Shown here in pieces: positions 1 through 64,000 of a stretch of 64,000 nt of DNA. Position 1 is the first letter of the stretch; each line of letters opens with the position of its first letter. This DNA comes from an uncultured Paracoccaceae bacterium (GTDB taxonomy: Bacteria > Pseudomonadota > Alphaproteobacteria > Rhodobacterales > Rhodobacteraceae), in assembly GCA_947492825.1 (NCBI GenBank), contig CANLNT010000001.1, positions 2,232,001 through 2,296,000 on the forward strand, written 5' to 3'. Under the pieces are notes generated by a model. The model was not told the origin of the DNA, did no database searches, and saw only the letters and a list, made by a program, of their open reading frames with translations. The translations under genes were made by a program, and so were the position numbers.

Positions 1-239
1 CAGAGCATGACCTGGACGCCCAACAGGCCGACCTTTTGTCGTCCCTTGCCGATTGTCCCTGCCCTGTTGTCGTGGTCTCGAACGAGGTGGGGCAAGGCGT
101 TGTGCCGGACAACGCGCTGGCGCGCCGGTTCCGCGCGGCACAGGGACGCTTGAATCAACGCATCGCAGCGCAAAGCGACTGCACCGTGTTTGTGACCGCC
201 GGTCTGCCGCAAATCCTCAAAGGGACACCGCCGGCATGA
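1..239 (+). CDS. cobU: Adenosylcobinamide kinase/guanylyltransferase, C-terminal part
   Basis: This is the 3' end of a gene that begins outside the window; about 78 codons are visible. The family phosphorylates adenosylcobinamide and transfers GMP to it in cobalamin nucleotide-loop assembly. The C-terminal signature VSNEVGQGVVPDNALARRF is clear, followed by GRLNQRIAA and VTAGLPQ, all typical of CobU/CobP. Its stop overlaps the start of the next gene in an ATGA arrangement, so the two are probably translationally coupled. The kinase P-loop lies upstream of the window and cannot be checked. Confidence 0.9.
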   Translation, partial: EHDLDAQQADLLSSLADCPCPVVVVSNEVGQGVVPDNALARRFRAAQGRLNQRIAAQSDCTVFVTAGLPQILKGTPPA

Positions 240-814
240 CTCGGTTCTTTTGGGTGCGCCACGGACCGACGCACGAAAAATCGTTCGTCGGTTGGCGCGA
301 TGTTCCTGCTGACCTGTCAGATCACGCCCTGATCGCACGCGTCGATGCCAGTCTGCCGCAGGACGCAATCGTCGTCGCCTCTGATTTGTCCCGCGCCAGC
401 GCCACGGCCACGGCCATCGGCGGCACACGAACCCGGTTGCCGGACGACCCGGCGTTGCGCGAATTCAACTTTGGCGCTTGGGATGGCCTGCCCTTTGACA
501 AGGTTGCCGCACGCGACCCCGCGCTGAGCCGCAGGTTTTGGGAAGAGCCCGGCGATCTTGCGCCACCCGATGGCGAAAGCTGGAACGCGGTGGCCGCCCG
601 CGTCGGTGCGTCGGTCGATCAGCTGATCGCGCGCCACCCGGACCACAACATCATCGTCGTGGCCCATATCGGGGTGATCATGACCCAAATCCAACGCGCC
701 AGCGGCAGCACCGCCTATCAGGCGATGGGCCACCAGATCGAGAACCTGTCGACAACTGAATTGCAGATGCGAAACGGGCGCTGGCAGGTCGGACGCATCA
801 ATCACATTCCCTGA
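236..814 (+). CDS. Histidine phosphatase family protein (CobC-like)
   Basis: A 192-residue phosphoglycerate-mutase-like phosphatase. The catalytic RHG is at residues 8-10 and a second histidine is at about residue 144 in VVAHIGVI. The SDLSRA segment near residue 50 also fits the family. The chosen ATG overlaps the cobU stop by 4 bases; longer readings upstream would run through cobU. Coupling to cobU suggests alpha-ribazole phosphatase (CobC) activity in cobalamin synthesis. That is an inference from context, because the family has many substrates. Confidence 0.85.
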   Translation: MTRFFWVRHGPTHEKSFVGWRDVPADLSDHALIARVDASLPQDAIVVASDLSRASATATAIGGTRTRLPDDPALREFNFGAWDGLPFDKVAARDPALSRRFWEEPGDLAPPDGESWNAVAARVGASVDQLIARHPDHNIIVVAHIGVIMTQIQRASGSTAYQAMGHQIENLSTTELQMRNGRWQVGRINHIP

Positions 815-872
815 TGGGTCGCGTCACGAAGCAGCGTTGGCCGCGCGCCAAGGTCGCCGCTAAGGTCCTGTC

Positions 873-1745
873 ATGACTTATGAACTCTTTATCGGGGACC
901 GCACGTTTTCAAGCTGGTCCATGCGCGGCTGGTTGATGCTGGAATGCTTTGACCTGCCTTACAAAACAACGCTCGTCGGGCTTTACAGCGGCACCTACCG
1001 CGAAGACCTTGCCGCCTTGGCGCCCGCCCGCACCGTACCCGCAATGCGCACGCCGCAAGGTGGCATCTTGACCGATAGTTTGGCCATGGCAGAGACTTTG
1101 GCAGAGGAAAACCCGGACCTTGCGCTTTATCCCAGGGACCCCGCCGCACGCGCGCTGGCGCGGTCTATGGTATCGGAAATGCACAGCGGTTTCAGTGCGT
1201 TGCGTGGCGCCTGCCCTCAGATGCTGGCACATGGCTGGAATGGGTTTGCCGTGTCGGACGATGTCAAAGCCGATCTCGACCGGATCATGACGCTTTGGCA
1301 ACACGCCAAAGATCGCTATGGCGCGGACGGCCCGTGGTTGTTTGGTGATTACACACTTGTTGACGCATTTTATGCCCCCGTCGCCGGACGGATCGCGACC
1401 TATGGTCTGCCGGTCGATGGTTCGACGCAAAGCTATGTGGCGGCGCATCTTGCTGACCCGGCCTTTCGCCGCTGGCGCGCCATGGGACTGACCGAGACTT
1501 ATGATCCGATGCCCTACCGACACGCACTGCCAGAGGTTCCCTGGCCGGGACCAACACCACTGACCGCAGAGCCTGTCACCGATGGCACGCCTGAAAACGA
1601 CCGATGCCCGTATTCAGGCGAAGATGTGACCCATCTGGCGCAGATCGAGGGACGCATTTTCGGATTTTGCAACGCCTTCTGCCGCGACAAAACCGTTGCC
1701 GATGCAGCCGCTTGGCCGAAATTCATGGCGCTTCTGGAGCGTTAA
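873..1745 (+). CDS. Glutathione S-transferase with C-terminal TRASH-like metal-binding tail
   Basis: The 290-residue protein has an N-terminal thioredoxin-like GST domain (FSSWSMRGWLM near residues 12-22, then the TVPAM and DS segment that binds glutathione) and an all-helical C domain to about residue 215. Roughly 50 extra residues follow, containing Cys245-x20-Cys266-x3-Cys270. This spacing matches the TRASH/YHS class of metal-binding domains. The GST part probably conjugates or reduces small electrophiles, and the tail may bind a metal ion. The gene stands alone between the cobalamin pair and comM. Confidence 0.85.
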   Translation: MTYELFIGDRTFSSWSMRGWLMLECFDLPYKTTLVGLYSGTYREDLAALAPARTVPAMRTPQGGILTDSLAMAETLAEENPDLALYPRDPAARALARSMVSEMHSGFSALRGACPQMLAHGWNGFAVSDDVKADLDRIMTLWQHAKDRYGADGPWLFGDYTLVDAFYAPVAGRIATYGLPVDGSTQSYVAAHLADPAFRRWRAMGLTETYDPMPYRHALPEVPWPGPTPLTAEPVTDGTPENDRCPYSGEDVTHLAQIEGRIFGFCNAFCRDKTVADAAAWPKFMALLER

Positions 1746-1799
1746 CCAATCTTAAACCCTCTGGCCCCTATTCGTTAACCAAGAAGGGGACGATGGTTC

Positions 1800-3314
1800 A
1801 TGTCAGTGGTGGCCTATACAGTTGCATTCGACGGGATAGAGGCGCGTCAGGTCGAAGTGCAATGCGCCGTCGCCCCCGGTATGCCAGCCTTCGCCATCGT
1901 TGGCCTGCCGGACAAGGCCGTGTCAGAGGCGCGCGAACGGGTCAGGTCTGCCTTGTCGGCAATGTCGATCGCGCTGCCGTCCAAGCGGATCACGATCAAC
2001 CTCTCACCTGCCGATATGCCCAAAGAGGGATCGCATTTCGATTTGCCGATTGCGCTGGCAGTGCTCGCAGCCCTTGACGTGGTTCCGCGCGAGGCTGTGG
2101 CCGGCACAGTGGCGCTGGGAGAGCTTTCCCTTGACGGCGGGCTGGTGCCGGTTGTGGGCGCATTGCCCGCCGCGATGACGGCCAGTGCCGATGACCGGAC
2201 GCTCATGTGCCCTGCCGCCTGCGGGGCAGAGGCCGCATGGGTCGACGCGGTGGCGGTGATTGCCCCGCGGTCACTGGCCGAGGCGGTGCAGCACTTTAAT
2301 GGTCAGGCGGTTTTGGCCCCCGCCACACCCGGCGAAGTCACAGGGCCCAGCGGTGCGCGCGATCTGGCCGAAGTCAAGGGCCAGGAACGCGCCAAACGTG
2401 CGCTGGAAATCGCCGCCGCCGGGCGGCATCACCTGCTGATGGTCGGTTCTCCGGGGTCGGGAAAATCCATGCTGGCGGCCCGCATACCGGGGATCATGCC
2501 GCCGCTGACCCCGGCAGAGGCGTTGGAGACCTCGATGATCCATTCGCTGGCCGGGTTACTGGACGAAGGCGGGATCAGCCGCCAGCGCCCGTTTCGCGAG
2601 CCCCACCATACCGCGTCAATGGCGGCCATCGTCGGCGGTGGCCGTGGCGCGAAACCGGGCGAGATTTCCCTGGCGCACAACGGCGTGCTGTTCATGGACG
2701 AATTCCCCGAATTCCCGCGCACTGTGCTGGAGACCCTGCGCCAACCGATTGAAACTGGCGAGGTCGTGGTGGCGCGCGCCAATGCGCATGTCCGCTATCC
2801 CTGCCGGTTCATGCTGGTGGCGGCCGCCAACCCTTGCAAATGCGGCTACCTCGCGGACCCCGCCCGCGCCTGCGCCCGCGTCCCGATCTGTGGTGAAGAC
2901 TATCTGGGCCGCATTTCTGGCCCGTTGATGGACCGCTTTGACCTGCGGGTCGAAGTGCCGCCGGTGGCCTTCACCGATCTGGACTTACCCGAATGCGGTG
3001 ATCGATCCGCCGATGTGGCAGCGCGGGTCGCTGCCGCCCGCGCGGTGCAGACCGCGCGCTTTGCCGATCAGTCGGACATGACCGTCAACGCGGACGCACA
3101 AGGTGCTGTTCTGGAGGAGATCGCGACGCCGGACGCCGAGGGCCGCACGCTTTTGACCCGCGTTGCGGAACGGTTTGGACTGTCAGCGCGCGGGTATCAC
3201 CGGGTGCTGCGGGTGGCCCGCACAATTGCCGATCTGGATGGCGCCAAAGAGGTCCGCCAACCCCATGTGGCCGAAGCGGTCAGTTTTCGGCTGGCCATGT
3301 CGAAAGAGGTTTAG
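1800..3314 (+). CDS. comM: ComM/YifB-family Mg-chelatase-like AAA ATPase
   Basis: A 504-residue protein of the YifB/ComM family: an N-terminal ChlI-like fold ([30 protein letters not shown]) followed by an AAA module with Walker A GSPGSGKS at residues 216-223. The Walker B segment is LFMDEFPEF, and a Cys-rich CKCGYL segment is typical of the family. In naturally competent bacteria ComM is a hexameric helicase that extends branch migration during integration of incoming DNA. An ATG 7 bases upstream is out of frame. A GA-rich ribosome-binding stretch lies about 10 bases before the chosen start. The gene overlaps gshB tail to tail by 4 bases. Confidence 0.93.
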
Positions 3315-4252
3315 GATCTGCGCCGCTCTATCGCTTGCCAGATCTTCTCTGCAACATTGATCCCGTCAAAGCGCTCAAGCTCTTGAATGCCTGTGGGGGA
3401 TGTCACGTTAATTTCGGTCAGCCAGTCGCCGATCACGTCAATGCCCACAAAGACCTGACCCTTTTCGCGCAAAAGCGGACCGATCCGCGCGCAAATCTCG
3501 CGGTCGCGATCTGTCAATTCGACCTTCTCCGGGCGGCCACCCACATGCATGTTCGACCGGGTTTCACCCTTCGCAGGCACCCGGTTGATCGCGCCCACCG
3601 GTTCGCCATCCACAAGGATCACACGTTTGTCGCCCTTGGTGACGTCCGGCAAGAACTTCTGCATAATCAAGGGCTCGCGGTTGATGCCCGCAAAAAGCTC
3701 GTGCAGCGACGCAAGATTGCTATCGTCTGCGCGCAGCTTGAAGACACCGGCACCACCGTTGCCGTAAAGCGGTTTGAGGATGACATCACCGTGCTCTGCC
3801 CGGAACGCACGCAGCCTGTCCAGATCGCGGGCGATCATTGTGGGTGGCGTCAGGTCCGGGAATTGCAGGACCAGCAGTTTTTCGGGGTAATTGCGCACCC
3901 AGAACGGATCATTCACCACCAGTGTATCAGGATGCACCATATCCAGCAGATGCGTCGTGGTGATATAGCCCATGTCAAACGGCGGATCCTGCCGCAACCA
4001 GACCACATCAAAATCAGCCAGATCAACCGCTTGCTGCGCGGCAAGGGTGAAATGATCACCCTTGACCCGCCGCACCGTCAGCGGCCAGCCCTGCGCCATA
4101 ACGCGGCCTGCGTTATAGGACAGCTTGTCGGGCGTGTAATAGAACAGACTGTGACCGCGCGCCTGCGCCTCTTCCGCGATGCGGAATGAGCTATCGGCAT
4201 CAATATCAATCGGACCGATCGGGTCCATCTGGATGGCAACTTTCAGGGACAT
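3311..4252 (-). CDS. gshB: Glutathione synthase
   Basis: The 313-residue protein is full length for bacterial GshB, the ATP-grasp ligase that joins gamma-glutamylcysteine and glycine. The N-terminus [20 protein letters not shown], the VVNDP segment, the glycine-rich [11 protein letters not shown] loop and the C-terminal [12 protein letters not shown] are all diagnostic. It is the last gene of a leftward rsmI-yraN-gshB run and shares its terminal bases with the convergent comM. Confidence 0.96.
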
Positions 4253-4321
4253 GGGCGACCTCAGGCAGGCAAATTCTGCCCTTTACATGGGGCAAGCCCC
4301 GATCATGTGCAATGGCGCAAA

Positions 4322-4678
4322 TCAGGCGTCCATGAATGCGTTCTCGATGATCTGCACCGCACCCTGGGCGTTCACAAGGGCCACGTCAAAGCGCACATCT
4401 GTCAACTGGCCCTTGGGTTCGTTGGCGATATATTCCGACGCGGCGCCATAGATGCGATCCATCTGCCGACGCGACAGGCGCGTTGCTGCCTGCGCAAAAC
4501 TGCGGCTTTTCTTGACCTCGACAAAGACGATGCAATCGCCTTCGCGCACGATCAAATCAACTTCTCCGGCAGAACCGCGCCAGCGCTTGTTCAACGCAGG
4601 CCACCCGCGCCGCGCATAATCGGACGCCACAATGTCCTCGGCTGCGGCCCCGGCATAGTAACTTGTGCGTCCGCTCAT
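4322..4678 (-). CDS. YraN/UPF0102 family endonuclease-like protein
   Basis: A 118-residue protein with the UPF0102 pattern: GAAAEDIVASDYARRGW, then RGSAGEVDLIVREGDCIVFVEVK, which carries the E-x-D and ExK residues of a restriction-endonuclease-like fold. The family has no firmly established role. It typically sits beside rsmI, as here, where its start overlaps the rsmI stop by 4 bases, implying coupled translation. Confidence 0.92.
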   Translation of the reverse strand: MSGRTSYYAGAAAEDIVASDYARRGWPALNKRWRGSAGEVDLIVREGDCIVFVEVKKSRSFAQAATRLSRRQMDRIYGAASEYIANEPKGQLTDVRFDVALVNAQGAVQIIENAFMDA

Positions 4679-5535
4679 TTATCTGTCTCCAATGTCAGCG
4701 CCAGCTGATAAACCTGCCTGCGCGGCAAACCCAGCGCGCCTGCGACCGTTGTCGCCGCATCCTTGACCCGCATCGTCTGCATCGCGTCGCGCAGCGCGCT
4801 TTCGATCATCGCATCATCCACATCAACGGCACCCGCGCGCCCAACAAGAACAACGATTTCGCCTTTGACATTGCGGCCATTGAACTGGTCCGCCAATTCA
4901 TCAAGGGTCCCGCGCAACACCTCTTCAAATCGTTTGGTCAATTCACGACACACAACTGCATCGCGACCACCCCCCAAAACTTCGCGCAGACTGTCTAATA
5001 ATCCATGAACACGTTTCGGGCTTTCGTAGAAAACAAGCGTAAATGGCGTGTCCCGCAGGGCCGCAATCTCTGTTTCGCGCTGGGTCTTGCCAGAGGGCAG
5101 GAACCCAACAAATGCAAACCGGTCGGTGGGCAGCCCGGCAACGCTTAGTGCGGCAATCACGGCAGAGGGTCCGGGCGCCGTGGTCACGGGGATATCTTGG
5201 GCCATTGCGGCGCGGCCCAGTTCATAGCCCGGATCGGCAATAAGTGGCGTGCCGGCCTCGGACACATAGGCAACGGATTTCCCGGCATTCATCTCTGCCA
5301 CCAGCCGGTTGACGGCCCCCGCACCAGAGTGATCATGAAACGCCACAAGAGACCGTCCATCAATTGCAACCCCATGAATATCCATCAGTTTTCGCGCCGT
5401 CCGCGTATCCTCTGCCGCGATCACGTCGGCGCTTGCCAACACATCAAGCGCGCGCAAGGTGATATCGCGCGCCGACCCGATGGGCGTGGCTACAAGGTAC
5501 AGCCCCGCCTGTAGCTGTGTTGCTTTGAAATTCAT
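4675..5535 (-). CDS. rsmI: 16S rRNA (cytidine1402-2'-O)-methyltransferase
   Basis: The 286-residue protein is an SAM-dependent tetrapyrrole-methylase-fold enzyme that 2'-O-methylates C1402 in the decoding centre of 16S rRNA. The N-terminal LYLVATPIGSARDITLRAL, the AEDTR segment, VSEAGTPLIADPG and TAPGPSA are the standard RsmI motifs. It heads the leftward run rsmI-yraN-gshB and is divergent from the penicillin-binding protein activator gene. Confidence 0.96.
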   Translation of the reverse strand: MNFKATQLQAGLYLVATPIGSARDITLRALDVLASADVIAAEDTRTARKLMDIHGVAIDGRSLVAFHDHSGAGAVNRLVAEMNAGKSVAYVSEAGTPLIADPGYELGRAAMAQDIPVTTAPGPSAVIAALSVAGLPTDRFAFVGFLPSGKTQRETEIAALRDTPFTLVFYESPKRVHGLLDSLREVLGGGRDAVVCRELTKRFEEVLRGTLDELADQFNGRNVKGEIVVLVGRAGAVDVDDAMIESALRDAMQTMRVKDAATTVAGALGLPRRQVYQLALTLETDK

Positions 5536-5599
5536 CCCTAGACCCTTCTGCCCCCGGCTCTATGATGGTCCCGACCAGAGTACCAAAGGAAGCCTGCAC

Positions 5600-6787
5600 A
5601 TGTTTGCCGTTTTACCGCGCCCTCGCAAGCCATTCGCCTTGCTGATGGCCTTTCTGTCGTTCCTGTGGGTGTCTGCCTGCGCCCCCACCGCCATCGTGGC
5701 GCCCGGCGCAAATACAGGACAGCGGATTGATACATCAGCCCCTGTGCAAGTGGCGCTTTTGGTGCCCGGTGGCTCTGCCACGGGCAGTGACCAGTTTCTG
5801 GCGTCAAACCTTGAAAACGCTGCACGTCTGGCGATCTCTGATCTGAACGGGGTCGAGGTTGATTTGCGCGTCTACAACACCGGCAGCGACCCGGTGCAAG
5901 CCGCCAGTGTGGCAACGCAAGCCGCCAACGACGGGGCCAAGATCCTGTTGGGGCCGCTTTTTGCTGAATCCGCCAATGCCGCAGGTGTGGCCGTGGCCGC
6001 GCGCAACATCAACGTTCTGGCCTTTTCCAACAACCCCACCATTGCAGGCGGCAACGTCTTTGTGCTTGGCGCAACTTTTGACAACACTGCCAATCGGCTG
6101 GTGCAATACGCGGCGCGTCAGGGCAACACCCGCTTTGCGGTGGTGCATGGCGACGATGTGGGCGGTCAGGTCGGGCGCGATGCGATCACCCGCGCGGTGC
6201 GCAGCAATGGCGGTCAGGTTGCCGCCGTTGAAAGCTATCCGCTGTCACAGCAGGGCATCCTGGGTTCAACCGGGCGCATTGCCGGGGCGATCAAATCCGG
6301 CGGCGCTGACGCTGTCTTTCTGACCGGCGGGGTGAATGCCGATCTACCGATCCTTGCCACCGCCCTGCCAGAGGCGGGCGTGAACCCGACCGACACACAA
6401 TTCATCGGCTTGCAGCGTTGGAATGCCGTACCACAGGCACTGTCCCTGCCGGGCCTGCAGGGCGGTCTTTTCGCCCTGCCCGACCGCGCGATGAGCGCCA
6501 ATTTCGAGGCCCGCTATGCCGGTGTCTATGGCGAAGCACCGCACCCGCTTGCAGGCCTCGCCTATGACGGGATCGCAGCGATCGGCGCGCTTGTCGCCCG
6601 TGGCGATGCCAATGCGCTCACCAAATCCGCATTGACCACGCCGCAGGGTTTTCAGGGCACAAACGGCATCTTTCGCCTGCTGCCCAATGGCCTGAACGAA
6701 CGTGGTCTGGCCGTCGCAACCATCCGTAACAATCAGGTCGTTGTCCTTGAGCCAGCCCCCCGCAGCTTTGGTGGCGCCGGTTTCTGA
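5600..6787 (+). CDS. Penicillin-binding protein activator (LpoA-like) lipoprotein
   Basis: A 395-residue lipoprotein. A hydrophobic signal segment ends in WVSAC with the lipidation Cys at residue 27. The rest is a periplasmic-binding-protein-like fold (VALLVPGG, AARLAISDLNG, LLGPLFAESA) resembling the C-terminal domain of LpoA. LpoA homologues stimulate class A PBPs from the outer membrane, so a role in peptidoglycan synthesis is likely. The in-frame reading that begins inside rsmI was rejected because the lipoprotein signal starts at this ATG, which has an AAGGA-type site upstream. Confidence 0.85.
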   Translation: MFAVLPRPRKPFALLMAFLSFLWVSACAPTAIVAPGANTGQRIDTSAPVQVALLVPGGSATGSDQFLASNLENAARLAISDLNGVEVDLRVYNTGSDPVQAASVATQAANDGAKILLGPLFAESANAAGVAVAARNINVLAFSNNPTIAGGNVFVLGATFDNTANRLVQYAARQGNTRFAVVHGDDVGGQVGRDAITRAVRSNGGQVAAVESYPLSQQGILGSTGRIAGAIKSGGADAVFLTGGVNADLPILATALPEAGVNPTDTQFIGLQRWNAVPQALSLPGLQGGLFALPDRAMSANFEARYAGVYGEAPHPLAGLAYDGIAAIGALVARGDANALTKSALTTPQGFQGTNGIFRLLPNGLNERGLAVATIRNNQVVVLEPAPRSFGGAGF

Positions 6788-9566
6788 ACCGGCCCCCGCC
6801 ACAGATAAAACAGATAGCGCGCCGGACGGTCTGATCTGTCCGGCGCACGACATTTTTGACCCCGCCGCGGTGCAGGCGGCTTTGGCGCAGGCCTGCGCCG
6901 ATGCCAAGGACGACCGGGACGTGCGGCGCGCGACAGTCACCATTCTGGCCGAGGCGCAAAAGCGCGGCCGTGCCGCCATCGCCGCCGCCTTTGTAGATGA
7001 CCCTTTTCGCGCGCGCCCCACGGTGCGGGCGTATAGCTGGCTGACCGATCAATTGGTGATGGCAGTGCTTTCGGTTGCGCGTGACCGCTTGCACCCTTTG
7101 CCCAATCCCACCGAAGGCGAGCGGCTGAGCATTATCGCCGTTGGCGGCTACGGACGCGGTGAGATGGCCCCGCATTCCGACGTCGATCTGTTGTTTCTGA
7201 CGCCCTACAAGCTGACCCCATGGGCCGAAAGCGTGATCGAAAGCAGTCTTTACATGTTGTGGGACCTCAAGCTGAAGGTTGGTCACGCCAGCCGCACGAT
7301 CAAGGATTGCCTGCGCCTCGCCAAAGATGACTACACCATTCGCACCTCACTGGTTGAAATGCGCCACCTGTCTGGTGATGAAACCCTTGCCGGGACGCTG
7401 GTCGAGAAATTGCGCAAAGAACTGTTCCGCGCCACCAAGGCCGAGTTTATCGAAGCCAAACTGGCCGAGCGCGAGGCGCGACACATCAAACAGGGCGGCC
7501 AGCGCTACATGGTGGAGCCCAACGTGAAGGAAGGCAAAGGCGGGCTGCGAGACCTGCAATCGCTGTACTGGATCGGCAAGTATATCCATGGCGTCAGCGA
7601 GGCCCGCGAATTGGTCGCCCACAAGGTCTTTACCGAGGATGAATACGACACCTTCCGTGCCGCGCATGAATTCCTGTGGGCAGTGCGCTGCCACCTGCAC
7701 CTGATCGCCGGACGCGCGTCTGACCAGTTGAGCTTTGACATGCAAGTCATCGTGGCCGAGGCGATGGGCTATGAGGACAGCGGCGGACGACGCGGCGTGG
7801 AACACTTCATGCAGACCTATTTCCGCCATGCGACCAGCGTCGGTGATCTGACCCGGATTTTCCTGACCGCCCAAGAGAAAAGCCAGGCCAAGGCCGAACC
7901 GATGCTGTTCCGGCTTTTGAAGCGGCGGGTCAAGGTCGAAAAGCCCTATGCGATCAAGCAAAACAGGCTGACAGTGTCCGCGCCCAAGACCTTTCTGTCA
8001 GACAAGCTGAACCTGTTGCGAATCTTTGAAATCGCACTGCGGACCGGCCTGCTGGTGCATCCTGACGCCATGCGTCTGATCGCCGCGAACCTGGATCTGA
8101 TTGACGAAGACATGCGCCAGTCGAAAGAGGCGAACCGCCTGTTTCTTGGCCTCTTGCTGAAACACGGCAACCCCGAGCGCGCATTGCGGCGGATGAATGA
8201 GCTAAACGTGCTGGCCGCTTTCATGCCGGAATTTGCGCCCATCGTGGCGATGATGCAGTTCAACATGTACCACCACTACACAGTGGACGAGCACACCATT
8301 CAGGTGATCAGCCAGCTGGCCCAGATCGAACGTGAGGAACTGATCGAGGATTTGCCGATTGCCTCTGGCATCCTTAAACGCGGCGTGAACCGCAAGGTGC
8401 TTTATGCAGCACTTTTGCTGCATGACATCGGCAAAGGCCGCAAAGAGGACCATTCCGTTCTGGGCGCGCAGATCGCACGCAAGGTGGCCCCCCGGCTGGG
8501 GCTGAACAAGAAAGAATGCGAAACCGTCGAATGGCTGATCCGCTACCATCTGCTGATGTCTGACACGGCGCAAAAGCGCGACATCGCAGAGCCGCGCACC
8601 GTGCGTGGCTTTGCCAATGCGGTGAAATCGGTGGAGCGGCTGGACCTGCTGACGGTGCTGACGGTCTGCGATATTCGCGGCGTCGGGCCCGGTACCTGGA
8701 ACAACTGGAAGGCGGTACTGATCCGCAACCTTTACCGTGCCACACGTGATGCGCTGGAAACCGGTCTGGAGGACCTCAACCGCGAAAGCCGCGAGGCCGA
8801 GGCCAAGCGCCAGCTGCGCAGCGCCTTGGCGGACTGGCCCGCCAAAGACCTGCGCGCAGAGGTGGGGCGGCACTATGGCACCTACTGGCAAGGTCTGCCG
8901 CCGGCGGCCCATCTGGTTTTTGCCCGTTTGCTGAAAGAGGTCAAAGACACCGAAATCAGCATTGATCTGATGCCCGATGAAGACCGGGACGCCACCCGCG
9001 CCTGCTTTGTGATGGTCGACCATCCCGGTCTCTTTAGCCGGATGACGGGCGCATTGGCGCTCGTCGGGGCCAATATCGTCGATGCCCGTACCTATACGTC
9101 CAAAGACGGCTATGCCACGGCGGTCTTCTGGGTGCAGGACGCAGATGGCACCCCGTACGAGGCAGCGCGCCTGCCGCGTCTGCGCCAGATGATCGCCAAG
9201 ACCCTGCGTGGAGAGGTCGTCGCACGCGACGCGCTGGTGGACCGCGACAAGTACAAGAAACGTGAGCGTGCCTTTAAGGTGCCAACAACCATCACCTTTG
9301 ATAACGACGGCTCTGAAATCTACACGATTATTGAGGTGGACACCCGCGACCGCCCCGGCCTGTTGTTTGACCTGACCCGGACCCTTGCAAACGCTCATGT
9401 CTATATCGCCTCTGCGGTGATCGCGACCTATGGGGAACAGGTCGTCGACACCTTCTATGTCAAGGACATGGTGGGGCTGAAATTCTACTCTGAAGGCAAG
9501 CGTGCCGCGCTGGAACGTAAACTGCGCGAGGCGATTGCGCTTGGTGCAGAACGGGCGCACGCATGA
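6771..9566 (+). CDS. glnD: [Protein-PII] uridylyltransferase/uridylyl-removing enzyme
   Basis: The master nitrogen sensor: it uridylylates PII at low glutamine and removes UMP at high glutamine. The order seen is a nucleotidyltransferase domain (GGYGRGEMAPHSDVDLLFL), a PII-UTase linker, an HD domain (YTVDEHTIQ and HDIGKG) and two C-terminal ACT domains (VDHPGLFSRMTGALA; DTRDRPGLLFDLTRTLA). The start is uncertain because no ATG lies near the N-terminus. A GTG 69 bases upstream would overlap the previous gene by 86 bases. The GTG used here gives 931 residues and a 17-base overlap. The gene overlaps murJ by ATGA. Confidence 0.95.
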   Translation: MAPVSEPAPATDKTDSAPDGLICPAHDIFDPAAVQAALAQACADAKDDRDVRRATVTILAEAQKRGRAAIAAAFVDDPFRARPTVRAYSWLTDQLVMAVLSVARDRLHPLPNPTEGERLSIIAVGGYGRGEMAPHSDVDLLFLTPYKLTPWAESVIESSLYMLWDLKLKVGHASRTIKDCLRLAKDDYTIRTSLVEMRHLSGDETLAGTLVEKLRKELFRATKAEFIEAKLAEREARHIKQGGQRYMVEPNVKEGKGGLRDLQSLYWIGKYIHGVSEARELVAHKVFTEDEYDTFRAAHEFLWAVRCHLHLIAGRASDQLSFDMQVIVAEAMGYEDSGGRRGVEHFMQTYFRHATSVGDLTRIFLTAQEKSQAKAEPMLFRLLKRRVKVEKPYAIKQNRLTVSAPKTFLSDKLNLLRIFEIALRTGLLVHPDAMRLIAANLDLIDEDMRQSKEANRLFLGLLLKHGNPERALRRMNELNVLAAFMPEFAPIVAMMQFNMYHHYTVDEHTIQVISQLAQIEREELIEDLPIASGILKRGVNRKVLYAALLLHDIGKGRKEDHSVLGAQIARKVAPRLGLNKKECETVEWLIRYHLLMSDTAQKRDIAEPRTVRGFANAVKSVERLDLLTVLTVCDIRGVGPGTWNNWKAVLIRNLYRATRDALETGLEDLNRESREAEAKRQLRSALADWPAKDLRAEVGRHYGTYWQGLPPAAHLVFARLLKEVKDTEISIDLMPDEDRDATRACFVMVDHPGLFSRMTGALALVGANIVDARTYTSKDGYATAVFWVQDADGTPYEAARLPRLRQMIAKTLRGEVVARDALVDRDKYKKRERAFKVPTTITFDNDGSEIYTIIEVDTRDRPGLLFDLTRTLANAHVYIASAVIATYGEQVVDTFYVKDMVGLKFYSEGKRAALERKLREAIALGAERAHA

Positions 9567-11110
9567 AACCGATCCGCCTGATGGCCGGTTTCTTTACCGT
9601 CGGCATCTGGACACTGCTCAGCCGAATTTTGGGCTTTGTCCGTGACATTCTGATCGCGGCCTTTCTTGGCACCGGCGTGGTGGCGGAAGCGTTCCTGATC
9701 GCCTTTTCGCTGCCCAACCTTTTTCGCCGCTTTTTTGCCGAGGGCGCGTTCAACATGGCGTTCATTCCGATGTTCGCCAAAAAGCTTGAAACCGATGACG
9801 CGCCGCAACGCTTTGCGCAGGATGCCTTTGTCGGCATGGCGTTCCTGTTGTCGATCTTCACTGCGCTGGGGGTGATCTTTATGCCCGCGCTGGTGACGCT
9901 GATGGCCAGCGGGTTTCGAGGGGATGAGCGGTTTGATTTGGCCGTGGGGTATGGCCGCATCGCCTTTCCCTACATCTTGTTTATCTCTCTCGCGGCGTTG
10001 CTGTCGGGGGTGTTGAACGCCACCGGGCGCTTTGCCGCCGCAGCTGCGGCACCGGTCCTTTTGAATGTGGTCTTTGTGGCGGCAATTCTCTGGGGGGCCA
10101 GCACCTCTGGCGAGGCCGCAGCCATAGGAACCAAGCTGGCATGGGCCGTGCCGGTTGCAGGGATCGCGCAACTGGCGCTGGTCTGGTGGGCCGCCAAAAG
10201 GGCCGGCTATGCCCTGCGTCTGGGCCTGCCGCGCATGACGCCGGAACTCAAACGCCTTGCGATCATCGCCGCCCCTGCCGCACTGGCCGGGGGTGTGGTC
10301 CAGATCAACCTGCTGGTCGGGCGGCAAGTCGCCAGCTTCTTTGACGGGGCGGTCGCATGGCTGTCCTATGCTGACCGGCTGTATCAACTGCCGCTGGGGG
10401 TGGTGGGCATTGCCATCGGCGTGGTCCTGTTGCCAGACCTTGCCCGCCGCCTGGGAGCAGATGACGCCGCCGGCGGGCAGGATGCGTTTAACCGCGCGGC
10501 AGAAATCAGCCTCGCCCTGACCGTACCTGCCGCCGTGGCGCTGCTGGTGATCCCGGCACCGCTGGTCAGCGTGTTGTTCGAGCGCGGCGCGTTTTCGGCC
10601 GCAGACACGCAGGCCACAGCACTTGCCGTCGCAGTCTATGGTCTGGGCCTGCCAGCCTTTGTTTTGCAAAAGGCGCTGCAACCGCTGTTCTTCGCCCGCG
10701 AGGACACCAAGCGGCCCTTCAAGTACGCACTTGTGGCGATGGTTCTGAACCTGGTGATCGCCGTCGGTCTGTCACCGGTCATTGGCTATATCGCCGCCGC
10801 CGTTGGCACCACATTGACCGGTTGGGCAATGGTTTTCCTGCTGTGGCGCGGATCACGCGGGATGGGGCAGGCATCACAAATTGATGAACGTTTTCAGAAG
10901 CGTATCGGGCGTATCATCATCGCAAGCCTCATCATGGGCGTGATCCTATGGGGTTTTGCGGCAGTTCTTTCCCCCTATCTTGCCGCCGCCACGCTGCGCT
11001 ATGCAGCTCTTGGCCTACTTGTGGCGACAGGGCTTCTGTCCTACTTCGCCATCGGGCAGGCCATCGGTGCGTTCAAGTTGAACGAAATTCGCAAGGCCCT
11101 GCGCCGCTAG
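9563..11110 (+). CDS. murJ: Lipid II flippase MurJ
   Basis: A 515-residue polytopic membrane protein of the MOP superfamily with the MviN signature: TLLSRILGFVRD near the N-terminus, then LPNLFRRFFAEGAFNMAFIP. About 14 hydrophobic segments follow. MurJ moves undecaprenyl-PP-linked peptidoglycan precursor across the inner membrane. It is coupled to glnD by a 4-base overlap, an order common in alphaproteobacteria, and follows another cell-wall gene (the PBP activator). Confidence 0.96.
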   Translation: MKPIRLMAGFFTVGIWTLLSRILGFVRDILIAAFLGTGVVAEAFLIAFSLPNLFRRFFAEGAFNMAFIPMFAKKLETDDAPQRFAQDAFVGMAFLLSIFTALGVIFMPALVTLMASGFRGDERFDLAVGYGRIAFPYILFISLAALLSGVLNATGRFAAAAAAPVLLNVVFVAAILWGASTSGEAAAIGTKLAWAVPVAGIAQLALVWWAAKRAGYALRLGLPRMTPELKRLAIIAAPAALAGGVVQINLLVGRQVASFFDGAVAWLSYADRLYQLPLGVVGIAIGVVLLPDLARRLGADDAAGGQDAFNRAAEISLALTVPAAVALLVIPAPLVSVLFERGAFSAADTQATALAVAVYGLGLPAFVLQKALQPLFFAREDTKRPFKYALVAMVLNLVIAVGLSPVIGYIAAAVGTTLTGWAMVFLLWRGSRGMGQASQIDERFQKRIGRIIIASLIMGVILWGFAAVLSPYLAAATLRYAALGLLVATGLLSYFAIGQAIGAFKLNEIRKALRR

Positions 11111-11232
11111 CGAAACCTTTTGACCCACCGCACCGTGAATGTGGGGAAGACGAACCAAAGTTGTCTGCTGATGGGCGCAATGCCGCCACAGTTTCTTCTT
11201 TGTTTGCCGTTAACCATTACCAAGAAGATGCT

Positions 11233-11982
11233 GTGAAAATTGGACGCGCAAGAATGCAAACGCTGGAACAGATGACTGCACAAAAGGTTGAACACGCCGT
11301 TTCTGTCGCGCGTCCCAGCCTGCGCGCAGTCACCATGCCGCCCAAGCCAGCGCAGGCCCCGGCCCAGCCCGGCGCGACGCGCTATGCCAGTTACTTCAAA
11401 CGCCCTTTTGATATCTTCATGGTCCTGCTTGGCGCGCCATTGGCTGTGCCACTGATTGGCTTGATGATCTGTGCGATCTGGCTCTCCGGGGGTCAGCCTC
11501 TTTACCGTCAGGAACGCCTTGGCAGAGGCGGCAAGCTTTTCACCATGTGGAAGCTACGCACGATGGTGACAGACGCGGACGCAGCTTTGGCGGCCCATCT
11601 GGCGTCGCATCCTGCGGCCCGTGCGGAATGGGATGCCAACCAAAAGCTGCGCGATGACCCCCGCATCACTCGGATTGGCCGTGTTTTGCGTAAGATTTCC
11701 TTTGATGAGCTGCCGCAGATCTGGAACGTGCTGGGGGGCGACATGAGCCTGATTGGACCGCGTCCGATGATGGTTTGCCAAAAGGTGCTGTACCTTGGCG
11801 AAGGTTATTACACCCTGCGCCCCGGCATCACCGGGCTGTGGCAGGTGTCGCGCCGCAATGATGTGTCGTTTACCGAACGCGCCAATATCGACGGCATCTA
11901 TGCCCGCAACGTAACGTTCAAGGGTGATCTGCGCATTCTCGCCCAGACACTGCGGGTCGTCTTTCGCGGCACGGGCGTCTAG
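11233..11982 (+). CDS. Bacterial sugar transferase (exopolysaccharide initiating glycosyltransferase type)
   Basis: A protein of about 249 residues. One transmembrane segment after the YFKRPFDIFMVLLGAPLA motif is followed by a cytosolic catalytic domain with LYRQERLGRGGKLF, KLRTM, SFDELPQIWNVLGGDMSLIGPRP and the terminal RPGITGLWQVSRR. Such enzymes transfer a sugar phosphate to undecaprenyl phosphate to start capsule or EPS repeats. I chose the GTG preceded by AAGAAG; an ATG seven codons downstream is also possible. The motif TTAACCAT lies just upstream. The stop overlaps the convergent rhomboid-like gene. Confidence 0.88.
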   Translation: MKIGRARMQTLEQMTAQKVEHAVSVARPSLRAVTMPPKPAQAPAQPGATRYASYFKRPFDIFMVLLGAPLAVPLIGLMICAIWLSGGQPLYRQERLGRGGKLFTMWKLRTMVTDADAALAAHLASHPAARAEWDANQKLRDDPRITRIGRVLRKISFDELPQIWNVLGGDMSLIGPRPMMVCQKVLYLGEGYYTLRPGITGLWQVSRRNDVSFTERANIDGIYARNVTFKGDLRILAQTLRVVFRGTGV

Positions 11983-12671
11983 GACCGCTGCCGCAACCGC
12001 TGGACCAGCGCAGCCCAGCCACCCGGGACCAGCAGTGTCGCCACTGCAAACCCAAACACAAAGCCCGCCAATTCCGCGATCCAGGCATTGCCTGCGCCGA
12101 AGAGCAAACCAAAGACCAATTGCAGCGCCAGCAAAAAGCCGATCAGCCGAAAGGCGGCCAATTGGCTTTGCCCGGTGCGGCCAAGGTGCAACCAGATCAC
12201 ATAGGTATAGGCGCCAATCAGGCCGTAGACCGGTGGGAACAGGCCAAAGAGCGGCGTTGTGCCGCTGGCGATCAGGCAGAACACGATGGCCCCGCCGATG
12301 GATGTTGCCAGAAACACCACCAAAACTGCGAGGTTGCCCAGCGCGTCGCCCACAAATTTACCGAGCGCCAGCAGCAGTGCTGCGCCAAACAGCGCTTGGG
12401 TAAAGCTGGCGTGGACAAAGGGATAGGTGATGAACCGCATCAGCATCTCGGGTGCATAATCGCCGCGCGCATACATCCATTCCAGCACAGCAGGCGACAC
12501 CGAATAATCCTGTAACGCATTGATCCGCCACCCAATTGCGGTACGATCTGCCACGACGCCAAACTGCCCCGCGCTCAACACCAGTTCCACCAGAACCGCG
12601 ATCAGGCAAAGGACGATCACCACCGGCGGGATTGGGTTGACGGGGCTTTGGTTTTCCATTGCACGGCTCAT
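11979..12671 (-). CDS. Rhomboid-fold membrane protein lacking the catalytic dyad
   Basis: A 230-residue protein with about six hydrophobic helices. The rhomboid landmark HASFTQALFGAALLLALGKF (TM2 region) and GLIGAY (TM4 region) align with rhomboid proteases. Where active rhomboids have GxSG, this protein reads GLFPP. The TM6 histidine position appears to be Glu in ELAGFVFGF. It is therefore best read as a pseudoprotease, possibly one that binds membrane clients. A start five codons in, at the next Met, is possible. It is divergent from trpS. Confidence 0.78.
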   Translation of the reverse strand: MSRAMENQSPVNPIPPVVIVLCLIAVLVELVLSAGQFGVVADRTAIGWRINALQDYSVSPAVLEWMYARGDYAPEMLMRFITYPFVHASFTQALFGAALLLALGKFVGDALGNLAVLVVFLATSIGGAIVFCLIASGTTPLFGLFPPVYGLIGAYTYVIWLHLGRTGQSQLAAFRLIGFLLALQLVFGLLFGAGNAWIAELAGFVFGFAVATLLVPGGWAALVQRLRQRS

Positions 12672-12738
12672 TGAAGTTGACGGTCTGCTCTGGCATGGGT
12701 AAGCGCAGAGCGCCTAAACCACCAGACCGGATCATCAG

Positions 12739-13758
12739 ATGACTGCCTCGACCTTTACCCCGCGTGTTTTCTCTGGGATCAAGCCCTCGGGCGGTTTGCA
12801 GCTGGGCAATTATCTGGGCGCAATCAAGCGGTTTGTCGGGATGCAGGGCCCGGATTTCGAGACGGTCTATTGCGTTGTCGACCTGCACGCGATCACCGTC
12901 TGGCAAGACCCCGCAGAGCTGGCGCAAGGCACACGAGAGGTCGCCGCAGGCTATCTGGCCGCTGGGCTCGACCCTGAAAAGTCCATTCTTTTCAACCAGT
13001 CACAGGTTTCCGCCCATGCCGAATTGGGCTGGATTTTCAACTGTGTGGCCCGTGTTGGCTGGATGAACCGGATGACGCAGTTCAAGGATAAGGCCGGGTC
13101 TGGCGCTGAAAAAGCCTCACTTGGGCTTTATGCTTATCCGTCGCTGATGGCGGCTGATATCCTGCTTTATCACGCGACCCATGTGCCGGTTGGAGAGGAT
13201 CAAAAACAGCATGTGGAGTTGACGCGGGACATTGCGGCGAAGTTCAACCATGACTTCAAAACCGATTTTTTCCCGGAAACTCAACCGGTTATCGACGGTC
13301 CTGCCACCCGCGTGATGAACCTGCGCGACGGGTCCAAGAAGATGTCCAAGTCCGGCGAAAGTGACATGGAACGCATCAACATGCTGGATGATGCCGACAA
13401 GATCGCCAAGAAGTTCCGCAAGGCCAAGACCGACCCAGAACCGCTGCCAGAGACGCTGGATGGTCTGAAAGACCGTGCCGAGGCGCGCAATTTGATCGAG
13501 ATTTATGCAGCTTTATCAGACACTTCGCCCGAAGCTGTCATCACGGAATACGCAGGGGCGGGTTGGGGTCAGTTCAAGCCTGCGCTCGCCGATCTGGCGG
13601 TGGACAAGCTTGCGCCGATCTCGGACGAGATGCGCCGCCTGATGGATGACCCGGCCGAAATTGACCGGATTCTGGGCAAAGGTGCTGAAAAGGCCCGCGC
13701 GATTGCGGACCCGATCCTGCGCCAGACCTATGACATCGTGGGGCTGTTGCGGGGCTAA
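12739..13758 (+). CDS. trpS: Tryptophan--tRNA ligase
   Basis: A 339-residue class I aminoacyl-tRNA synthetase. The N-terminal [19 protein letters not shown] carries the HIGH-like element, with Gln in the usual His position. The second signature is KKMSKSG. The substrate region [20 protein letters not shown] is well conserved. The length is normal for the bacterial enzyme. The gene is transcribed away from the rhomboid-like gene and is followed by a structured 475-base intergenic stretch. Confidence 0.96.
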
Positions 13759-14233
13759 AGCGCCGTTTGCGGACCATACACATCCGATACACAAAGCATG
13801 CACAAACCATGCACATGACTGTCCAAGCGTGTGCGTGGAGGCACGGCGCGCTTTTGGACGGCAGTCATCGTGCAGGACCGCACCCAAAATCGTCGTCGGG
13901 GTTAAGGCCCGTTAAGCTTTGCCCGCGAATTTAACTTGGCCGCAACTTTTTGCGTGAGCGTACGGTGGCCGCCTGGTCCGGGGCGCGCCACGACCCGCGG
14001 ATCGGGGGTTTTGACTGACTTCAAGGTCATGGCGACCCAGGAGCCGGTCAACCCCGACCCCAATGGCGTGTCATGAAGTTGTGACAGTGATCCGGCAAGG
14101 TTTCGGCATGGGCCCTGCACCCCGTCCCCGCCGGTGGCCCCAATATTGCGCCCGACCCCCGCTCCCCCCCGGGTCGGGCGCTTTACGTTTGTGCGGGTGC
14201 GGCCTAGCGTGCCTTCAGCAAGAGGAGGCACCC
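13759..14233 (+). other. 475-base intergenic region with two strong hairpins
   Basis: No convincing coding sequence was found on either strand. Two structures stand out. An imperfect long hairpin at 13815-13868 has arms ATGACTG...TCCAA and TTGGA...CAGTCAT. An 11-bp perfect stem at 14148-14181 (GCGCCCGACCC / GGGTCGGGCGC) is followed by a short T-containing stretch. A strong AGAGGAGG ribosome-binding site precedes the downstream aminotransferase. The region may hold a leader RNA, a small RNA or simply terminators. Confidence 0.5.
14148..14185 (+). terminator. GC-rich hairpin upstream of the aminotransferase
   Basis: An 11-bp perfect inverted repeat with a 12-base C-rich loop, followed by TTTA. 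It lies about 50 bases before the aminotransferase start codon. It could terminate a short upstream transcript or act as an attenuator in the leader. Confidence 0.4.
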
Positions 14234-15097
14234 ATGGCGACCGGCACCAATATCCGCACCTATTTCAATGGCACCTGGCATCAGGGTGACGTGCCGGTCA
14301 TGTCGGCAGCTGACCACGGCGCTTGGCTGGGGTCAGGCGTGTTTGACGGGGCGCGGATGGTCAACGGGCTGACGCCTGATCTGGACCTGCATTGCGCAAG
14401 GGTGAACCGGTCTGCCGAGGCGCTGATGCTGACACCAACGGTCAGCACCACAGATATGATTGCCATTATAAAGGAAGGTCTGGCGGCCTATGCCCCCGGC
14501 ACACCGGTTTACATTCGTCCGATGTACTGGGGCATCAACGGCGATGTGACGGCGATTGTGCCGCAGGGGGATCAGACCGGCTTTGCCATTTGTCTGGAAG
14601 AAATCCCCTTTGCCAAGCCAGAGGCCACCACCACCCTGACCACGACGCGATTCCGCCGCCCGGTCATGGAGGATGCCGTGGTCGATGCCAAGGCGGGCTG
14701 TCTATACCCTAACAACGCACGGATGCTGGTTGAGGCCCGCGCGAAGGGATTTGGCAATGCGCTGGTGGCGGATGCGATGGGCAATGTCGCTGAAAGTGCC
14801 ACGTCCAACGTCTTTATCGTGCGCGACGGGGTGGTGATGACGCCCATTCCCAACGGCACCTTTCTGGCGGGCATCACGCGCGCACGCCATATCAGCAACC
14901 TGCGCGCCGACGGGGTTGAAGTGATTGAGGGCGTTTTGTCCTTTGAGGATGTGTGCGCCGCGGATGAGGTGTTCCTGTCGGGCAATATGTCCAAGGTCAC
15001 GCCGGTCAGCGCATTTGACGACCGCCAGTATCAGGTGGGGCCGGTCACGCGCCGGGTGCGCGAGATGTATTGGGACTGGGCCGCGTCGCAAGCCTGA
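14234..15097 (+). CDS. Branched-chain amino-acid aminotransferase-like (class IV PLP) enzyme
   Basis: A 287-residue fold-type IV PLP aminotransferase. The catalytic Lys lies at about residue 153 in VVDAKAGCLYPNNARM, and the PLP-phosphate segment follows (ESATSNVFIV, then NGTFLAGITR). It most likely interconverts branched-chain amino acids with their 2-oxo acids, although D-amino-acid aminotransferases and aminodeoxychorismate lyases share the fold. The start was set at the ATG with AGAGGAGG seven bases upstream. A longer in-frame reading has no support. Confidence 0.88.
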   Translation: MATGTNIRTYFNGTWHQGDVPVMSAADHGAWLGSGVFDGARMVNGLTPDLDLHCARVNRSAEALMLTPTVSTTDMIAIIKEGLAAYAPGTPVYIRPMYWGINGDVTAIVPQGDQTGFAICLEEIPFAKPEATTTLTTTRFRRPVMEDAVVDAKAGCLYPNNARMLVEARAKGFGNALVADAMGNVAESATSNVFIVRDGVVMTPIPNGTFLAGITRARHISNLRADGVEVIEGVLSFEDVCAADEVFLSGNMSKVTPVSAFDDRQYQVGPVTRRVREMYWDWAASQA

Positions 15098-15199
15098 ACC
15101 TTGCCCCTGTGCAAAGCCACAGTTTTGCGCGGAATCGCCGTTGCCAGCGTCCGGGCTTGGTGACAATGTGTGGCTCGCAAGACAGCGAAGGGATCCGCG

Positions 15200-15655
15200 A
15201 TGCGCAAGTTTCTGGTCATTCTGGATGACAGCCGCGAGTGTCTGAACGCCATGCGGTTCGCAGCGATGCGGGCAGCCCATACGGGCGGCGGCGTCACCAT
15301 CCTGTCTGTGATCCCGCCTGATGAGTTCAACCATTGGATCGGTGTGGGTGAGATCATGCGCGCCGAGGCGCGTGAACGGATCGAGGTCCACTACGAAGTT
15401 TTCGCCAAATGGATGCGCGACAAACAAAATGTCGAACCCAATCTGGTCATCCGCGAAGGTGAACCGGTGCCACAGATCATGGCGCAGGTCAGCGAAGACC
15501 CAGACATTGGTGTTCTTGTGCTCGGTGCGGGCACCGAAGGCAAAGGGCCCGGCCCGCTTATCACGGCATTGACCCGTCAGGCGGGCGAATTGCCGATCCC
15601 GATCACCATTGTGCCGGGTGATTTGTCCAAAGAACGGCTTGAAGCGATTACGTAA
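15200..15655 (+). CDS. Universal stress protein (UspA family)
   Basis: A 151-residue single-domain Usp. The N-terminus MRKFLVILDDSRECLNAMRFA carries the nucleotide-site Asp. The segment VLVLGAGTEGKGPGPL resembles the G-x2-G-x9-G-S loop of ATP-binding Usps but without the usual Ser, so nucleotide binding is uncertain. The ATG with GAAGGGA upstream was preferred to one ten codons earlier. Only five bases separate it from the CPBP gene, so they are probably co-transcribed. Confidence 0.85.
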   Translation: MRKFLVILDDSRECLNAMRFAAMRAAHTGGGVTILSVIPPDEFNHWIGVGEIMRAEARERIEVHYEVFAKWMRDKQNVEPNLVIREGEPVPQIMAQVSEDPDIGVLVLGAGTEGKGPGPLITALTRQAGELPIPITIVPGDLSKERLEAIT

Positions 15656-15660
15656 CCCAA

Positions 15661-16266
15661 ATGAATCGCGCAGCAGCTATCTCGATTGCCTGTCTGGTCC
15701 CCGTTTTTGCGGTGGCCTTTTATGTCCTGACCCGCACCATGACCCCGATCTGGGGCTACTTTGCGGCACTTGGTGTCTATTGGGTCGCGTTGATCGTCTT
15801 GCTCGTCCGCTATTGGCCGGATTACCGCCCCAACCTGTCGTGGCGTCTGCCTGCCCTTTGGATCTGGGTTGCACAGGCCGTGATGTTGGCGGGGGTCGCC
15901 GTTGCTGCGGCGCTTGCCCTCTCGGCTCAGCCCGCTGCATTGGCCTATCTGCCGTTGATCGCCGTTATTGCCCTGACGAACGGCACACTCGAAGAACTTT
16001 TTTGGCGCGGGGTTCTGTTGCCGGCCCCACAAGCACGGGATGCGGCACTGGCATTGGCGCTTTTTGTGGGTTGGCATCTGGCCTTGCTGGCCGCAACGGG
16101 GGTGCATGTGACCGGCGGCGCCCTTGGACTGCTGGGCGGCGCGTTCTTTGGCGGCCTGCTATGGACGATGGCCCGACTGCAAACCGGAACGGTCGGATTT
16201 GGCATCGTCGCGCATGTGCTTTTGAACCTTTTTGCCTTTAGTGAGCTGACTGTACACAACCTGTGA
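15661..16266 (+). CDS. CPBP-family intramembrane glutamic endopeptidase
   Basis: A 201-residue multi-spanning membrane protein of the CAAX/ABI (CPBP) family. The EExxxR motif is present as LEELFWRG near residues 110-117. Later histidines sit in GWHLALL and VAHVLLNL. Bacterial CPBP proteins are mostly uncharacterised; some process or protect against secreted peptides. It follows the universal stress protein closely. Confidence 0.85.
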   Translation: MNRAAAISIACLVPVFAVAFYVLTRTMTPIWGYFAALGVYWVALIVLLVRYWPDYRPNLSWRLPALWIWVAQAVMLAGVAVAAALALSAQPAALAYLPLIAVIALTNGTLEELFWRGVLLPAPQARDAALALALFVGWHLALLAATGVHVTGGALGLLGGAFFGGLLWTMARLQTGTVGFGIVAHVLLNLFAFSELTVHNL

Positions 16267-16722
16267 CGTGACATACGCATCACGGCACAGAGAGATCACT
16301 GAAATGCGCTGACATATGCCGACACGGGCATGCGAGCCGGGCGAAATATTTGCCAATCACAGCTTTGCGTGACGATTTTTTTCGTGAGCGGTTGAAACCG
16401 AAATCTGGCAAATTTTCGCATGTTTTCAGCCCTGTCCGACCCGGTTCTGTTCGCGGCAGATTTAGCGATGTGCATAAATGCACACATCTGGGGGGACGGT
16501 GCGAACTGTCTTCGCGTCAAGGGGAACGCCCCCTCACAACCCGCTCGATTTTTCGTGATCGGCACACCCCTTTCCGGATCGGGATTTGCGAACAATCTTT
16601 GTCTCATCGAAACGCGGCACACCCCGCCGCAAACAAACAAACGGCCCACGGGCCACATCAACTGGCCCACCTCCCAGGGCCGCACACAACGCCCCAAAAG
16701 GGCACATGAAAGGAACGAAACC
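16267..16722 (+). other. 456-base intergenic region upstream of the tandem secreted-protein genes
   Basis: No supported gene was found. It ends with AAAGGAACG, the ribosome-binding stretch repeated before each of the three following genes. It contains a 16-bp palindrome (listed separately) and A+T-rich tracts that could serve as promoter. It is the probable control region of the tandem array. Confidence 0.5.
16469..16484. promoter_or_regulatory. Perfect palindrome TGTGCATAAATGCACA
   Basis: Two 7-bp arms (TGTGCAT/ATGCACA) flank a two-base centre, about 240 bases before the first tandem gene. The geometry suits a dimeric DNA-binding protein. No regulator can be named from sequence. Confidence 0.35.
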
Positions 16723-17052
16723 ATGTCTATCAAAACACTTACACTCGCCGCCGCCGCTGTCGCAATCACTGCTGGTGCAGCTTCCGCCAACACCTTTGGC
16801 TTTCAGGAAAGCGTTGAAGACCGCAACAGCATCGAGCTGGGTCTGGTGACTGCCGCCGCTGACGGAGTGGTCGAGATCTACAACCTGAAAGCTGGTGAGC
16901 AGGGCGCGCTGCTGGGTATGCAGAGCGTGAACGCAGGTGCCAACGATGATGTGCGCATCAACATCGGCAACGGCTTCAAGACTGACGTTCTTGCCGTGCT
17001 GAAGGTCGACGGCCAGATCGTTGCCACCGAAGAATTCGACGTCGCACGCTAA
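16723..17052 (+). CDS. Small secreted protein, tandem copy 1
   Basis: A 109-residue protein with a Sec signal peptide cleaved after AASA (about residue 22). The mature domain of about 87 residues contains SVEDRNSIELGLVTAAADG, EIYNL, NAGANDDVRINIG and DVLAVLKVDG. The alternating pattern suggests a small all-beta domain, and it loosely recalls the DUF7282-type domain seen in secreted proteins; that assignment is tentative. No function is known to me. Copy 1 differs from copy 3 at only a handful of mature positions (for example KAGE and MQS instead of QAGN and ATM). Confidence 0.85.
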   Translation: MSIKTLTLAAAAVAITAGAASANTFGFQESVEDRNSIELGLVTAAADGVVEIYNLKAGEQGALLGMQSVNAGANDDVRINIGNGFKTDVLAVLKVDGQIVATEEFDVAR

Positions 17053-17155
17053 TCGCCACGTCTGACACTCTACCGGATCGCCCAATCATGGGCGGCCCGG
17101 CCTCCTCCCCCAAAAACAAGCCTGCGCAATGCGGGCATCTTAAAGGAACGAAAAC

Positions 17156-17485
17156 ATGTCTATCAAAACACTTACACTCGCCGCTGCTGTTGCTTTGACC
17201 GCTGGTGCTGCTTCTGCAAACGGCTTTGGCTTTCAGGAATCTGTCGAAGACCGCAACAGCATCGAGCTGGGTCTGGTGACCGCCGCTGCTGACGGTGTGG
17301 TCGAAATCTACAACCTGCAGGCTGGCAACCAAGGTGCACTGCTGGGTGCCACGATGGTGAACGCTGGTGCAAACGACGACGTGCGCATCAACATCGGCAA
17401 CGGCTTCAAGACTGACGTACTTGCTGTGCTGAAAGTTGACGGCCAGATCGTCGCGACCGAAGAATTCGACGTCGCTCGCTTCTAA
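17156..17485 (+). CDS. Small secreted protein, tandem copy 2
   Basis: Second copy, 109 residues with a signal peptide one residue shorter (cleavage after about residue 21). The mature chain begins NGFGF instead of NTFGF and ends DVARF instead of DVAR. Otherwise it is almost identical to the others. The same AAAGGAACGAAAAC leader precedes the ATG. Co-transcription with copies 1 and 3 is likely given the short spacer. Confidence 0.85.
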   Translation: MSIKTLTLAAAVALTAGAASANGFGFQESVEDRNSIELGLVTAAADGVVEIYNLQAGNQGALLGATMVNAGANDDVRINIGNGFKTDVLAVLKVDGQIVATEEFDVARF

Positions 17486-17584
17486 TCCCTCTCCCCCCTG
17501 GGGTCGCCCAAAAAGGGCGGCCCGCTCCTCTCCCCTCCCAAATCATGGCGCAGTCCCGCGCCGACATCACAAAGGAACGAAAAC

Positions 17585-17914
17585 ATGTCTATCAAAACAC
17601 TCATCACCGCCGCTGCCGCTGTCGCAATCACTGCTGGTGCAGCTTCCGCAAACACCTTTGGCTTTCAGGAAAGCGTTGAAGACCGCAACAGCATCGAGCT
17701 GGGTCTGGTAACCGCTGCCGCTGACGGTGTGGTCGAGATCTACAACCTGCAGGCTGGCAACCAGGGCGCACTGTTGGGTGCCACGATGGTGAACGCTGGT
17801 GCAAACGACGACGTGCGCATCAACATCGGCAACGGCTTCAAGACTGACGTTCTTGCCGTGCTGAAAGTTGACGGCCAGATCGTTGCTACAGAGGCATTTG
17901 ACGTCGCACGCTAA
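17585..17914 (+). CDS. Small secreted protein, tandem copy 3
   Basis: Third copy, 109 residues, with the signal MSIKTLITAAAAVAITAG and cleavage after about residue 22. The C-terminus reads EAFDVAR where the others have EEFDVAR. A GC-rich hairpin followed by TTT directly after this copy marks the likely end of the transcript. Confidence 0.85.
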   Translation: MSIKTLITAAAAVAITAGAASANTFGFQESVEDRNSIELGLVTAAADGVVEIYNLQAGNQGALLGATMVNAGANDDVRINIGNGFKTDVLAVLKVDGQIVATEAFDVAR

Positions 17915-17936
17915 TTGATAACGACGATCAATCGAG

Positions 17937-17965
17937 GGGCCGGTTCCGCAAGGGGCCGGCCCTTT
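17937..17965 (+). terminator. Putative terminator after the tandem array
   Basis: GGGCCGG pairs with CCGGCCC across a 12-base loop, followed by TTT. It is placed 23 bases after the third copy. Confidence 0.5.
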
Positions 17966-18052
17966 GCGCATTGGAACTTAGAATGGTTCCAAAACCTTGA
18001 CATGGCCGCCGCTGAGGCGCATATCTGGGACCTGATCCGAAGGGGGCCCAAG

Positions 18053-18616
18053 ATGTTCATTCAGACCGAATCCACGCCAAACCCGGCGACGCTGAAATTC
18101 CTGCCCGGTCAGGCCGTTCTGGACGTGGGCACCGCCGATTTCCCAACAGTTGAGGCCGCAGAGGCATCCCCCTTGGCCAAACGCATCTTTGGCGCAGGTG
18201 GTGTGGCTGGCGTGTTCTTTGGCGTCGATTTTGTCACTGTGACCAAGGCCGAAGACGCCGAGTGGGACCATATCAAGCCCGGCATTCTGGGCGCGATCAT
18301 GGAACATTATCAATCCGGCGCATCGGTCATGGGTGAAGACCATCAGCCCGTGTCGGGCCATGCCGAACACACCGGCGAAGACGGCGAAATTGTGGGCCAG
18401 ATCAAAGAGTTGCTGGACACCCGCGTGCGCCCAGCGGTGGCACAGGACGGTGGGGACATCACGTTCCACGGTTTTGATCGCGGCATCGTCTATCTGCATA
18501 TGCAGGGGGCTTGTGCTGGCTGCCCGTCCTCGACCCTGACGCTGAAGATGGGGATTGAGAACCTGCTGCGGCACTACATCCCCGAAGTTATCGAAGTCCG
18601 CCCCGTGGCCGCGTGA
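18053..18616 (+). CDS. NifU-like (Nfu) iron-sulfur cluster carrier
   Basis: A 187-residue protein with the two-domain Nfu layout. The N-terminal domain is MFIQTESTPNPATLKFLPG, with AEASPLAKRIF and VFFGVDFVTV. The C-terminal NifU domain carries the cluster-binding CxxC in GACAGCPSSTLTLK. Such proteins deliver Fe-S clusters to apo-enzymes; succinate dehydrogenase later in this window is a typical client class. The ATG was chosen because the family N-terminus begins there. The stop overlaps the next start by one base. Confidence 0.93.
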   Translation: MFIQTESTPNPATLKFLPGQAVLDVGTADFPTVEAAEASPLAKRIFGAGGVAGVFFGVDFVTVTKAEDAEWDHIKPGILGAIMEHYQSGASVMGEDHQPVSGHAEHTGEDGEIVGQIKELLDTRVRPAVAQDGGDITFHGFDRGIVYLHMQGACAGCPSSTLTLKMGIENLLRHYIPEVIEVRPVAA

Positions 18617-18903
18617 TGGCGGACAAGGTTGAGGTTGAAAACGTCAACGTCCCTGGACAGGTGACCCGCGTCGATGCGGCCAAATATCACGCGATGAAAG
18701 ATGCGATGATGCAGGTCATGGCCGGTGCTGCGCCGATGACCGCCAATGCGATCAAAGAGGCTGCCAAGGCGCATTTGCCCGAAGATCTGTTCCCCGGCGG
18801 GGCCACATCGGGCTGGTGGCAGAAGTCAGTCCAGCTTGATCTGGAAGCCAAGGGCGTCGTTCAGCGCCATGCCACCAAGCCGCTGACCTTTACGCTGACA
18901 TGA
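18616..18903 (+). CDS. Conserved small protein, DUF6958-like
   Basis: A 95-residue soluble protein. The segments YHAMKDAMMQVM, LPEDLFPGGATSGWW and VQLDLEAKGVV look like a conserved uncharacterised family I associate with DUF6958; the assignment is from memory and moderate. A GTG one codon earlier is an alternative start. It sits between nfu and tsaB with overlapping start and stop codons, so it is part of the same transcript. Confidence 0.7.
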   Translation: MADKVEVENVNVPGQVTRVDAAKYHAMKDAMMQVMAGAAPMTANAIKEAAKAHLPEDLFPGGATSGWWQKSVQLDLEAKGVVQRHATKPLTFTLT

Positions 18904-19463
18904 CCACATTGCTTGCGTTTGATACCGCCGCGGCCCATTGCGCTGCCGCACTGTTGTTGCAAGGGCGTGTTGTGACGCGCGTGGACGCGATGGCGCGCGG
19001 ACAGGCCGAACATCTGATGCCAATGCTGGAAGAAGTGCTGACCGCCGAGGGACTGCATTGGCGCGATCTGGACGGGATTGGTGTGGGCATTGGCCCCGGC
19101 AATTTCACCGGCATCCGGATTTCCGTAGCGGCCGCGCGCGGTTTGGCGCTGGGGCTTGGGAAGCCCGCGATTGGCGTCAGCACCTTTGATGCACAGGCCT
19201 ATGGGCGGTCAGAGGCGACCATTGTGCTGCCCGCCCCCCGCGATCAGGTCTATGTGCAACGGGCCGATGACGCATCGCAATTTTTGCGGGCGGAAGAGGC
19301 CCCGGCGGGCGCCCCGTTAAAGGACACAAGCACGATGATCGCGGACCTCGCACAGGTGGCCGCAAGCCGGTTGGGCACGCCGCAGCCGCGCCCTGCCCCG
19401 CTTTACATGCGCCCCGCCGATGCCGCGCCACCCAAGGAGGCAGCCCCGGTGATCCTGGGATGA
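18900..19463 (+). CDS. tsaB: tRNA threonylcarbamoyladenosine complex dimerisation subunit TsaB
   Basis: A 187-residue ASKHA-fold protein. The N-terminal LAFDTAAAHCAAAL, the GQAEHLMPMLEEVL segment and VGIGPGNFTGIRISVAAARG are the TsaB signatures. It partners with TsaD and TsaE to make t6A37 in ANN-decoding tRNAs. It is slightly shorter than the E. coli protein, as is common in this group. It overlaps both neighbours by 4 bases, and rimI follows as in many genomes. Confidence 0.94.
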   Translation: MTTLLAFDTAAAHCAAALLLQGRVVTRVDAMARGQAEHLMPMLEEVLTAEGLHWRDLDGIGVGIGPGNFTGIRISVAAARGLALGLGKPAIGVSTFDAQAYGRSEATIVLPAPRDQVYVQRADDASQFLRAEEAPAGAPLKDTSTMIADLAQVAASRLGTPQPRPAPLYMRPADAAPPKEAAPVILG

Positions 19464-19864
19464 CCGCTGAGGCCGCCGCGCTGGCGCGGACCCATGCCGC
19501 CGCCAATCAAGCGGATCGCGCGTGGACCGCGCGCGAATTCCAAGACCTTCTGGATGCCGGTGCCACCCTCACCGGTGATGCGCGCAGTTTCGTGCTGGGC
19601 CGCATCATTGCGGATGAAGGCGAGGTCCTGACGCTGGCCACCCACCCCGACCACCAGCGCAAAGGGCTGGCGCGGGCGGCACTCGCCGCATTCTGCGCCA
19701 CCTGCGACACCGTCTTTCTGGAAGTCGCAGCGGACAATGCAGCCGCCCTTGCGCTGTATCGCAGTGCGGGGTTTGCGCAGGTCGGCAAGCGGGCGGGATA
19801 TTACAAACGCCCGAATCACACCCCCGTCGACGCCTTGGTTTTGCAATACAAAGCGGCGGGCTGA
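19460..19864 (+). CDS. rimI: GNAT acetyltransferase, RimI type
   Basis: A 134-residue GNAT protein with the acetyl-CoA-binding motif as HPDHQRKGLARAAL and the later EVAADNAAALALYRSAGF segment. RimI acetylates the N-terminus of ribosomal protein S18. Assignment to RimI rather than another GNAT rests on the coupled tsaB-rimI order. The stop codon is followed within seven bases by a palindromic operator candidate. Confidence 0.85.
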   Translation: MTAEAAALARTHAAANQADRAWTAREFQDLLDAGATLTGDARSFVLGRIIADEGEVLTLATHPDHQRKGLARAALAAFCATCDTVFLEVAADNAAALALYRSAGFAQVGKRAGYYKRPNHTPVDALVLQYKAAG

Positions 19865-19870
19865 TGGTTT

Positions 19871-19888
19871 TTTGACCAGTCGGTCAAA
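19871..19888. promoter_or_regulatory. RutR-like operator TTTGACCAGTCGGTCAAA
   Basis: A palindrome with 7-bp arms. It matches the published E. coli RutR consensus TTGACCAnnTGGTCAA at all specified positions but one. It lies about 180 bases before the nucleoside-type binding protein gene. RutR senses uracil and controls pyrimidine and purine use. Assignment to a RutR orthologue is an inference. Confidence 0.5.
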
Positions 19889-19939
19889 AGCAAAACGCGG
19901 GGGAACCTAGGGAAACCCGCCCAATTGCCGAAGAATCGG

Positions 19940-19970
19940 TTGACCCCCGCCCCGCGCCGTTGCCTTATCT
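19940..19970 (+). promoter_or_regulatory. Possible sigma70-type promoter of the nucleoside transporter operon
   Basis: TTGACC and TTATCT are separated by 19 bases, about 100 bases upstream of the binding-protein gene. The spacer is longer than ideal, so this is tentative. Confidence 0.3.
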
Positions 19971-20067
19971 TGCGATGGACCGGCTTGACCGGCTCGCATT
20001 TTCACGGGGGCGTGGCGCGTGTTTGTGACGCCAAAGCCCCCCAACAGAAACGACCTGGGAGAAACCA

Positions 20068-21078
20068 ATGACCCTTATGACAAAATTCCTCGGCGCATCC
20101 GCTGCAGTGGCGCTGACCGCAAGTGCCGCATGGGCCGACGGCCACGGCGCTGATCCCGCAATCATCTTTGACCTGGGTGGCAAGTTCGACAAATCCTTCA
20201 ACGAGTCTGCATTCAACGGCGCCACCCGTTGGGCCGAAGAAACCGGCGGGTCCTTCGCCGAGGTCGAGCTGCAGTCCGATGCCCAGCGCGAGCAGGCCCT
20301 GCGCCGCTTTGCAGAAGCGGGCAACAACCCCATCGTGATGGCAGGCTTTGCCTTTGCCACGGCACTGGGTGAGGTTGCACCGGATTATCCTGACACCAAG
20401 TTCCAGATCATCGACATGGTGGTTGATGCCGACAACGTGCGGTCGATCGTGTTCGCTGAAGAGCAGGGTTCCTATCTGGTCGGCATGGCGGCGGCCATGG
20501 CATCCGAGACCGGCACCGTTGGTTTCATCGGCGGCATGGACATTCCGCTGATCCGTAACTTTGCCTGTGGCTATGCCCAGGGCGTGAAAGCAGCAAACCC
20601 CGATGCGACCGTGATCGCCAACATGACAGGCACAACGCCTGCCGCTTGGAACGACCCGGTTAAAGGGTCCGAGCTGACGATTGCGCAGATCAGCCAGGGC
20701 GCTGACGTAGTCTATGCTGCTGCTGGCGGCACCGGTGTGGGCGTGCTGCAAACGGCTGCTGACGAAGGCATCCTGTCGATCGGTGTGGACAGCAACCAGA
20801 ACTATCTGCACCCCGGTCAGGTTCTGACCTCGATGATGAAGCGCGTGGACAATGCGGTTTATGACGCGTTCAAGGCGGGCACCGATCTGGAGCCCGGTTT
20901 CAACGTCATGGACCTGTCCAATGGTGGTGTGGGCTATGCGGTTGACGAGAACAACGCAGAACTGATCAGCGCCGACATGGCCGCAGCCCTTGAGGATGCA
21001 CAGGCCAAGATCGCCGCGGGTGAGATCATGGTTCACAACTACAACAGCGACGAAACCTGCCCGGCCTATGACTTCTAA
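20068..21078 (+). CDS. BMP-family ABC transporter substrate-binding protein
   Basis: A 336-residue periplasmic protein with a signal peptide (cleavage after about residue 24, AWA-DG) and the BMP/PnrA fold: IIFDLGGKFDKSFNESAFNG, GFAFATALGEVAPDYPDTKF, GMDIPLIRNFACGYAQGVKA. The family captures nucleosides, mostly purine nucleosides. It is the first gene of an operon with one ATPase and two permeases. An intercistronic hairpin follows, the usual way of making more binding protein than membrane components. Confidence 0.92.
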   Translation: MTLMTKFLGASAAVALTASAAWADGHGADPAIIFDLGGKFDKSFNESAFNGATRWAEETGGSFAEVELQSDAQREQALRRFAEAGNNPIVMAGFAFATALGEVAPDYPDTKFQIIDMVVDADNVRSIVFAEEQGSYLVGMAAAMASETGTVGFIGGMDIPLIRNFACGYAQGVKAANPDATVIANMTGTTPAAWNDPVKGSELTIAQISQGADVVYAAAGGTGVGVLQTAADEGILSIGVDSNQNYLHPGQVLTSMMKRVDNAVYDAFKAGTDLEPGFNVMDLSNGGVGYAVDENNAELISADMAAALEDAQAKIAAGEIMVHNYNSDETCPAYDF

Positions 21079-21102
21079 AGTCGCCTGACAGGCCAAGAGA
21101 TG

Positions 21103-21131
21103 GGGCCGTGCCAGCAATGGCGCGGCCCTTT
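21103..21131 (+). terminator. Intercistronic hairpin after the binding-protein gene
   Basis: GGGCCGTGCC pairs with GGCGCGGCCC (one G-U) over a 6-base loop, followed by TTT. It probably causes partial termination or protects the upstream mRNA from 3' decay. Confidence 0.6.
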
Positions 21132-21149
21132 GCAATAGGGGGGATTGGG

Positions 21150-21509
21150 ATGTCAGCACTGGACACATTCTTTGCGGCCTGGAGCATCACGGATGCCGCC
21201 GCGCGCCACGACACGATTGCGCAGGCCTGCGCAGATGGGGTCAGCTATTCCGATCCGCGGTCGGGCGGACGTTTGCAGGGGCTTGATGCGGTCGCCGCAT
21301 ACGTCGGCATGTTCAGTGCCAATGCGCCCGGTTGGACCGCAAAAGTTGACGCCGCAGATGAGGTCAACGGCTACATGTGCGCCACGGTCGTCTTTGGCGG
21401 CAAGGGGCCGGATGGGCAGGACATGGCGCAGCACGGCACCTATTTCGCCGACCGCGATGACAGCGGCAAAATCACGATGCTGGCCGGATTTGTCGGAGGC
21501 GGACAATGA
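21150..21509 (+). CDS. NTF2/SnoaL-like small protein
   Basis: A 119-residue protein resembling the SnoaL/NTF2 cone fold: DTFFAAWSITDAAARHDTI, DGVSYSDPRSGG, LQGLDAVAAYVG and a C-terminal DSGKITMLAGF strand. No enzymatic residues can be assigned with confidence. It lies inside the transporter operon and overlaps the ATPase start by 4 bases, so it is co-expressed. A role in handling the imported compound is possible but unproven. Confidence 0.72.
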   Translation: MSALDTFFAAWSITDAAARHDTIAQACADGVSYSDPRSGGRLQGLDAVAAYVGMFSANAPGWTAKVDAADEVNGYMCATVVFGGKGPDGQDMAQHGTYFADRDDSGKITMLAGFVGGGQ

Positions 21510-23047
21510 ATGTAACCTCGATTGCCCCCGCGATTGAGCTGAAGGGCATCAGCAAGGCCTTTGGTCCGGTGCAGGCCAACAAGGATATCTCGATCCGCGT
21601 GATGCCCGGCACGATCCACGGGATCATCGGGGAAAACGGCGCGGGCAAATCGACGCTGATGTCGATTTTGTACGGGTTTTATAAGGCCGATAAGGGCGAA
21701 ATCTTTATCGGCGGGCAGAAAACCACAATTCCTGACAGTCAGGCGGCCATCGCCGCAGGCATCGGGATGGTGTTCCAGCACTTCAAGCTGGTCGAGAATT
21801 TCACCGTTCTGGAAAACATCGTGCTGGGCGCAGAGGACAGCGGTTTGCTGAAACCCTCGCTGAAACGTGCGCGGGCGGAGTTGAAGTCACTGGCCGAGGA
21901 ATACGAGCTGAACGTGGACCCCGATGCGACGATTGAAGACATCGGCGTGGGGATGCAGCAGCGTGTCGAAATCCTCAAGGCGCTTTATCGCAAGGCCGAC
22001 ATTCTGATTTTGGACGAACCCACCGGCGTGCTGACCCCTGCCGAGGCCGATCAGCTGTTCCGCATTCTGGGACGACTGAAGGAAGAGGGCAAAACGATCA
22101 TCCTGATCACCCACAAGCTGCGCGAGATCATGGATATCACCGACACCGTCAGCGTCATGCGGCGCGGCGAGATGACCGCGACGGTCAAGACGGTCGACAC
22201 CTCTCCGCCCGAGCTGGCGGAACTGATGGTGGGCCGTAAGGTCTTGTTACAGGTCGACAAAAAGCCCTCCGAACCGGGTGAGGTCATTCTGGATGTGCAG
22301 GACCTGAACGTCACCGACGCCAAGGGTGTGCACCGCGTAAAAGGCATCAGCTTTCAGGTGCGCGCGGGCGAAATTCTGGGCATCGCCGGGGTCGCGGGCA
22401 ATGGGCAGTCCGAACTGCTGGAGGTTCTGGGGGGCTATGAAAACGGCACCGGCACAATCACGATGAATGGTGAGGCCATTGACCTGACCGGCGCGCATTC
22501 CGACGGGCAAAGCAGGCGGTTGCGCGGTATTGCCCATGTGCCAGAGGATCGCCAGCGCGAAGGGCTGATCATGGATTATGCGGCCTGGGAAAACACCGCC
22601 TTTGGCTATCACCATGACGCGAAATACCAGCGTGGCATGTTGATGGACAACAACGCCATCAAGCAGGACACCGAGGAAAAGATGGGCCGTTTCGACGTGC
22701 GTCCGCCCGATCCGAAACTGGCGGCCAAGAACTTTTCCGGCGGCAACCAGCAAAAGATCGTGCTGGCCCGCGAGATTGAGCGAAACCCCGACCTGTTGCT
22801 GATCGGGCAGCCGACACGCGGCGTGGATATTGGGGCGATCGAGTTCATTCACCAGCAGATCGTCGCCCTGCGGGATCAGGGCAAGGCGATCCTGCTGGTC
22901 TCGGTCGAGTTGGAGGAGATCCTGTCGCTGTCAGACCGGATCGCCGTGATGTTTGACGGCAAGATCATGGGCGAACGTATGCCCGACGCCACGGACGAAA
23001 AAGAGCTGGGCCTGCTGATGGCCGGGATGACGAAGGGGGCGGCGTAA
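21506..23047 (+). CDS. Nucleoside-type ABC transporter ATP-binding protein (two domains)
   Basis: A 513-residue protein with two tandem nucleotide-binding domains, as in carbohydrate/nucleoside ABC importers. The first has a good Walker A (GENGAGKSTLMSIL) and LILDEPTGVL. In the second the Walker A is degenerate (GVAGNGQSEL), but the signature SGGNQQKIVLAREI and TRGVDIG are intact. This asymmetry is normal for the RbsA/BMP class. The stop overlaps the first permease gene by one base. Confidence 0.94.
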   Translation: MNVTSIAPAIELKGISKAFGPVQANKDISIRVMPGTIHGIIGENGAGKSTLMSILYGFYKADKGEIFIGGQKTTIPDSQAAIAAGIGMVFQHFKLVENFTVLENIVLGAEDSGLLKPSLKRARAELKSLAEEYELNVDPDATIEDIGVGMQQRVEILKALYRKADILILDEPTGVLTPAEADQLFRILGRLKEEGKTIILITHKLREIMDITDTVSVMRRGEMTATVKTVDTSPPELAELMVGRKVLLQVDKKPSEPGEVILDVQDLNVTDAKGVHRVKGISFQVRAGEILGIAGVAGNGQSELLEVLGGYENGTGTITMNGEAIDLTGAHSDGQSRRLRGIAHVPEDRQREGLIMDYAAWENTAFGYHHDAKYQRGMLMDNNAIKQDTEEKMGRFDVRPPDPKLAAKNFSGGNQQKIVLAREIERNPDLLLIGQPTRGVDIGAIEFIHQQIVALRDQGKAILLVSVELEEILSLSDRIAVMFDGKIMGERMPDATDEKELGLLMAGMTKGAA

Positions 23048-24138
23048 TGGATGTGATGCCAAGATGGGCCGAAGTGGTCCTTGTGCCGCTGATCAGCCTT
23101 GTGCTGGCGCTGGCCCTGTCGATGGTGGTGATCGCCGCGATTGGCGAGGACCCGTTCAACGCCTTGAAAATCATGGCAAATGCCGCACTGGGGTCAACCG
23201 AAGGCATCGGCTATACGCTGTATTACGCGACCAACTTTATCTTTACCGGGTTGGCCGTGGCGGTGGCGTTTCATGCGCGACTTTTCAACATCGGCGGCGA
23301 GGGTCAGGCGATGCTGGGCGGGCTTGGCGTGGCGGTGGTCTGCCTTTATCTTCCCATGCCGCACTGGACGATTGCGCTGGTTGTGGCGGCACTCGCCTCT
23401 GCCATTTTCGGGGCAGCCTGGGCGGCGATCCCGGCCTATCTGCAGGCACGGCGCGGCAGCCACATTGTGATCACCACGATCATGTTCAACTTTATCGCCG
23501 CTGGTGTGCTGATTTACATGCTGCGCGAGGTAATGAAGCCCGAAGGGTCGATGGAACCGGCCAGCCCCAAGTTCGCTGAATCGACCCATTTGCCAAGTTT
23601 TTATGACATGGCGCAGATGTTCGGCTGGGAGGCGTTCGCCTCTGCCCCGGCCAATATCACCTTTTTCGTGGCGCTTGCGGCCTGCTATCTGATCTGGCTG
23701 CTGATCTGGCACACGCGGCTGGGCTATGAAATCCGCGCGCTGGGGCATTCGGAAACGGCCGCGAAATATGCGGGCATCGACCCGGTGAAGCTGACGATGA
23801 TTGCGCTGCTGATCTCTGGCGGGCTGGCTGGCATGATGGCCATTAACAACGTGCTGGGCGAGGCCGAGCGGCTGGTGCTGAACGCCACTGAGGGGGCCGG
23901 GTTCATCGGGATTGCCGTGGCCCTGATGGGGCGCAACCACCCTGTGGGCATCATCATCGCGGCTGTGCTGTTCGGGATGCTGTATCAGGGGGGTGCGGTG
24001 CTGGCGCAGGACACCAAGATCCCCGTGCAGATGGTGATTGTCATTCAGGCGTTGGTGATCATGTTTACCGGCGCGCTGGATAATATGGTGCGCGCACCGC
24101 TGGAACGGGTGTTTCTGGCCCGGCGCAGGAGGGCCTGA
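23047..24138 (+). CDS. Nucleoside-type ABC transporter permease 1
   Basis: A 363-residue inner-membrane permease (BPD_transp_2 family) with about ten hydrophobic segments. The conserved FNIGGEGQAMLGGLG near residues 80-95 and the IRALGHSETAAKYAGID cytoplasmic loop identify the larger permease of BMP-type systems. It forms a heterodimer with the second permease downstream. Confidence 0.93.
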   Translation: MDVMPRWAEVVLVPLISLVLALALSMVVIAAIGEDPFNALKIMANAALGSTEGIGYTLYYATNFIFTGLAVAVAFHARLFNIGGEGQAMLGGLGVAVVCLYLPMPHWTIALVVAALASAIFGAAWAAIPAYLQARRGSHIVITTIMFNFIAAGVLIYMLREVMKPEGSMEPASPKFAESTHLPSFYDMAQMFGWEAFASAPANITFFVALAACYLIWLLIWHTRLGYEIRALGHSETAAKYAGIDPVKLTMIALLISGGLAGMMAINNVLGEAERLVLNATEGAGFIGIAVALMGRNHPVGIIIAAVLFGMLYQGGAVLAQDTKIPVQMVIVIQALVIMFTGALDNMVRAPLERVFLARRRRA

Positions 24139-24141
24139 GCG

Positions 24142-24774
24142 ATGGATTACGCGACCTATCTGCCCGGTTTTCTGGCCGCCTATGCCATTTTGCTGGTGGG
24201 GGCGTCCTCGCCCGGTCCGGCGGTGGCATTGCTGTTTGGCATCGCCAGCGCACAGGGCCGTGGCCCCGCACTGGTGACCACGGCGGGGATCAGCACCGGC
24301 AGTGCCACGATCAACGTGCTGACGCTGATCGGTGTGGGCCTGATCCTGCAACAAGCCGCTTGGGCAATGACCGCGTTTCGCATCATTGGGGCCGCCTATC
24401 TGGCCTATCTGGCCTATGGCGCATTCAAGAAGGCCCTGAACCCGCCCAAGGTTGTGGCAGCAAGCGCGCCGCGCGCCAGCACCGGGCGGCTGTTCATCAT
24501 CGGTTATCTGCTGCAGGTCACCAACCCCAAGGCGATTGCATTCTGGCTGGCAATCGCCGCCGTGGGCGCAACAGAGGGTGGCGGCATCGCCGTGATCCTG
24601 GCCTTTGTGGCAGGCGCCTGGGCGATGTCATTCATCTGCCACGGCGCTTGGGCGGTCGTTTTGTCCACCCCTGCAGTCAGGCGCGCCTATGTTAGTGGGC
24701 GGCGCTGGATCGAAGGCGCGCTGGGTGTTTTCTTTGGCATCTTCGCCTTCAAACTTGCCACGTCGGAGGCCTGA
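24142..24774 (+). CDS. LysE-family translocator
   Basis: A 210-residue membrane protein with six hydrophobic segments and the LysE/RhtB N-terminal pattern SSPGPAVALLFGIASAQGRG, plus QVTNPKAIAFWL. The family exports amino acids and related metabolites. It is placed between the two permease genes of an importer with gaps of only three bases, so it is clearly co-transcribed. It might relieve build-up of a breakdown product of the imported nucleoside; this is speculation. Confidence 0.9.
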   Translation: MDYATYLPGFLAAYAILLVGASSPGPAVALLFGIASAQGRGPALVTTAGISTGSATINVLTLIGVGLILQQAAWAMTAFRIIGAAYLAYLAYGAFKKALNPPKVVAASAPRASTGRLFIIGYLLQVTNPKAIAFWLAIAAVGATEGGGIAVILAFVAGAWAMSFICHGAWAVVLSTPAVRRAYVSGRRWIEGALGVFFGIFAFKLATSEA

Positions 24775-24777
24775 GCC

Positions 24778-25941
24778 ATGGATTTCTACACAATTGTTCA
24801 GCTGGCCGACGCGACATTGCGCATGGCGATCCCGTTGTTGCTGGCCTGTCTGGCCGGTCTGTTCAGCGAACGCGCGGGCATTTTCGACATCGGGCTGGAA
24901 GGCAAGATGCTGGCGGCGGCGTTCCTGTCGGCGGCGGTGAGCTTTGCAACCGGGTCGGTCTGGATCGGCTTGCTGGCGGGGATAGGCGCGTCGCTGCTGT
25001 TGTCGCTGATCCATGGCATCGCGTCGATCACCTTCCGGGGCAATCAGCTGATTTCAGGTGTTGCCATCAACTTCCTCGCCGCCGGTCTGACCGTGGTGAT
25101 TGCCGAGGGTTGGTTTCGTCAGGGCGGGCGCACGCCGTCGCTGTCGGGGGCGGCGCGGTTTGACGGGATCGACTTTCCCGGCGCACTGACCCGCATCCGT
25201 GACAAGTTGCAGGCCAGTCCGGGCATGCAATTCTATTCAGAGCTGATCAGCGGCCATTCGATCCTTGTTTATATCGGGCTGATCGCGGTGCCGTTGTCGT
25301 GGTGGGTGCTGTACCGCACACGCTTTGGACTGCGCCTGCGCGCGGTGGGTGAAAACCCCGCAGCGGTGGACACCGCGGGCATCAATGTGGTGCAGCTGCG
25401 CTTTGCCGCCGTGCTGATCTGCGGCGTGCTGTGCGGAATTGCGGGGGCCTATCTGTCAACAGCGGTGCAGGCCGGGTTCACCAAGGACATGACCGCAAAC
25501 CGGGGCTTTATCGCGCTGGCGGCGTTGATCTTTGCCAAGTGGCGGCCATGGCACGCGATGGGGGCCTGTCTGCTGTTTGGTCTGTTCTTTGCCATCGACA
25601 ACCGGTTCCAGAACATCCAGCTGGATGCGCTGTGGGTTGTGGTGATCCTGATCGGGATTTCGGCCCTGCTGACCGGCTATGCCCTGCGCCGCGACAAGAT
25701 CGACGTGATGGTGCTGGGTGGGTTGTCCGCGGTGCTGACGGTGATTGCGCTGATGCTGTGGGGTAGCCTTGCCAGCACATCAGAGGCAGGCCTGTTTGGC
25801 AGCCTGATGGAAACCATCAAACTGCCGGGCGAGTTCATCCAGTCCCTGCCCTATATCCTGACCGTGGTGATCCTTGCAGGCTTTGGCGGCAAGGCCATCG
25901 GGCCGCGCGCCGGGGGCGAGCCTTATGTGAAGGAACGCTGA
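24778..25941 (+). CDS. Nucleoside-type ABC transporter permease 2
   Basis: A 387-residue permease of the same family as the first. The signature ERAGIFDIGLEGKMLAAAFLS lies near residue 35, and LRLRAVGENPAAVDTAGI is the coupling loop. About ten membrane segments are visible. It is longer than many homologues because of an extra C-terminal pair of segments. It is the last gene of the transporter operon; about 170 non-coding bases follow. Confidence 0.93.
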   Translation: MDFYTIVQLADATLRMAIPLLLACLAGLFSERAGIFDIGLEGKMLAAAFLSAAVSFATGSVWIGLLAGIGASLLLSLIHGIASITFRGNQLISGVAINFLAAGLTVVIAEGWFRQGGRTPSLSGAARFDGIDFPGALTRIRDKLQASPGMQFYSELISGHSILVYIGLIAVPLSWWVLYRTRFGLRLRAVGENPAAVDTAGINVVQLRFAAVLICGVLCGIAGAYLSTAVQAGFTKDMTANRGFIALAALIFAKWRPWHAMGACLLFGLFFAIDNRFQNIQLDALWVVVILIGISALLTGYALRRDKIDVMVLGGLSAVLTVIALMLWGSLASTSEAGLFGSLMETIKLPGEFIQSLPYILTVVILAGFGGKAIGPRAGGEPYVKER

Positions 25942-26115
25942 CGCCGGTTTGCGGTCGCGCGCAGGCCACCAGTAAGTCCAGATGCCGCGATGTGTATGGC
26001 CACGTTGCGGCATTTTTCGCACTTGCAGCATTTTTTCCGTTCAGAGGTTTGACACCCTTTGGGAATAGGCGTTTGGTGCGGCCACACGCGGCCACGCTTA
26101 TCGCCGGGATAGCCC

Positions 26116-27036
26116 ATGCAAATTTACCTTCCAATCGCCGAGGTTTCGGTGAACGCGTTCCTCCTTTTGGGGTTGGGCGGCATGGTGGGGATTTTGTCGG
26201 GCATGTTTGGCGTGGGCGGCGGGTTTCTGATGACGCCGCTGTTGTTCTTTATCGGTATCCCGCCGGCGGTGGCCGTCGCGACCGAAGCCAACCAGATCGT
26301 CGCGTCGTCCTTTTCGGGCGTGTTGGCCCATCTCAAACGCAAGACCGTTGATCTGAAGATGGGAACGGTGCTGCTGGTCGGCGGCCTTTTTGGGTCGGCG
26401 CTGGGGATATTATTGTTCAACTATCTGCGCTCTCTCGGTCAGGTCGAGCTGTTGGTGCAGCTGTGCTATGTGGTCTTTCTGGGCATCATTGGTGCGCTGA
26501 TGTTTGTCGAAAGCCTGAACGCGATCCGGCGATCCAAGGCAGCGGGCGGGGCCGTGCCCAAGCGGCGCAAGCACAATTGGGTGCATAACCTACCGTTCAA
26601 GGTCAAATTCCGGGTCTCTGGCCTTTATATCAGTGTGATCCCGCCCCTTTTGGTCGGTGTGCTGGTCGGTATTCTGGCCGCGATCATGGGTGTCGGCGGC
26701 GGTTTCATCATGGTGCCCGCAATGATCTATTTGCTGGGCATGCCGACCAAGGTGGTGGTTGGCACATCGCTGTTTCAGATCATTTTTGTCACCGCCTTCA
26801 CCACGATGCTGCACGCCACCACCAACTTTACCGTGGATATCGTGCTGGCGGTGCTGCTGCTGGTCGGCGGTGTGATTGGCGCGCAGATCGGCACCCGGAT
26901 CGGGGTGCACATGAAAGCCGAGCAATTGCGCATCTTGCTGGCGATGCTGGTGCTGGCGGTCTGCGGCAAGCTGGCCTTTGATCTGCTGATCACCCCGGCA
27001 GAGCTTTATTCGCTGGGCACCGGGGGGCATTCATGA
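26116..27036 (+). CDS. TauE/SafE-family sulfite/anion exporter
   Basis: A 306-residue membrane protein with two homologous halves, each with the TauE pattern: GILSGMFGVGGGFLMTPLL and GILAAIMGVGGGFIMVPAM. The family moves sulfite, sulfoacetate or other small anions out of the cell. It is coupled to the following TIGR02186 gene by a 4-base overlap, a pairing seen across alphaproteobacteria. Confidence 0.92.
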   Translation: MQIYLPIAEVSVNAFLLLGLGGMVGILSGMFGVGGGFLMTPLLFFIGIPPAVAVATEANQIVASSFSGVLAHLKRKTVDLKMGTVLLVGGLFGSALGILLFNYLRSLGQVELLVQLCYVVFLGIIGALMFVESLNAIRRSKAAGGAVPKRRKHNWVHNLPFKVKFRVSGLYISVIPPLLVGVLVGILAAIMGVGGGFIMVPAMIYLLGMPTKVVVGTSLFQIIFVTAFTTMLHATTNFTVDIVLAVLLLVGGVIGAQIGTRIGVHMKAEQLRILLAMLVLAVCGKLAFDLLITPAELYSLGTGGHS

Positions 27037-27782
27037 TCCGCGTTCTGCTGCCCCTGTTGCTGTTGCTGGCCCTGCCGGCCAAGGCCGAGCAAATTGTGCT
27101 GGGCCTGAGCCGGGATGAAGTTGCGATCACCGCAACATTCGAAGGATCCGACATCCTGATCTTTGGCGCGATCAAGCGCGAGGCGCCGGTGGCCCCCGGC
27201 AAGCTGGGGGTGATCATCACCATCGCCGGTCCCGACACACCCGTGGTCGTGCGCCGCAAGGACCGCCGCCTTGGCATCTGGGTCAACACCGACGCCGTCG
27301 AGGTCGACGCCGCCCCATCATTTTACGCAGTGGCCAGCAGCGGCCCCCTGAAAGATGTGTTGAGCGATACCGAAGACCTGCGCAATCAGGTCACGATCCG
27401 GCGCGCGATCCGCTCTGTCGGGGCAACGGTGGACGACAGCGCCGCATTTACCCGCGCCCTGATCCGCATCCGTGCGGGCAGCGCACTCTACCAAGTGCTG
27501 GAAGGTGAGGTTGATCTGGAAGAAGACACGCTGTTCCGAGCGTCTGTGCAACTGCCCGCGAACCTGACTGAGGGTGACTATGCGGCGCGCATTCTGTTGA
27601 CCCGCGACGGGTCAATTGTGGATGAATATCAGACCACAATTCCGGTGCACAAAGTCGGGCTGGAACGCTGGCTATACAACCTCGCCCATAACAACGCGCT
27701 GCTGTACGGGCTGATGTCGCTGGCAATTGCGATTGCGGCGGGCTGGGGTGCCTCGGCGGTCTTTGGTCTGCTGCGGCGTTAA
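27033..27782 (+). CDS. TIGR02186 family membrane-anchored protein
   Basis: A 249-residue protein with an N-terminal signal (ALPAKA) and one C-terminal transmembrane helix, leaving a large periplasmic domain. The VLGLSRDEVAITATFEGSDILIFGAI region and VVVRRKDRRLGIWVN are typical of this alphaproteobacterial family (Alph_Pro_TM). It is nearly always next to a TauE-type exporter and probably works with it, but its biochemical role is unknown. Confidence 0.88.
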   Translation: MIRVLLPLLLLLALPAKAEQIVLGLSRDEVAITATFEGSDILIFGAIKREAPVAPGKLGVIITIAGPDTPVVVRRKDRRLGIWVNTDAVEVDAAPSFYAVASSGPLKDVLSDTEDLRNQVTIRRAIRSVGATVDDSAAFTRALIRIRAGSALYQVLEGEVDLEEDTLFRASVQLPANLTEGDYAARILLTRDGSIVDEYQTTIPVHKVGLERWLYNLAHNNALLYGLMSLAIAIAAGWGASAVFGLLRR

Positions 27783-27856
27783 AGCGGCGGGGTGAACCCC
27801 GCCCTACCCCTCATCCCATAGGGTTCCCCAGGTGCTGCAGGTAGGTCGTTTGCCCC

Positions 27857-28579
27857 CTACCCGCGCCCGACAAATGGCATCTTGTTGGCCATGATGGTCA
27901 TCGACAGCACATTGGTCGTGACCGGCAGCCCGGCCATATGCAACACCGCTTGCGCGACTTCGTCCACGCTCATCGTCGGATCAGCCGCCTCGCCGCGCGC
28001 GACGCGTTGCGCATTCATGTCAGCGACCATCGCCGTTTCGGCATTGCCGATGTCAATTTGACCCGCGGCGATGTCATAGGCGCGCCCATCCAACGACAGC
28101 GTCTTGGTCATGCCGGTCACGCCATGTTTGGTGGTGGTATAGCAGATCGACCCATCGCGCGGCGTGGTGGCCGAGATCGAGCCGTTGTTGATGATCCGCC
28201 CGCCCTGCGGGGTCTGGTTTTTCATCTGGGTAAAGGCCGCGCGGGCGGCCAGAAACATCCCCGTCAGGTTCAGGTCGATCACCGCCTTCCAATCGGCAAG
28301 GCTGATCTGGTCGATTGTCTGCATCTGGCCAGACATACCCGCGTTGTTAAAGAGCACATCCAGCCGCCCGGTCTGGCCCACAAAGCGGTCAAAGGCAGCC
28401 TGCACGGCGGCCTCGTCCGTCACGTCACAGGGCAGGGCCACGGCGTTGGCGTGGGTGATCTGCGCCAGTTTGTCGGCACTGCGGGCGATCAAGCCGGTGG
28501 TCCAGCCTGCGTCCAGAAACGCCTGCGCCACGGCCCGTCCGATGCCGGAACTGGCCCCGGTGATGATGATGGTTTTCAT
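27857..28579 (-). CDS. Short-chain dehydrogenase/reductase
   Basis: A 240-residue classical SDR: the cofactor loop ITGASSGIGRAVA at the N-terminus, LFNNAGMSGQ, then the active-site Ser-Tyr-Lys set with YTTTKHGVTGMTK. The substrate is unknown. Two ATG codons lie six bases apart. The second was chosen because AAGGAG is 8 bases upstream of it and only 2 from the first. It follows the helicase gene on the same strand by about a dozen bases. Confidence 0.9.
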   Translation of the reverse strand: MKTIIITGASSGIGRAVAQAFLDAGWTTGLIARSADKLAQITHANAVALPCDVTDEAAVQAAFDRFVGQTGRLDVLFNNAGMSGQMQTIDQISLADWKAVIDLNLTGMFLAARAAFTQMKNQTPQGGRIINNGSISATTPRDGSICYTTTKHGVTGMTKTLSLDGRAYDIAAGQIDIGNAETAMVADMNAQRVARGEAADPTMSVDEVAQAVLHMAGLPVTTNVLSMTIMANKMPFVGRG

Positions 28580-28592
28580 GGGCATGGCTCCT

Positions 28593-30125
28593 TTAGGTGT
28601 TGGGGTCTTCGGCGGTCAGGGTCAGGGGGGCGGCGGGTGCCGCCAGGTCATCGACCCGCAGCACATCGTTGGGCAGGCCAAGGCGGTTGCGGACCACCCA
28701 GCGCAACTGCGTCTGGGCGCGGGTGATCGCCACATAGGCGAGCCGTTTCCACAGCGCCTGCCCCGCTTCCATCCGGCCCATGCGACTGGCGGCGTAGATG
28801 TCGGGCGCAAAGACCTGCACCGTGTCCCATTGGCTGCCCTGGGCCTTGTGGATCGTCACCGCCGCCCCATGCAAAAAAGTCGCGCCCATCTTGGCGGCGA
28901 AAGGGATAAAGGGTTCTTCTTCGCCTTCCTTTTCGATCTTCACGATCGAGGCGGCGCTGACCTGCGGGTCTTCGGCCCCGATGACGTGCAGGCGGGAGAA
29001 CCCCGGTTTGCGGCCCGGCCCCAGATAGACAACCTGCGCGCCTTTGATGAGGCCCTTCGCCTCGAGGTCGAGGCGGCGTTTGCGGTGCTTGAGCGGCAGT
29101 TCGATGCCGTCGCAAATGAGCGGCTCACCTTCGAGCAGCTCATCCTCGGGGGCGTTGTAGGCAGACCGGAAGGCGTGGATCAGGCGGATGCGGGTCGCAT
29201 TGCGCCAGACCAGCGCGGGCGAGCGGGACATCAGCCCCGCCTCGACCCGCTGAGCCATGACGACGCGGTCATCCTTGCCTGCCGCCTCTTCCACCATGCG
29301 TTCGAAGCCGTGGAAATCCAGCGCCGGGTCGGCCAGCGCATGGGCCAGATCTAGGATCGGGTTATCGGCGTCCTGCCGGTGAATACGGTTCAGCGTCAGG
29401 ACACGGGGGGCCGGCAAGCTTTCAAAGACCATGCCGCCTTCGGATTGCACAGGTGGCAGCTGCGCGGGGTCACCAAAGAGCAGCAAGGTCGGAAAGATCT
29501 CCTGCAAATCCTCGAACTGCTTTTTGTCGAGCATGGAGGATTCATCAACAAAACCAATGTCCAAGGGTTCTTCGCGCCGTTTCCAGCCGGTGATGAAGTC
29601 AGACCCGCGCAGGCCCGCGGCGGCAAGCGCCGCGGGGATCGAGGCATTGGCCTGAAACGACGTCCAGGCCCGTTCGAGGGCCACGTCGGTCAGCCCCTCA
29701 ATCTCTGGCCGGTCGCCCTGGCCAGAAAGCCATTCAGCGACCTTTTCGTATTCAGGGTCATAGACGGGCGTATAAAGAATGCGGTGGATCGTGGTCGCGG
29801 GCACGCCGCGATTGCGCAAGACGCTGGCGGCCTTGTTGGTGGGTGCCAGGATTGCGAGGGTCCGCCTGCCGGTACGTTTCTTGCCCTCGTAATCGCCCGA
29901 GACGATGTCAACGCCCGCCTCGCGCAGCGCCTCATACAGCCGGGCCAGCAGCATGGTTTTGCCGGACCCCGCCTTGCCGATCACGGCCATCACGGAAGAG
30001 GCGTCTGACTGCGGCGGTTGCAGCAGCCCATCGTCCAGTTCCACCCCGGCCTGTTGCAAGGCTGTGGCGATACTGTCCCAAGCCTCTGCCTGGTCATCGG
30101 AAAATGTGATGGTGGGGGCGTTCAT
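28593..30125 (-). CDS. RecD-like ATP-dependent DNA helicase
   Basis: A 510-residue superfamily 1 helicase. Walker A GKAGSGKTML is near residue 52, ILAPTNKAAS is motif Ia, VDESSMLD is motif II, and DPAQLPPV is motif III. The C-terminal VTIHKAQGSQWDTVQVF is the UvrD_C_2 motif. It resembles stand-alone RecD2-type proteins but is shorter. It has no RecB or RecC neighbours here. It lies 40 bases downstream of luxI on the same strand and could be read through from the quorum-sensing cluster. Confidence 0.9.
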   Translation of the reverse strand: MNAPTITFSDDQAEAWDSIATALQQAGVELDDGLLQPPQSDASSVMAVIGKAGSGKTMLLARLYEALREAGVDIVSGDYEGKKRTGRRTLAILAPTNKAASVLRNRGVPATTIHRILYTPVYDPEYEKVAEWLSGQGDRPEIEGLTDVALERAWTSFQANASIPAALAAAGLRGSDFITGWKRREEPLDIGFVDESSMLDKKQFEDLQEIFPTLLLFGDPAQLPPVQSEGGMVFESLPAPRVLTLNRIHRQDADNPILDLAHALADPALDFHGFERMVEEAAGKDDRVVMAQRVEAGLMSRSPALVWRNATRIRLIHAFRSAYNAPEDELLEGEPLICDGIELPLKHRKRRLDLEAKGLIKGAQVVYLGPGRKPGFSRLHVIGAEDPQVSAASIVKIEKEGEEEPFIPFAAKMGATFLHGAAVTIHKAQGSQWDTVQVFAPDIYAASRMGRMEAGQALWKRLAYVAITRAQTQLRWVVRNRLGLPNDVLRVDDLAAPAAPLTLTAEDPNT

Positions 30126-30165
30126 GGGGCGACATTAGCCGTCGCCCCATCGGTGTGCCAGCAGA

Positions 30166-30798
30166 TTAGGCGGCGATCTGTTTCGCCCGCACGGTATAGC
30201 CGAAGGAGCGGTTGAACCATGCCTCTGAGATGGTCGAGGACAGCCCTGCGCGGCGCAGCACCTTGATCCGATCCTCGGCCTTGTAGGCCCAAAGCCCGAC
30301 GCTGATCTGGTCGCGGCCTTCGCCGGTTGATCCCAGCACCTCTGGCGAGGCACCGATCATCCGGTAGATGCGCACCATGCGGGCATCAAAGACGCCCAGC
30401 AGATGCGTGAGGGAAAAGGCGCGCATCAGCTCCCCCCCCGCCAGCATCAGGGCACCGGCGACCTTTGGGCTGGCATCGGGGGCCAGACAAAAGCGGGTGC
30501 ATTCCCAGATGAGCGGACTGGAAATCTGGGTGTCCGTCAGGTGGCCGAAGTGGTCGTTGACCATTGTGCGCCCGGACGTGGGCAGGAACCGCATGGAACC
30601 ACCGTGTTCGCCGCGTTCATTTTCCCAGATCACATAAAGTGGGTTCAGCTGGTCGTATTCGTCCCGTTCCCAGCCGTTGGTGTCGACCGTCACATCCCAT
30701 TTCAGGCGGTCCCGAAACTGATGTGCGCGGTCGCGAAACATGCTGTCTTGCAGCCGTGCATGTGTTTGTAGTGAGTCACCGTAAATATAGCGTAGCAT
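30166..30798 (-). CDS. luxI: Acyl-homoserine-lactone synthase (LuxI family)
   Basis: A 210-residue autoinducer synthase that makes an AHL from SAM and an acyl-ACP. Conserved features are Arg and Phe in the N-terminal MFRDRAHQFRDRLKWDV, DEYDQLNPLYV, GSMRFLPT and SPLIWECTRFCL. The acyl-chain length cannot be told from sequence. A good GGGGATTG ribosome-binding site precedes the ATG. The luxR gene lies upstream on the same strand with 125 bases between, which hold an operator-like palindrome. Confidence 0.95.
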   Translation of the reverse strand: MLRYIYGDSLQTHARLQDSMFRDRAHQFRDRLKWDVTVDTNGWERDEYDQLNPLYVIWENERGEHGGSMRFLPTSGRTMVNDHFGHLTDTQISSPLIWECTRFCLAPDASPKVAGALMLAGGELMRAFSLTHLLGVFDARMVRIYRMIGASPEVLGSTGEGRDQISVGLWAYKAEDRIKVLRRAGLSSTISEAWFNRSFGYTVRAKQIAA

Positions 30799-30881
30799 TT
30801 CAATCCCCGTGGCAATACGTGCGATGGGGCTAGTCTTGTGAAAGCTTGGATAAAACGTGGTTAACGCACCGCGCCAAATTT

Positions 30882-30898
30882 TGGAAAAGTGGTTTCCA
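30882..30898. promoter_or_regulatory. Candidate lux-box-like palindrome upstream of luxI
   Basis: TGGAAAAGTGGTTTCCA has 6-bp arms and a 5-base centre, and ends 84 bases before the luxI start. Its size and place suit a LuxR-type operator, although it does not match the Vibrio lux box. Confidence 0.4.
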
Positions 30899-30923
30899 GA
30901 AGGTTAAGGCGCGATGCCTAAGC

Positions 30924-31703
30924 CTAGGCTGTGGCTGCTGCGACAGCGTCCTTGCCCGGCCAATGACCTTCGGCCTCTCGCACGGCACCGCCGACGACAA
31001 TCAACCCTTCGGACAGGGCACGGGCAACGGCGTGAGTGGTGTTGGCCGCCCCCAGTTTAAACCGCGCGCTTTCGATATAGGCGCGCAGGGTGTGTTCCGA
31101 AATTGACAGCATTTCAGCCACCTGACCGCGCCCATATCCCATTGCCAGATAGGTCAGCGTATCAACCTCGCGCGGGGACAGCGGGCGCACGGGTTCGGGC
31201 GTGCGGCCCTTTTCAATCTCGAGCGCTTTTTGGTTGAGGTAGTGGGCCACAAGGATCAATTCGCGCTGGTGGTCATCCGTAAAGCGCCGCCAGGTTTCAT
31301 CGTCGCAACTGTGCGACACGGTAAAAAGTGCGAATTGTCCGTTGGGGCCCCGGATCGGGATGGAAAAGCCCTGATTGCCAACCCCGTGGCTGATGGCATC
31401 ACGGCGGAATGTGCGGGCGGCTTTTGATGTCCAATCGAGGTTCTTCCAATCGACGGGGTGGAACCGCTGGAAGCAGCCAATGATGACCGGATCCACCCGC
31501 AAATAATCCCGATCAATGTAATGTTGCACCCAAACCGGTGGGTAAGTGCCAAAGCCGTATTGTTCACCATCGGTGCTGACCCAGTGATAGACGGCGTGAT
31601 CGACGTCCAACTGATCGCGCAGCCCAACGATCAGGTCCTGGATCTGATCAAGTTGTTCAGCCTGTTCCAGTCCTTGATAGAAGCGATTGAATTTGTTCCG
31701 CAT
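30924..31703 (-). CDS. luxR: LuxR-family AHL-responsive transcription regulator
   Basis: About 259 residues: an N-terminal autoinducer-binding domain (YHWVSTDGEQYGFGTYPPVW, then the conserved W-x-D of VDWKNLDW) and a C-terminal GerE helix-turn-helix (LSPREVDTLTYLAMGYGRGQ, VAEMLSISEHTLRAYI). The start is uncertain. An upstream in-frame TTG has AGGGG at suitable spacing, and an ATG two codons before the chosen one is possible. In each case the gene overlaps the preceding small ORF, implying coupled translation. Confidence 0.92.
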   Translation of the reverse strand: MRNKFNRFYQGLEQAEQLDQIQDLIVGLRDQLDVDHAVYHWVSTDGEQYGFGTYPPVWVQHYIDRDYLRVDPVIIGCFQRFHPVDWKNLDWTSKAARTFRRDAISHGVGNQGFSIPIRGPNGQFALFTVSHSCDDETWRRFTDDHQRELILVAHYLNQKALEIEKGRTPEPVRPLSPREVDTLTYLAMGYGRGQVAEMLSISEHTLRAYIESARFKLGAANTTHAVARALSEGLIVVGGAVREAEGHWPGKDAVAAATA

Positions 31704-31863
31704 CACCATGCACCACAATCGGCGCCCCTTCGTTCAAGGCAACGATTTCTGCTGACGCAACCCGCGCAGTCTTTCCCAGTTCGGCTGCAAGAATAGGCAG
31801 CTTGTTCTGGTGGGCAAAAGACTCCAAGTCAGCAAGAACGTCGATAATCCATTTGTGTCCCAT
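31657..31863 (-). CDS. Small protein encoded ahead of and overlapping luxR
   Basis: A 68-residue ORF beginning MGHKWIIDVLADLESFA, with a strong GGAGGG site five bases before its ATG. The composition (amphipathic helices, an ALNEGAPIVVHG tail) looks like a real soluble protein. I have an impression that similar N-termini occur beside luxR in other roseobacters, which I cannot verify here. Its last 16 codons overlap the luxR start region in another frame. Function unknown; it may modulate LuxR translation or activity. Confidence 0.65.
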   Translation of the reverse strand: MGHKWIIDVLADLESFAHQNKLPILAAELGKTARVASAEIVALNEGAPIVVHGDAEQIQSLLSRTGTG

Positions 31864-31883
31864 GATTACCCTCCAAAGTAATC

Positions 31884-31900
31884 GTTAACGAAATGTTAAC
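31884..31900. promoter_or_regulatory. CtrA-type site GTTAACGAAATGTTAAC
   Basis: TTAA-N7-TTAAC is the consensus of the alphaproteobacterial response regulator CtrA, here 21 bases before the start of the quorum-sensing cluster. CtrA and quorum sensing are linked in several Rhodobacteraceae. Binding here is inferred from sequence only. Confidence 0.5.
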
Positions 31901-32013
31901 AACCTAGGATAGCACGGCGAGGATTTAAGATTTATTCACTGGACTGTCCCCCGCTAGATATGGGGAGGGCATAAATCGCCAAGTGTTTGAATTATTGTCG
32001 CTCGCCTTGGAAC

Positions 32014-32043
32014 AAAAAATCGCCCCACAACCATGGGGCGATT
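32014..32043 (-). terminator. Rho-independent terminator of the ccrA transcript
   Basis: On the minus strand AATCGCCCCA and TGGGGCGATT form a 10-bp stem with a 6-base loop followed by a run of T. It begins 22 bases after the ccrA stop. Confidence 0.8.
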
Positions 32044-32064
32044 GATGTTCCGAATCACGCTGAC

Positions 32065-33345
32065 TTATCGTTGTGCTTCGACAACCGTGTCTTCATAGGT
32101 CCGAAGCCCGGTTTTTGGCGCCTGAACCAACACCGCCATATTGCCGGGCTTGTGTTCATTCTTGCGCATTTTGGTGTGTGCGGCGGGAATGTCGGCCCAG
32201 GGGAACACCTCTGACATGCAAGGATCAAGGCGGCGTTCGATCATCAGCTGATTGGCCGCCGACGCCTGTTTGAGATGCGCAAAGTGCGACCCTTGCAGAC
32301 GCTTTTGGTGCATCCACATGTAGCGGACGTCAAAGGTACAGTTGAACCCGGTGGTGCCTGCACAGATCACCACCATGCCGCCCTTTTTGCACACCAGCGA
32401 GGACACCGGGAACGTCGCCTCGCCGGGGTGTTCGAACACCATGTCGACGTTGTTGCCCTTGCCGGTGATCTCCCAGATGGCCTTGCCGAACTTGCGCGCC
32501 TCTTTCAGCCAAGTGTTGTATTCGTCTGTATTGACGGTGGGCAATTGCCCCCAGCAATTGAAATCCTTGCGGTTGATGACGCCCTTGGCCCCGAGGCTCA
32601 TGACAAACTCGCGCTTGTCCTCTTCGGAAATCACGCCAATCGCATTCGCGCCTGCGGTGTTGATTAACTGGATCGCATAGGACCCCAAACCGCCAGAGGC
32701 GCCCCAGACAAGCACGTTCTGACCCGGCTTGAGGTCATGGGGTTCATGGCCAAAGAGCATGCGGTACGCGGTGGCCAGCGTCAGCGTATAGCAGGCGCTT
32801 TCTTCCCATGTCAGGTGCTGTGGGCGCGGCATCAGTTGCTGGCTTTGCACGCAGGTGAACTGTGCAAAGGACCCATCGGGGGTTTCATAGCCCCAGATCC
32901 GCTGGCTGTCGGAAAACATCGGATCGCCGCCGTTGCAATGTTCATCGTCGCCGTCATCCTGATTGCAGTGGATCACCACCTCATCCCCGACTTTCCAGCG
33001 TTTGACCTTGTCACCCACCGCCCAGACGATGCCAGAGGCATCGGAGCCTGCGATGTGGAAATCCGCCTTGTGCACGTCAAAGGGGCTGATCGGGATGCCG
33101 AGACCTGCCCAGACACCGTTATAGTTGACGCCTGCGGCCATCACCATGACCAGCACCTCGTGGCTGTCAGGCTTGGGGCATTCCACCACCTCAACCTCGA
33201 ACGCCTTGTCAGGCTCGCCGTGGCGCTCGCGACGGATGGTCCAGGCATACATCTGATCGGGCACATGGCCCAAGGGCGGCATTTCACCCACCTCATAGAG
33301 TGCCTTTTCAGGTGCAGTTGTCGCGGTGTTCTGATCCAGGGCCAT
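32065..33345 (-). CDS. ccrA: Crotonyl-CoA carboxylase/reductase
   Basis: The 426-residue key enzyme of the ethylmalonyl-CoA pathway. It reductively carboxylates crotonyl-CoA to ethylmalonyl-CoA with NADPH. It is an MDR-superfamily protein with an N-terminal GroES-like part (VMAAGVNYNGVWAGLGIPIS) and a Rossmann domain (VLVWGASGGLGSYAIQL). MVFEHPGEATFPVS and the long insert after CNQDDGDDEHCNGGDP are typical of Ccr. The start at MALDQ has GGAG six bases upstream; longer readings are unsupported. Ethylmalonyl-CoA mutase lies nearby on the other strand. Confidence 0.97.
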   Translation of the reverse strand: MALDQNTATTAPEKALYEVGEMPPLGHVPDQMYAWTIRRERHGEPDKAFEVEVVECPKPDSHEVLVMVMAAGVNYNGVWAGLGIPISPFDVHKADFHIAGSDASGIVWAVGDKVKRWKVGDEVVIHCNQDDGDDEHCNGGDPMFSDSQRIWGYETPDGSFAQFTCVQSQQLMPRPQHLTWEESACYTLTLATAYRMLFGHEPHDLKPGQNVLVWGASGGLGSYAIQLINTAGANAIGVISEEDKREFVMSLGAKGVINRKDFNCWGQLPTVNTDEYNTWLKEARKFGKAIWEITGKGNNVDMVFEHPGEATFPVSSLVCKKGGMVVICAGTTGFNCTFDVRYMWMHQKRLQGSHFAHLKQASAANQLMIERRLDPCMSEVFPWADIPAAHTKMRKNEHKPGNMAVLVQAPKTGLRTYEDTVVEAQR

Positions 33346-33470
33346 GTCGCTCTCCATCATGCTCATCCCGTTGCCGCGTCGCAGAATCGACGCTTTTCCG
33401 GTATTTCGCATCTGCAGCGTAACTTTGCAACCCATCTACGGCATTTTTTGTAATTTTATTTCGCGACCGA

Positions 33471-34832
33471 TTATTGCGCGTCCCGCCCCATGTGATGTGC
33501 GATGCTGGCGGCATAAAAGCGCAGAATGTCCTGTCCGGTCTCTGTGATCTGCAGCGCATCGCCTTGCTTGATGATTAAGCCGCGGTCAGCAAAGCGGCGC
33601 AGGGCGTCTTCGACGAGCGCGCCGGGGTCCCGGCGCGGCAGCACCATCCGCCGGTCTTTCAGCTGCGAAAGTGCGGCCTGCACTTTCGTCTGCACCGCGG
33701 CGGATGTGTCAGCCCCCTGCAACAGCGCATCTGCGATCAACGGCGCGGACAGCACCGGGATCACCGCGTTGATCCGCGCCATCAGCTCTGCCGCGACAGC
33801 CTCTGTCAGGTCACCTTGGACGGTTGTGCGGAATGCGGACAATTCCAGCGGCTGCCCAAACCCGACCGAGGCCGCGCCAAAGCTGTCAAACCGGCGAGTG
33901 ATCCGTTGCCACAGGTGCCAGGACACGCCGCGCACCACCGTCATCAACGGCGGGCGGAACCGGCGCACCCCTTTTTTGTCGGCGGCCACCAGGAATTTGT
34001 CTTCCAGTATTCGGTCATAGTTCAACCCGACGGGGACAAAGACCACGTCGCGGTCGGTCAGATCAGCGGTGACGATATAGTTCAGCAGTCCCAACTTTGG
34101 TGCAGTGCTGCGCCCGGTCAGCGACAGGCCGCCCTCTGGGAACATGGCCTGCGTGACGCCGCCCGTGGTGGCCATTTGCACATAGCGGGCCAGCACACGG
34201 CGGTACAAATCGCCACGCGACCGGCGACGGATAAAGTAGGCGCCCATCATCTTGATCATCGCCGACAAGGGCCAGACCCGCGCCCATTCGCCCACCGCAT
34301 AAGATAGCGCGCCCGCGCGGCTGACCAGATAAGTGACCAGCACATAGTCCATGTTGGAGCGGTGGTTCATCACAAAGATCACGGTTGCATTTGGGTCCAG
34401 CGCGGCGAGCGCCTCGCGGGGGAAGGCACCCAGCCGGATGCGGTAAAGCGATTTGCTGATCCAGCGGGCCAGCCGGGTGCCAACGGTGAAATAGGCGGTG
34501 GCCGAAAAGCTGGGCACGATTTCGCGGGCATAGCGTTGCGCCTGCTCAAACGCCACGTTTTCGGGCAGGTTGTTCTTGCGCGCGTGTTCGACGACGGCTT
34601 GCGTCACGTCCGGGTCGTAGACCAACCGCTGGATCATGTCGTAACGCCGCGCCAGCTTGAACGGTTCAATCGGCTTTTGCAGGCGTTCATTCAGCCGCGC
34701 GATCACCCGTTCGGCCCGGCGGCGAAAGAACCAGCGCACCGATGGAAACAGGAAGTGCGACGCAAAGGTCACCCCCGCGAACAACAAGATAAGCACAAAG
34801 GCCCACAGCGGAAGCGTCACGGGTTGCGTCAT
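33471..34832 (-). CDS. PlsB-like 1-acyl-glycerol-3-phosphate acyltransferase family protein
   Basis: A protein of about 453 residues: one N-terminal membrane segment, then an acyltransferase domain with the HX4D motif in NHRSNMDYVLVTYL and FPEGG as the phosphate-binding block. The family acylates glycerol 3-phosphate or lysophospholipids. The length and the GxYFIRR block before FPEGG fit a PlsB-like enzyme. The ATG before TQPVTLPLW was taken because the hydrophobic segment begins there; upstream codons lack support. Confidence 0.82.
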   Translation of the reverse strand: MTQPVTLPLWAFVLILLFAGVTFASHFLFPSVRWFFRRRAERVIARLNERLQKPIEPFKLARRYDMIQRLVYDPDVTQAVVEHARKNNLPENVAFEQAQRYAREIVPSFSATAYFTVGTRLARWISKSLYRIRLGAFPREALAALDPNATVIFVMNHRSNMDYVLVTYLVSRAGALSYAVGEWARVWPLSAMIKMMGAYFIRRRSRGDLYRRVLARYVQMATTGGVTQAMFPEGGLSLTGRSTAPKLGLLNYIVTADLTDRDVVFVPVGLNYDRILEDKFLVAADKKGVRRFRPPLMTVVRGVSWHLWQRITRRFDSFGAASVGFGQPLELSAFRTTVQGDLTEAVAAELMARINAVIPVLSAPLIADALLQGADTSAAVQTKVQAALSQLKDRRMVLPRRDPGALVEDALRRFADRGLIIKQGDALQITETGQDILRFYAASIAHHMGRDAQ

Positions 34833-34968
34833 AGGCAGAGCCTGACAGGGAACGGACCCCGCGTAAATCCCGTCATGCCGCAGCGCAGCGGATTGACGAG
34901 GGTTCAAAATTTCCTATAACGGAGCTTGAAAGCAATAAAATTACGCTGCGACCGCAAAGAGGCCCGCA

Positions 34969-36936
34969 ATGACCCAGACCGAAAAAGACCGCCCCTGGCT
35001 ATTCCGCACCTATGCAGGCCATTCCACGGCCAAGGCGTCAAACGCGCTATACCGGGGCAATCTGGCGAAGGGGCAGACCGGGCTGTCGGTCGCCTTCGAT
35101 CTGCCGACCCAGACGGGGTATGACAGCGACCATGAGTTGAGCGCGGGTGAGGTTGGCAAGGTCGGTGTTCCGGTGTGCCATCTGGGCGATATGCGCGCGC
35201 TGTTTGATCAGATCCCGCTCGAGCAGATGAACACCTCGATGACGATCAACGCCACAGCGCCGTGGCTTCTGTCACTCTATATCGCGGTGGCCGAAGAACA
35301 GGGCGCGAATGTCGCGGCCCTGCAAGGCACGGTGCAAAACGACATCATCAAGGAATACCTGTCGCGCGGCACATATATTTGCCCGCCAGAGCCCAGCCTG
35401 CGGATGATCACCGATGTGGCGGCCTATACGCGGGCCAATCTGCCCAAGTGGAACCCGATGAACGTCTGTTCCTATCACCTGCAAGAGGCGGGAGCGACGC
35501 CAGAGCAGGAATTGGCCTTTGCGCTCGCGACGGCCTGCGCGGTGCTGGATGATCTGAAAGGTAAGGTCGCCCCTGAAGATTTTCCCGCGATGGTGGGCCG
35601 GATTTCATTCTTTGTGAACGCGGGTATCCGCTTTGTCACAGAGCTGTGCAAGATGCGCGCCTTTGTGACACTCTGGGATGAGATTTGCCGCGAGCGCTAT
35701 GGGGTTGAGGACGCGAAATACCGGCGGTTCCGGTATGGTGTGCAAGTGAACAGTCTGGGACTGACCGAGCAGCAACCCGAAAACAACGTCTACCGTATTC
35801 TGATCGAAATGCTGGCGGTGACCCTGTCCAAGAATGCGCGCGCCCGCGCGGTGCAATTGCCTGCGTGGAATGAAGCGCTTGGCCTGCCCCGCCCGTGGGA
35901 CCAGCAATGGTCGCTGCGGATGCAACAGATCCTGGCCTATGAAACCGACCTGTTGGAATACGACGATCTGTTTGACGGCAACCCCGCGATTGACCGCAAG
36001 GTCGAGGCGCTGATGCAGGGTGCCCGCGATGAGTTGCGCCAGATTGACGGCATGGGTGGGGCTGTGAATGCGATTGCCTATATGAAAGGCCGTCTGGTTG
36101 AGGCGAATGCCGCACGGATCGGCGGCATTGAAACCGGGGCCACCACGGTGGTGGGGGTGAACAAATGGCAGGCGGCGGAGGCCTCTCCGCTGACGGCAGG
36201 TGACGATGCGATCATGGTCGCGGATGCGGCGGCAGAGGCGGATCAGGTGCGCCGTCTGGCCGCGTGGAAGCGCGACCGCGATGGCACGGCGGTGATCGCA
36301 GCACTGACCGCGCTGCGGCAAGCGGCCGAAGACGGCAGCAATATCATGGAACCCTCGATTGCCTGCGCCAAGGCGGGTGTCACCACCGGCGAATGGGCCG
36401 ATGTGATCCGCGCGGCCTTTGGTCAATACCGCGCGCCCACTGGCGTCAGTGCGAACCCATCCAACCGCACCGAAGGTCTGGACGATATCCGTGCCCGCGT
36501 GGATGCCGTGAGTCAGACATTGGGGCGGCGCTTGAAATTCCTTGTCGGCAAACCCGGCCTTGACGGTCATTCCAATGGCGCTGAACAAATTGCTGCCCGC
36601 GCCCGCGACTGCGGAATGGATATTTCCTATGAAGGGATTCGCCTGACCCCAGATGAATTGGTTGCCGCAGCCCAATCAGAAGATGTGCATGTGATCGGGC
36701 TTTCAATTTTATCGGGATCGCATATTCCGCTTATTTCCGCATTCATGGAAAAGATGCGCGCCGAAAACCTGAGTCATATTCCGGTTATTGCTGGTGGGAT
36801 TATTCCCGAAGACGATGAGAAACGGCTATATGAAATGGGTATTTCCAAGGTTTATACCCCTAAGGATTTCGAGCTGAATAAGATCATGGATGACATCGTG
36901 ACACTGGTTGACCCAGGGGCAATTGCAGCGGAATAG
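34969..36936 (+). CDS. ecm: Ethylmalonyl-CoA mutase
   Basis: A 655-residue adenosylcobalamin-dependent mutase that turns ethylmalonyl-CoA into methylsuccinyl-CoA. The catalytic barrel holds LSVAFDLPTQTGYDSDHEL and NTSMTINATAPWLLSLY. The C-terminal B12-binding domain has DxHxxG as LDGHSNGAEQ, then GLSILSGSH and AGGIIP. The lack of an N-terminal small-subunit-like region and the closeness to ccrA favour Ecm (MeaA) over methylmalonyl-CoA mutase. The cobalamin salvage genes at the window start could supply its cofactor. Confidence 0.95.
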   Translation: MTQTEKDRPWLFRTYAGHSTAKASNALYRGNLAKGQTGLSVAFDLPTQTGYDSDHELSAGEVGKVGVPVCHLGDMRALFDQIPLEQMNTSMTINATAPWLLSLYIAVAEEQGANVAALQGTVQNDIIKEYLSRGTYICPPEPSLRMITDVAAYTRANLPKWNPMNVCSYHLQEAGATPEQELAFALATACAVLDDLKGKVAPEDFPAMVGRISFFVNAGIRFVTELCKMRAFVTLWDEICRERYGVEDAKYRRFRYGVQVNSLGLTEQQPENNVYRILIEMLAVTLSKNARARAVQLPAWNEALGLPRPWDQQWSLRMQQILAYETDLLEYDDLFDGNPAIDRKVEALMQGARDELRQIDGMGGAVNAIAYMKGRLVEANAARIGGIETGATTVVGVNKWQAAEASPLTAGDDAIMVADAAAEADQVRRLAAWKRDRDGTAVIAALTALRQAAEDGSNIMEPSIACAKAGVTTGEWADVIRAAFGQYRAPTGVSANPSNRTEGLDDIRARVDAVSQTLGRRLKFLVGKPGLDGHSNGAEQIAARARDCGMDISYEGIRLTPDELVAAAQSEDVHVIGLSILSGSHIPLISAFMEKMRAENLSHIPVIAGGIIPEDDEKRLYEMGISKVYTPKDFELNKIMDDIVTLVDPGAIAAE

Positions 36937-37021
36937 CGCATAGATCGCGCTAGGACAAAAAGGCGAATTGCCTTAGTGTGCTCTTGCGTCGAAAAGCGTG
37001 TTGTCACTCAGGAGTATCACG

Positions 37022-37363
37022 ATGAAAAAGTCCGAATTGAAAGCGATGTCACGCAAAGAGTTGGAGAAACTCAAAGTGACGATCGACGAGGTTTTGGAAG
37101 GCCTGGCAGAACGCGATCGTAAGGCCGCATTGGCTGCGGCTGAAAAAGCCGCGGCGGAACATGGCTTTTCTCTGGCTGATTTGGCAAGCGACGCGCCCAA
37201 GAAACGCGGACCGAAACCCGGCAAGAAAGCCAAGGCCAAATCTGTTCCGAAATTTGCCAACCCTGCCGATAAGTCCCAGACCTGGACAGGCAAGGGGCGT
37301 CAGCCGGAATGGTACAAGGCCGAGATTGCAAAAGGCACAAAGCCAGAGGCGATGGCGATCTAG
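37022..37363 (+). CDS. H-NS/HvrA-family DNA-binding protein
   Basis: A 113-residue protein: an N-terminal coiled-coil oligomerisation region (residues 1-45, ELEKLKVTIDEVLEGLAERD), a basic linker rich in Lys and Pro (KKRGPKPGKKAKAK) and the C-terminal DNA-binding motif TWTGKGRQPEWYKAEI. Rhodobacter homologues HvrA and Spb regulate photosynthesis and silence A+T-rich DNA. AGGAG precedes the ATG. The stop TAG is formed by the CTAG at which the adjacent small element has inserted. Confidence 0.93.
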   Translation: MKKSELKAMSRKELEKLKVTIDEVLEGLAERDRKAALAAAEKAAAEHGFSLADLASDAPKKRGPKPGKKAKAKSVPKFANPADKSQTWTGKGRQPEWYKAEIAKGTKPEAMAI

Positions 37364-37386
37364 GGTCAGGACCCATTATTCTGGCG
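37360..37386 (+). repeat. Left terminal inverted repeat plus CTAG target copy
   Basis: The 27 bases are the exact reverse complement of the right copy. The outer four (CTAG) are the probable duplicated target site and the inner 23 are the element end. Confidence 0.88.
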
Positions 37387-37623
37387 CCGCTGGCGCAAAA
37401 TCCGCTAAATCTCAGTGGTTTGGGACGCGCCGGAAAGTGTGGTTCACTTTTCAAGCGGCCCAAGCCGCTGAGGTGACGCGGATTTTACGTCCGCAGGATT
37501 TGGCGGATTTTCATCCTCACTGCGTCACAGAGCCTTGAAATAGAACCACTATTCCTGCGCCTCTGTTCCTTGTGAGAAAGAAAATCTACCAAACCAACGA
37601 CGCCAGAATAATGGGTCCTGACC
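37364..37623. mobile_element. 260-bp MITE-like element flanked by CTAG
   Basis: A non-coding element with 23-bp perfect terminal inverted repeats (starting GGTCAGGACCCATTATT) flanked on both sides by CTAG, consistent with a 4-bp target duplication. There is no transposase ORF inside. The interior has pieces such as CTGGCGCCGCTGGCG that look like subterminal repeats. The ends recall IS5-type elements, but the family is inferred. It sits exactly between two convergent genes, each of whose stop codons is inside the flanking CTAG. Confidence 0.82.
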
Positions 37624-37627
37624 CTAG
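37601..37627 (-). repeat. Right terminal inverted repeat plus CTAG target copy
   Basis: Exact inverted copy of the left end. The outer CTAG also carries the TAG stop of the minus-strand DUF4329 gene. Confidence 0.88.
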
Positions 37628-38139
37628 TCGTTCAGCTTTTGCACCAATTCATCGAACGTATAGCGTTCCGCAATTGCGCCATTCAGACCTTTGCGGAAAC
37701 CCGGTGCAACGGGCAGACACCCAACACCACAGATTTGACGGGCGACCCATGCGCGCCCGTCGACATACCACAGCCGCCCACCGGGGGTTGAGACATATCC
37801 GTTCAACAGGAATTCCGCGTCACTTTCCATATCCACGTCGCTGGGAATTTCATTGAAATAGCCGTGATCAAATGCGCCGTGGGTGTGATAGGACGCAACC
37901 ACCGCCAGATCATCGGGAAAGGGCGCGCCACAACTGGCCTGGGTACCTGCGGTGGCAGGTGATGCGACCAATTCCCCAGCGGCGTTGTAGCCAATAAAGC
38001 CGCAGTATTCACGGCGTTTGCGAAAGGACAAGTCTTGCAGGCTGGCCAAGACCTCGCGCGCCACGGCCACCTCAGCCGCGTCCTGCGCCCGCACAGGTGC
38101 CCCGAACAGGATCGCAATCAACATGGTTTGCCGCAGCAT
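37624..38139 (-). CDS. Secreted DUF4329-type protein with JAMM-like residues
   Basis: A 171-residue protein with a signal peptide (cleavage after about residue 18, VRA-QD). The core reads EYCGFIGYNAAGEL, then SYHTHGAFDHGY, EIPSDVDMESDAEF and GGRLWYVDG, the DUF4329 pattern. HxHG followed by SxxD resembles the zinc site of JAMM metalloproteases, so a peptidase-like role is conceivable but not established. Three Cys near the C-terminal half may form disulfides. The stop lies in the element's CTAG flank. Confidence 0.78.
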   Translation of the reverse strand: MLRQTMLIAILFGAPVRAQDAAEVAVAREVLASLQDLSFRKRREYCGFIGYNAAGELVASPATAGTQASCGAPFPDDLAVVASYHTHGAFDHGYFNEIPSDVDMESDAEFLLNGYVSTPGGRLWYVDGRAWVARQICGVGCLPVAPGFRKGLNGAIAERYTFDELVQKLND

Positions 38140-38199
38140 GGGGGTTCCTTCGCCGGTGAACTGGGCCTAGCCTAGCGGCAACAACAAAGGACAGCAAAG

Positions 38200-38904
38200 A
38201 TGACAATTCATATCGGTGCAACAGACGGTGACATTGCCCCTACGGTGCTGATGCCCGGCGATCCTTATCGCGCGAAATGGGCGGCAGAGACATTTCTGGA
38301 CGATGCCCGTCTGGTGAACGAAGTGCGCGGGATGCTGGGGTTTACCGGCACATGGAACGGGCATCCGGTGACCATTCAGGGCAGCGGCATGGGGATGCCC
38401 AGCCTGTCAATCTATGCCAATGAGCTGATCAAGGACTACGACGCGCAAACGTTGATCCGCATCGGATCCTGCGGCGGGATGCAGGACAGCGTGGCGATCC
38501 GTGATGTGATCCTGGCGATGACCGCCTCTACCGTCTCGACGCCCTCGCGCGGTATCTTCAAGGAATTGCAATTCGCCCCCTGTGCCGACTGGGGTTTGCT
38601 GGCGGCGGCCCATGCGGCAGCCACGGCCAAGGGGACGACGACCCATGTGGGCGGCATTTATTCCTCGGACGTGTTCTATGACGAGCGGCCCGATTTGAAC
38701 GAACAGATGGTGCGGCATGGGATATTGGGGGTCGAGATGGAAGCAGCAGAGCTTTACACCCTCGCCGCCCGCTATGGCCGCCGTGCGCTGGCCGTGCTGA
38801 CGGTCAGCGACCACTTGATCACGCACGAAGCGCTGCCCGCGGCAGACCGCGAACGGTCCTTTGGCGACATGGTCGAGATTGCCCTGCAAGCGGCGTTTGC
38901 CTAG
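38200..38904 (+). CDS. deoD: Purine-nucleoside phosphorylase
   Basis: A 234-residue hexameric-type PNP. The N-terminus has [13 protein letters not shown], the phosphate site is [10 protein letters not shown], and [16 protein letters not shown] is the ribose/base site. It splits purine nucleosides with phosphate. It is not in the same operon as the nucleoside transporter at 20-26 kb but would act on the same substrates. Confidence 0.95.
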
Positions 38905-38929
38905 CGCGCGATTATTCGACGCATCATCG

Positions 38930-39775
38930 TCACCGCCCGTGGCTGCGGTCGTAGCCATTGACCGGCGGGCTGTCCCATGTGGTCAGCGCCGCCGGGCGCA
39001 GCACCTCCATCCGCAAGGGGTGGCAGGGGGCGGTGTCGCTGGAATGCTCGGACGAACAATCACCGCCCGGGCAGGCGGACAGGACCGCCAGCAGGTCGAT
39101 TTCTGCCAAAAGCTCCAGATAGTCGCCGGGGCGCACCGGGCTGGCCTTCATGAAATACTGGCCGGTGTCGCGGGTAAAACCGGTGCACATGAAGACATTC
39201 AGCACGTCGTGCACATGGACCTCTGCCGCGTCTAACGACAGCCCGGTGGCATCCGCCAGCGCGCGGGTCAGGTTGGAATGGCAGCAGTGGTGGTACTGGC
39301 TGCCCGACAAGAGGTTGCCAGTGTAAGGATCGCAGCGGGTGCCAATCACGTCATGAACACCGCCGCCAAATTCATCAAACCCATACCAGCCAAGCGTGTC
39401 ATGCGTCACCGTCGCCATGGGCCGCAAATGCGGAAAGCAGGACCACATCCGGTCACCGGTGGTGATATGGGTGCCGTGCAGCGCGCGGGTCTTGCCGGAA
39501 TAGAATCGCTCTGACAGATCGCTGGCGTTGAACAGGTTCAGATCCCCCACCTGCGGCCCCTCAACCGAATGAATGCGCAGGATATGCCCGGCGGGCACTG
39601 TCACGCTTGCGGCATCGCGGGGCGGCACAAGCACCTCTGCGACCTGTGTCAAATCGGCCCGCAACGCGGCATACGCAGCCAAATCGGGCTGCGGCAAAGT
39701 CTCGGTCGGATAACAGATGACCGGCACAACCGCGCGGCGCGCATCTGCATCTTCAGGGGGGGTCACATCACTCAT
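38930..39775 (-). CDS. DUF1989 (urea carboxylase-associated) family protein
   Basis: A 281-residue protein with the DUF1989 core: PAGHILRIHSVEGPQVGDLN, RFYSGKTRALHG, CFPHLRPMATVTHDT, HDVIGTRCDPYTG and NVFMCTGFT. Conserved Cys and His hint at a metal site. Family members are associated with urea carboxylase and guanidine or aminomethyl metabolism, but the reaction here is unknown. The ATG at MSDVTPPED was preferred because the 29 codons upstream look non-coding. Confidence 0.85.
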   Translation of the reverse strand: MSDVTPPEDADARRAVVPVICYPTETLPQPDLAAYAALRADLTQVAEVLVPPRDAASVTVPAGHILRIHSVEGPQVGDLNLFNASDLSERFYSGKTRALHGTHITTGDRMWSCFPHLRPMATVTHDTLGWYGFDEFGGGVHDVIGTRCDPYTGNLLSGSQYHHCCHSNLTRALADATGLSLDAAEVHVHDVLNVFMCTGFTRDTGQYFMKASPVRPGDYLELLAEIDLLAVLSACPGGDCSSEHSSDTAPCHPLRMEVLRPAALTTWDSPPVNGYDRSHGR

Positions 39776-39867
39776 CCCCCGACCCTGCCGCAAATGATCT
39801 TTCTTTTGAACGAAAATATGCCCGCCGGAGGCATCGCCCTGCCGGATGGCAGGGCCAAACATCGTGC

Positions 39868-39885
39868 GGCGGGCCTTGGCCCGCC
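39868..39885 (-). terminator. Hairpin downstream of sdhB
   Basis: GGCGGGCC and GGCCCGCC meet across TT shortly after the sdhB stop. There is no T run, so it may be a stabilising hairpin or a rho-assisted terminator of the sdh operon. Confidence 0.4.
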
Positions 39886-39898
39886 TCGATTCAACAGA

Positions 39899-40678
39899 TC
39901 ACACGACGCGTTCGACCAGCTTTTTCTTGATGTCGGCAATTGCTGCAGCCGGGTTCAGCCCCTTGGGGCAGGTCTTGGCGCAGTTCATGATCGTGTGACA
40001 GCGATAGAGCTTGAACGGATCTTCCAGATCGTCCAACCGCTCGCCTGTCGCCTCATCCCGGCTGTCTACGATCCAGCGGTGCGCCGCCAACAGGGCTGCT
40101 GGCCCCAGATAGCGGTCACCATTCCACCAATAGGACGGGCAGGATGTGGAACAACAGGCGCACATCACGCATTCATACCCACCATCGAGCTTTTTGCGGT
40201 CTTCAATCGACTGCTTCCACTCTTTCGCGGGCGTGTTGGTCTTGGTTTCCAGCCACGGCATGATGCTGGCGTGCTGGGCATAAAAGTGGGTCAGATCCGG
40301 GATCAGATCCTTGACCACGGGCATGTGTGGCAGCGGATAGATCTTCACATCGCCCTGCACCTCATCAAGGCCATAGATACAGGCCAGCGTGTTGATCCCG
40401 TCGATGTTCATCGCACAAGACCCGCAAATGCCTTCGCGGCAGGACCGGCGGAAAGTCAGCGTCGGATCAATCTCGTTCTTGATCTTGATCAGCGCATCCA
40501 GAATCATCGGCCCACAGGTGTCGAGATCGACGAAATAGGTGTCCAGCGACGGGTTCTTTCCGTCATCTGGGTTCCAGCGATAAATCTGGACCTTTTTGAC
40601 GTTGGTCGCACCCTCGGGCTTGGGCCAGGTCTTGCCGGTGACCATACGAGAATTCTTGGGAAGCGTCAGTTGAACCAT
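39899..40678 (-). CDS. sdhB: Succinate dehydrogenase iron-sulfur subunit
   Basis: A 259-residue subunit of complex II that passes electrons from FAD to quinone. It contains the [2Fe-2S] ligands in [15 protein letters not shown]...C, the [4Fe-4S] set in [11 protein letters not shown], and the [3Fe-4S] set in [12 protein letters not shown]. It is the last gene of the sdh operon, but three small genes separate it from sdhA. Confidence 0.97.
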
Positions 40679-40698
40679 CGGTCAAACCTTTCGATAAC

Positions 40699-40983
40699 TT
40701 AGCGGAGCGCGGGCGGGCGAATGGGCGCTTGCCCGGTGCGCCGCAGCACGCAGGATTCGTAGACTGCGACGGGGTCCGCCCCGCGCAGGAAATCGGATGA
40801 GACCCCAACAGAGCCTTCGAAAAAGCCCCCGGTCCGAGAGTTCGTGCCCACAGTGATGTTTCCCGTCGGCCCTTGGGCCGCACGCGCGCGTTCCTCGCAT
40901 TGCTGTGCCACCTTTTCGGGGTCGGGCGGCGGAAGATCGCAGGCGGCAAGGGCGAAGACCAAAAGTGGGGCAAAGCGGATCAC
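40699..40983 (-). CDS. Small lipoprotein between sdhA and sdhB
   Basis: A 94-residue protein with a short signal and lipobox (LAAC, Cys15). The mature part has two further Cys (VAQQCEER and YESCVLRR) and the segment GNITVGTNSRTGGFFEGSVGV. No known domain is recognised. It overlaps the gene upstream by 4 bases and lies 20 bases before sdhB, so it is in the sdh transcript. Confidence 0.78.
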   Translation of the reverse strand: MIRFAPLLVFALAACDLPPPDPEKVAQQCEERARAAQGPTGNITVGTNSRTGGFFEGSVGVSSDFLRGADPVAVYESCVLRRTGQAPIRPPALR

Positions 40984-41267
40984 TGCAGCGCGTCCCCGGC
41001 ACAGGCAAACAGGGTCTCAAGATCGACGTATTCGCTCATGACGCTGTCACGCGCTTCGGTGGTTTTGGCCGCATTCAGCGCGGCAATGCCGTCGCCTTGC
41101 AATTGCTCCACACCGCAGTTCACGATTGTTTCGGCGGCTTTCGGATCACCAATCTCACTTGCGACATCGGCAAGCAAGGCCGCACGTGCGTCTTCGGTCA
41201 CTTGTGCCAAGACCGCGACGGGCGAGAGGCACAGCGTGGCCAGAACGAAATGTTTGAAAATCCGCAT
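40980..41267 (-). CDS. Small secreted protein between sdhA and sdhB
   Basis: A 95-residue protein with a Sec signal (FVLATLCLSPVAVLA-Q, cleavage near residue 21). The mature part is predicted helical with two Cys (IVNCGVEQL and LFACAGDAL) that could form a disulfide. No family is recognised. The second Met was used as start because the signal peptide begins there. Confidence 0.75.
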   Translation of the reverse strand: MRIFKHFVLATLCLSPVAVLAQVTEDARAALLADVASEIGDPKAAETIVNCGVEQLQGDGIAALNAAKTTEARDSVMSEYVDLETLFACAGDALQ

Positions 41268-41269
41268 CC

Positions 41270-41686
41270 CTATCGCCCCGTACAATATTGCGACCCGCCA
41301 TAAATTACCGACGCACCTGCGGGACAGGAGGCAGACCGGGGTTGCGCGACCGGCGTCCGCACCCGGGCCGCCGGGCTTAACCCGCCAGAGACTTCGGTCA
41401 CGGGTGTCGCAACGGCAGGAAGTCGGGATGCCGCGCAGTCGTTGATCCGGTCAGCCAGGCCTTGCGACAAACGCTCGGTGGGCACAATCACAACGCTTGC
41501 GCGCTGGGTGCCGCCAGAGAGTTCGACCCGCGCACGGGTTTGGATCGGGAAGATTGCATCGCCCTGCTCTTTGGCGCAGGCGAATATCGCGTCTTCCTGT
41601 GCCTTCACGGTTGGACCGACGACCGTTGCCGCGCAGCCCGATAGCGCAAGAGCGGCGGCCGAAAAAACAAGACTTGCGGACCGCAT
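41270..41686 (-). CDS. Small lipoprotein directly after sdhA
   Basis: A 138-residue protein with a lipobox (LALSGC) near residue 18 and four further Cys. The central part DAIFACAKEQGDAIFPIQTR, then VVIVPTERLSQGLADRINDC, gives way to a Pro- and Ala-rich tail ending SCPAGASVIYGGSQYC. No domain is recognised. The ATG overlaps the sdhA stop (TGATG), so it is translationally coupled to sdhA. Confidence 0.77.
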   Translation of the reverse strand: MRSASLVFSAAALALSGCAATVVGPTVKAQEDAIFACAKEQGDAIFPIQTRARVELSGGTQRASVVIVPTERLSQGLADRINDCAASRLPAVATPVTEVSGGLSPAARVRTPVAQPRSASCPAGASVIYGGSQYCTGR

Positions 41687-43491
41687 CAATAAACCCTCGC
41701 CTTTGGCGCGATCTTCTTAAGGTCAATCCCGCCCTCGTCCTGCGTTGTCAGCGGGTCCAGATGCACGGGGCGATAGCTGAGCGTTGTCTTGGCACCGTCG
41801 ACATTCGCCAGCGAATGCACCCGCCACTTTTTGTCATCGCGGTCGGGGTAATCCTCGTGCGCGTGGGCGCCACGGCTTTCCTTGCGCGCCTCGGCGCCAA
41901 CAATCGTCGCCAGCGCGTTGGGCATCAGGTTGCCCATTTCCAGCGTTTCCATCAGGTCAGAGTTCCAGACCAGCGACCGGTCGGTGACTTTCAGATCGCC
42001 CATCTTGCCGGCGATGGCTTCCATCTTTTTCACACCCTCGGCCAGCGTCTTGTCGGTGCGGAAGACGGCGGCGTCTTCTTGCATTGCCTTTTGCATCTCA
42101 AGCCGCAGTTCCGCGGTCGGGGTGGCCCCATCGGCGTGGCGCACATTGTCGAAACGGTCAAAGGCTTGATCGACCGAGGCCTGATTCAGCACAGGGTTTG
42201 CTGCATTGGGGTCCACAACCTCACCTGCCTTGATCGCGGCGGCACGGCCAAAGACCACAAGGTCGATCAGGCTGTTTGACCCCAGACGGTTCGCGCCGTG
42301 GACGGATGCGCAACCCGCTTCGCCCACGGCCATCAGGCCGAGCACAACCGCATCGGGGTTATCCTTGGTCGGGTTCAGCACCTCACCCCAGTAATTCGTG
42401 GGGATACCGCCCATGTTATAGTGCACGGTGGGCAACACAGGGATCGGTTCCTTGGTCAGGTCCACGCCTGCAAAGATGCGCGCGCTTTCTGAGATACCGG
42501 GCAGACGCAGATCAAGCGTCTCGGGCGGCAGGTGGTTGAGGTGCAGGTGGATGTGATCGCCCTGCGGCCCGACCCCGCGGCCCTCGCGGATTTCCATTGT
42601 CATACAGCGCGACACCACATCGCGCGACGCCAGATCCTTGTAGGTCGGTGCATAGCGTTCCATGAAACGCTCACCTTCGGAGTTGGTCAGATAGCCGCCT
42701 TCGCCCCGCGCCCCTTCTGTAATCAGGCAACCTGCGCCATAGATACCAGTCGGGTGGAATTGCACAAACTCCATATCTTGCAGGGGCAAGCCTTGGCGGG
42801 CGACCATGCCGCCACCGTCGCCGGTGCAAGTGTGGGCGCTGGTGGCAGAGAAATAGGCGCGGCCATAGCCGCCGGTCGCCAGAACGGTCGTCTTGGCGTT
42901 GAAGACATGCATGGTGCCGTCATCAAGTTTCCACGCGACCACACCCTGACATTGCCCGTCTTCGGACATGATCAGATCGGTGGCGAAATATTCGATGTAA
43001 AACTCGGCCTTTTGTTTCAGGCTTTGGCCATACAGCGTGTGCAGGATCGCGTGGCCGGTGCGGTCGGCGGCAGCGCAGGTGCGCTGCACAGGCGGGCCTT
43101 CGCCAAATTCGGTGGTGTGGCCGCCAAATGGGCGCTGATAGATGTTACCCTCTTCGGTGCGGGAAAACGGCACGCCGTAATGTTCCAGCTCATAAACCGC
43201 CTTGGGCGCTTCGCGGGCGAGGTATTCCATCGCATCGGTATCACCCAGCCAGTCCGACCCCTTGACGGTGTCATACATGTGCCACTGCCAGCTGTCGGGG
43301 CCCATGTTGCCGAGCGAGGCGGCGATACCGCCCTGGGCGGCAACGGTGTGCGACCGGGTCGGAAAGACCTTGGTGATACAGGCGGTTTTCAGACCCTGTT
43401 CAGCAAGGCCCAATGTGGCGCGCAAACCGGCACCCCCAGCACCCACCACAATGGCGTCATAGACATGCGTTTCGTATTCGTAAGCGGCCAT
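41686..43491 (-). CDS. sdhA: Succinate dehydrogenase flavoprotein subunit
   Basis: A 601-residue FAD subunit that oxidises succinate to fumarate. It contains the dinucleotide motif [20 protein letters not shown], the flavinylated His in [13 protein letters not shown], the active-site region [10 protein letters not shown] and the C-terminal RPVHLDPLT. The length is normal. It lies 18 bases after sdhD. Confidence 0.98.
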
Positions 43492-43509
43492 CTGGAAAGC
43501 TCCGGCAGA

Positions 43510-43881
43510 TTAAAGGGCGAGGCGCACGACGGCGAAAACACCGGCGGCGGCTGCAGCATAGGACAGGCAAATCATGCCGATGATGGCGGCCTTGCGGGCA
43601 AAGCCGTGTACGTAATCCTCGATCAAGGTCTGCACGCCACCGCGAAAGTGATAGAAGCCCACGAAGATTGTCAGCCCGGCAATGATCGCAGGCACAGGCC
43701 GCTGGTAATAGGCGACCACTTCTTCATAGGGTTGGCCCAGCACAGCGCCGAAGGTGAACATGAAGGCGATTACCAGCGGCACAAGGGCCACGGATGTCAC
43801 CATCATTTTCCAGTGATGATCTGTCCCCGTCTTGGCAGAGCCCATACCAGCGGCGCGTTTGCGGTCGGTCAAATAAGCCAT
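43510..43881 (-). CDS. sdhD: Succinate dehydrogenase membrane anchor subunit
   Basis: A 123-residue anchor with three hydrophobic helices. GSAKTGTDHHWKMMVTS begins the first, VGFYHFRGGVQTLIEDYVHG carries the haem/quinone-region His, and the last helix ends VRLAL. Together with SdhC it binds haem b and ubiquinone. It follows sdhC by nine bases. Confidence 0.93.
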   Translation of the reverse strand: MAYLTDRKRAAGMGSAKTGTDHHWKMMVTSVALVPLVIAFMFTFGAVLGQPYEEVVAYYQRPVPAIIAGLTIFVGFYHFRGGVQTLIEDYVHGFARKAAIIGMICLSYAAAAAGVFAVVRLAL

Positions 43882-43890
43882 GCGGACCCC

Positions 43891-44274
43891 CTAGACGACG
43901 ATTGCAGTAAAGATGGTCAGCAGAACGCTGGCGATGATGGCGGCCTGTGCATAAGTCTCTGACCGTTTGACATCGAGCATATGGCCGCTGTCCCAGATCA
44001 GGTGACGCACGCCAAACAGCAGGTGATACCAGACTGCCCAGACCGACAGGAACATGACCAGATCGCCAAACCAGCTGGTGACAAAGCCATTGGCAGCGGC
44101 AAAAGCATCCGGCCCGGTCGCGGCGGCCACGAACCACCAAACGATCATCAGGGCCGCCACAATTAGGGCGTTGCCCGTGAGGCGCGTAAAGATCGAGGTC
44201 ATGGAGGTCAGTTGCGGACGATAGATCGTCAGATGCGGCGAAAGAGGGCGATTGCCCCGGTTCACATCGGCCAT
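43891..44274 (-). CDS. sdhC: Succinate dehydrogenase cytochrome b556 subunit
   Basis: A 127-residue subunit with the family start RPLSPHLTIYRPQLTSMTSI, including the quinone-site Ser and Arg, three membrane helices and the haem-ligand region WYHLLFGVRHLIWDSGH. The ATG with AAGAAGGGA seven bases upstream was chosen over a longer reading. First gene of the operon; the upstream region holds the paired TGTGATCACA boxes. Confidence 0.96.
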   Translation of the reverse strand: MADVNRGNRPLSPHLTIYRPQLTSMTSIFTRLTGNALIVAALMIVWWFVAAATGPDAFAAANGFVTSWFGDLVMFLSVWAVWYHLLFGVRHLIWDSGHMLDVKRSETYAQAAIIASVLLTIFTAIVV

Positions 44275-44390
44275 TTCAGTTCCCTTCTTGGCGTCACGCG
44301 GGCTGGCTGGCCCGCGCCTTTGGACCGTTATTGCGCATCTCTTTCCCAGAGTCACGTAAACGGGGTGCTAAAATCCGCGCGAAAATGCCG

Positions 44391-44443
44391 CGTTAGCGCA
44401 AAAAGTCGCAGATGTGATCACAGTTGCAAAAGGTGTGATCACA
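44391..44443 (-). promoter_or_regulatory. Paired TGTGATCACA boxes plus GCGCTAACG upstream of sdhC
   Basis: Two exact TGTGATCACA palindromes (44413-44422 and 44434-44443) start 21 bases apart. GCGCTAACG (minus strand) follows 13 bases closer to sdhC. The same set precedes sucC. Two turns of helix between boxes suggests cooperative binding of two dimers on one DNA face. The pair ends 139 bases before the sdhC start, and the second box also lies just after the end of the neighbouring peptidase gene. Confidence 0.7.
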
Positions 44444-44445
44444 AT

Positions 44446-45552
44446 TCACTGCGGGTTTGCGGCGGCATGCAGATCATCCCCCATGGTCCGCAGCATCTGG
44501 TCCCATTCGCGGGCGATAGCGTCCCAATCGGCCGCAATCGTAGACTGATCTGCGTCGCGCGCTGCCACATATTGCAAAAATTGCAGGCGATAGCGCGTCG
44601 GGGGATGGCTTGCATCAAGCTTGTGATCCGCGCTTTGCATGTCTTCCAGCAGGGTTTCGCGCAAAGGATGATGCGGATCACGTACGGCGCTACCCAGCAC
44701 CTTGAGCATTTCATGCCCCTTTGGACTGGTGCCGCCGTGCATTTCCAGGTGTCGTCGCCACCAGATCGGCGCAAGTGTCTGCGTTCGCAGCAACTTTGAC
44801 ATTGCCTCTGCCGTGACCGCCTCTGCCGCGATGGCATCAGCCAGGTATTCGGCGCGCTGGCTTTCGATGAAGGCCAGACGCAGCATCCAACCCGCCAAAA
44901 GCTCGAGCATGAATGCCGCCGGAAATTGGAACACCAGCGCCTCTAGACCGGAGTCATTTGCGGGTTCAACCATGTGGTGCCACCGTTGAAGTACGCGAAA
45001 GGCGCGGCCGGTCAGCCCGTTGCGCAGACAATCGCCGTTGACGAAATGTGCGCATTCGTGGGCTATCACGGCGGTGCGTTCATCTTCCGTCAGCATCGCC
45101 CAAAGCGGGACGCCGAACCCCAGATAGTTCTGACCACCGGTGCGCAAAGCAAAGGCGTTCATATCATCGTCGATCACCAACCCTGTGATCACGGGCGCGC
45201 CCGTCCGCGCACGGATCGCGTCGATCAGTGCAAAGGTTGCGGGAGCGTCGTGGGGTGTCCAGACCACCCCAAATTGGCGACGCCCAGTCCAAAGTAGAAA
45301 CCCTGCGACAAGCAGGAACAACGCGCTCAGGACGATTGATCCGAGGGTCAATCCCATGCTCCACAACAGCGCGACTGCGAGGCCGACAAAGATCAGCGGC
45401 GTTGCAAGCACGATCAGCGACAAGAGGCTGAGCATCGCGGGCAAGCCGCGCACTTCGTGAAGACGGCCATTTTGATAATCGTCACGCGCACGCTCAAAGA
45501 TGGTCGCCGCCCGGCGACGCTGCAACAGATCGGTCAGTTCGGCCAGCCGCAT
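44446..45552 (-). CDS. M48-family membrane metallopeptidase
   Basis: A 368-residue protein with two adjacent hydrophobic segments (about residues 40-90), then a zinc site AVIAHECAHFVNGD and the third ligand region QRAEYLADAIA, as in M48 (HtpX/Ste24) peptidases. It probably degrades membrane or exported proteins. It ends only three bases before the regulatory boxes of sdhC, so read-through into the sdh operon is possible. Confidence 0.88.
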   Translation of the reverse strand: MRLAELTDLLQRRRAATIFERARDDYQNGRLHEVRGLPAMLSLLSLIVLATPLIFVGLAVALLWSMGLTLGSIVLSALFLLVAGFLLWTGRRQFGVVWTPHDAPATFALIDAIRARTGAPVITGLVIDDDMNAFALRTGGQNYLGFGVPLWAMLTEDERTAVIAHECAHFVNGDCLRNGLTGRAFRVLQRWHHMVEPANDSGLEALVFQFPAAFMLELLAGWMLRLAFIESQRAEYLADAIAAEAVTAEAMSKLLRTQTLAPIWWRRHLEMHGGTSPKGHEMLKVLGSAVRDPHHPLRETLLEDMQSADHKLDASHPPTRYRLQFLQYVAARDADQSTIAADWDAIAREWDQMLRTMGDDLHAAANPQ

Positions 45553-45621
45553 GTAAGCTCCGCGTGTTGGATTGGTCTGCGCACTACTTGACGTGTGGTC
45601 AGGCCCGTCAAGCGGAAAATC

Positions 45622-46299
45622 CTAGTGCGGCGGCACCAGCACGGCGATCTGTTTGGTGATCTCGCGGATCAGTTTCTGGCGGATCCGGTCCTGATAGGTG
45701 TGATAGTCTGCGGCCCGTAAGGCAAAGGCACCGGGGCCGGTGATCACATGGGTGCGAAAGTAATCGACCAGCCCGGCCTCTTCGTTTTCGATGGCCAGCG
45801 CATTGATCGTGACGCGGCGCGACAGGGCCAGCGCGCGGGCCTCAAGCGGGTCGAGCCCTTCGTTGGAGGACCCGTCACCGCTGATGTCGATGACGTGCCG
45901 GGTGCAGCCAATGACGGCGGGGTCTTCAAAAGCGGTCAGCGCCACGCGCATCGCTTCGCCCACCGCCGTCGAAAAGTTGCGCCAGCGGCGCGGGGTTTCG
46001 GCCACCTGCAAGGCAAAGCCATCGGCCTGATCAAAATCGGTGATTGGCGTCCAGGGGATCGAGACGATCTGCCGCCCTGCCCCGGTCCATTGCAGCAGCA
46101 TCACGCGGGCCTGCGCGTTGACCAGCGCCTCGCTCACCGCGCCATCTTGCAGGGCTGCGGCCAGCCCCTGCATTTGCAGATCGTATTCCGATCGTTCAAC
46201 CGAGCCTGACACGTCCACCGCCAGCACCAGCGCCAATTCGCAGGCGGGCAGCGCTGTGGGGGTCAGGGCAAGGGCTGTGATCAGGGCGCGGTACCGCAT
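45622..46299 (-). CDS. DUF1194 VWA-domain secreted protein
   Basis: A 225-residue protein with a signal peptide (TALPA-CE) and a von Willebrand factor A fold. The MIDAS motif is VDVSGSVERSEYD, followed by VMLLQWTG, and DISGDGSSNEG completes the metal site. This matches DUF1194. The binding partner is unknown. The second Met was chosen as the signal peptide start. Confidence 0.88.
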   Translation of the reverse strand: MRYRALITALALTPTALPACELALVLAVDVSGSVERSEYDLQMQGLAAALQDGAVSEALVNAQARVMLLQWTGAGRQIVSIPWTPITDFDQADGFALQVAETPRRWRNFSTAVGEAMRVALTAFEDPAVIGCTRHVIDISGDGSSNEGLDPLEARALALSRRVTINALAIENEEAGLVDYFRTHVITGPGAFALRAADYHTYQDRIRQKLIREITKQIAVLVPPH

Positions 46300-46356
46300 G
46301 GAGGCAGCTTGCCGCATTTCGGCGCGCTGCGCCCGTCACATTTTCGCGGGGCGGCG

Positions 46357-47091
46357 TCAGTCGGCCTGAGCTGCCAGATGCGCAACAAATTCGGTACACA
46401 TGGTGATCGCCTGCGCCTGAGGGTCGTAAAATGCGTTGGCCTCGCCACAGGCAGCGATGTTTACAGGCATGTCTTGCGGCAGAGACATTTCTGCGTTCAG
46501 GGCTGCCAGTTCCGCGCCAATCACATCAATCAGGATGCCGGCCCCTGCAAGACCCGGATCATCCACCACCAAGATCAGGGTTTCACCGGCACCGGCCTTT
46601 GCCAGTTCATCCAGAACCGCGCCCCAGCTGCCTGCGGCCTGATCGTATTCATCCGGGCAATAATCTGCGCGCTCTTCGGGTAAGCCAAGGTCTTCGGCCA
46701 CGTCGCCGCGTTCATCGGGGTTGGCGCCATAAAAGATGCACACGGCGTTGTAGTAACGCTGCAGATCGGGGCCATGCACATCCCACCACGCGACGTCATT
46801 GCCGGTGTCGTCCGCCTCGGCCCGGAACCCAAAGGCGGTGTCATAGACCAATGCCACGGCGGTTTCTTCGTCAAAGAGCGCGTCAATCATGAAGGCCGAC
46901 AAGACGTCGGCTGCATCTTCTTCCTGCCCAAAGATCGGCAGGCCCATCTGGTCGATCAGGGCGTGGCCAAGCTCATGATAGAAGATGCCCAGCAGGTTGG
47001 CCGCGACATAGGTGGCTTGATCCTCGGTCAGGTCCTGCGCACTGGCTGAGGTGGCGGCGATGAGCGTCGCAGTGGTCAGAAGTCTTCGCAT
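46357..47091 (-). CDS. DUF4344 secreted putative metallopeptidase
   Basis: A 244-residue protein with an N-terminal signal (ATSASA) and a zinc-peptidase motif FYHELGHALIDQMGLP followed by GQEEDAADVLS, the arrangement of DUF4344. Many Asp and Glu give an acidic mature protein. The substrate is unknown. The gene ends about 60 bases before the VWA protein gene on the same strand. Confidence 0.87.
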   Translation of the reverse strand: MRRLLTTATLIAATSASAQDLTEDQATYVAANLLGIFYHELGHALIDQMGLPIFGQEEDAADVLSAFMIDALFDEETAVALVYDTAFGFRAEADDTGNDVAWWDVHGPDLQRYYNAVCIFYGANPDERGDVAEDLGLPEERADYCPDEYDQAAGSWGAVLDELAKAGAGETLILVVDDPGLAGAGILIDVIGAELAALNAEMSLPQDMPVNIAACGEANAFYDPQAQAITMCTEFVAHLAAQAD

Positions 47092-47097
47092 GGCATC

Positions 47098-47682
47098 CTA
47101 ATCCGATATGAACGTTTCAATCGGTGTCCACTGGGTGCCGCCTTGCGTCAAGGTCGTATCGAAGCGAAACCAGCAGCCCCCGATATTGCCGGGTTGGTCA
47201 TGGGCGCGGTTGATCGCAAGGCCCGCGATGTGGCAGCGCAGCAGTGTTCCCACCGCGCCATGTCCGACGAACAGGATGCGTTTGTCGGGGTTTTCGGCGA
47301 TCACCTGACGCACGGCCCCGACGATGCGGGCCTGCGCGGTACGCGCTTTTTCCCAGCCGCGGTGGCTGTCATCGGGGTTGGCGAAAAAGGCGTCTGCGGC
47401 CGCCTCAAAATCAGGGCCGGGCAGATAGCCTGTGGCGCTGCGGTCGTTTTCGCCAAGATCGGTGCGGGTCAGCACGGGCCAGCCCCGCGCGTCGTGCAGG
47501 ATTTCTGCCGTGTCCTGCGCCTTGCGTTCGGCGCTGGCGGCGATCAGATCGACCTGTGGGCAGTTGGGTGAGGCAGCCAGCGCCGCAATCCGCGCCCGGC
47601 CTGCGTCCGACAATTGCCATTGCGGCACCGGCACCGCCGGATCCTGAATGACTTGCGGATGGGTCAGGTAGAGGTGTTTCAA
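47098..47682 (-). CDS. Histidine-phosphatase-fold protein with altered RHG motif
   Basis: A protein of about 194 residues of the phosphoglycerate-mutase-like fold. The catalytic RHG position reads LTHPQV, so the Arg is Thr, while the later catalytic-like His is kept in FVGHGAVGTLL and Arg in ASAERKAQDTAEIL. It may have changed or lost phosphatase activity. The start is a TTG that overlaps the mch stop (TTGA); a TTG six codons earlier is an alternative. Co-transcribed with mch. Confidence 0.72.
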   Translation of the reverse strand: MKHLYLTHPQVIQDPAVPVPQWQLSDAGRARIAALAASPNCPQVDLIAASAERKAQDTAEILHDARGWPVLTRTDLGENDRSATGYLPGPDFEAAADAFFANPDDSHRGWEKARTAQARIVGAVRQVIAENPDKRILFVGHGAVGTLLRCHIAGLAINRAHDQPGNIGGCWFRFDTTLTQGGTQWTPIETFISD

Positions 47683-48704
47683 GCGGGCATCAGCGCCCAA
47701 TAGTCGAGGTCCAGCAGCACATCGGCGTGGTACTTGCCGTCTTCGCCTTTCAGCACACCGGCCTGCCCCTTGGTCGCGACAAGTCGCAGGCGGATCGCAC
47801 CGACGCCGGGGGCGGATGTTTCGGCCACCTCAAGCACTTCCGACCAGGCGCGCACCGTATCGCCTGCAAAGCAGGGGTTGGCATGGGCACCGCCATTGAG
47901 TGCGACGATCATCTGCGCGTTGGCCAGCCCATTAAACGACAGCGCGCGAGCTAAGCTGATCACATGGCCACCGTAGATCAACCGCTTGCCATCGGAGCGG
48001 TTGGTGGCGTCAAAATGCACCTTGGCGGTGTTCTGCCACAGACGCGTGGCGAGCATATGTTCAGCCTCTTCGACGGTCACACCATCCTCGTGGTCGATCA
48101 CCTCGCCCACCTGATAATCGCCCAGCCTGTGCGGCTCTCCGGCAAGGGTGAAGTCGTAATTTGTAAAGTTCAGGCCGTCTGGCACCACCAGATCGGCGGC
48201 GGGCACAGATTTCTGCAAGTCGGGGATCACCGGGTCGGGGGCCGCGCTGTCGCTGCGTTTGCGCACCATCACCCAGCGCACGTAGTCCAGCACGGGTGTG
48301 CCCATCTGGTTGCGCCCGGTGGTGCGCACCCAGACCACGCCGCTTTTGCCGTTGGAGTTTTGTTTCAGCCCGATCACCTCTGACGATGACGTCAACGTAT
48401 CACCGGGCCAGACCGGCGCCAGCCAGCGCCCTTCCGCGTAGCCCAGATTGGCCACCGCATTCAGAGAGACATCGGGCACGGTTTTGCCAAACACCACGTG
48501 AAAGGCGATCAGGTCATCCAGTGGAGAGCTTTCCAACCCGCAATCCTGCGCAAAGACGTCTGAGGAATAAAGCGCCCCGCGGGCCGGATAAAGCGCATGG
48601 TATAGCGCACGCTCGCCTTCGGCCACTGTCCGGGGGACGGCGTGGTGGATCACCTCGCCAAGGGTGTAATCCTCGAAAAAGCGGCCCGGATTGGTCTTGG
48701 TCAT
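47679..48704 (-). CDS. mch: Mesaconyl-CoA hydratase
   Basis: A 341-residue protein of two tandem MaoC-like hot-dog domains: GRFFEDYTLGEVIHHAVPRT first, and LGDYQVGEVIDHEDGVTVEE at about residue 190. In the ethylmalonyl-CoA pathway Mch hydrates mesaconyl-CoA to beta-methylmalyl-CoA. The length, the domain doubling and the nearby malyl-CoA thioesterase gene support this over a generic enoyl-CoA hydratase. It overlaps the DUF1737 gene by 4 bases. Confidence 0.92.
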   Translation of the reverse strand: MTKTNPGRFFEDYTLGEVIHHAVPRTVAEGERALYHALYPARGALYSSDVFAQDCGLESSPLDDLIAFHVVFGKTVPDVSLNAVANLGYAEGRWLAPVWPGDTLTSSSEVIGLKQNSNGKSGVVWVRTTGRNQMGTPVLDYVRWVMVRKRSDSAAPDPVIPDLQKSVPAADLVVPDGLNFTNYDFTLAGEPHRLGDYQVGEVIDHEDGVTVEEAEHMLATRLWQNTAKVHFDATNRSDGKRLIYGGHVISLARALSFNGLANAQMIVALNGGAHANPCFAGDTVRAWSEVLEVAETSAPGVGAIRLRLVATKGQAGVLKGEDGKYHADVLLDLDYWALMPA

Positions 48705-48904
48705 TGCTGGCCCAGCTTCATGTCCGGGTGATAGGGCGTGTCAATGTCCTTGGTCACCGCCTGCCCGCAGCGCATGACGCCGTTGGCGTGGTCAAAGGCA
48801 TAGGTGGGATCGCCGTGCAATTCCCAGCCCTTAGACAGCGCCAGCGAGACCTTGTGGCAAAAGGCCGAAGTGTCATCTTCGGTCAGCAAACGATAGATTT
48901 TCAT
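48701..48904 (-). CDS. DUF1737 small protein
   Basis: A 67-residue protein with the DUF1737 pattern MKIYRLLTEDDTSAFCHKVS followed by LSKGWELHGDPTYAFD. It is coupled to mch by a 4-base overlap. Function unknown. Confidence 0.85.
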   Translation of the reverse strand: MKIYRLLTEDDTSAFCHKVSLALSKGWELHGDPTYAFDHANGVMRCGQAVTKDIDTPYHPDMKLGQQ

Positions 48905-48907
48905 GTC

Positions 48908-49453
48908 TTATCCAAAGGGGTTGTAGCCAAGGATGGCATGGATACCGCCCACAACAATCACCGCGATCACGGTGGCCACGGCGGCGGTAAATTCCTTTTT
49001 GACCGGCACCTCGTGGTAGGGGCCGCGTGGGCCTTCGGCGCGGTTGATCACGACGATTTCGGCGATGGCCCAGACCATCAGCCCACCAAACAGCACAAAG
49101 GACGGCGTGTCGCCGTTGACCACCAGATGTGCGACGCACCACAGGATCACGGCGGTCAGTTGCGGGTGACGCACGGTCTTGGTGATCTTGGTTTTGGCAC
49201 CCGAGGCTGCGAACAGATAGAACGAAAACACCATCAGGATGTTGTTGATCCCGGTCATTGCCGGTGTCCGGCCCCAATAGAACGTGCCGTCCCATGCACG
49301 GTAGCCCCAGATCATGAAGATGATCGCCACAGCCAAGGTCAGTGCCACGATCGCCTTGCCCTTGTCGCCAAACTGCGCACGGTTTGCAGGCAATGCACGT
49401 TTCCAGAAATGGGCGGCGGCCCACAGTATCAGACCGAGAATAAGAAGGATCAT
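48908..49453 (-). CDS. NnrU-family membrane protein
   Basis: A 181-residue membrane protein with five or six hydrophobic segments and the NnrU pattern ILWAAAHFWKRALPANRA, then TVRHPQLTAVILWCVAHLVVNGD. NnrU was named for a link to denitrification in Rhodobacter, but homologues are widespread; here the neighbours are carbon-pathway genes. It overlaps mcl2 by 4 bases. Confidence 0.88.
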   Translation of the reverse strand: MILLILGLILWAAAHFWKRALPANRAQFGDKGKAIVALTLAVAIIFMIWGYRAWDGTFYWGRTPAMTGINNILMVFSFYLFAASGAKTKITKTVRHPQLTAVILWCVAHLVVNGDTPSFVLFGGLMVWAIAEIVVINRAEGPRGPYHEVPVKKEFTAAVATVIAVIVVGGIHAILGYNPFG

Positions 49454-50289
49454 GGCGTCTCCAGTGCGGCAATGGCTTTGGCTTTCGCCAAAGTTGCCCG
49501 TGCCGTGACGATATGCAAGTTCTCTACAATCTTTCCGTCCACCACCGCGACGCCCTGCCCTGCAGCTTCGGCGGCGTCAAAGGCCGCAATCTGGCGTTCG
49601 GCCAGTTCAATTTCGGCATCCGAGGGGCCAAAGATCGCATTGCAAATGTCGACCTGTGCGGGGTGGATCAGGGTTTTGCCGTCAAACCCCATGTCGCGGC
49701 CTTTGGTGCATTCGGCGCGTAATCCGTCCTCGTCCTTGAAGGCGTTATAGACGCCGTCCAGGGCCACGATCCCTGCCGCGCGGGCGGCAAGTAGGCAGTG
49801 TTGCAGTGCGGTGGTCATCGCATCGCGCGTGCGCGCGCCCAGGTCCTTGGCCAAATCATTGGTGCCCATCACGAACCCTTGCAGACGTGGATGGGCGGCA
49901 ATGGCGGCGGCGTTCAGGACGCCTTGCGGGGTTTCCATCATCGCCCAGAACGGGATGTTCGGGACGAGAGCGGCCAGCGCATCCAGATCGGCGGGGCCAT
50001 TCACCTTGGGCAAAAGCACCGCGTCGCAGTCCATCGCGGCCACAGCGCGGGCGTCATCGGCACCCCATTCCGTATCCAGCCCGTTGATCCGCACGATCCG
50101 CAGCCGTGGGCCGTAAGATGTGCCCAGCGCTGTGGCGAGCGTCGCGCGTGCATCCACCTTGGCATCGGGGGCCACCGCGTCTTCGAGGTCAAACAGGATC
50201 ACATCCACCGGTAAGCCGCGGGCCTTTTCCAGCGCTCTGTCCTTTGCGCCGGGGATATAGAGGGCAGAGCGGTGTGGGCGGTTGGTCAT
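49450..50289 (-). CDS. mcl2: (3S)-Malyl-CoA thioesterase (CitE-like)
   Basis: A 279-residue CitE-fold protein: SALYIPGAKDRALEKARG, then DVILFDLEDAVAPDAK with the Mg-binding acidic residues, LLPKVNG, MMETPQG and FDGKTLIHPAQVD. In Rhodobacter the Mcl2 protein hydrolyses (S)-malyl-CoA to malate, ending the ethylmalonyl-CoA pathway. The neighbourhood with mch supports Mcl2, but a malyl-CoA lyase role cannot be excluded by sequence alone. The start was placed at MTNRPHR with AAGGGA upstream. Confidence 0.88.
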   Translation of the reverse strand: MTNRPHRSALYIPGAKDRALEKARGLPVDVILFDLEDAVAPDAKVDARATLATALGTSYGPRLRIVRINGLDTEWGADDARAVAAMDCDAVLLPKVNGPADLDALAALVPNIPFWAMMETPQGVLNAAAIAAHPRLQGFVMGTNDLAKDLGARTRDAMTTALQHCLLAARAAGIVALDGVYNAFKDEDGLRAECTKGRDMGFDGKTLIHPAQVDICNAIFGPSDAEIELAERQIAAFDAAEAAGQGVAVVDGKIVENLHIVTARATLAKAKAIAALETP

Positions 50290-50470
50290 GATAGGTTCCC
50301 TTGCGATCCTCGCAACATTGTTGCGCGCAACACACCCGATCCGAATGGATATTTCAAGGCAAAAATGCCGCAATGCAGCACGACCGGACCACCGGACGCC
50401 GCGTTAACCATGTCTAACGCCTCTCCCCGCATCCTTGGCCACCTCTCATACCGTCCCGAAAGGACATGCC

Positions 50471-50781
50471 ATGACACGCGAATTGATGCTGACGATGATG
50501 ACAGGCTCTGCCCTGATGCTGGCCGCCACCCAGACAGAGGCGCAGGGCCGCAACTGTGGCCCCCATGGTGCAGTGACCACGCATCTGGCGGAAAATTACA
50601 ATGAAAGCCGCACGATGATGGGGCTGGCCGCCAATCAAATGGTGATCGAGGTCTTTGTGAACGCAGAGACGGGCAGTTGGACCATCATTGCCACGCGCCC
50701 CGACGGTGTGACCTGTCTTGTCGCCTCGGGCTCGAACGCGGATGTGATCCCGGCGGCGCTTCTCAATACCGATCCAGAGGC

Positions 50782-50785
<4 letters not shown>
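50471..50785 (+). CDS. Small secreted protein of unknown function
   Basis: A 104-residue protein with a signal peptide (SALMLAATQTEAQG). The mature part contains CGPHGAVTTHLAENYNESR, then VIEVFVNAETGSWTII and DGVTCLVASGSN. Two Cys may pair. I recognise no named domain. AAGGACATG gives a fair ribosome-binding site. It converges on the TauE gene with a 4-base overlap. Confidence 0.8.
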
Positions 50786-52600
<1,815 letters not shown>

Positions 52601-52610
52601 TTTTGCGCAT

Positions 52611-52637
52611 CCGGGGCGGCGTTCAGCGCCGCCCCGG
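52611..52637 (+). terminator. Strong GC hairpin after mdh
   Basis: An 11-bp perfect stem (CCGGGGCGGCG/CGCCGCCCCGG) with a 5-base loop lies ten bases after the stop. No T run follows, so termination may depend on Rho. Confidence 0.5.
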
Positions 52638-52738
52638 GTGACACAATCCGCCCAATACCTCTTGCGACCTCTTTGTTGGTTTGCAGCGGTGCGATGCATC
52701 TGCTCTTACTAGACTTATGCGCAACCGGAGGTCGCCCC

Positions 52739-53740
52739 TTGCCCACATGGGAAGTCACAGCAACGCTTGATGAACCGGCACCGCTGGTGTTGGCCTTTGT
52801 GGCGCATCATCTGGCGATGGGGGCGGACCGCATAAATCTTTACTTTGATCGTACGCCGCAGGGTGATCTATCGCTGTTGGCAGGTGAGCCGCGCGTGCGC
52901 ATGACCCAATGCGACGGAGACTATTGGCGCAAGATGGGGTGGCGGCCGCCGTTGCATGTGGACCGGCAGATCGTTAACGCCAACCATGCCTACGCCCGCG
53001 GCCAATCGGAATGGATGCTGCATTGTGATGCAGATGAATTCATCTCGGACGGAGAGGCCCTGCGCGCCGCGCTGCACACCCTGCCCGCTGACGTGCCCAG
53101 CTTGCGGTTGACGGCTTTTGAGCGGTGTTTCACCGCGGATCAAGACAATGAAAGCGTGTTTGGCGGCGATTTGCGCGGACCGATCCCGCAGCTTTATAGC
53201 GGCAGTTTGGCGGCAGAATACCCACCTGCCGTGGCGGCGATGTTACAAAACGGGATGACCGCCTATGTGGGGGAAAAATCGCTGAGCCGGATTGGCGCGC
53301 AAGTGGCAGTTGGAATCCACCACACCTTTGTGCGTGATCGGACCGCGCAAGGCAGCGCTGACACACGCACGCCCTTTGCGCGCAGCCCTGACGTGCCGCT
53401 TTTCCACTTTGACGGGCTGACGCCGCGCCATACCAGCAAAAAGCTGCGACGCAAAACCATTGACGTCGATACCGACGCCCTGGTTGCGCGATTGGGCCCC
53501 GCCCGCATGGCCCAGATCGCGGCATTCTCTGCCCCACAGGCGGATCCCGCGGCGCTGTTCTTTGCACTTCGGCAGATGCCGCCCAAGGTCGCAGAGGTGC
53601 TGTCGACGCTTGGTCTAATCGCGACACAAAGCCTGCGCCCCGACACCGCCGCCCACTGGCACTGGCCAGAGGCAACGCTGGACTTTTCACCGCAGGCTGT
53701 GGATGGCCCCCTCGTGACGGACGACATCAAAGTCGCCTGA
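52739..53740 (+). CDS. Glycosyltransferase family 2 (DUF4422/Glyco_tranf_2_4-like)
   Basis: A protein of about 333 residues with a GT-A-like N-terminus (LAFVAHHLAMGADRINLYFD) and an acidic DxD-type site in LHCDADEFI. Later HHTFVRD and LFHFDGLTP are typical of the group that replies to fucose, mannose or galactose acceptors in surface glycans. The acceptor is unknown. The TTG start was chosen because CGGAGG lies seven bases upstream and the family N-terminus follows directly; earlier starts give unrelated residues. Confidence 0.78.
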   Translation: MPTWEVTATLDEPAPLVLAFVAHHLAMGADRINLYFDRTPQGDLSLLAGEPRVRMTQCDGDYWRKMGWRPPLHVDRQIVNANHAYARGQSEWMLHCDADEFISDGEALRAALHTLPADVPSLRLTAFERCFTADQDNESVFGGDLRGPIPQLYSGSLAAEYPPAVAAMLQNGMTAYVGEKSLSRIGAQVAVGIHHTFVRDRTAQGSADTRTPFARSPDVPLFHFDGLTPRHTSKKLRRKTIDVDTDALVARLGPARMAQIAAFSAPQADPAALFFALRQMPPKVAEVLSTLGLIATQSLRPDTAAHWHWPEATLDFSPQAVDGPLVTDDIKVA

Positions 53741-53755
53741 TCCGCGCCAAACGCA

Positions 53756-53785
53756 AAAAGGCCCGCGTGTCGACGCGGGCCTTTT
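53756..53785. terminator. Bidirectional rho-independent terminator
   Basis: AAAAGGCCCGCGT and ACGCGGGCCTTTT form a 13-bp stem with a 4-base loop between two convergent genes. A and T runs on both sides serve both strands. Confidence 0.85.
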
Positions 53786-53802
53786 GTCGACTTCAAGCCA
53801 GA

Positions 53803-54504
53803 TCAAGCGTGCTGTTTGCGCCGCTTGGCCAGACCAAGGGCACCAAGCCCCGCCAGAAGCAGCGGCAGACCGGCAGGCAGCGGGATTTGACCGACGATGT
53901 TGGGGTCAGGCTCTGCTTTCACAGACGACAGGTAAAACTCCTGCGCGCCAGTTCCGCCATAGGCAAGCGTCAGACTGTCAATTCCAAACAGCGGGATGTT
54001 GGACAGTGCGCCAAACGAGGTTTCTGACAGCCCGCCGCCGTTGATACCGATCAACAGTGTGTCCAGCGAGGTCGAGCTGATCAGCGAATGGTTCGCGGCA
54101 CGGAACACGAAATCGCTGAGGATCATTGTGACGTCAAACGCGATGGTCACAAATTCGTTCGCGGTCACGTTGTCGTCGCTGCCAGGATTACACTGGTTTT
54201 CCTTGCCGGTCCCACCCACGGTGTTGATCGCAAATGGCGTCGTGCAGACACCCAGGCCCGCGTTCCCGTGATCGAGATAGGCATAAGCGTCATTCGCAAC
54301 CGGTGTGCCGTAGTTGGTCTGAAGACCACCTGACACGGTCACGTTCAAAAGGCTGGTGTTCACAGAGTTCAGAACGGTGCCATCTGACAGCGCCTGCTCG
54401 TTGAAATCAGCTTCGGCTTGAAAGTTGATGCTGACCGGAGCTGCGACCGCTGAGGTCGCAAAAAATGCAGCGCTGATCGCAGCTGCAGTGAATAGCTTCT
54501 TCAT
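53803..54504 (-). CDS. VPLPA-CTERM-type sorted extracellular protein
   Basis: A 233-residue protein with a signal peptide (ATSAVA-AP, about residue 22) and a C-terminal sorting signal IPLPAGLPLLLAGLGALGLA followed by KRRK: a Pro-rich motif, a hydrophobic helix and a basic end, as recognised by exosortase-type transpeptidases. The middle is a low-complexity, Ser/Thr/Asn-rich beta domain. GAGGAG precedes the ATG. The exosortase gene is not in the window. It is transcribed away from sucC. Confidence 0.85.
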   Translation of the reverse strand: MKKLFTAAAISAAFFATSAVAAPVSINFQAEADFNEQALSDGTVLNSVNTSLLNVTVSGGLQTNYGTPVANDAYAYLDHGNAGLGVCTTPFAINTVGGTGKENQCNPGSDDNVTANEFVTIAFDVTMILSDFVFRAANHSLISSTSLDTLLIGINGGGLSETSFGALSNIPLFGIDSLTLAYGGTGAQEFYLSSVKAEPDPNIVGQIPLPAGLPLLLAGLGALGLAKRRKQHA

Positions 54505-54756
54505 TCCAATCTCCTCGTTAAGGCCGCGAAATTGCACGGCAGACATCTTTTTACCGGTTCATGGTTAACACAGTTTCGGCCAAAAGTCGCCATGAATTGG
54601 CCCCATTTTGGCCGGTTCTGGCCTGAGACCAGCGGCCAGAGGGTCAAGAACCGCTTAAAGTCACGAGTGTCACGCAGGATTTACACATCTTGAGACACGG
54701 CTTGTCCCGATGTCGAATCGCCTGATTCAACCGCAAATCATGGTTTGAGTTTTATT

Positions 54757-54819
54757 TGTGATCACACTTTTTCTGGCTGTGATCACAAATGTCCGATTTT
54801 TGGCCCGTTCGCGCTAACG
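54757..54819 (+). promoter_or_regulatory. Paired TGTGATCACA boxes plus GCGCTAACG upstream of sucC
   Basis: Boxes at 54757-54766 and 54778-54787 start 21 bases apart, exactly as before sdhC. GCGCTAACG follows 23 bases after the second box, ten bases further than in sdh, which keeps it on the same helical face. They lie 97-127 bases before the sucC ATG. The 379-base gap 54505-54883 that contains them has no gene. Confidence 0.7.
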
Positions 54820-54883
54820 ATGGTTTTTTGTTAACTCTGCCTGTGGTTTGTCTGGAGGAAATTCAGCCCAGCGGGGAAGCATC

Positions 54884-56077
54884 ATGAACATCCACGAATA
54901 TCAGGCCAAGGCACTCTTGAAGTCTTTTGGCGCACCGGTCAGCGACGGACGCCCGGTTCTGCGCGCCGAAGAGGCCAAGACAGCCGCTGGCGAACTTGAT
55001 GGCCCGCTTTGGGTGGTCAAGGCGCAGATCCACGCTGGTGGTCGCGGCAAGGGCAAGTTCAAAGAGGCTGACGCCGGCGATGCAGGCGGTGTGCGTCTGA
55101 CAAAATCCGTGGAAGAGGCCGCACAGGAAGCGAAAAAGATGCTGGGCCGCACCTTGGTCACGCATCAGACCGGTCCCGCAGGCAAGCAGGTGAACCGCAT
55201 CTATATCGAAGACGGTTCCGGCATCGAGACAGAGATGTATCTGGCCCTGCTGGTTGACCGCCAAACCAGCCGCATCGGTTTTGTCTGCTCGACCGAGGGT
55301 GGGATGGACATCGAAGAGGTCGCAGCCTCGACGCCTGAAAAGATCCTGAATTTTACCGTTGACCCCGCCACCGGTTATCAGCCCTACCACGGCCGCCGCG
55401 TGGCCTTTGCGCTGGGGCTGGAAGGACAGCAGGTCAAGCAATGCGTCAAGCTGATGGGCATCCTTTATAATGCCTTTGTGTCCAAAGACATGGAGATGCT
55501 GGAGATCAACCCGCTGATCGTCACCGATGGCGGCGATCTGAAAGTGCTGGACGCCAAGGTGTCTTTCGATGGCAACGCCGTCTACCGCCATCAGGACGTC
55601 GCCGCCCTGCGTGACGAGACAGAGGAAGACCCCAAGGAACTTGCCGCGTCGAAGTATGACCTCAACTATATCGCGCTGGACGGGGAAATCGGCTGCATGG
55701 TCAATGGCGCGGGTCTGGCGATGGCGACGATGGACATCATCAAGCTTTACGGTGCCGAGCCTGCCAACTTCCTCGACGTGGGCGGCGGTGCGACCAAGGA
55801 AAAGGTGACAGAGGCGTTTAAGATCATCACCTCTGACCCGAACGTCAAAGGCATTCTGGTGAACATCTTCGGCGGCATCATGCGCTGCGACGTGATCGCC
55901 GAAGGCGTCGTTGCCGCCGTGAAAGAGGTGGGGCTGAAGGTGCCGCTGGTGGTCCGGTTGGAAGGCACAAACGTGGAAGCCGGAAAAGACATCATCAACA
56001 ATTCGGATGTCGACGTGATCGCCGCTGACGACCTCAAGGACGGTGCCCAGAAGATCGTGAAAGCGGTCAAGGGGTAA
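54884..56077 (+). CDS. sucC: Succinate--CoA ligase, ADP-forming, beta subunit
   Basis: A 397-residue subunit, the standard length. The start [19 protein letters not shown] is diagnostic. The ATP-grasp part carries [16 protein letters not shown], the metal site is [10 protein letters not shown], and the C-terminal CoA-ligase fold has NFLDVGGGA and [12 protein letters not shown]. It converts succinyl-CoA to succinate with substrate-level ATP formation. Unusually, four other genes and about 2.5 kb separate it from its partner sucD. Confidence 0.98.
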
Positions 56078-56081
56078 GTCT

Positions 56082-56768
56082 GTGTTTTGGCGGTTGACCA
56101 CTGTTGTATCCCTGTACACCTGTTCGGCTTGCGGGGCGGTTTCCGACAATGGAAACCGACCGACCCATCAGGAGCGGATCGCAGACGCGTGGACCTCAGA
56201 ACTTCCATTTGTGGAAGCCGGTAGAGCCGCCAGCGCAGAATTTGCAGTCGCGACGTTCTTTGATGCATGTGTATTGAACGCGGGTGACGACCAAGGCACA
56301 AAACGTGCGTTTGAGGCGCGCGGCTTTGATATCGTCAGAAACGATAGGGAGATTAGTGCTGGCGATTTTCGCATGGTTTCCACAAACTATAGAACGCCCC
56401 AAATCGATCACCCGCGCGTCTTCTTCGGCATCACCAGTTTCACAGACATCAGTCCAAGCACCTTTTGGGTCTGTGAGGTCAGCTTAGACCTTTCAAACCC
56501 AGAAGCCCTTACGGCAGACTTGATCGTTCAAATGGCGCCGCAAGCGTGGCAACATGTAGAGCCAAAAAGCGATAGGTCCGGTCGACTTGTCAGCCCGGCT
56601 AATCTGAAAGGCGGTTCCTATTTTATTCGACTTCCCAGCCTTGATCTCCATGACACACCAGATCGAGCAAAACATGGTGGCTGCGGTGATCTTGACGCGT
56701 GCAAATCTTGGTCGATGGCAAAATTTAGTTTCAGTGTTTTGCCTGAAATGGCAGGCAGTGCATCATGA
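56082..56768 (+). CDS. Unknown lipoprotein-like protein inserted after sucC
   Basis: A 228-residue protein starting with GTG four bases after the sucC stop, with AAGGGG at suitable distance. The N-terminus is hydrophobic and ends in TCSAC, a plausible lipobox. The body has [34 protein letters not shown] and [12 protein letters not shown] recognise no family. Its bases are visibly more A+T-rich than those of sucC and sucD, which may mark later acquisition. Confidence 0.72.
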
Positions 56769-56936
56769 TTGTGGAAGTTTCAAACGTAAATGCGAGCAAT
56801 GTGCGTCTTTGCGGTCCGAAATCTGCCGCGCCCCTAAAAGATCACATTTTAGACAAATCGAAGCTTCATCCCGCTGACAGACAGGCAGCAACGGCCGGAG
56901 AACCGGTCTTTGCACCTGATCTGAGGGGATTGAGTT

Positions 56937-57140
56937 ATGAAAAAGATTGCACTGCCGCTGTTCATGGCTGCCACGCTAAGCGCCTGTATGGGCACCAGCC
57001 AGCCGGTCGCCGTGGCCCAGACAGAGGTTATCTCGACCTCTGGCGCCAGCGCGGCCTGCCCCAGCATCCATATGCGGACCACAAACGGCCTGCCGATGCG
57101 CTGCGGACCGCAGACGATGAAGCCTTACACCTTCCAGTAA
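56937..57140 (+). CDS. Small lipoprotein A with NGLPMRCGPQ motif
   Basis: A 67-residue protein: MKKIALPLFMAATLSAC is a lipoprotein signal with Cys17. A short linker leads to ACPSIHMRTTNGLPMRCGPQ and a terminal PYTFQ. GAGGGG precedes the ATG. The C-terminal motif recurs in the next gene. Two Cys in the mature part could form a small disulfide loop. Function unknown. Confidence 0.78.
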   Translation: MKKIALPLFMAATLSACMGTSQPVAVAQTEVISTSGASAACPSIHMRTTNGLPMRCGPQTMKPYTFQ

Positions 57141-57156
57141 GGCCACGAACACAACC

Positions 57157-57175
57157 GGCAGCGCCCGGCGCTGCC
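57157..57175 (+). terminator. Hairpin after small lipoprotein A
   Basis: GGCAGCG and CGCTGCC with a 5-base loop, followed by TTG. It may cause partial termination inside the split suc operon. Confidence 0.35.
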
Positions 57176-57359
57176 TTGATTGGCAAAGACCTGCCCAGAC
57201 GTGCCTTAACGTCTCGGCAAGGCTTTGCCTTGCTTTTGCCTTACGGCTTTCATCATGTCGCCAACCGGATCAGCGATGCATCAGGCATCGCAAACGCGTC
57301 CGCTGGCCTGTTCTGGGGGGCAGGACGCCCTGATACCGAACAGTCAAAGGACCAAGACC

Positions 57360-57548
57360 ATGATGAAATACGCCGCTCTCGCCACCATCGCACTGACACT
57401 CTCGGGTTGCCTGGAAAGCAGCAATGGCGCCTCTGTCGCACGGCTCGACACGCTGTCAGCCAGCTGCGGCAGCCCGCACATGCAGACCATGAACGGCCTG
57501 CCGATGCGTTGCGGCCCGCAGGTCGCATCGCCCTATACGTTCCAGTAA
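57360..57548 (+). CDS. Small lipoprotein B with NGLPMRCGPQ motif
   Basis: A 62-residue protein: MMKYAALATIALTLSGC is a lipoprotein signal. The C-terminal part reads SCGSPHMQTMNGLPMRCGPQ and again ends PYTFQ, so it is a paralogue of the gene before it. AAAGGA lies upstream. A start at the second Met is equally possible. Function unknown. Confidence 0.77.
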   Translation: MMKYAALATIALTLSGCLESSNGASVARLDTLSASCGSPHMQTMNGLPMRCGPQVASPYTFQ

Positions 57549-57609
57549 GAGACCCACAGCAGGCCGCGCCACGTGGCGGGGCCTGCGCGCGCACCTGTGA
57601 GGTGCGCAC

Positions 57610-58602
57610 ATGAAGGCAGTTGTCCATATTGGCCTGCCCAAGGCGGGCAGCAGCACGCTTCAGGATTTTCTACATCAAAATGCCGATGCTCTGGACAAGC
57701 AGGGCTTTTGCTATCGTCGTTTTGACCCCGCGGACATGTGTCAGCGCGAATATCTGTCGGTTGTGTTTCAGGCGACAGGGCGAAATTTCGACGATCCTGT
57801 CCAATCCGTTGCTGCCAAGATGCGCACCCGCGCGGACGTCGCGGCTCGGGCAGATGCGCTGGACCACTGGATTGATGCCGAAGTGGCGCGCACCGACGCC
57901 GATGTCTGGCTCATCTCGAACGAGTTTTTATCGTCGGTTGTTATGCGATTTGATGGTCAGGCCGCGATCCATGATTGGCTGACGTCGCGTTTTGATCATG
58001 TCCGCTACGTGATTTACCTGCGCAGTCAGGACAGCTGGGCCGTCAGCATGTATTCCCAAAAGCTGCGCGATGGATTCACCGATGCATTTCCGGCGTTCCT
58101 GTCCCAGACCAAGCCACGTGACTACGCGAAATTGGCAAACCATTGGGCGCAACTCGCAGGCACCGAAAATCTGTCCGTGCGGTTGCTGGACCGCAGCGCG
58201 CTGGATCAGGGTGATCTGATCTTGGACTTCTGTTCCCTTGTTGGCATTGATGCCAATGGGTTGGCGCGCCCCGCCCCGCGCAACACCAGCTATACCCGCC
58301 GATGCGCCGATGCAGTGCGGACGCTGAATAGCGCGGTCGGACGGGTCTTGCCACGTCAAAGCCCGCTGAGCCGCGCCATCAGAAAGGCCGGGCGCACCGT
58401 CGCAGAAGCGACGTTGAACACCGGCGCACCGATCACCCTGACACCCACCCAGCGCGAGGCCCTGCTTGGTCCCGTCGCCAAATCCAATGAAGCGTTGCGC
58501 AAACGGTGGTTTGCGGAACGTCCCACACTTTTTGACCCCACGCCTTCACAACCCGCGCATGCAGCGCCTGCACCAGCAGACCCTGCACGCGTACACATGT
58601 AA
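57610..58602 (+). CDS. Sulfotransferase-fold protein
   Basis: A 330-residue protein with a sulfotransferase-like PAPS-binding loop VVHIGLPKAGSSTLQDFLHQ at the N-terminus and the 3'-phosphate segment VIYLRSQDSWAVSMYSQ near residue 140. The C-terminus is a Pro/Ala-rich tail. Such enzymes sulfate sugars or small molecules; the acceptor is unknown. Located between small lipoprotein B and sucD, probably in the suc transcript. Confidence 0.78.
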   Translation: MKAVVHIGLPKAGSSTLQDFLHQNADALDKQGFCYRRFDPADMCQREYLSVVFQATGRNFDDPVQSVAAKMRTRADVAARADALDHWIDAEVARTDADVWLISNEFLSSVVMRFDGQAAIHDWLTSRFDHVRYVIYLRSQDSWAVSMYSQKLRDGFTDAFPAFLSQTKPRDYAKLANHWAQLAGTENLSVRLLDRSALDQGDLILDFCSLVGIDANGLARPAPRNTSYTRRCADAVRTLNSAVGRVLPRQSPLSRAIRKAGRTVAEATLNTGAPITLTPTQREALLGPVAKSNEALRKRWFAERPTLFDPTPSQPAHAAPAPADPARVHM

Positions 58603-58649
58603 CAACACGCGCAAGAACGACGCGCCAAACTGACCAATAAGGGAACGCC

Positions 58650-59531
58650 ATGGCCATCCTCGTCGACAAACATACCAAAGTGATCTGCCAGGGCCTGACC
58701 GGCTCTCAGGGCACGTTCCACTCTGAACAAGCCATTGCCTATGGCACCCAGATGGTGGGTGGCGTGACCCCCGGTAAGGGCGGACAGACCCACCTTGACC
58801 TGCCGATCTTCAACTCGGTCCACGAAGCCAAGGCCAAGACCGCAGCTGATGCCTCTGTCATCTATGTCCCGCCCCCCTTTGCAGCCGATTCGATCCTTGA
58901 GGCGATTGACGCCGAGATGGAGCTGATCATCTGCATCACCGAAGGGATTCCGGTGCTGGACATGATGCGGGTCAAGCGCGCGCTGGAAGGGTCTGCATCC
59001 CGCTTGATCGGTCCCAACTGCCCCGGCATCATCACGCCCGACGCCTGCAAGATCGGCATTATGCCCGGCCACATCCATAAGCGCGGGTCGGTGGGCGTTG
59101 TGTCCCGCTCCGGCACGCTGACCTATGAGGCGGTCAAGCAGACATCCGACAGCGGGTTGGGTCAGTCCACCGCCGTGGGCATCGGCGGCGACCCGATCAA
59201 GGGGACAGAGCATATCGACGTGCTGGATATGTTCCTGGACGATGATGAAACCCATTCGATGATCATGATCGGCGAAATCGGTGGCTCGGCCGAGGAAGAA
59301 GCCGCCGAATTCCTGACCGAACAGAAGAAAAAGGGCCGCTGGAAACCGGTTGCCGGTTTCATCGCAGGCCGCACCGCCCCTCCGGGCCGCCGCATGGGCC
59401 ATGCCGGCGCGATTGTCGCGGGCGGCAAGGGTGATGCGGAAAGCAAGATCGAAGCGATGAAATCCGCTGGAATCGTGGTCGCCGACAGCCCCGCAACGCT
59501 GGGCGAGGCCGTGCTTGAGGCAATCGGCTAA
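58650..59531 (+). CDS. sucD: Succinate--CoA ligase, ADP-forming, alpha subunit
   Basis: A 293-residue subunit of standard length. The N-terminal [19 protein letters not shown] binds CoA, and the phosphorylated His lies in [29 protein letters not shown] and [14 protein letters not shown] are conserved. AAGGGAACGCC precedes the ATG. It forms a heterotetramer with SucC. Confidence 0.98.
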
Positions 59532-59652
59532 TGCCCAACGGGTGCTACATCAGACCAGAGGGCAGCGCCGGACCCGAGGGGGGGCGTGAAGCGCCCGCCC
59601 TGAGGGCCGGGTCGGGCGCTGCCCTGCATTTGGGCCTGGCGGGACAGCGCTG

Positions 59653-60141
59653 ATGGGGCCGATCGCCGCCATCAGGACCGGCTTTGCCAAGTCGTTCCAG
59701 TTTGAGGGCCGCGCCACGCCGTCCGAGTTCTGGTGGTTTGCGGCGTTTGCTGCGCTCCCGGTCTATCTTGTTGCCACTTGGCTCGTCCAACCATGGGACA
59801 GGCGCTCGTATTCCTTGTCGGAGAAAATGCTTGAAGTCGGATGGTTGGGCGCTCTGATTTGTCCATTAGTGTGTTTCATACTCATGCTTTCTCTTGGAAT
59901 GCGAAGATACCGCGATGTCGACGTCCCGGTATTTCTCTGGCCAGTACTCATCGCGATAGCTGCCTGCCCGATCGTCTACGCCATAGTCGTGCCCGACATC
60001 TTCTATCACCCAAACCAAGCCTTCGTTGTTGCAATAATTCTATGCCCCATCGTGCTGCTTTGCGCGTTTCTCATCCCGCTAGGGCCTACCAACAGTCGTC
60101 TCCTTCCTGAGAGTTCCGACGCAAATGAGGTTCCCAAATGA
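59653..60141 (+). CDS. DUF805 membrane protein
   Basis: A 162-residue membrane protein with four hydrophobic segments and the DUF805 start FEGRATPSEFWWFAAFAALP. LGMRRYRDVDVP fits the family loop. Its middle part is more A+T-rich than the flanking suc genes. It overlaps the sucA start by ATGA and is therefore coupled to it. Function unknown. Confidence 0.85.
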   Translation: MGPIAAIRTGFAKSFQFEGRATPSEFWWFAAFAALPVYLVATWLVQPWDRRSYSLSEKMLEVGWLGALICPLVCFILMLSLGMRRYRDVDVPVFLWPVLIAIAACPIVYAIVVPDIFYHPNQAFVVAIILCPIVLLCAFLIPLGPTNSRLLPESSDANEVPK

Positions 60142-63092
60142 CCGACCATTCCCCCAACGACGTCTTTCACGCCTCTTCCTTCATGCAGGGGCATAATGCG
60201 GAATATGTGGAACAGCTTTATGCCCGCTATGCCGATAACCCCGGTGCGGTGGATGAAAGCTGGCAGGCGTTCTTCCGCTCCCTCGGTGACGCGCCCGCAG
60301 ACGCCAAGGCAGAGGCCGCAGGGCCAAGCTGGGCGCGCCATGACTGGCCGCCGGTCCCGAATGACGACCTGACCGCAGCGCTGGACGGCCAATGGCCTGC
60401 TGAACCCGCAGCGGCCGGGGACAAGATCAAGGCGAAGGCCGCCGAAAAGGGCGTGACGCTGGATGAATCCCAGGTCCGTGCCGCCGTGCTCGACAGTATC
60501 CGCGCGCTGATGATTATTCGTGCTTACCGGATCCGGGGCCACCTGATTGCTGATCTCGACCCGCTGGGGATGCGTGAAAACGTCCCACACCCGGAACTGG
60601 ACCCGGCGAACTACGGCTTCTCCAAGTCAGACATGGATCGCCCGATCTTTATCGACAACGTGCTTGGCCTCGAAGTGGCCACCATGAATGAGATCATGGC
60701 GATTGTGAAACGCACCTATTGCGGCACTTTCGCGCTGCAATACATGCACATCTCGAACCCCGAAGAGGCGGGCTGGCTGAAAGAGCGGATTGAAGGCTAC
60801 GGCAAGGAAATCAGCTTTACCACAAACGGCCGCAAGGCGATCCTGAACAGCCTTGTGCAGGCCGAGGGTTTTGAGAAATTCCTGCACGTCAAATATATGG
60901 GCACCAAGCGTTTCGGCCTTGACGGGGGCGAGGCGCTGATCCCGGCCATGGAACAGATCATCAAACGCGGCGGGCAGCTCGGGCTTGAGGATATCGTCAT
61001 CGGGATGCCGCACCGGGGCCGCCTGTCGGTGCTCGCTAATGTGATGGAAAAACCCTATCGCGCGATCTTTAACGAATTTCAGGGCGGTAGCTTTAAGCCC
61101 GAAGATGTCGATGGTTCGGGCGATGTGAAGTACCACCTTGGTGCCTCATCTGACCGCAGCTTTGATGACAACACCGTGCATCTGTCGCTGACGGCAAACC
61201 CCAGCCACCTTGAGGCGGTGAACCCTGTTGTGCTGGGCAAAGTACGCGCCAAGCAGGACCAGCTGAAGGACGAGGATCGCACCCGCGTCATGGGCATTCT
61301 GCTGCATGGGGATGCGGCTTTTGCAGGGCAAGGCGTTGTGGCCGAAGGGTTCGGTCTGTCGGGGCTGAAAGGTCACAAGACCGGCGGCACGATGCATATC
61401 GTGGTGAACAACCAGATCGGATTTACCACCGCGCCGCATTTCAGCCGCTCGTCGCCCTATCCCACCGACATCGCGCTGATGGTTGAAGCCCCAATTTTCC
61501 ACGTCAACGGTGACGACCCAGAGGCGGTCGTGCACGCCGCCCGAGTGGCCACCGAATTCCGCCAGAAGTTCCACAAGGACGTGGTGCTGGATATCATCTG
61601 TTACCGCCGCTTTGGTCACAACGAAGGCGATGAGCCGATGTTCACCAACCCGGTGATGTACAAGAAGATCAAGACCCACAAGACAACGCTGACGCTTTAT
61701 ACAGAACGGCTTGTCCGCGACGGTTTGATCCCCGAGGGCGAGATCGAGGATATGAAAGCCGCTTTCCAATCCTATCTGAACGAGGAATTCGAGACCGGTA
61801 AAAATTATAAGCCCAATAAGGCCGACTGGCTGGACGGGCGCTGGTCGCATCTGGACAAGAATGACGCCGACTATCAGCGCGGCCAGACCGCGATCAAGCC
61901 GGAGACAATGGATCAAATCGGCAAGGCGCTGACGGCGGCACCGGATGATTTCAATATCCACCGCACCGTTTCGCGCCTGTTGGACACCAAGAAGACAATG
62001 TTCGAGACCGGCGAGGGCTTTGACTGGGCCACCGGCGAGGCTTTGGCCTTTGGTTCGCTTGCCGTCGAAGGCTACCCGGTGCGCCTGTCGGGTCAGGATT
62101 GTACGCGCGGCACCTTTAGCCACCGCCACTCTGCCCTGATCAATCAGGACACCGAAGAACGGTACTACCCGCTTAACAACATCCGCGAGGGCCAGGCGCA
62201 GTACGAAGTCATCGACTCGATGTTGTCGGAATACGCTGTGCTGGGCTTTGAATACGGCTATTCGTTGGCCGAACCCAATGCGCTGGTGATGTGGGAGGCG
62301 CAGTTTGGCGATTTTGCCAATGGTGCGCAGATCATGTTCGACCAGTTCATCAGCTCTGGCGAAAGCAAATGGTTGCGGATGTCGGGCCTCGTCTGCCTGC
62401 TGCCGCATGGCTACGAAGGTCAAGGGCCTGAACATTCCAGCGCGCGCCTAGAACGGTTCCTGACGATGTGCGGTGGTGACAACTGGATCGTCGCAAATTG
62501 CACCACGCCTGCGAATTATTTCCACATCCTGCGCCGTCAGGTGCATCGCGACTTCCGCAAGCCGCTGATCCTGATGACGCCAAAGTCGCTGTTGCGCCAC
62601 AAGATGGCCGTCAGCCGGGCCGAGGAATTCCAGACTGGCAGCTCGTTCCACCGGGTGCTGTGGGATGATGCCCAGCAGGGCAATTCTGACCTGACGCTCA
62701 AGCCCGACGACAAGATCAAGCGCGTCGTGATGTGTTCCGGCAAGGTCTACTTTGACCTGTTGGAAAAGCGCGATGAGATGGGGCTGGATGACACCTATAT
62801 CATGCGGTTCGAGCAGTTCTATCCCTTCCCCGCGCAATCGGCGGTGAACGAATTGCAGCGTTTCAAGAATGCCGAAATGGTCTGGTGCCAGGAAGAGCCC
62901 AAGAACCAGGGCGCGTGGTCGTTCATGGAACCCAATATCGAATGGGTCCTGACCCGGATCAAAGCCAAACATTCACGGCCTGCCTATGCCGGTCGCGCCG
63001 CCGCTGCCAGCCCCGCCACGGGGCTTGCCAGCCAGCACAAAGCCCAACAAGCAGCACTCGTCGCAGACGCGCTGAATATCAAAGGAAACTAA
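60138..63092 (+). CDS. sucA: 2-Oxoglutarate dehydrogenase E1 component
   Basis: A 984-residue thiamine-diphosphate enzyme that decarboxylates 2-oxoglutarate and reductively succinylates the lipoyl group of SucB. It contains the short N-terminal E2-binding segment YVEQLYARYADNPGAVDESW, the THDP/Mg region (IGMPHRGRLSVLANV, GDAAFAGQGVVAEG), RRFGHNEGDEP and the C-terminal TPKSLLRHKMA and EEPKNQGAW. Full length. It ends three bases before sucB. Confidence 0.98.
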   Translation: MTDHSPNDVFHASSFMQGHNAEYVEQLYARYADNPGAVDESWQAFFRSLGDAPADAKAEAAGPSWARHDWPPVPNDDLTAALDGQWPAEPAAAGDKIKAKAAEKGVTLDESQVRAAVLDSIRALMIIRAYRIRGHLIADLDPLGMRENVPHPELDPANYGFSKSDMDRPIFIDNVLGLEVATMNEIMAIVKRTYCGTFALQYMHISNPEEAGWLKERIEGYGKEISFTTNGRKAILNSLVQAEGFEKFLHVKYMGTKRFGLDGGEALIPAMEQIIKRGGQLGLEDIVIGMPHRGRLSVLANVMEKPYRAIFNEFQGGSFKPEDVDGSGDVKYHLGASSDRSFDDNTVHLSLTANPSHLEAVNPVVLGKVRAKQDQLKDEDRTRVMGILLHGDAAFAGQGVVAEGFGLSGLKGHKTGGTMHIVVNNQIGFTTAPHFSRSSPYPTDIALMVEAPIFHVNGDDPEAVVHAARVATEFRQKFHKDVVLDIICYRRFGHNEGDEPMFTNPVMYKKIKTHKTTLTLYTERLVRDGLIPEGEIEDMKAAFQSYLNEEFETGKNYKPNKADWLDGRWSHLDKNDADYQRGQTAIKPETMDQIGKALTAAPDDFNIHRTVSRLLDTKKTMFETGEGFDWATGEALAFGSLAVEGYPVRLSGQDCTRGTFSHRHSALINQDTEERYYPLNNIREGQAQYEVIDSMLSEYAVLGFEYGYSLAEPNALVMWEAQFGDFANGAQIMFDQFISSGESKWLRMSGLVCLLPHGYEGQGPEHSSARLERFLTMCGGDNWIVANCTTPANYFHILRRQVHRDFRKPLILMTPKSLLRHKMAVSRAEEFQTGSSFHRVLWDDAQQGNSDLTLKPDDKIKRVVMCSGKVYFDLLEKRDEMGLDDTYIMRFEQFYPFPAQSAVNELQRFKNAEMVWCQEEPKNQGAWSFMEPNIEWVLTRIKAKHSRPAYAGRAAAASPATGLASQHKAQQAALVADALNIKGN

Positions 63093-63095
63093 GTC

Positions 63096-64000
63096 ATGAG
63101 CACCGAAGTCCGCGTCCCCACCCTTGGCGAAAGCGTCACCGAAGCCACCGTCGCAACATGGTTCAAACAGCCCGGCGATGCCGTGGCGGTTGATGAAATG
63201 CTCTGCGAGCTGGAAACCGACAAGGTCACGGTCGAGGTACCAAGCCCCGTCGCTGGCACCCTGTCTGAAATTGTCGCCGCCGAAGGCGACACCGTTGGCG
63301 TTGATGCGCTGTTGGCCCAGATCGCCGAGGGCGACGCGGCCCCGGCACCCGCCGCCAAACCCGATGAGGGCGCGACAGCAACCGAAGAGGCCCCTGCCCC
63401 GGCTGCCGGAAAGGACGTCGAAGACGCGCCATCTGCGAAAAAGCTGATGGCCGAAAACAACCTGACGGATGTGCAGGGCACCGGCAAAGATGGTCGCGTG
63501 ATGAAAGAGGATGTGCTGAACGCCCTTGCAACCCCGGCCCCGGCACCCGCCGCAGCGCCCCGCGCACCCGTGGCCGCCGATCAGGCCGCGCGCGAAGAAC
63601 GGGTCAAGATGACCCGCCTGCGCCAGACCATCGCCAAGCGCCTGAAGGACAGCCAGAACACCGCCGCGATGCTGACCACCTATAACGAGGTCGACATGAC
63701 CGAGGTCATGGCATTGCGCAATGAATACAAGGACTTGTTCCTGAAGAAACACGGCGTGAAACTGGGCTTCATGTCCTTCTTTACCAAGGCCTGCGTACAC
63801 GCCCTGCGCGAAGTGCCAGAGGTCAACGCCGAAATCGACGGCACCGACATCGTCTACAAGTCTTACGTCAACATGGGGATCGCGGCTGGCACGCCCACCG
63901 GCCTTGTGGTGCCGGTCATCAACGATGCCGACCAGATGTCATTCGCCGCCATCGAAAAGGCGATTGCCGAAAAAGGTGCGAAGGCGCGTGACGGCAAGCT
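63096..64000 (+). CDS. sucB: 2-Oxoglutarate dehydrogenase E2 (dihydrolipoyl succinyltransferase), 5' part
   Basis: About 301 codons are visible before the window ends. They contain the lipoyl domain with Lys43 in [11 protein letters not shown], a long Ala/Pro/Glu-rich linker, the E3/E1-binding domain ([20 protein letters not shown]) and the start of the catalytic domain ([20 protein letters not shown]). The catalytic His-Asp motif lies beyond the edge. AAAGGAAAC precedes the ATG. Confidence 0.97.

Follow-up and report, generated by a model that had tools for sequence, protein, structure and literature searches.

The window, i.e., the whole stretch of 64,000 nucleotides that was analysed, contains two operons for TCA enzymes. 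The sdh genes are placed on the minus strand and comprise sdhC (43891..44274; PF01127 and TIGR02970, the ATG at 44274 being preferred to a longer GTG ORF), sdhD (43510..43881; PF01127 and TIGR02968), sdhA (41686..43491; TIGR01816) and sdhB (39899..40678; PF13085). On the plus strand are located sucC (54884..56077; PF08442 and PF00549, with its ATG at 54884), sucD (58650..59531; PF02629 and PF00549) and sucA, the gene for 2-oxoglutarate dehydrogenase E1 (60138..63092; PF16078, PF00676 and PF16870).

The interval between sucC and sucD (56082-58602) is occupied by three tightly packed ORFs at 56082-56768, 56765-57613 and 57610-58602, and none of the three had a Pfam match at E 0.001. The last of them resembles a sulfotransferase by eye, and the second may not be a gene. 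In both Cereibacter-group relatives discussed below, sucC adjoins sucD directly. A gene for a DUF805 protein is found between sucD and sucA (59653-60141). The gene at 53803-54546, divergent from sucC and sharing its upstream region, is a borderline PEP-CTERM case, its 20.6 bits falling just under the cut-off of 20.7.

Each operon is preceded by two exact copies of TGTGATCACA, arranged as TGTGATCACA-N11-TGTGATCACA. Upstream of sdhC (44413-44443, minus strand), the outer putative AkgR box is located at 44434..44443 and the inner one at 44413..44422. Upstream of sucC (54757-54787, plus strand), the respective boxes are located at 54757..54766 and 54778..54787. The boxes start 21 bp apart both times; the tandem palindromes of identical 21-bp geometry that the first-pass annotation had reported at the two genes were thus located as exact copies at both. 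At up to one mismatch, the 10-mer occurs nine times in the window, whereas 100 shuffles averaged 1.74 occurrences and always stayed below nine. In the complete genome (4,008,873 bases), the pair at ≤3 mismatches is restricted to these two places, and the reversed-pattern control gave no match. Exact single copies of TGTGATCACA amount to nine genome-wide: four make up the two pairs, four lie within long ORFs, and one precedes a GntR gene. The latter is the sole copy outside both the pairs and the long ORFs.

In CRP and FNR sites, a spacer separates the two half sites (TGTGA N6 TCACA or TTGAT N4 ATCAA). In TGTGATCACA, TGTGA abuts TCACA with the spacer absent, at sdhC and sucC alike, and therefore a CRP or FNR site is ruled out. 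The earlier description of a GntR-like operator pair at TCA operons, of neither CRP nor FNR form, is supported.

The GntR gene and its counterparts

The GntR ORF encodes 215 aa (C1:2298834-2299481) and lies 2.8 kb past the right edge of the window, 12.7 kb away from the sucC pair. It is located behind lpd, on the opposite strand, and its single exact TGTGATCACA (C1:2299489-2299498) lies 7 nt ahead of the ATG. The protein contains PF00392 (GntR HTH) and PF07729 (FCD), both above their cut-offs. The closest solved structure by sequence is McbR of E. coli (4p9f, E 2.4e-17), the nearest FCD-GntR protein of known structure and a distant one. The targets of McbR differ from those of AkgR.

AkgR is a GntR regulator that we take to be RSP_0981, and its regulon in Rhodobacter sphaeroides was reportedly described by Imam, Noguera and Donohue in mBio in 2015. 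In passages of PMC4344238, the GntR protein RSP_0981 is a predicted regulator of succinyl-CoA synthetase (sucCD), succinate dehydrogenase (sdh) and the alpha-ketoglutarate dehydrogenase complex. AkgR sites include GTGATCAC, and AkgR is termed an activator, in passages of PMC6365646. The GTGATCAC palindrome, the mark of an AkgR operator, is exact at both the sdh and the suc operon of the window.

R. sphaeroides is absent from the 80 loci of the named scan, and the comparison with RSP_0981 was made via two of its sister species, Cereibacter johrii and Luteovulum azotoformans, whose cytochrome b stretches match the query at 95% and 91% identity, respectively. Their orthologues share 71-74% identity with the protein of the window genome. 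In both species, the gene order is akgR, sdhBADC, mdh, sucC, sucD, sucA, which fits the numbers RSP_0981, 0974-6, 0968, 0967-6 and 0965-62 given in passages of PMC4344238, and the pair is found upstream of sdhC and upstream of sucC alike. The 10 named genomes obtained from the 80 loci all contain the orthologue (70-77% identity, the other matches listed being ≤39% identical). All of them also have at least one pair at ≤3 mismatches, i.e., two pairs in seven genomes and one only in three. From this identity, and from the synteny with the sister species, we infer orthology to RSP_0981. The reader of the paired palindromes, which the first-pass annotation had called unknown, is very probably the orthologue of AkgR, a regulator already described in R. 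sphaeroides.

Third element and promoter layout

Three elements were originally reported to recur before both operons in one common geometry. All three are present at both, as GCGCTAACG is found exactly in only two places of the window, each beside a pair (5 of 100 shuffles gave at least two copies). The common geometry does not extend to this element, since its gap to the pair is 13 nt at sdhC (44391..44399, minus strand) versus 23 nt at sucC (54811..54819, plus strand). Few relatives share it. In the 60 nt on the downstream side of the pair, an exact GCGCTAAC was found in 2 of 16 sdhC and 3 of 44 sucC promoters, counts that include the two promoters of the window, against a mean of 0.04 for each set (about 0.08 together) in mononucleotide shuffles. 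In the 60 nt upstream of the pair, the respective counts were 2 of 16 and 0 of 44. The occurrence of GCGCTAAC near the pairs is above chance yet sporadic, with 55 of the 60 promoters missing it downstream of the pair. Because of the unequal spacing and this scarcity in relatives, the third element was rejected as a fixed and conserved part of the layout.

A possible reader of GCGCTAACG is CceR, a LacI regulator which we take to be RSP_1663 and which presumably is also GapR. It differs from AkgR in family and motif, and both operons could be under the joint control of the two proteins. The site form of RSP_1663 is the inverted repeat GTT N6-8 AAC, and sdh is among its predicted targets (passages of PMC4344238). 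GapR is a LacI regulator of central carbon metabolism in Rhodobacteraceae, with mdh among its targets (passages of PMC4052901). The sucC copy of GCGCTAACG forms GTTCGCGCTAAC, which conforms to the inverted repeat, whereas the sdhC copy, a possible half site, has TTT where GTT is expected. According to passages of PMC11323563, the CceR regulon includes the TCA enzymes in R. sphaeroides but not in Paracoccus denitrificans. Among the 17 LacI matches of the window genome, none was pinned as the CceR orthologue, and a search for CceR-like palindromes around these 17 gave one match, beside L098, and no clear candidate. Joint control, which would add to the AkgR explanation and not replace it, is favored by the position of both exact GCGCTAACG copies next to pairs and by the excess of GCGCTAAC over the shuffles, and is weakened by the absence of GCGCTAAC from most promoters. 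On balance, it is a real possibility that falls slightly short of even.

The inferred -35 element of sdhC is GTGACT (44350..44355, minus strand), 57 nt past the pair. A GTGAC[AT] motif was found 35-80 nt past the pair in 40 of 47 sdhC promoters, while the remaining seven had none within 80 nt. Its spacing is 56-59 nt in 34 of the 40; the other six, at 46, 47, 68, 69, 77 and 79 nt, depart from this by about one or two helical turns. With the phase taken at 10.5 bp, R is 0.89 for the distance from the pair to GTGAC[AT] and 0.20 for that from the pair to the ATG, a Rayleigh signal that comes mostly from the common 56-59 nt spacing and whose value is not a true probability because related genera do not supply independent promoters; the phase argument is carried by the six departures. 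Alignments of the sucC and sdhC promoters contained few conserved columns beyond the boxes and the start-codon region. A scan with the sigma-70 consensus upstream of sdhC gave no match. The sucC promoters offered no -35 element that could be relied on, and helix phase is claimed for sdhC alone. The pair seems to be in helix phase with the putative -35 element of sdhC. Such a phase would be required of an activator that has to face RNA polymerase, and activation is the mode that we infer.

In the mechanism proposed here, each TGTGATCACA would be the binding site for one dimer of AkgR, the FCD domain being its ligand-binding part. Boxes 21 bp apart, or 20 bp in some genera, correspond to two helical turns and would place two dimers on one face of the DNA, where binding across the paired boxes may be cooperative. 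From a position upstream of the -35 region, the two dimers would activate sdhCDAB and the sucC operon.

Many FCD-GntR proteins are generally known as repressors, and AkgR on the pair might repress sdhC and sucC instead of activating them. This is unlikely, as the pair lies upstream of the presumed -35 element at a helix-phased distance and AkgR is an activator by the wording of PMC6365646, in the passages cited above.

Conservation and placing of the pair

The family sample, presumably of Rhodobacteraceae to judge by the named relatives, consisted of 198 genomes, no two of which share a genus label. The GntR protein was matched with E ≤1e-20 in 184 of them, and the pair at ≤2 mismatches was present in 163, with no match of the reversed control. 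This conservation, together with the shuffles of the window, bears out the initial judgement that chance recurrence of the boxes is very unlikely. The pair is present in 160 of 177 genomes with the orthologue versus 3 of 21 without it, a split that was set post hoc and whose Fisher value is not a true probability, related genera not being independent. The 21 genomes consist of 14 with no match and seven with an E value between 1e-44 and 1e-20; G033 and G122 (about 1e-56 to 1e-58) were counted with the orthologue. The three genomes with a pair and no clear orthologue are G019, G096 (77% complete) and G114.

In the 35 family genomes that lack the 21-bp pair at ≤2 mismatches, two exact copies of GTGATCAC with a gap of 3-33 nt were found in 14 of 17 orthologue-bearing genomes and in none of the 18 that lack the orthologue. 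The 25 pairs from this search had a period of 20 bp in 14 cases, 21 bp in three and other values in eight. A 20- or 21-bp pair is carried by 12 of these 17 orthologue-bearing genomes.

The class-wide sample of 385 genomes had a 20- or 21-bp pair in all five members of the same family and in 2 of the 380 others. G281 was the sole genome of this sample with matches of the reversed control (five, with none of the actual pattern). When 190 class genomes were searched with the protein, matches with E ≤1e-30 and at least 76% identity came solely from the three members of the same family in this set, and the best one elsewhere was 41% identical.

The pair might be read by some other regulator, e.g., another GntR protein or a relative of CRP or FNR, the AkgR orthologue being a mere neighbor with a similar box. 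The 22 GntR matches in the window genome and the three genomes with a pair and no clear orthologue are in its favor, as is the possibility that related FCD-GntR proteins share the GTGATCAC half site (passages of PMC6365646). Nevertheless, the pair and the orthologue co-occur, a box is found at akgR itself, and the motif and targets of AkgR in passages of PMC6365646 and PMC4344238 match those of the window. In addition, the unspaced TGTGA/TCACA fits neither CRP nor FNR. Another reader is, on this evidence, very unlikely, and the AkgR orthologue is retained.

The genes downstream of the pair were searched by tblastn at 118 pair-bearing loci. These gave 109 distinct upstream sequences, 61 belonging to sucC, 47 to sdhC and one to sucA. 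Two exact boxes were found in 106 of them and one in three; the periods of the former, 21 bp in 92 and 20 bp in 14, are biased towards 21 because most loci were fetched for holding the pair. In one genus (L082 1501-1531; G177:C4), the pair is directly ahead of sucA, with an mdh-like ORF on the other side and no sucC between.

Seven loci remained with no tblastn assignment. In one genus, L270 (602-630; G042:C16) has a third pair, ahead of an ORF that resembles fumarase C by eye, a further TCA gene. At L274, the pair lies within an ORF named by eye as transaldolase-like. Two loci with other spacings, L235 and L236, have it inside ORFs, and in a third, L242, two convergent ORFs end on either side of it. 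The remaining two are from outside the family. At L249, the pair is inside an ORF (by eye). At L248 (992-1020; G354:C189), a 21-bp GTGATCAC pair is ahead of an ORF that looks GntR-like, with a secreted-protein-like ORF on the opposite strand (both by eye), and a relative of AkgR outside the family may use the same pair. The examined 20- and 21-bp pairs of the family are located at TCA genes, with L274 as the sole exception.

Neither scatter over many unrelated genes nor lack of conservation, either of which would have spoken against the first-pass annotation, was seen. A chance or generic repeat with no regulatory role has a negligible probability and was rejected: GATC-centered palindromes do arise by chance and four of the nine exact singles are within ORFs, but the pair is restricted to two places of the genome, is conserved in the family against a reversed control of zero, and is found, complete or as one exact box, at sucC, sdhC or sucA in the 109 upstream sequences.

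The box at akgR and the probable AkgR regulon in the family

The akgR loci numbered 77, of which 67 were from the top ranks of the family matches (a first 30, then 37 ranked below them) and 10 from the named genomes, so that the sample covers the closer akgR genes. In 57 of the 77, the 150 nt preceding the start codon contain an exact box, and 45 of these 57 boxes start 17-23 nt ahead of the codon. As controls, the gene bodies had no such box in any of the 77 genes, and the downstream regions had one in 2 of 77. The 20 akgR genes with no exact upstream box include both of the Cereibacter group. This is an indication that self-control is common, not universal. In the window genome, the single box ahead of the start codon suggests that akgR probably represses itself.

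Taken as a whole, the AkgR explanation, i.e., predicted dimer sites, paired activation of sdhCDAB and the sucC operon, and probable self-repression, is highly probable. The sites, their conservation, their near-exclusive placing at TCA genes, the co-occurrence with the orthologue, the sdhC phase and the akgR box come from the present analysis, and cooperative binding, activation in this organism and autorepression would be read from them. In a more general form, the output may be set by the number and place of the boxes: a phased pair would act as a two-dimer activation platform at TCA promoters and a single box at akgR as negative feedback, with a layout kept across most sampled genera of one family and spread to sucA and fumC in single genera. 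For this general form, the arguments for and against are about evenly poised.

Apart from the sdhC phase and the box at akgR, the system is a known one, very probably the AkgR regulon as found in a further genus of the family. Common to it and the R. sphaeroides regulon are the GTGATCAC motif and a GntR regulator (passages of PMC6365646), the predicted RSP_0981 targets sdh, sucCD and alpha-ketoglutarate dehydrogenase (passages of PMC4344238), and the suc/sdh neighborhood shared by the two sister species. In contrast to the Cereibacter group, akgR is here behind lpd and not near sdhB, and it has its own box, which the Cereibacter-group genes lack. The PS417_07240-type GntR protein of the Pseudomonas simiae deoxyribonate cluster is alike in its GTGATCAC palindrome and 32% identical to AkgR, but it has a single palindrome upstream of a catabolic cluster and acts on other genes (passages of PMC6365646). 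CceR (RSP_1663)/GapR is alike as a central-carbon regulator with a predicted action on sdh (passages of PMC4344238 and PMC4052901) and an inverted repeat that the sucC element fits, and different in that the element is sporadic in relatives.

The paired layout is not described in the passages of PMC11323563, PMC6365646, PMC4344238, PMC4419725, PMC5507952, PMC4052901 and PMC5343134, a set to which the primary AkgR paper does not belong. What may be new is the two-turn pair, its phase with the presumed -35 element of sdhC, the fact that most sampled genera have it at TCA genes, and its difference from the lone box of akgR.

With these results, the seemingly unknown regulator of a TCA switch can be named, at the strength stated above. 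AkgR-type control of sdh and suc would extend throughout the family, in a strictly kept layout. Activation is less common than repression among FCD-GntR proteins, and the 20- or 21-bp pair, with its helix phase to the presumed -35 element of sdhC, would offer a clean test case for activation by this group of regulators.
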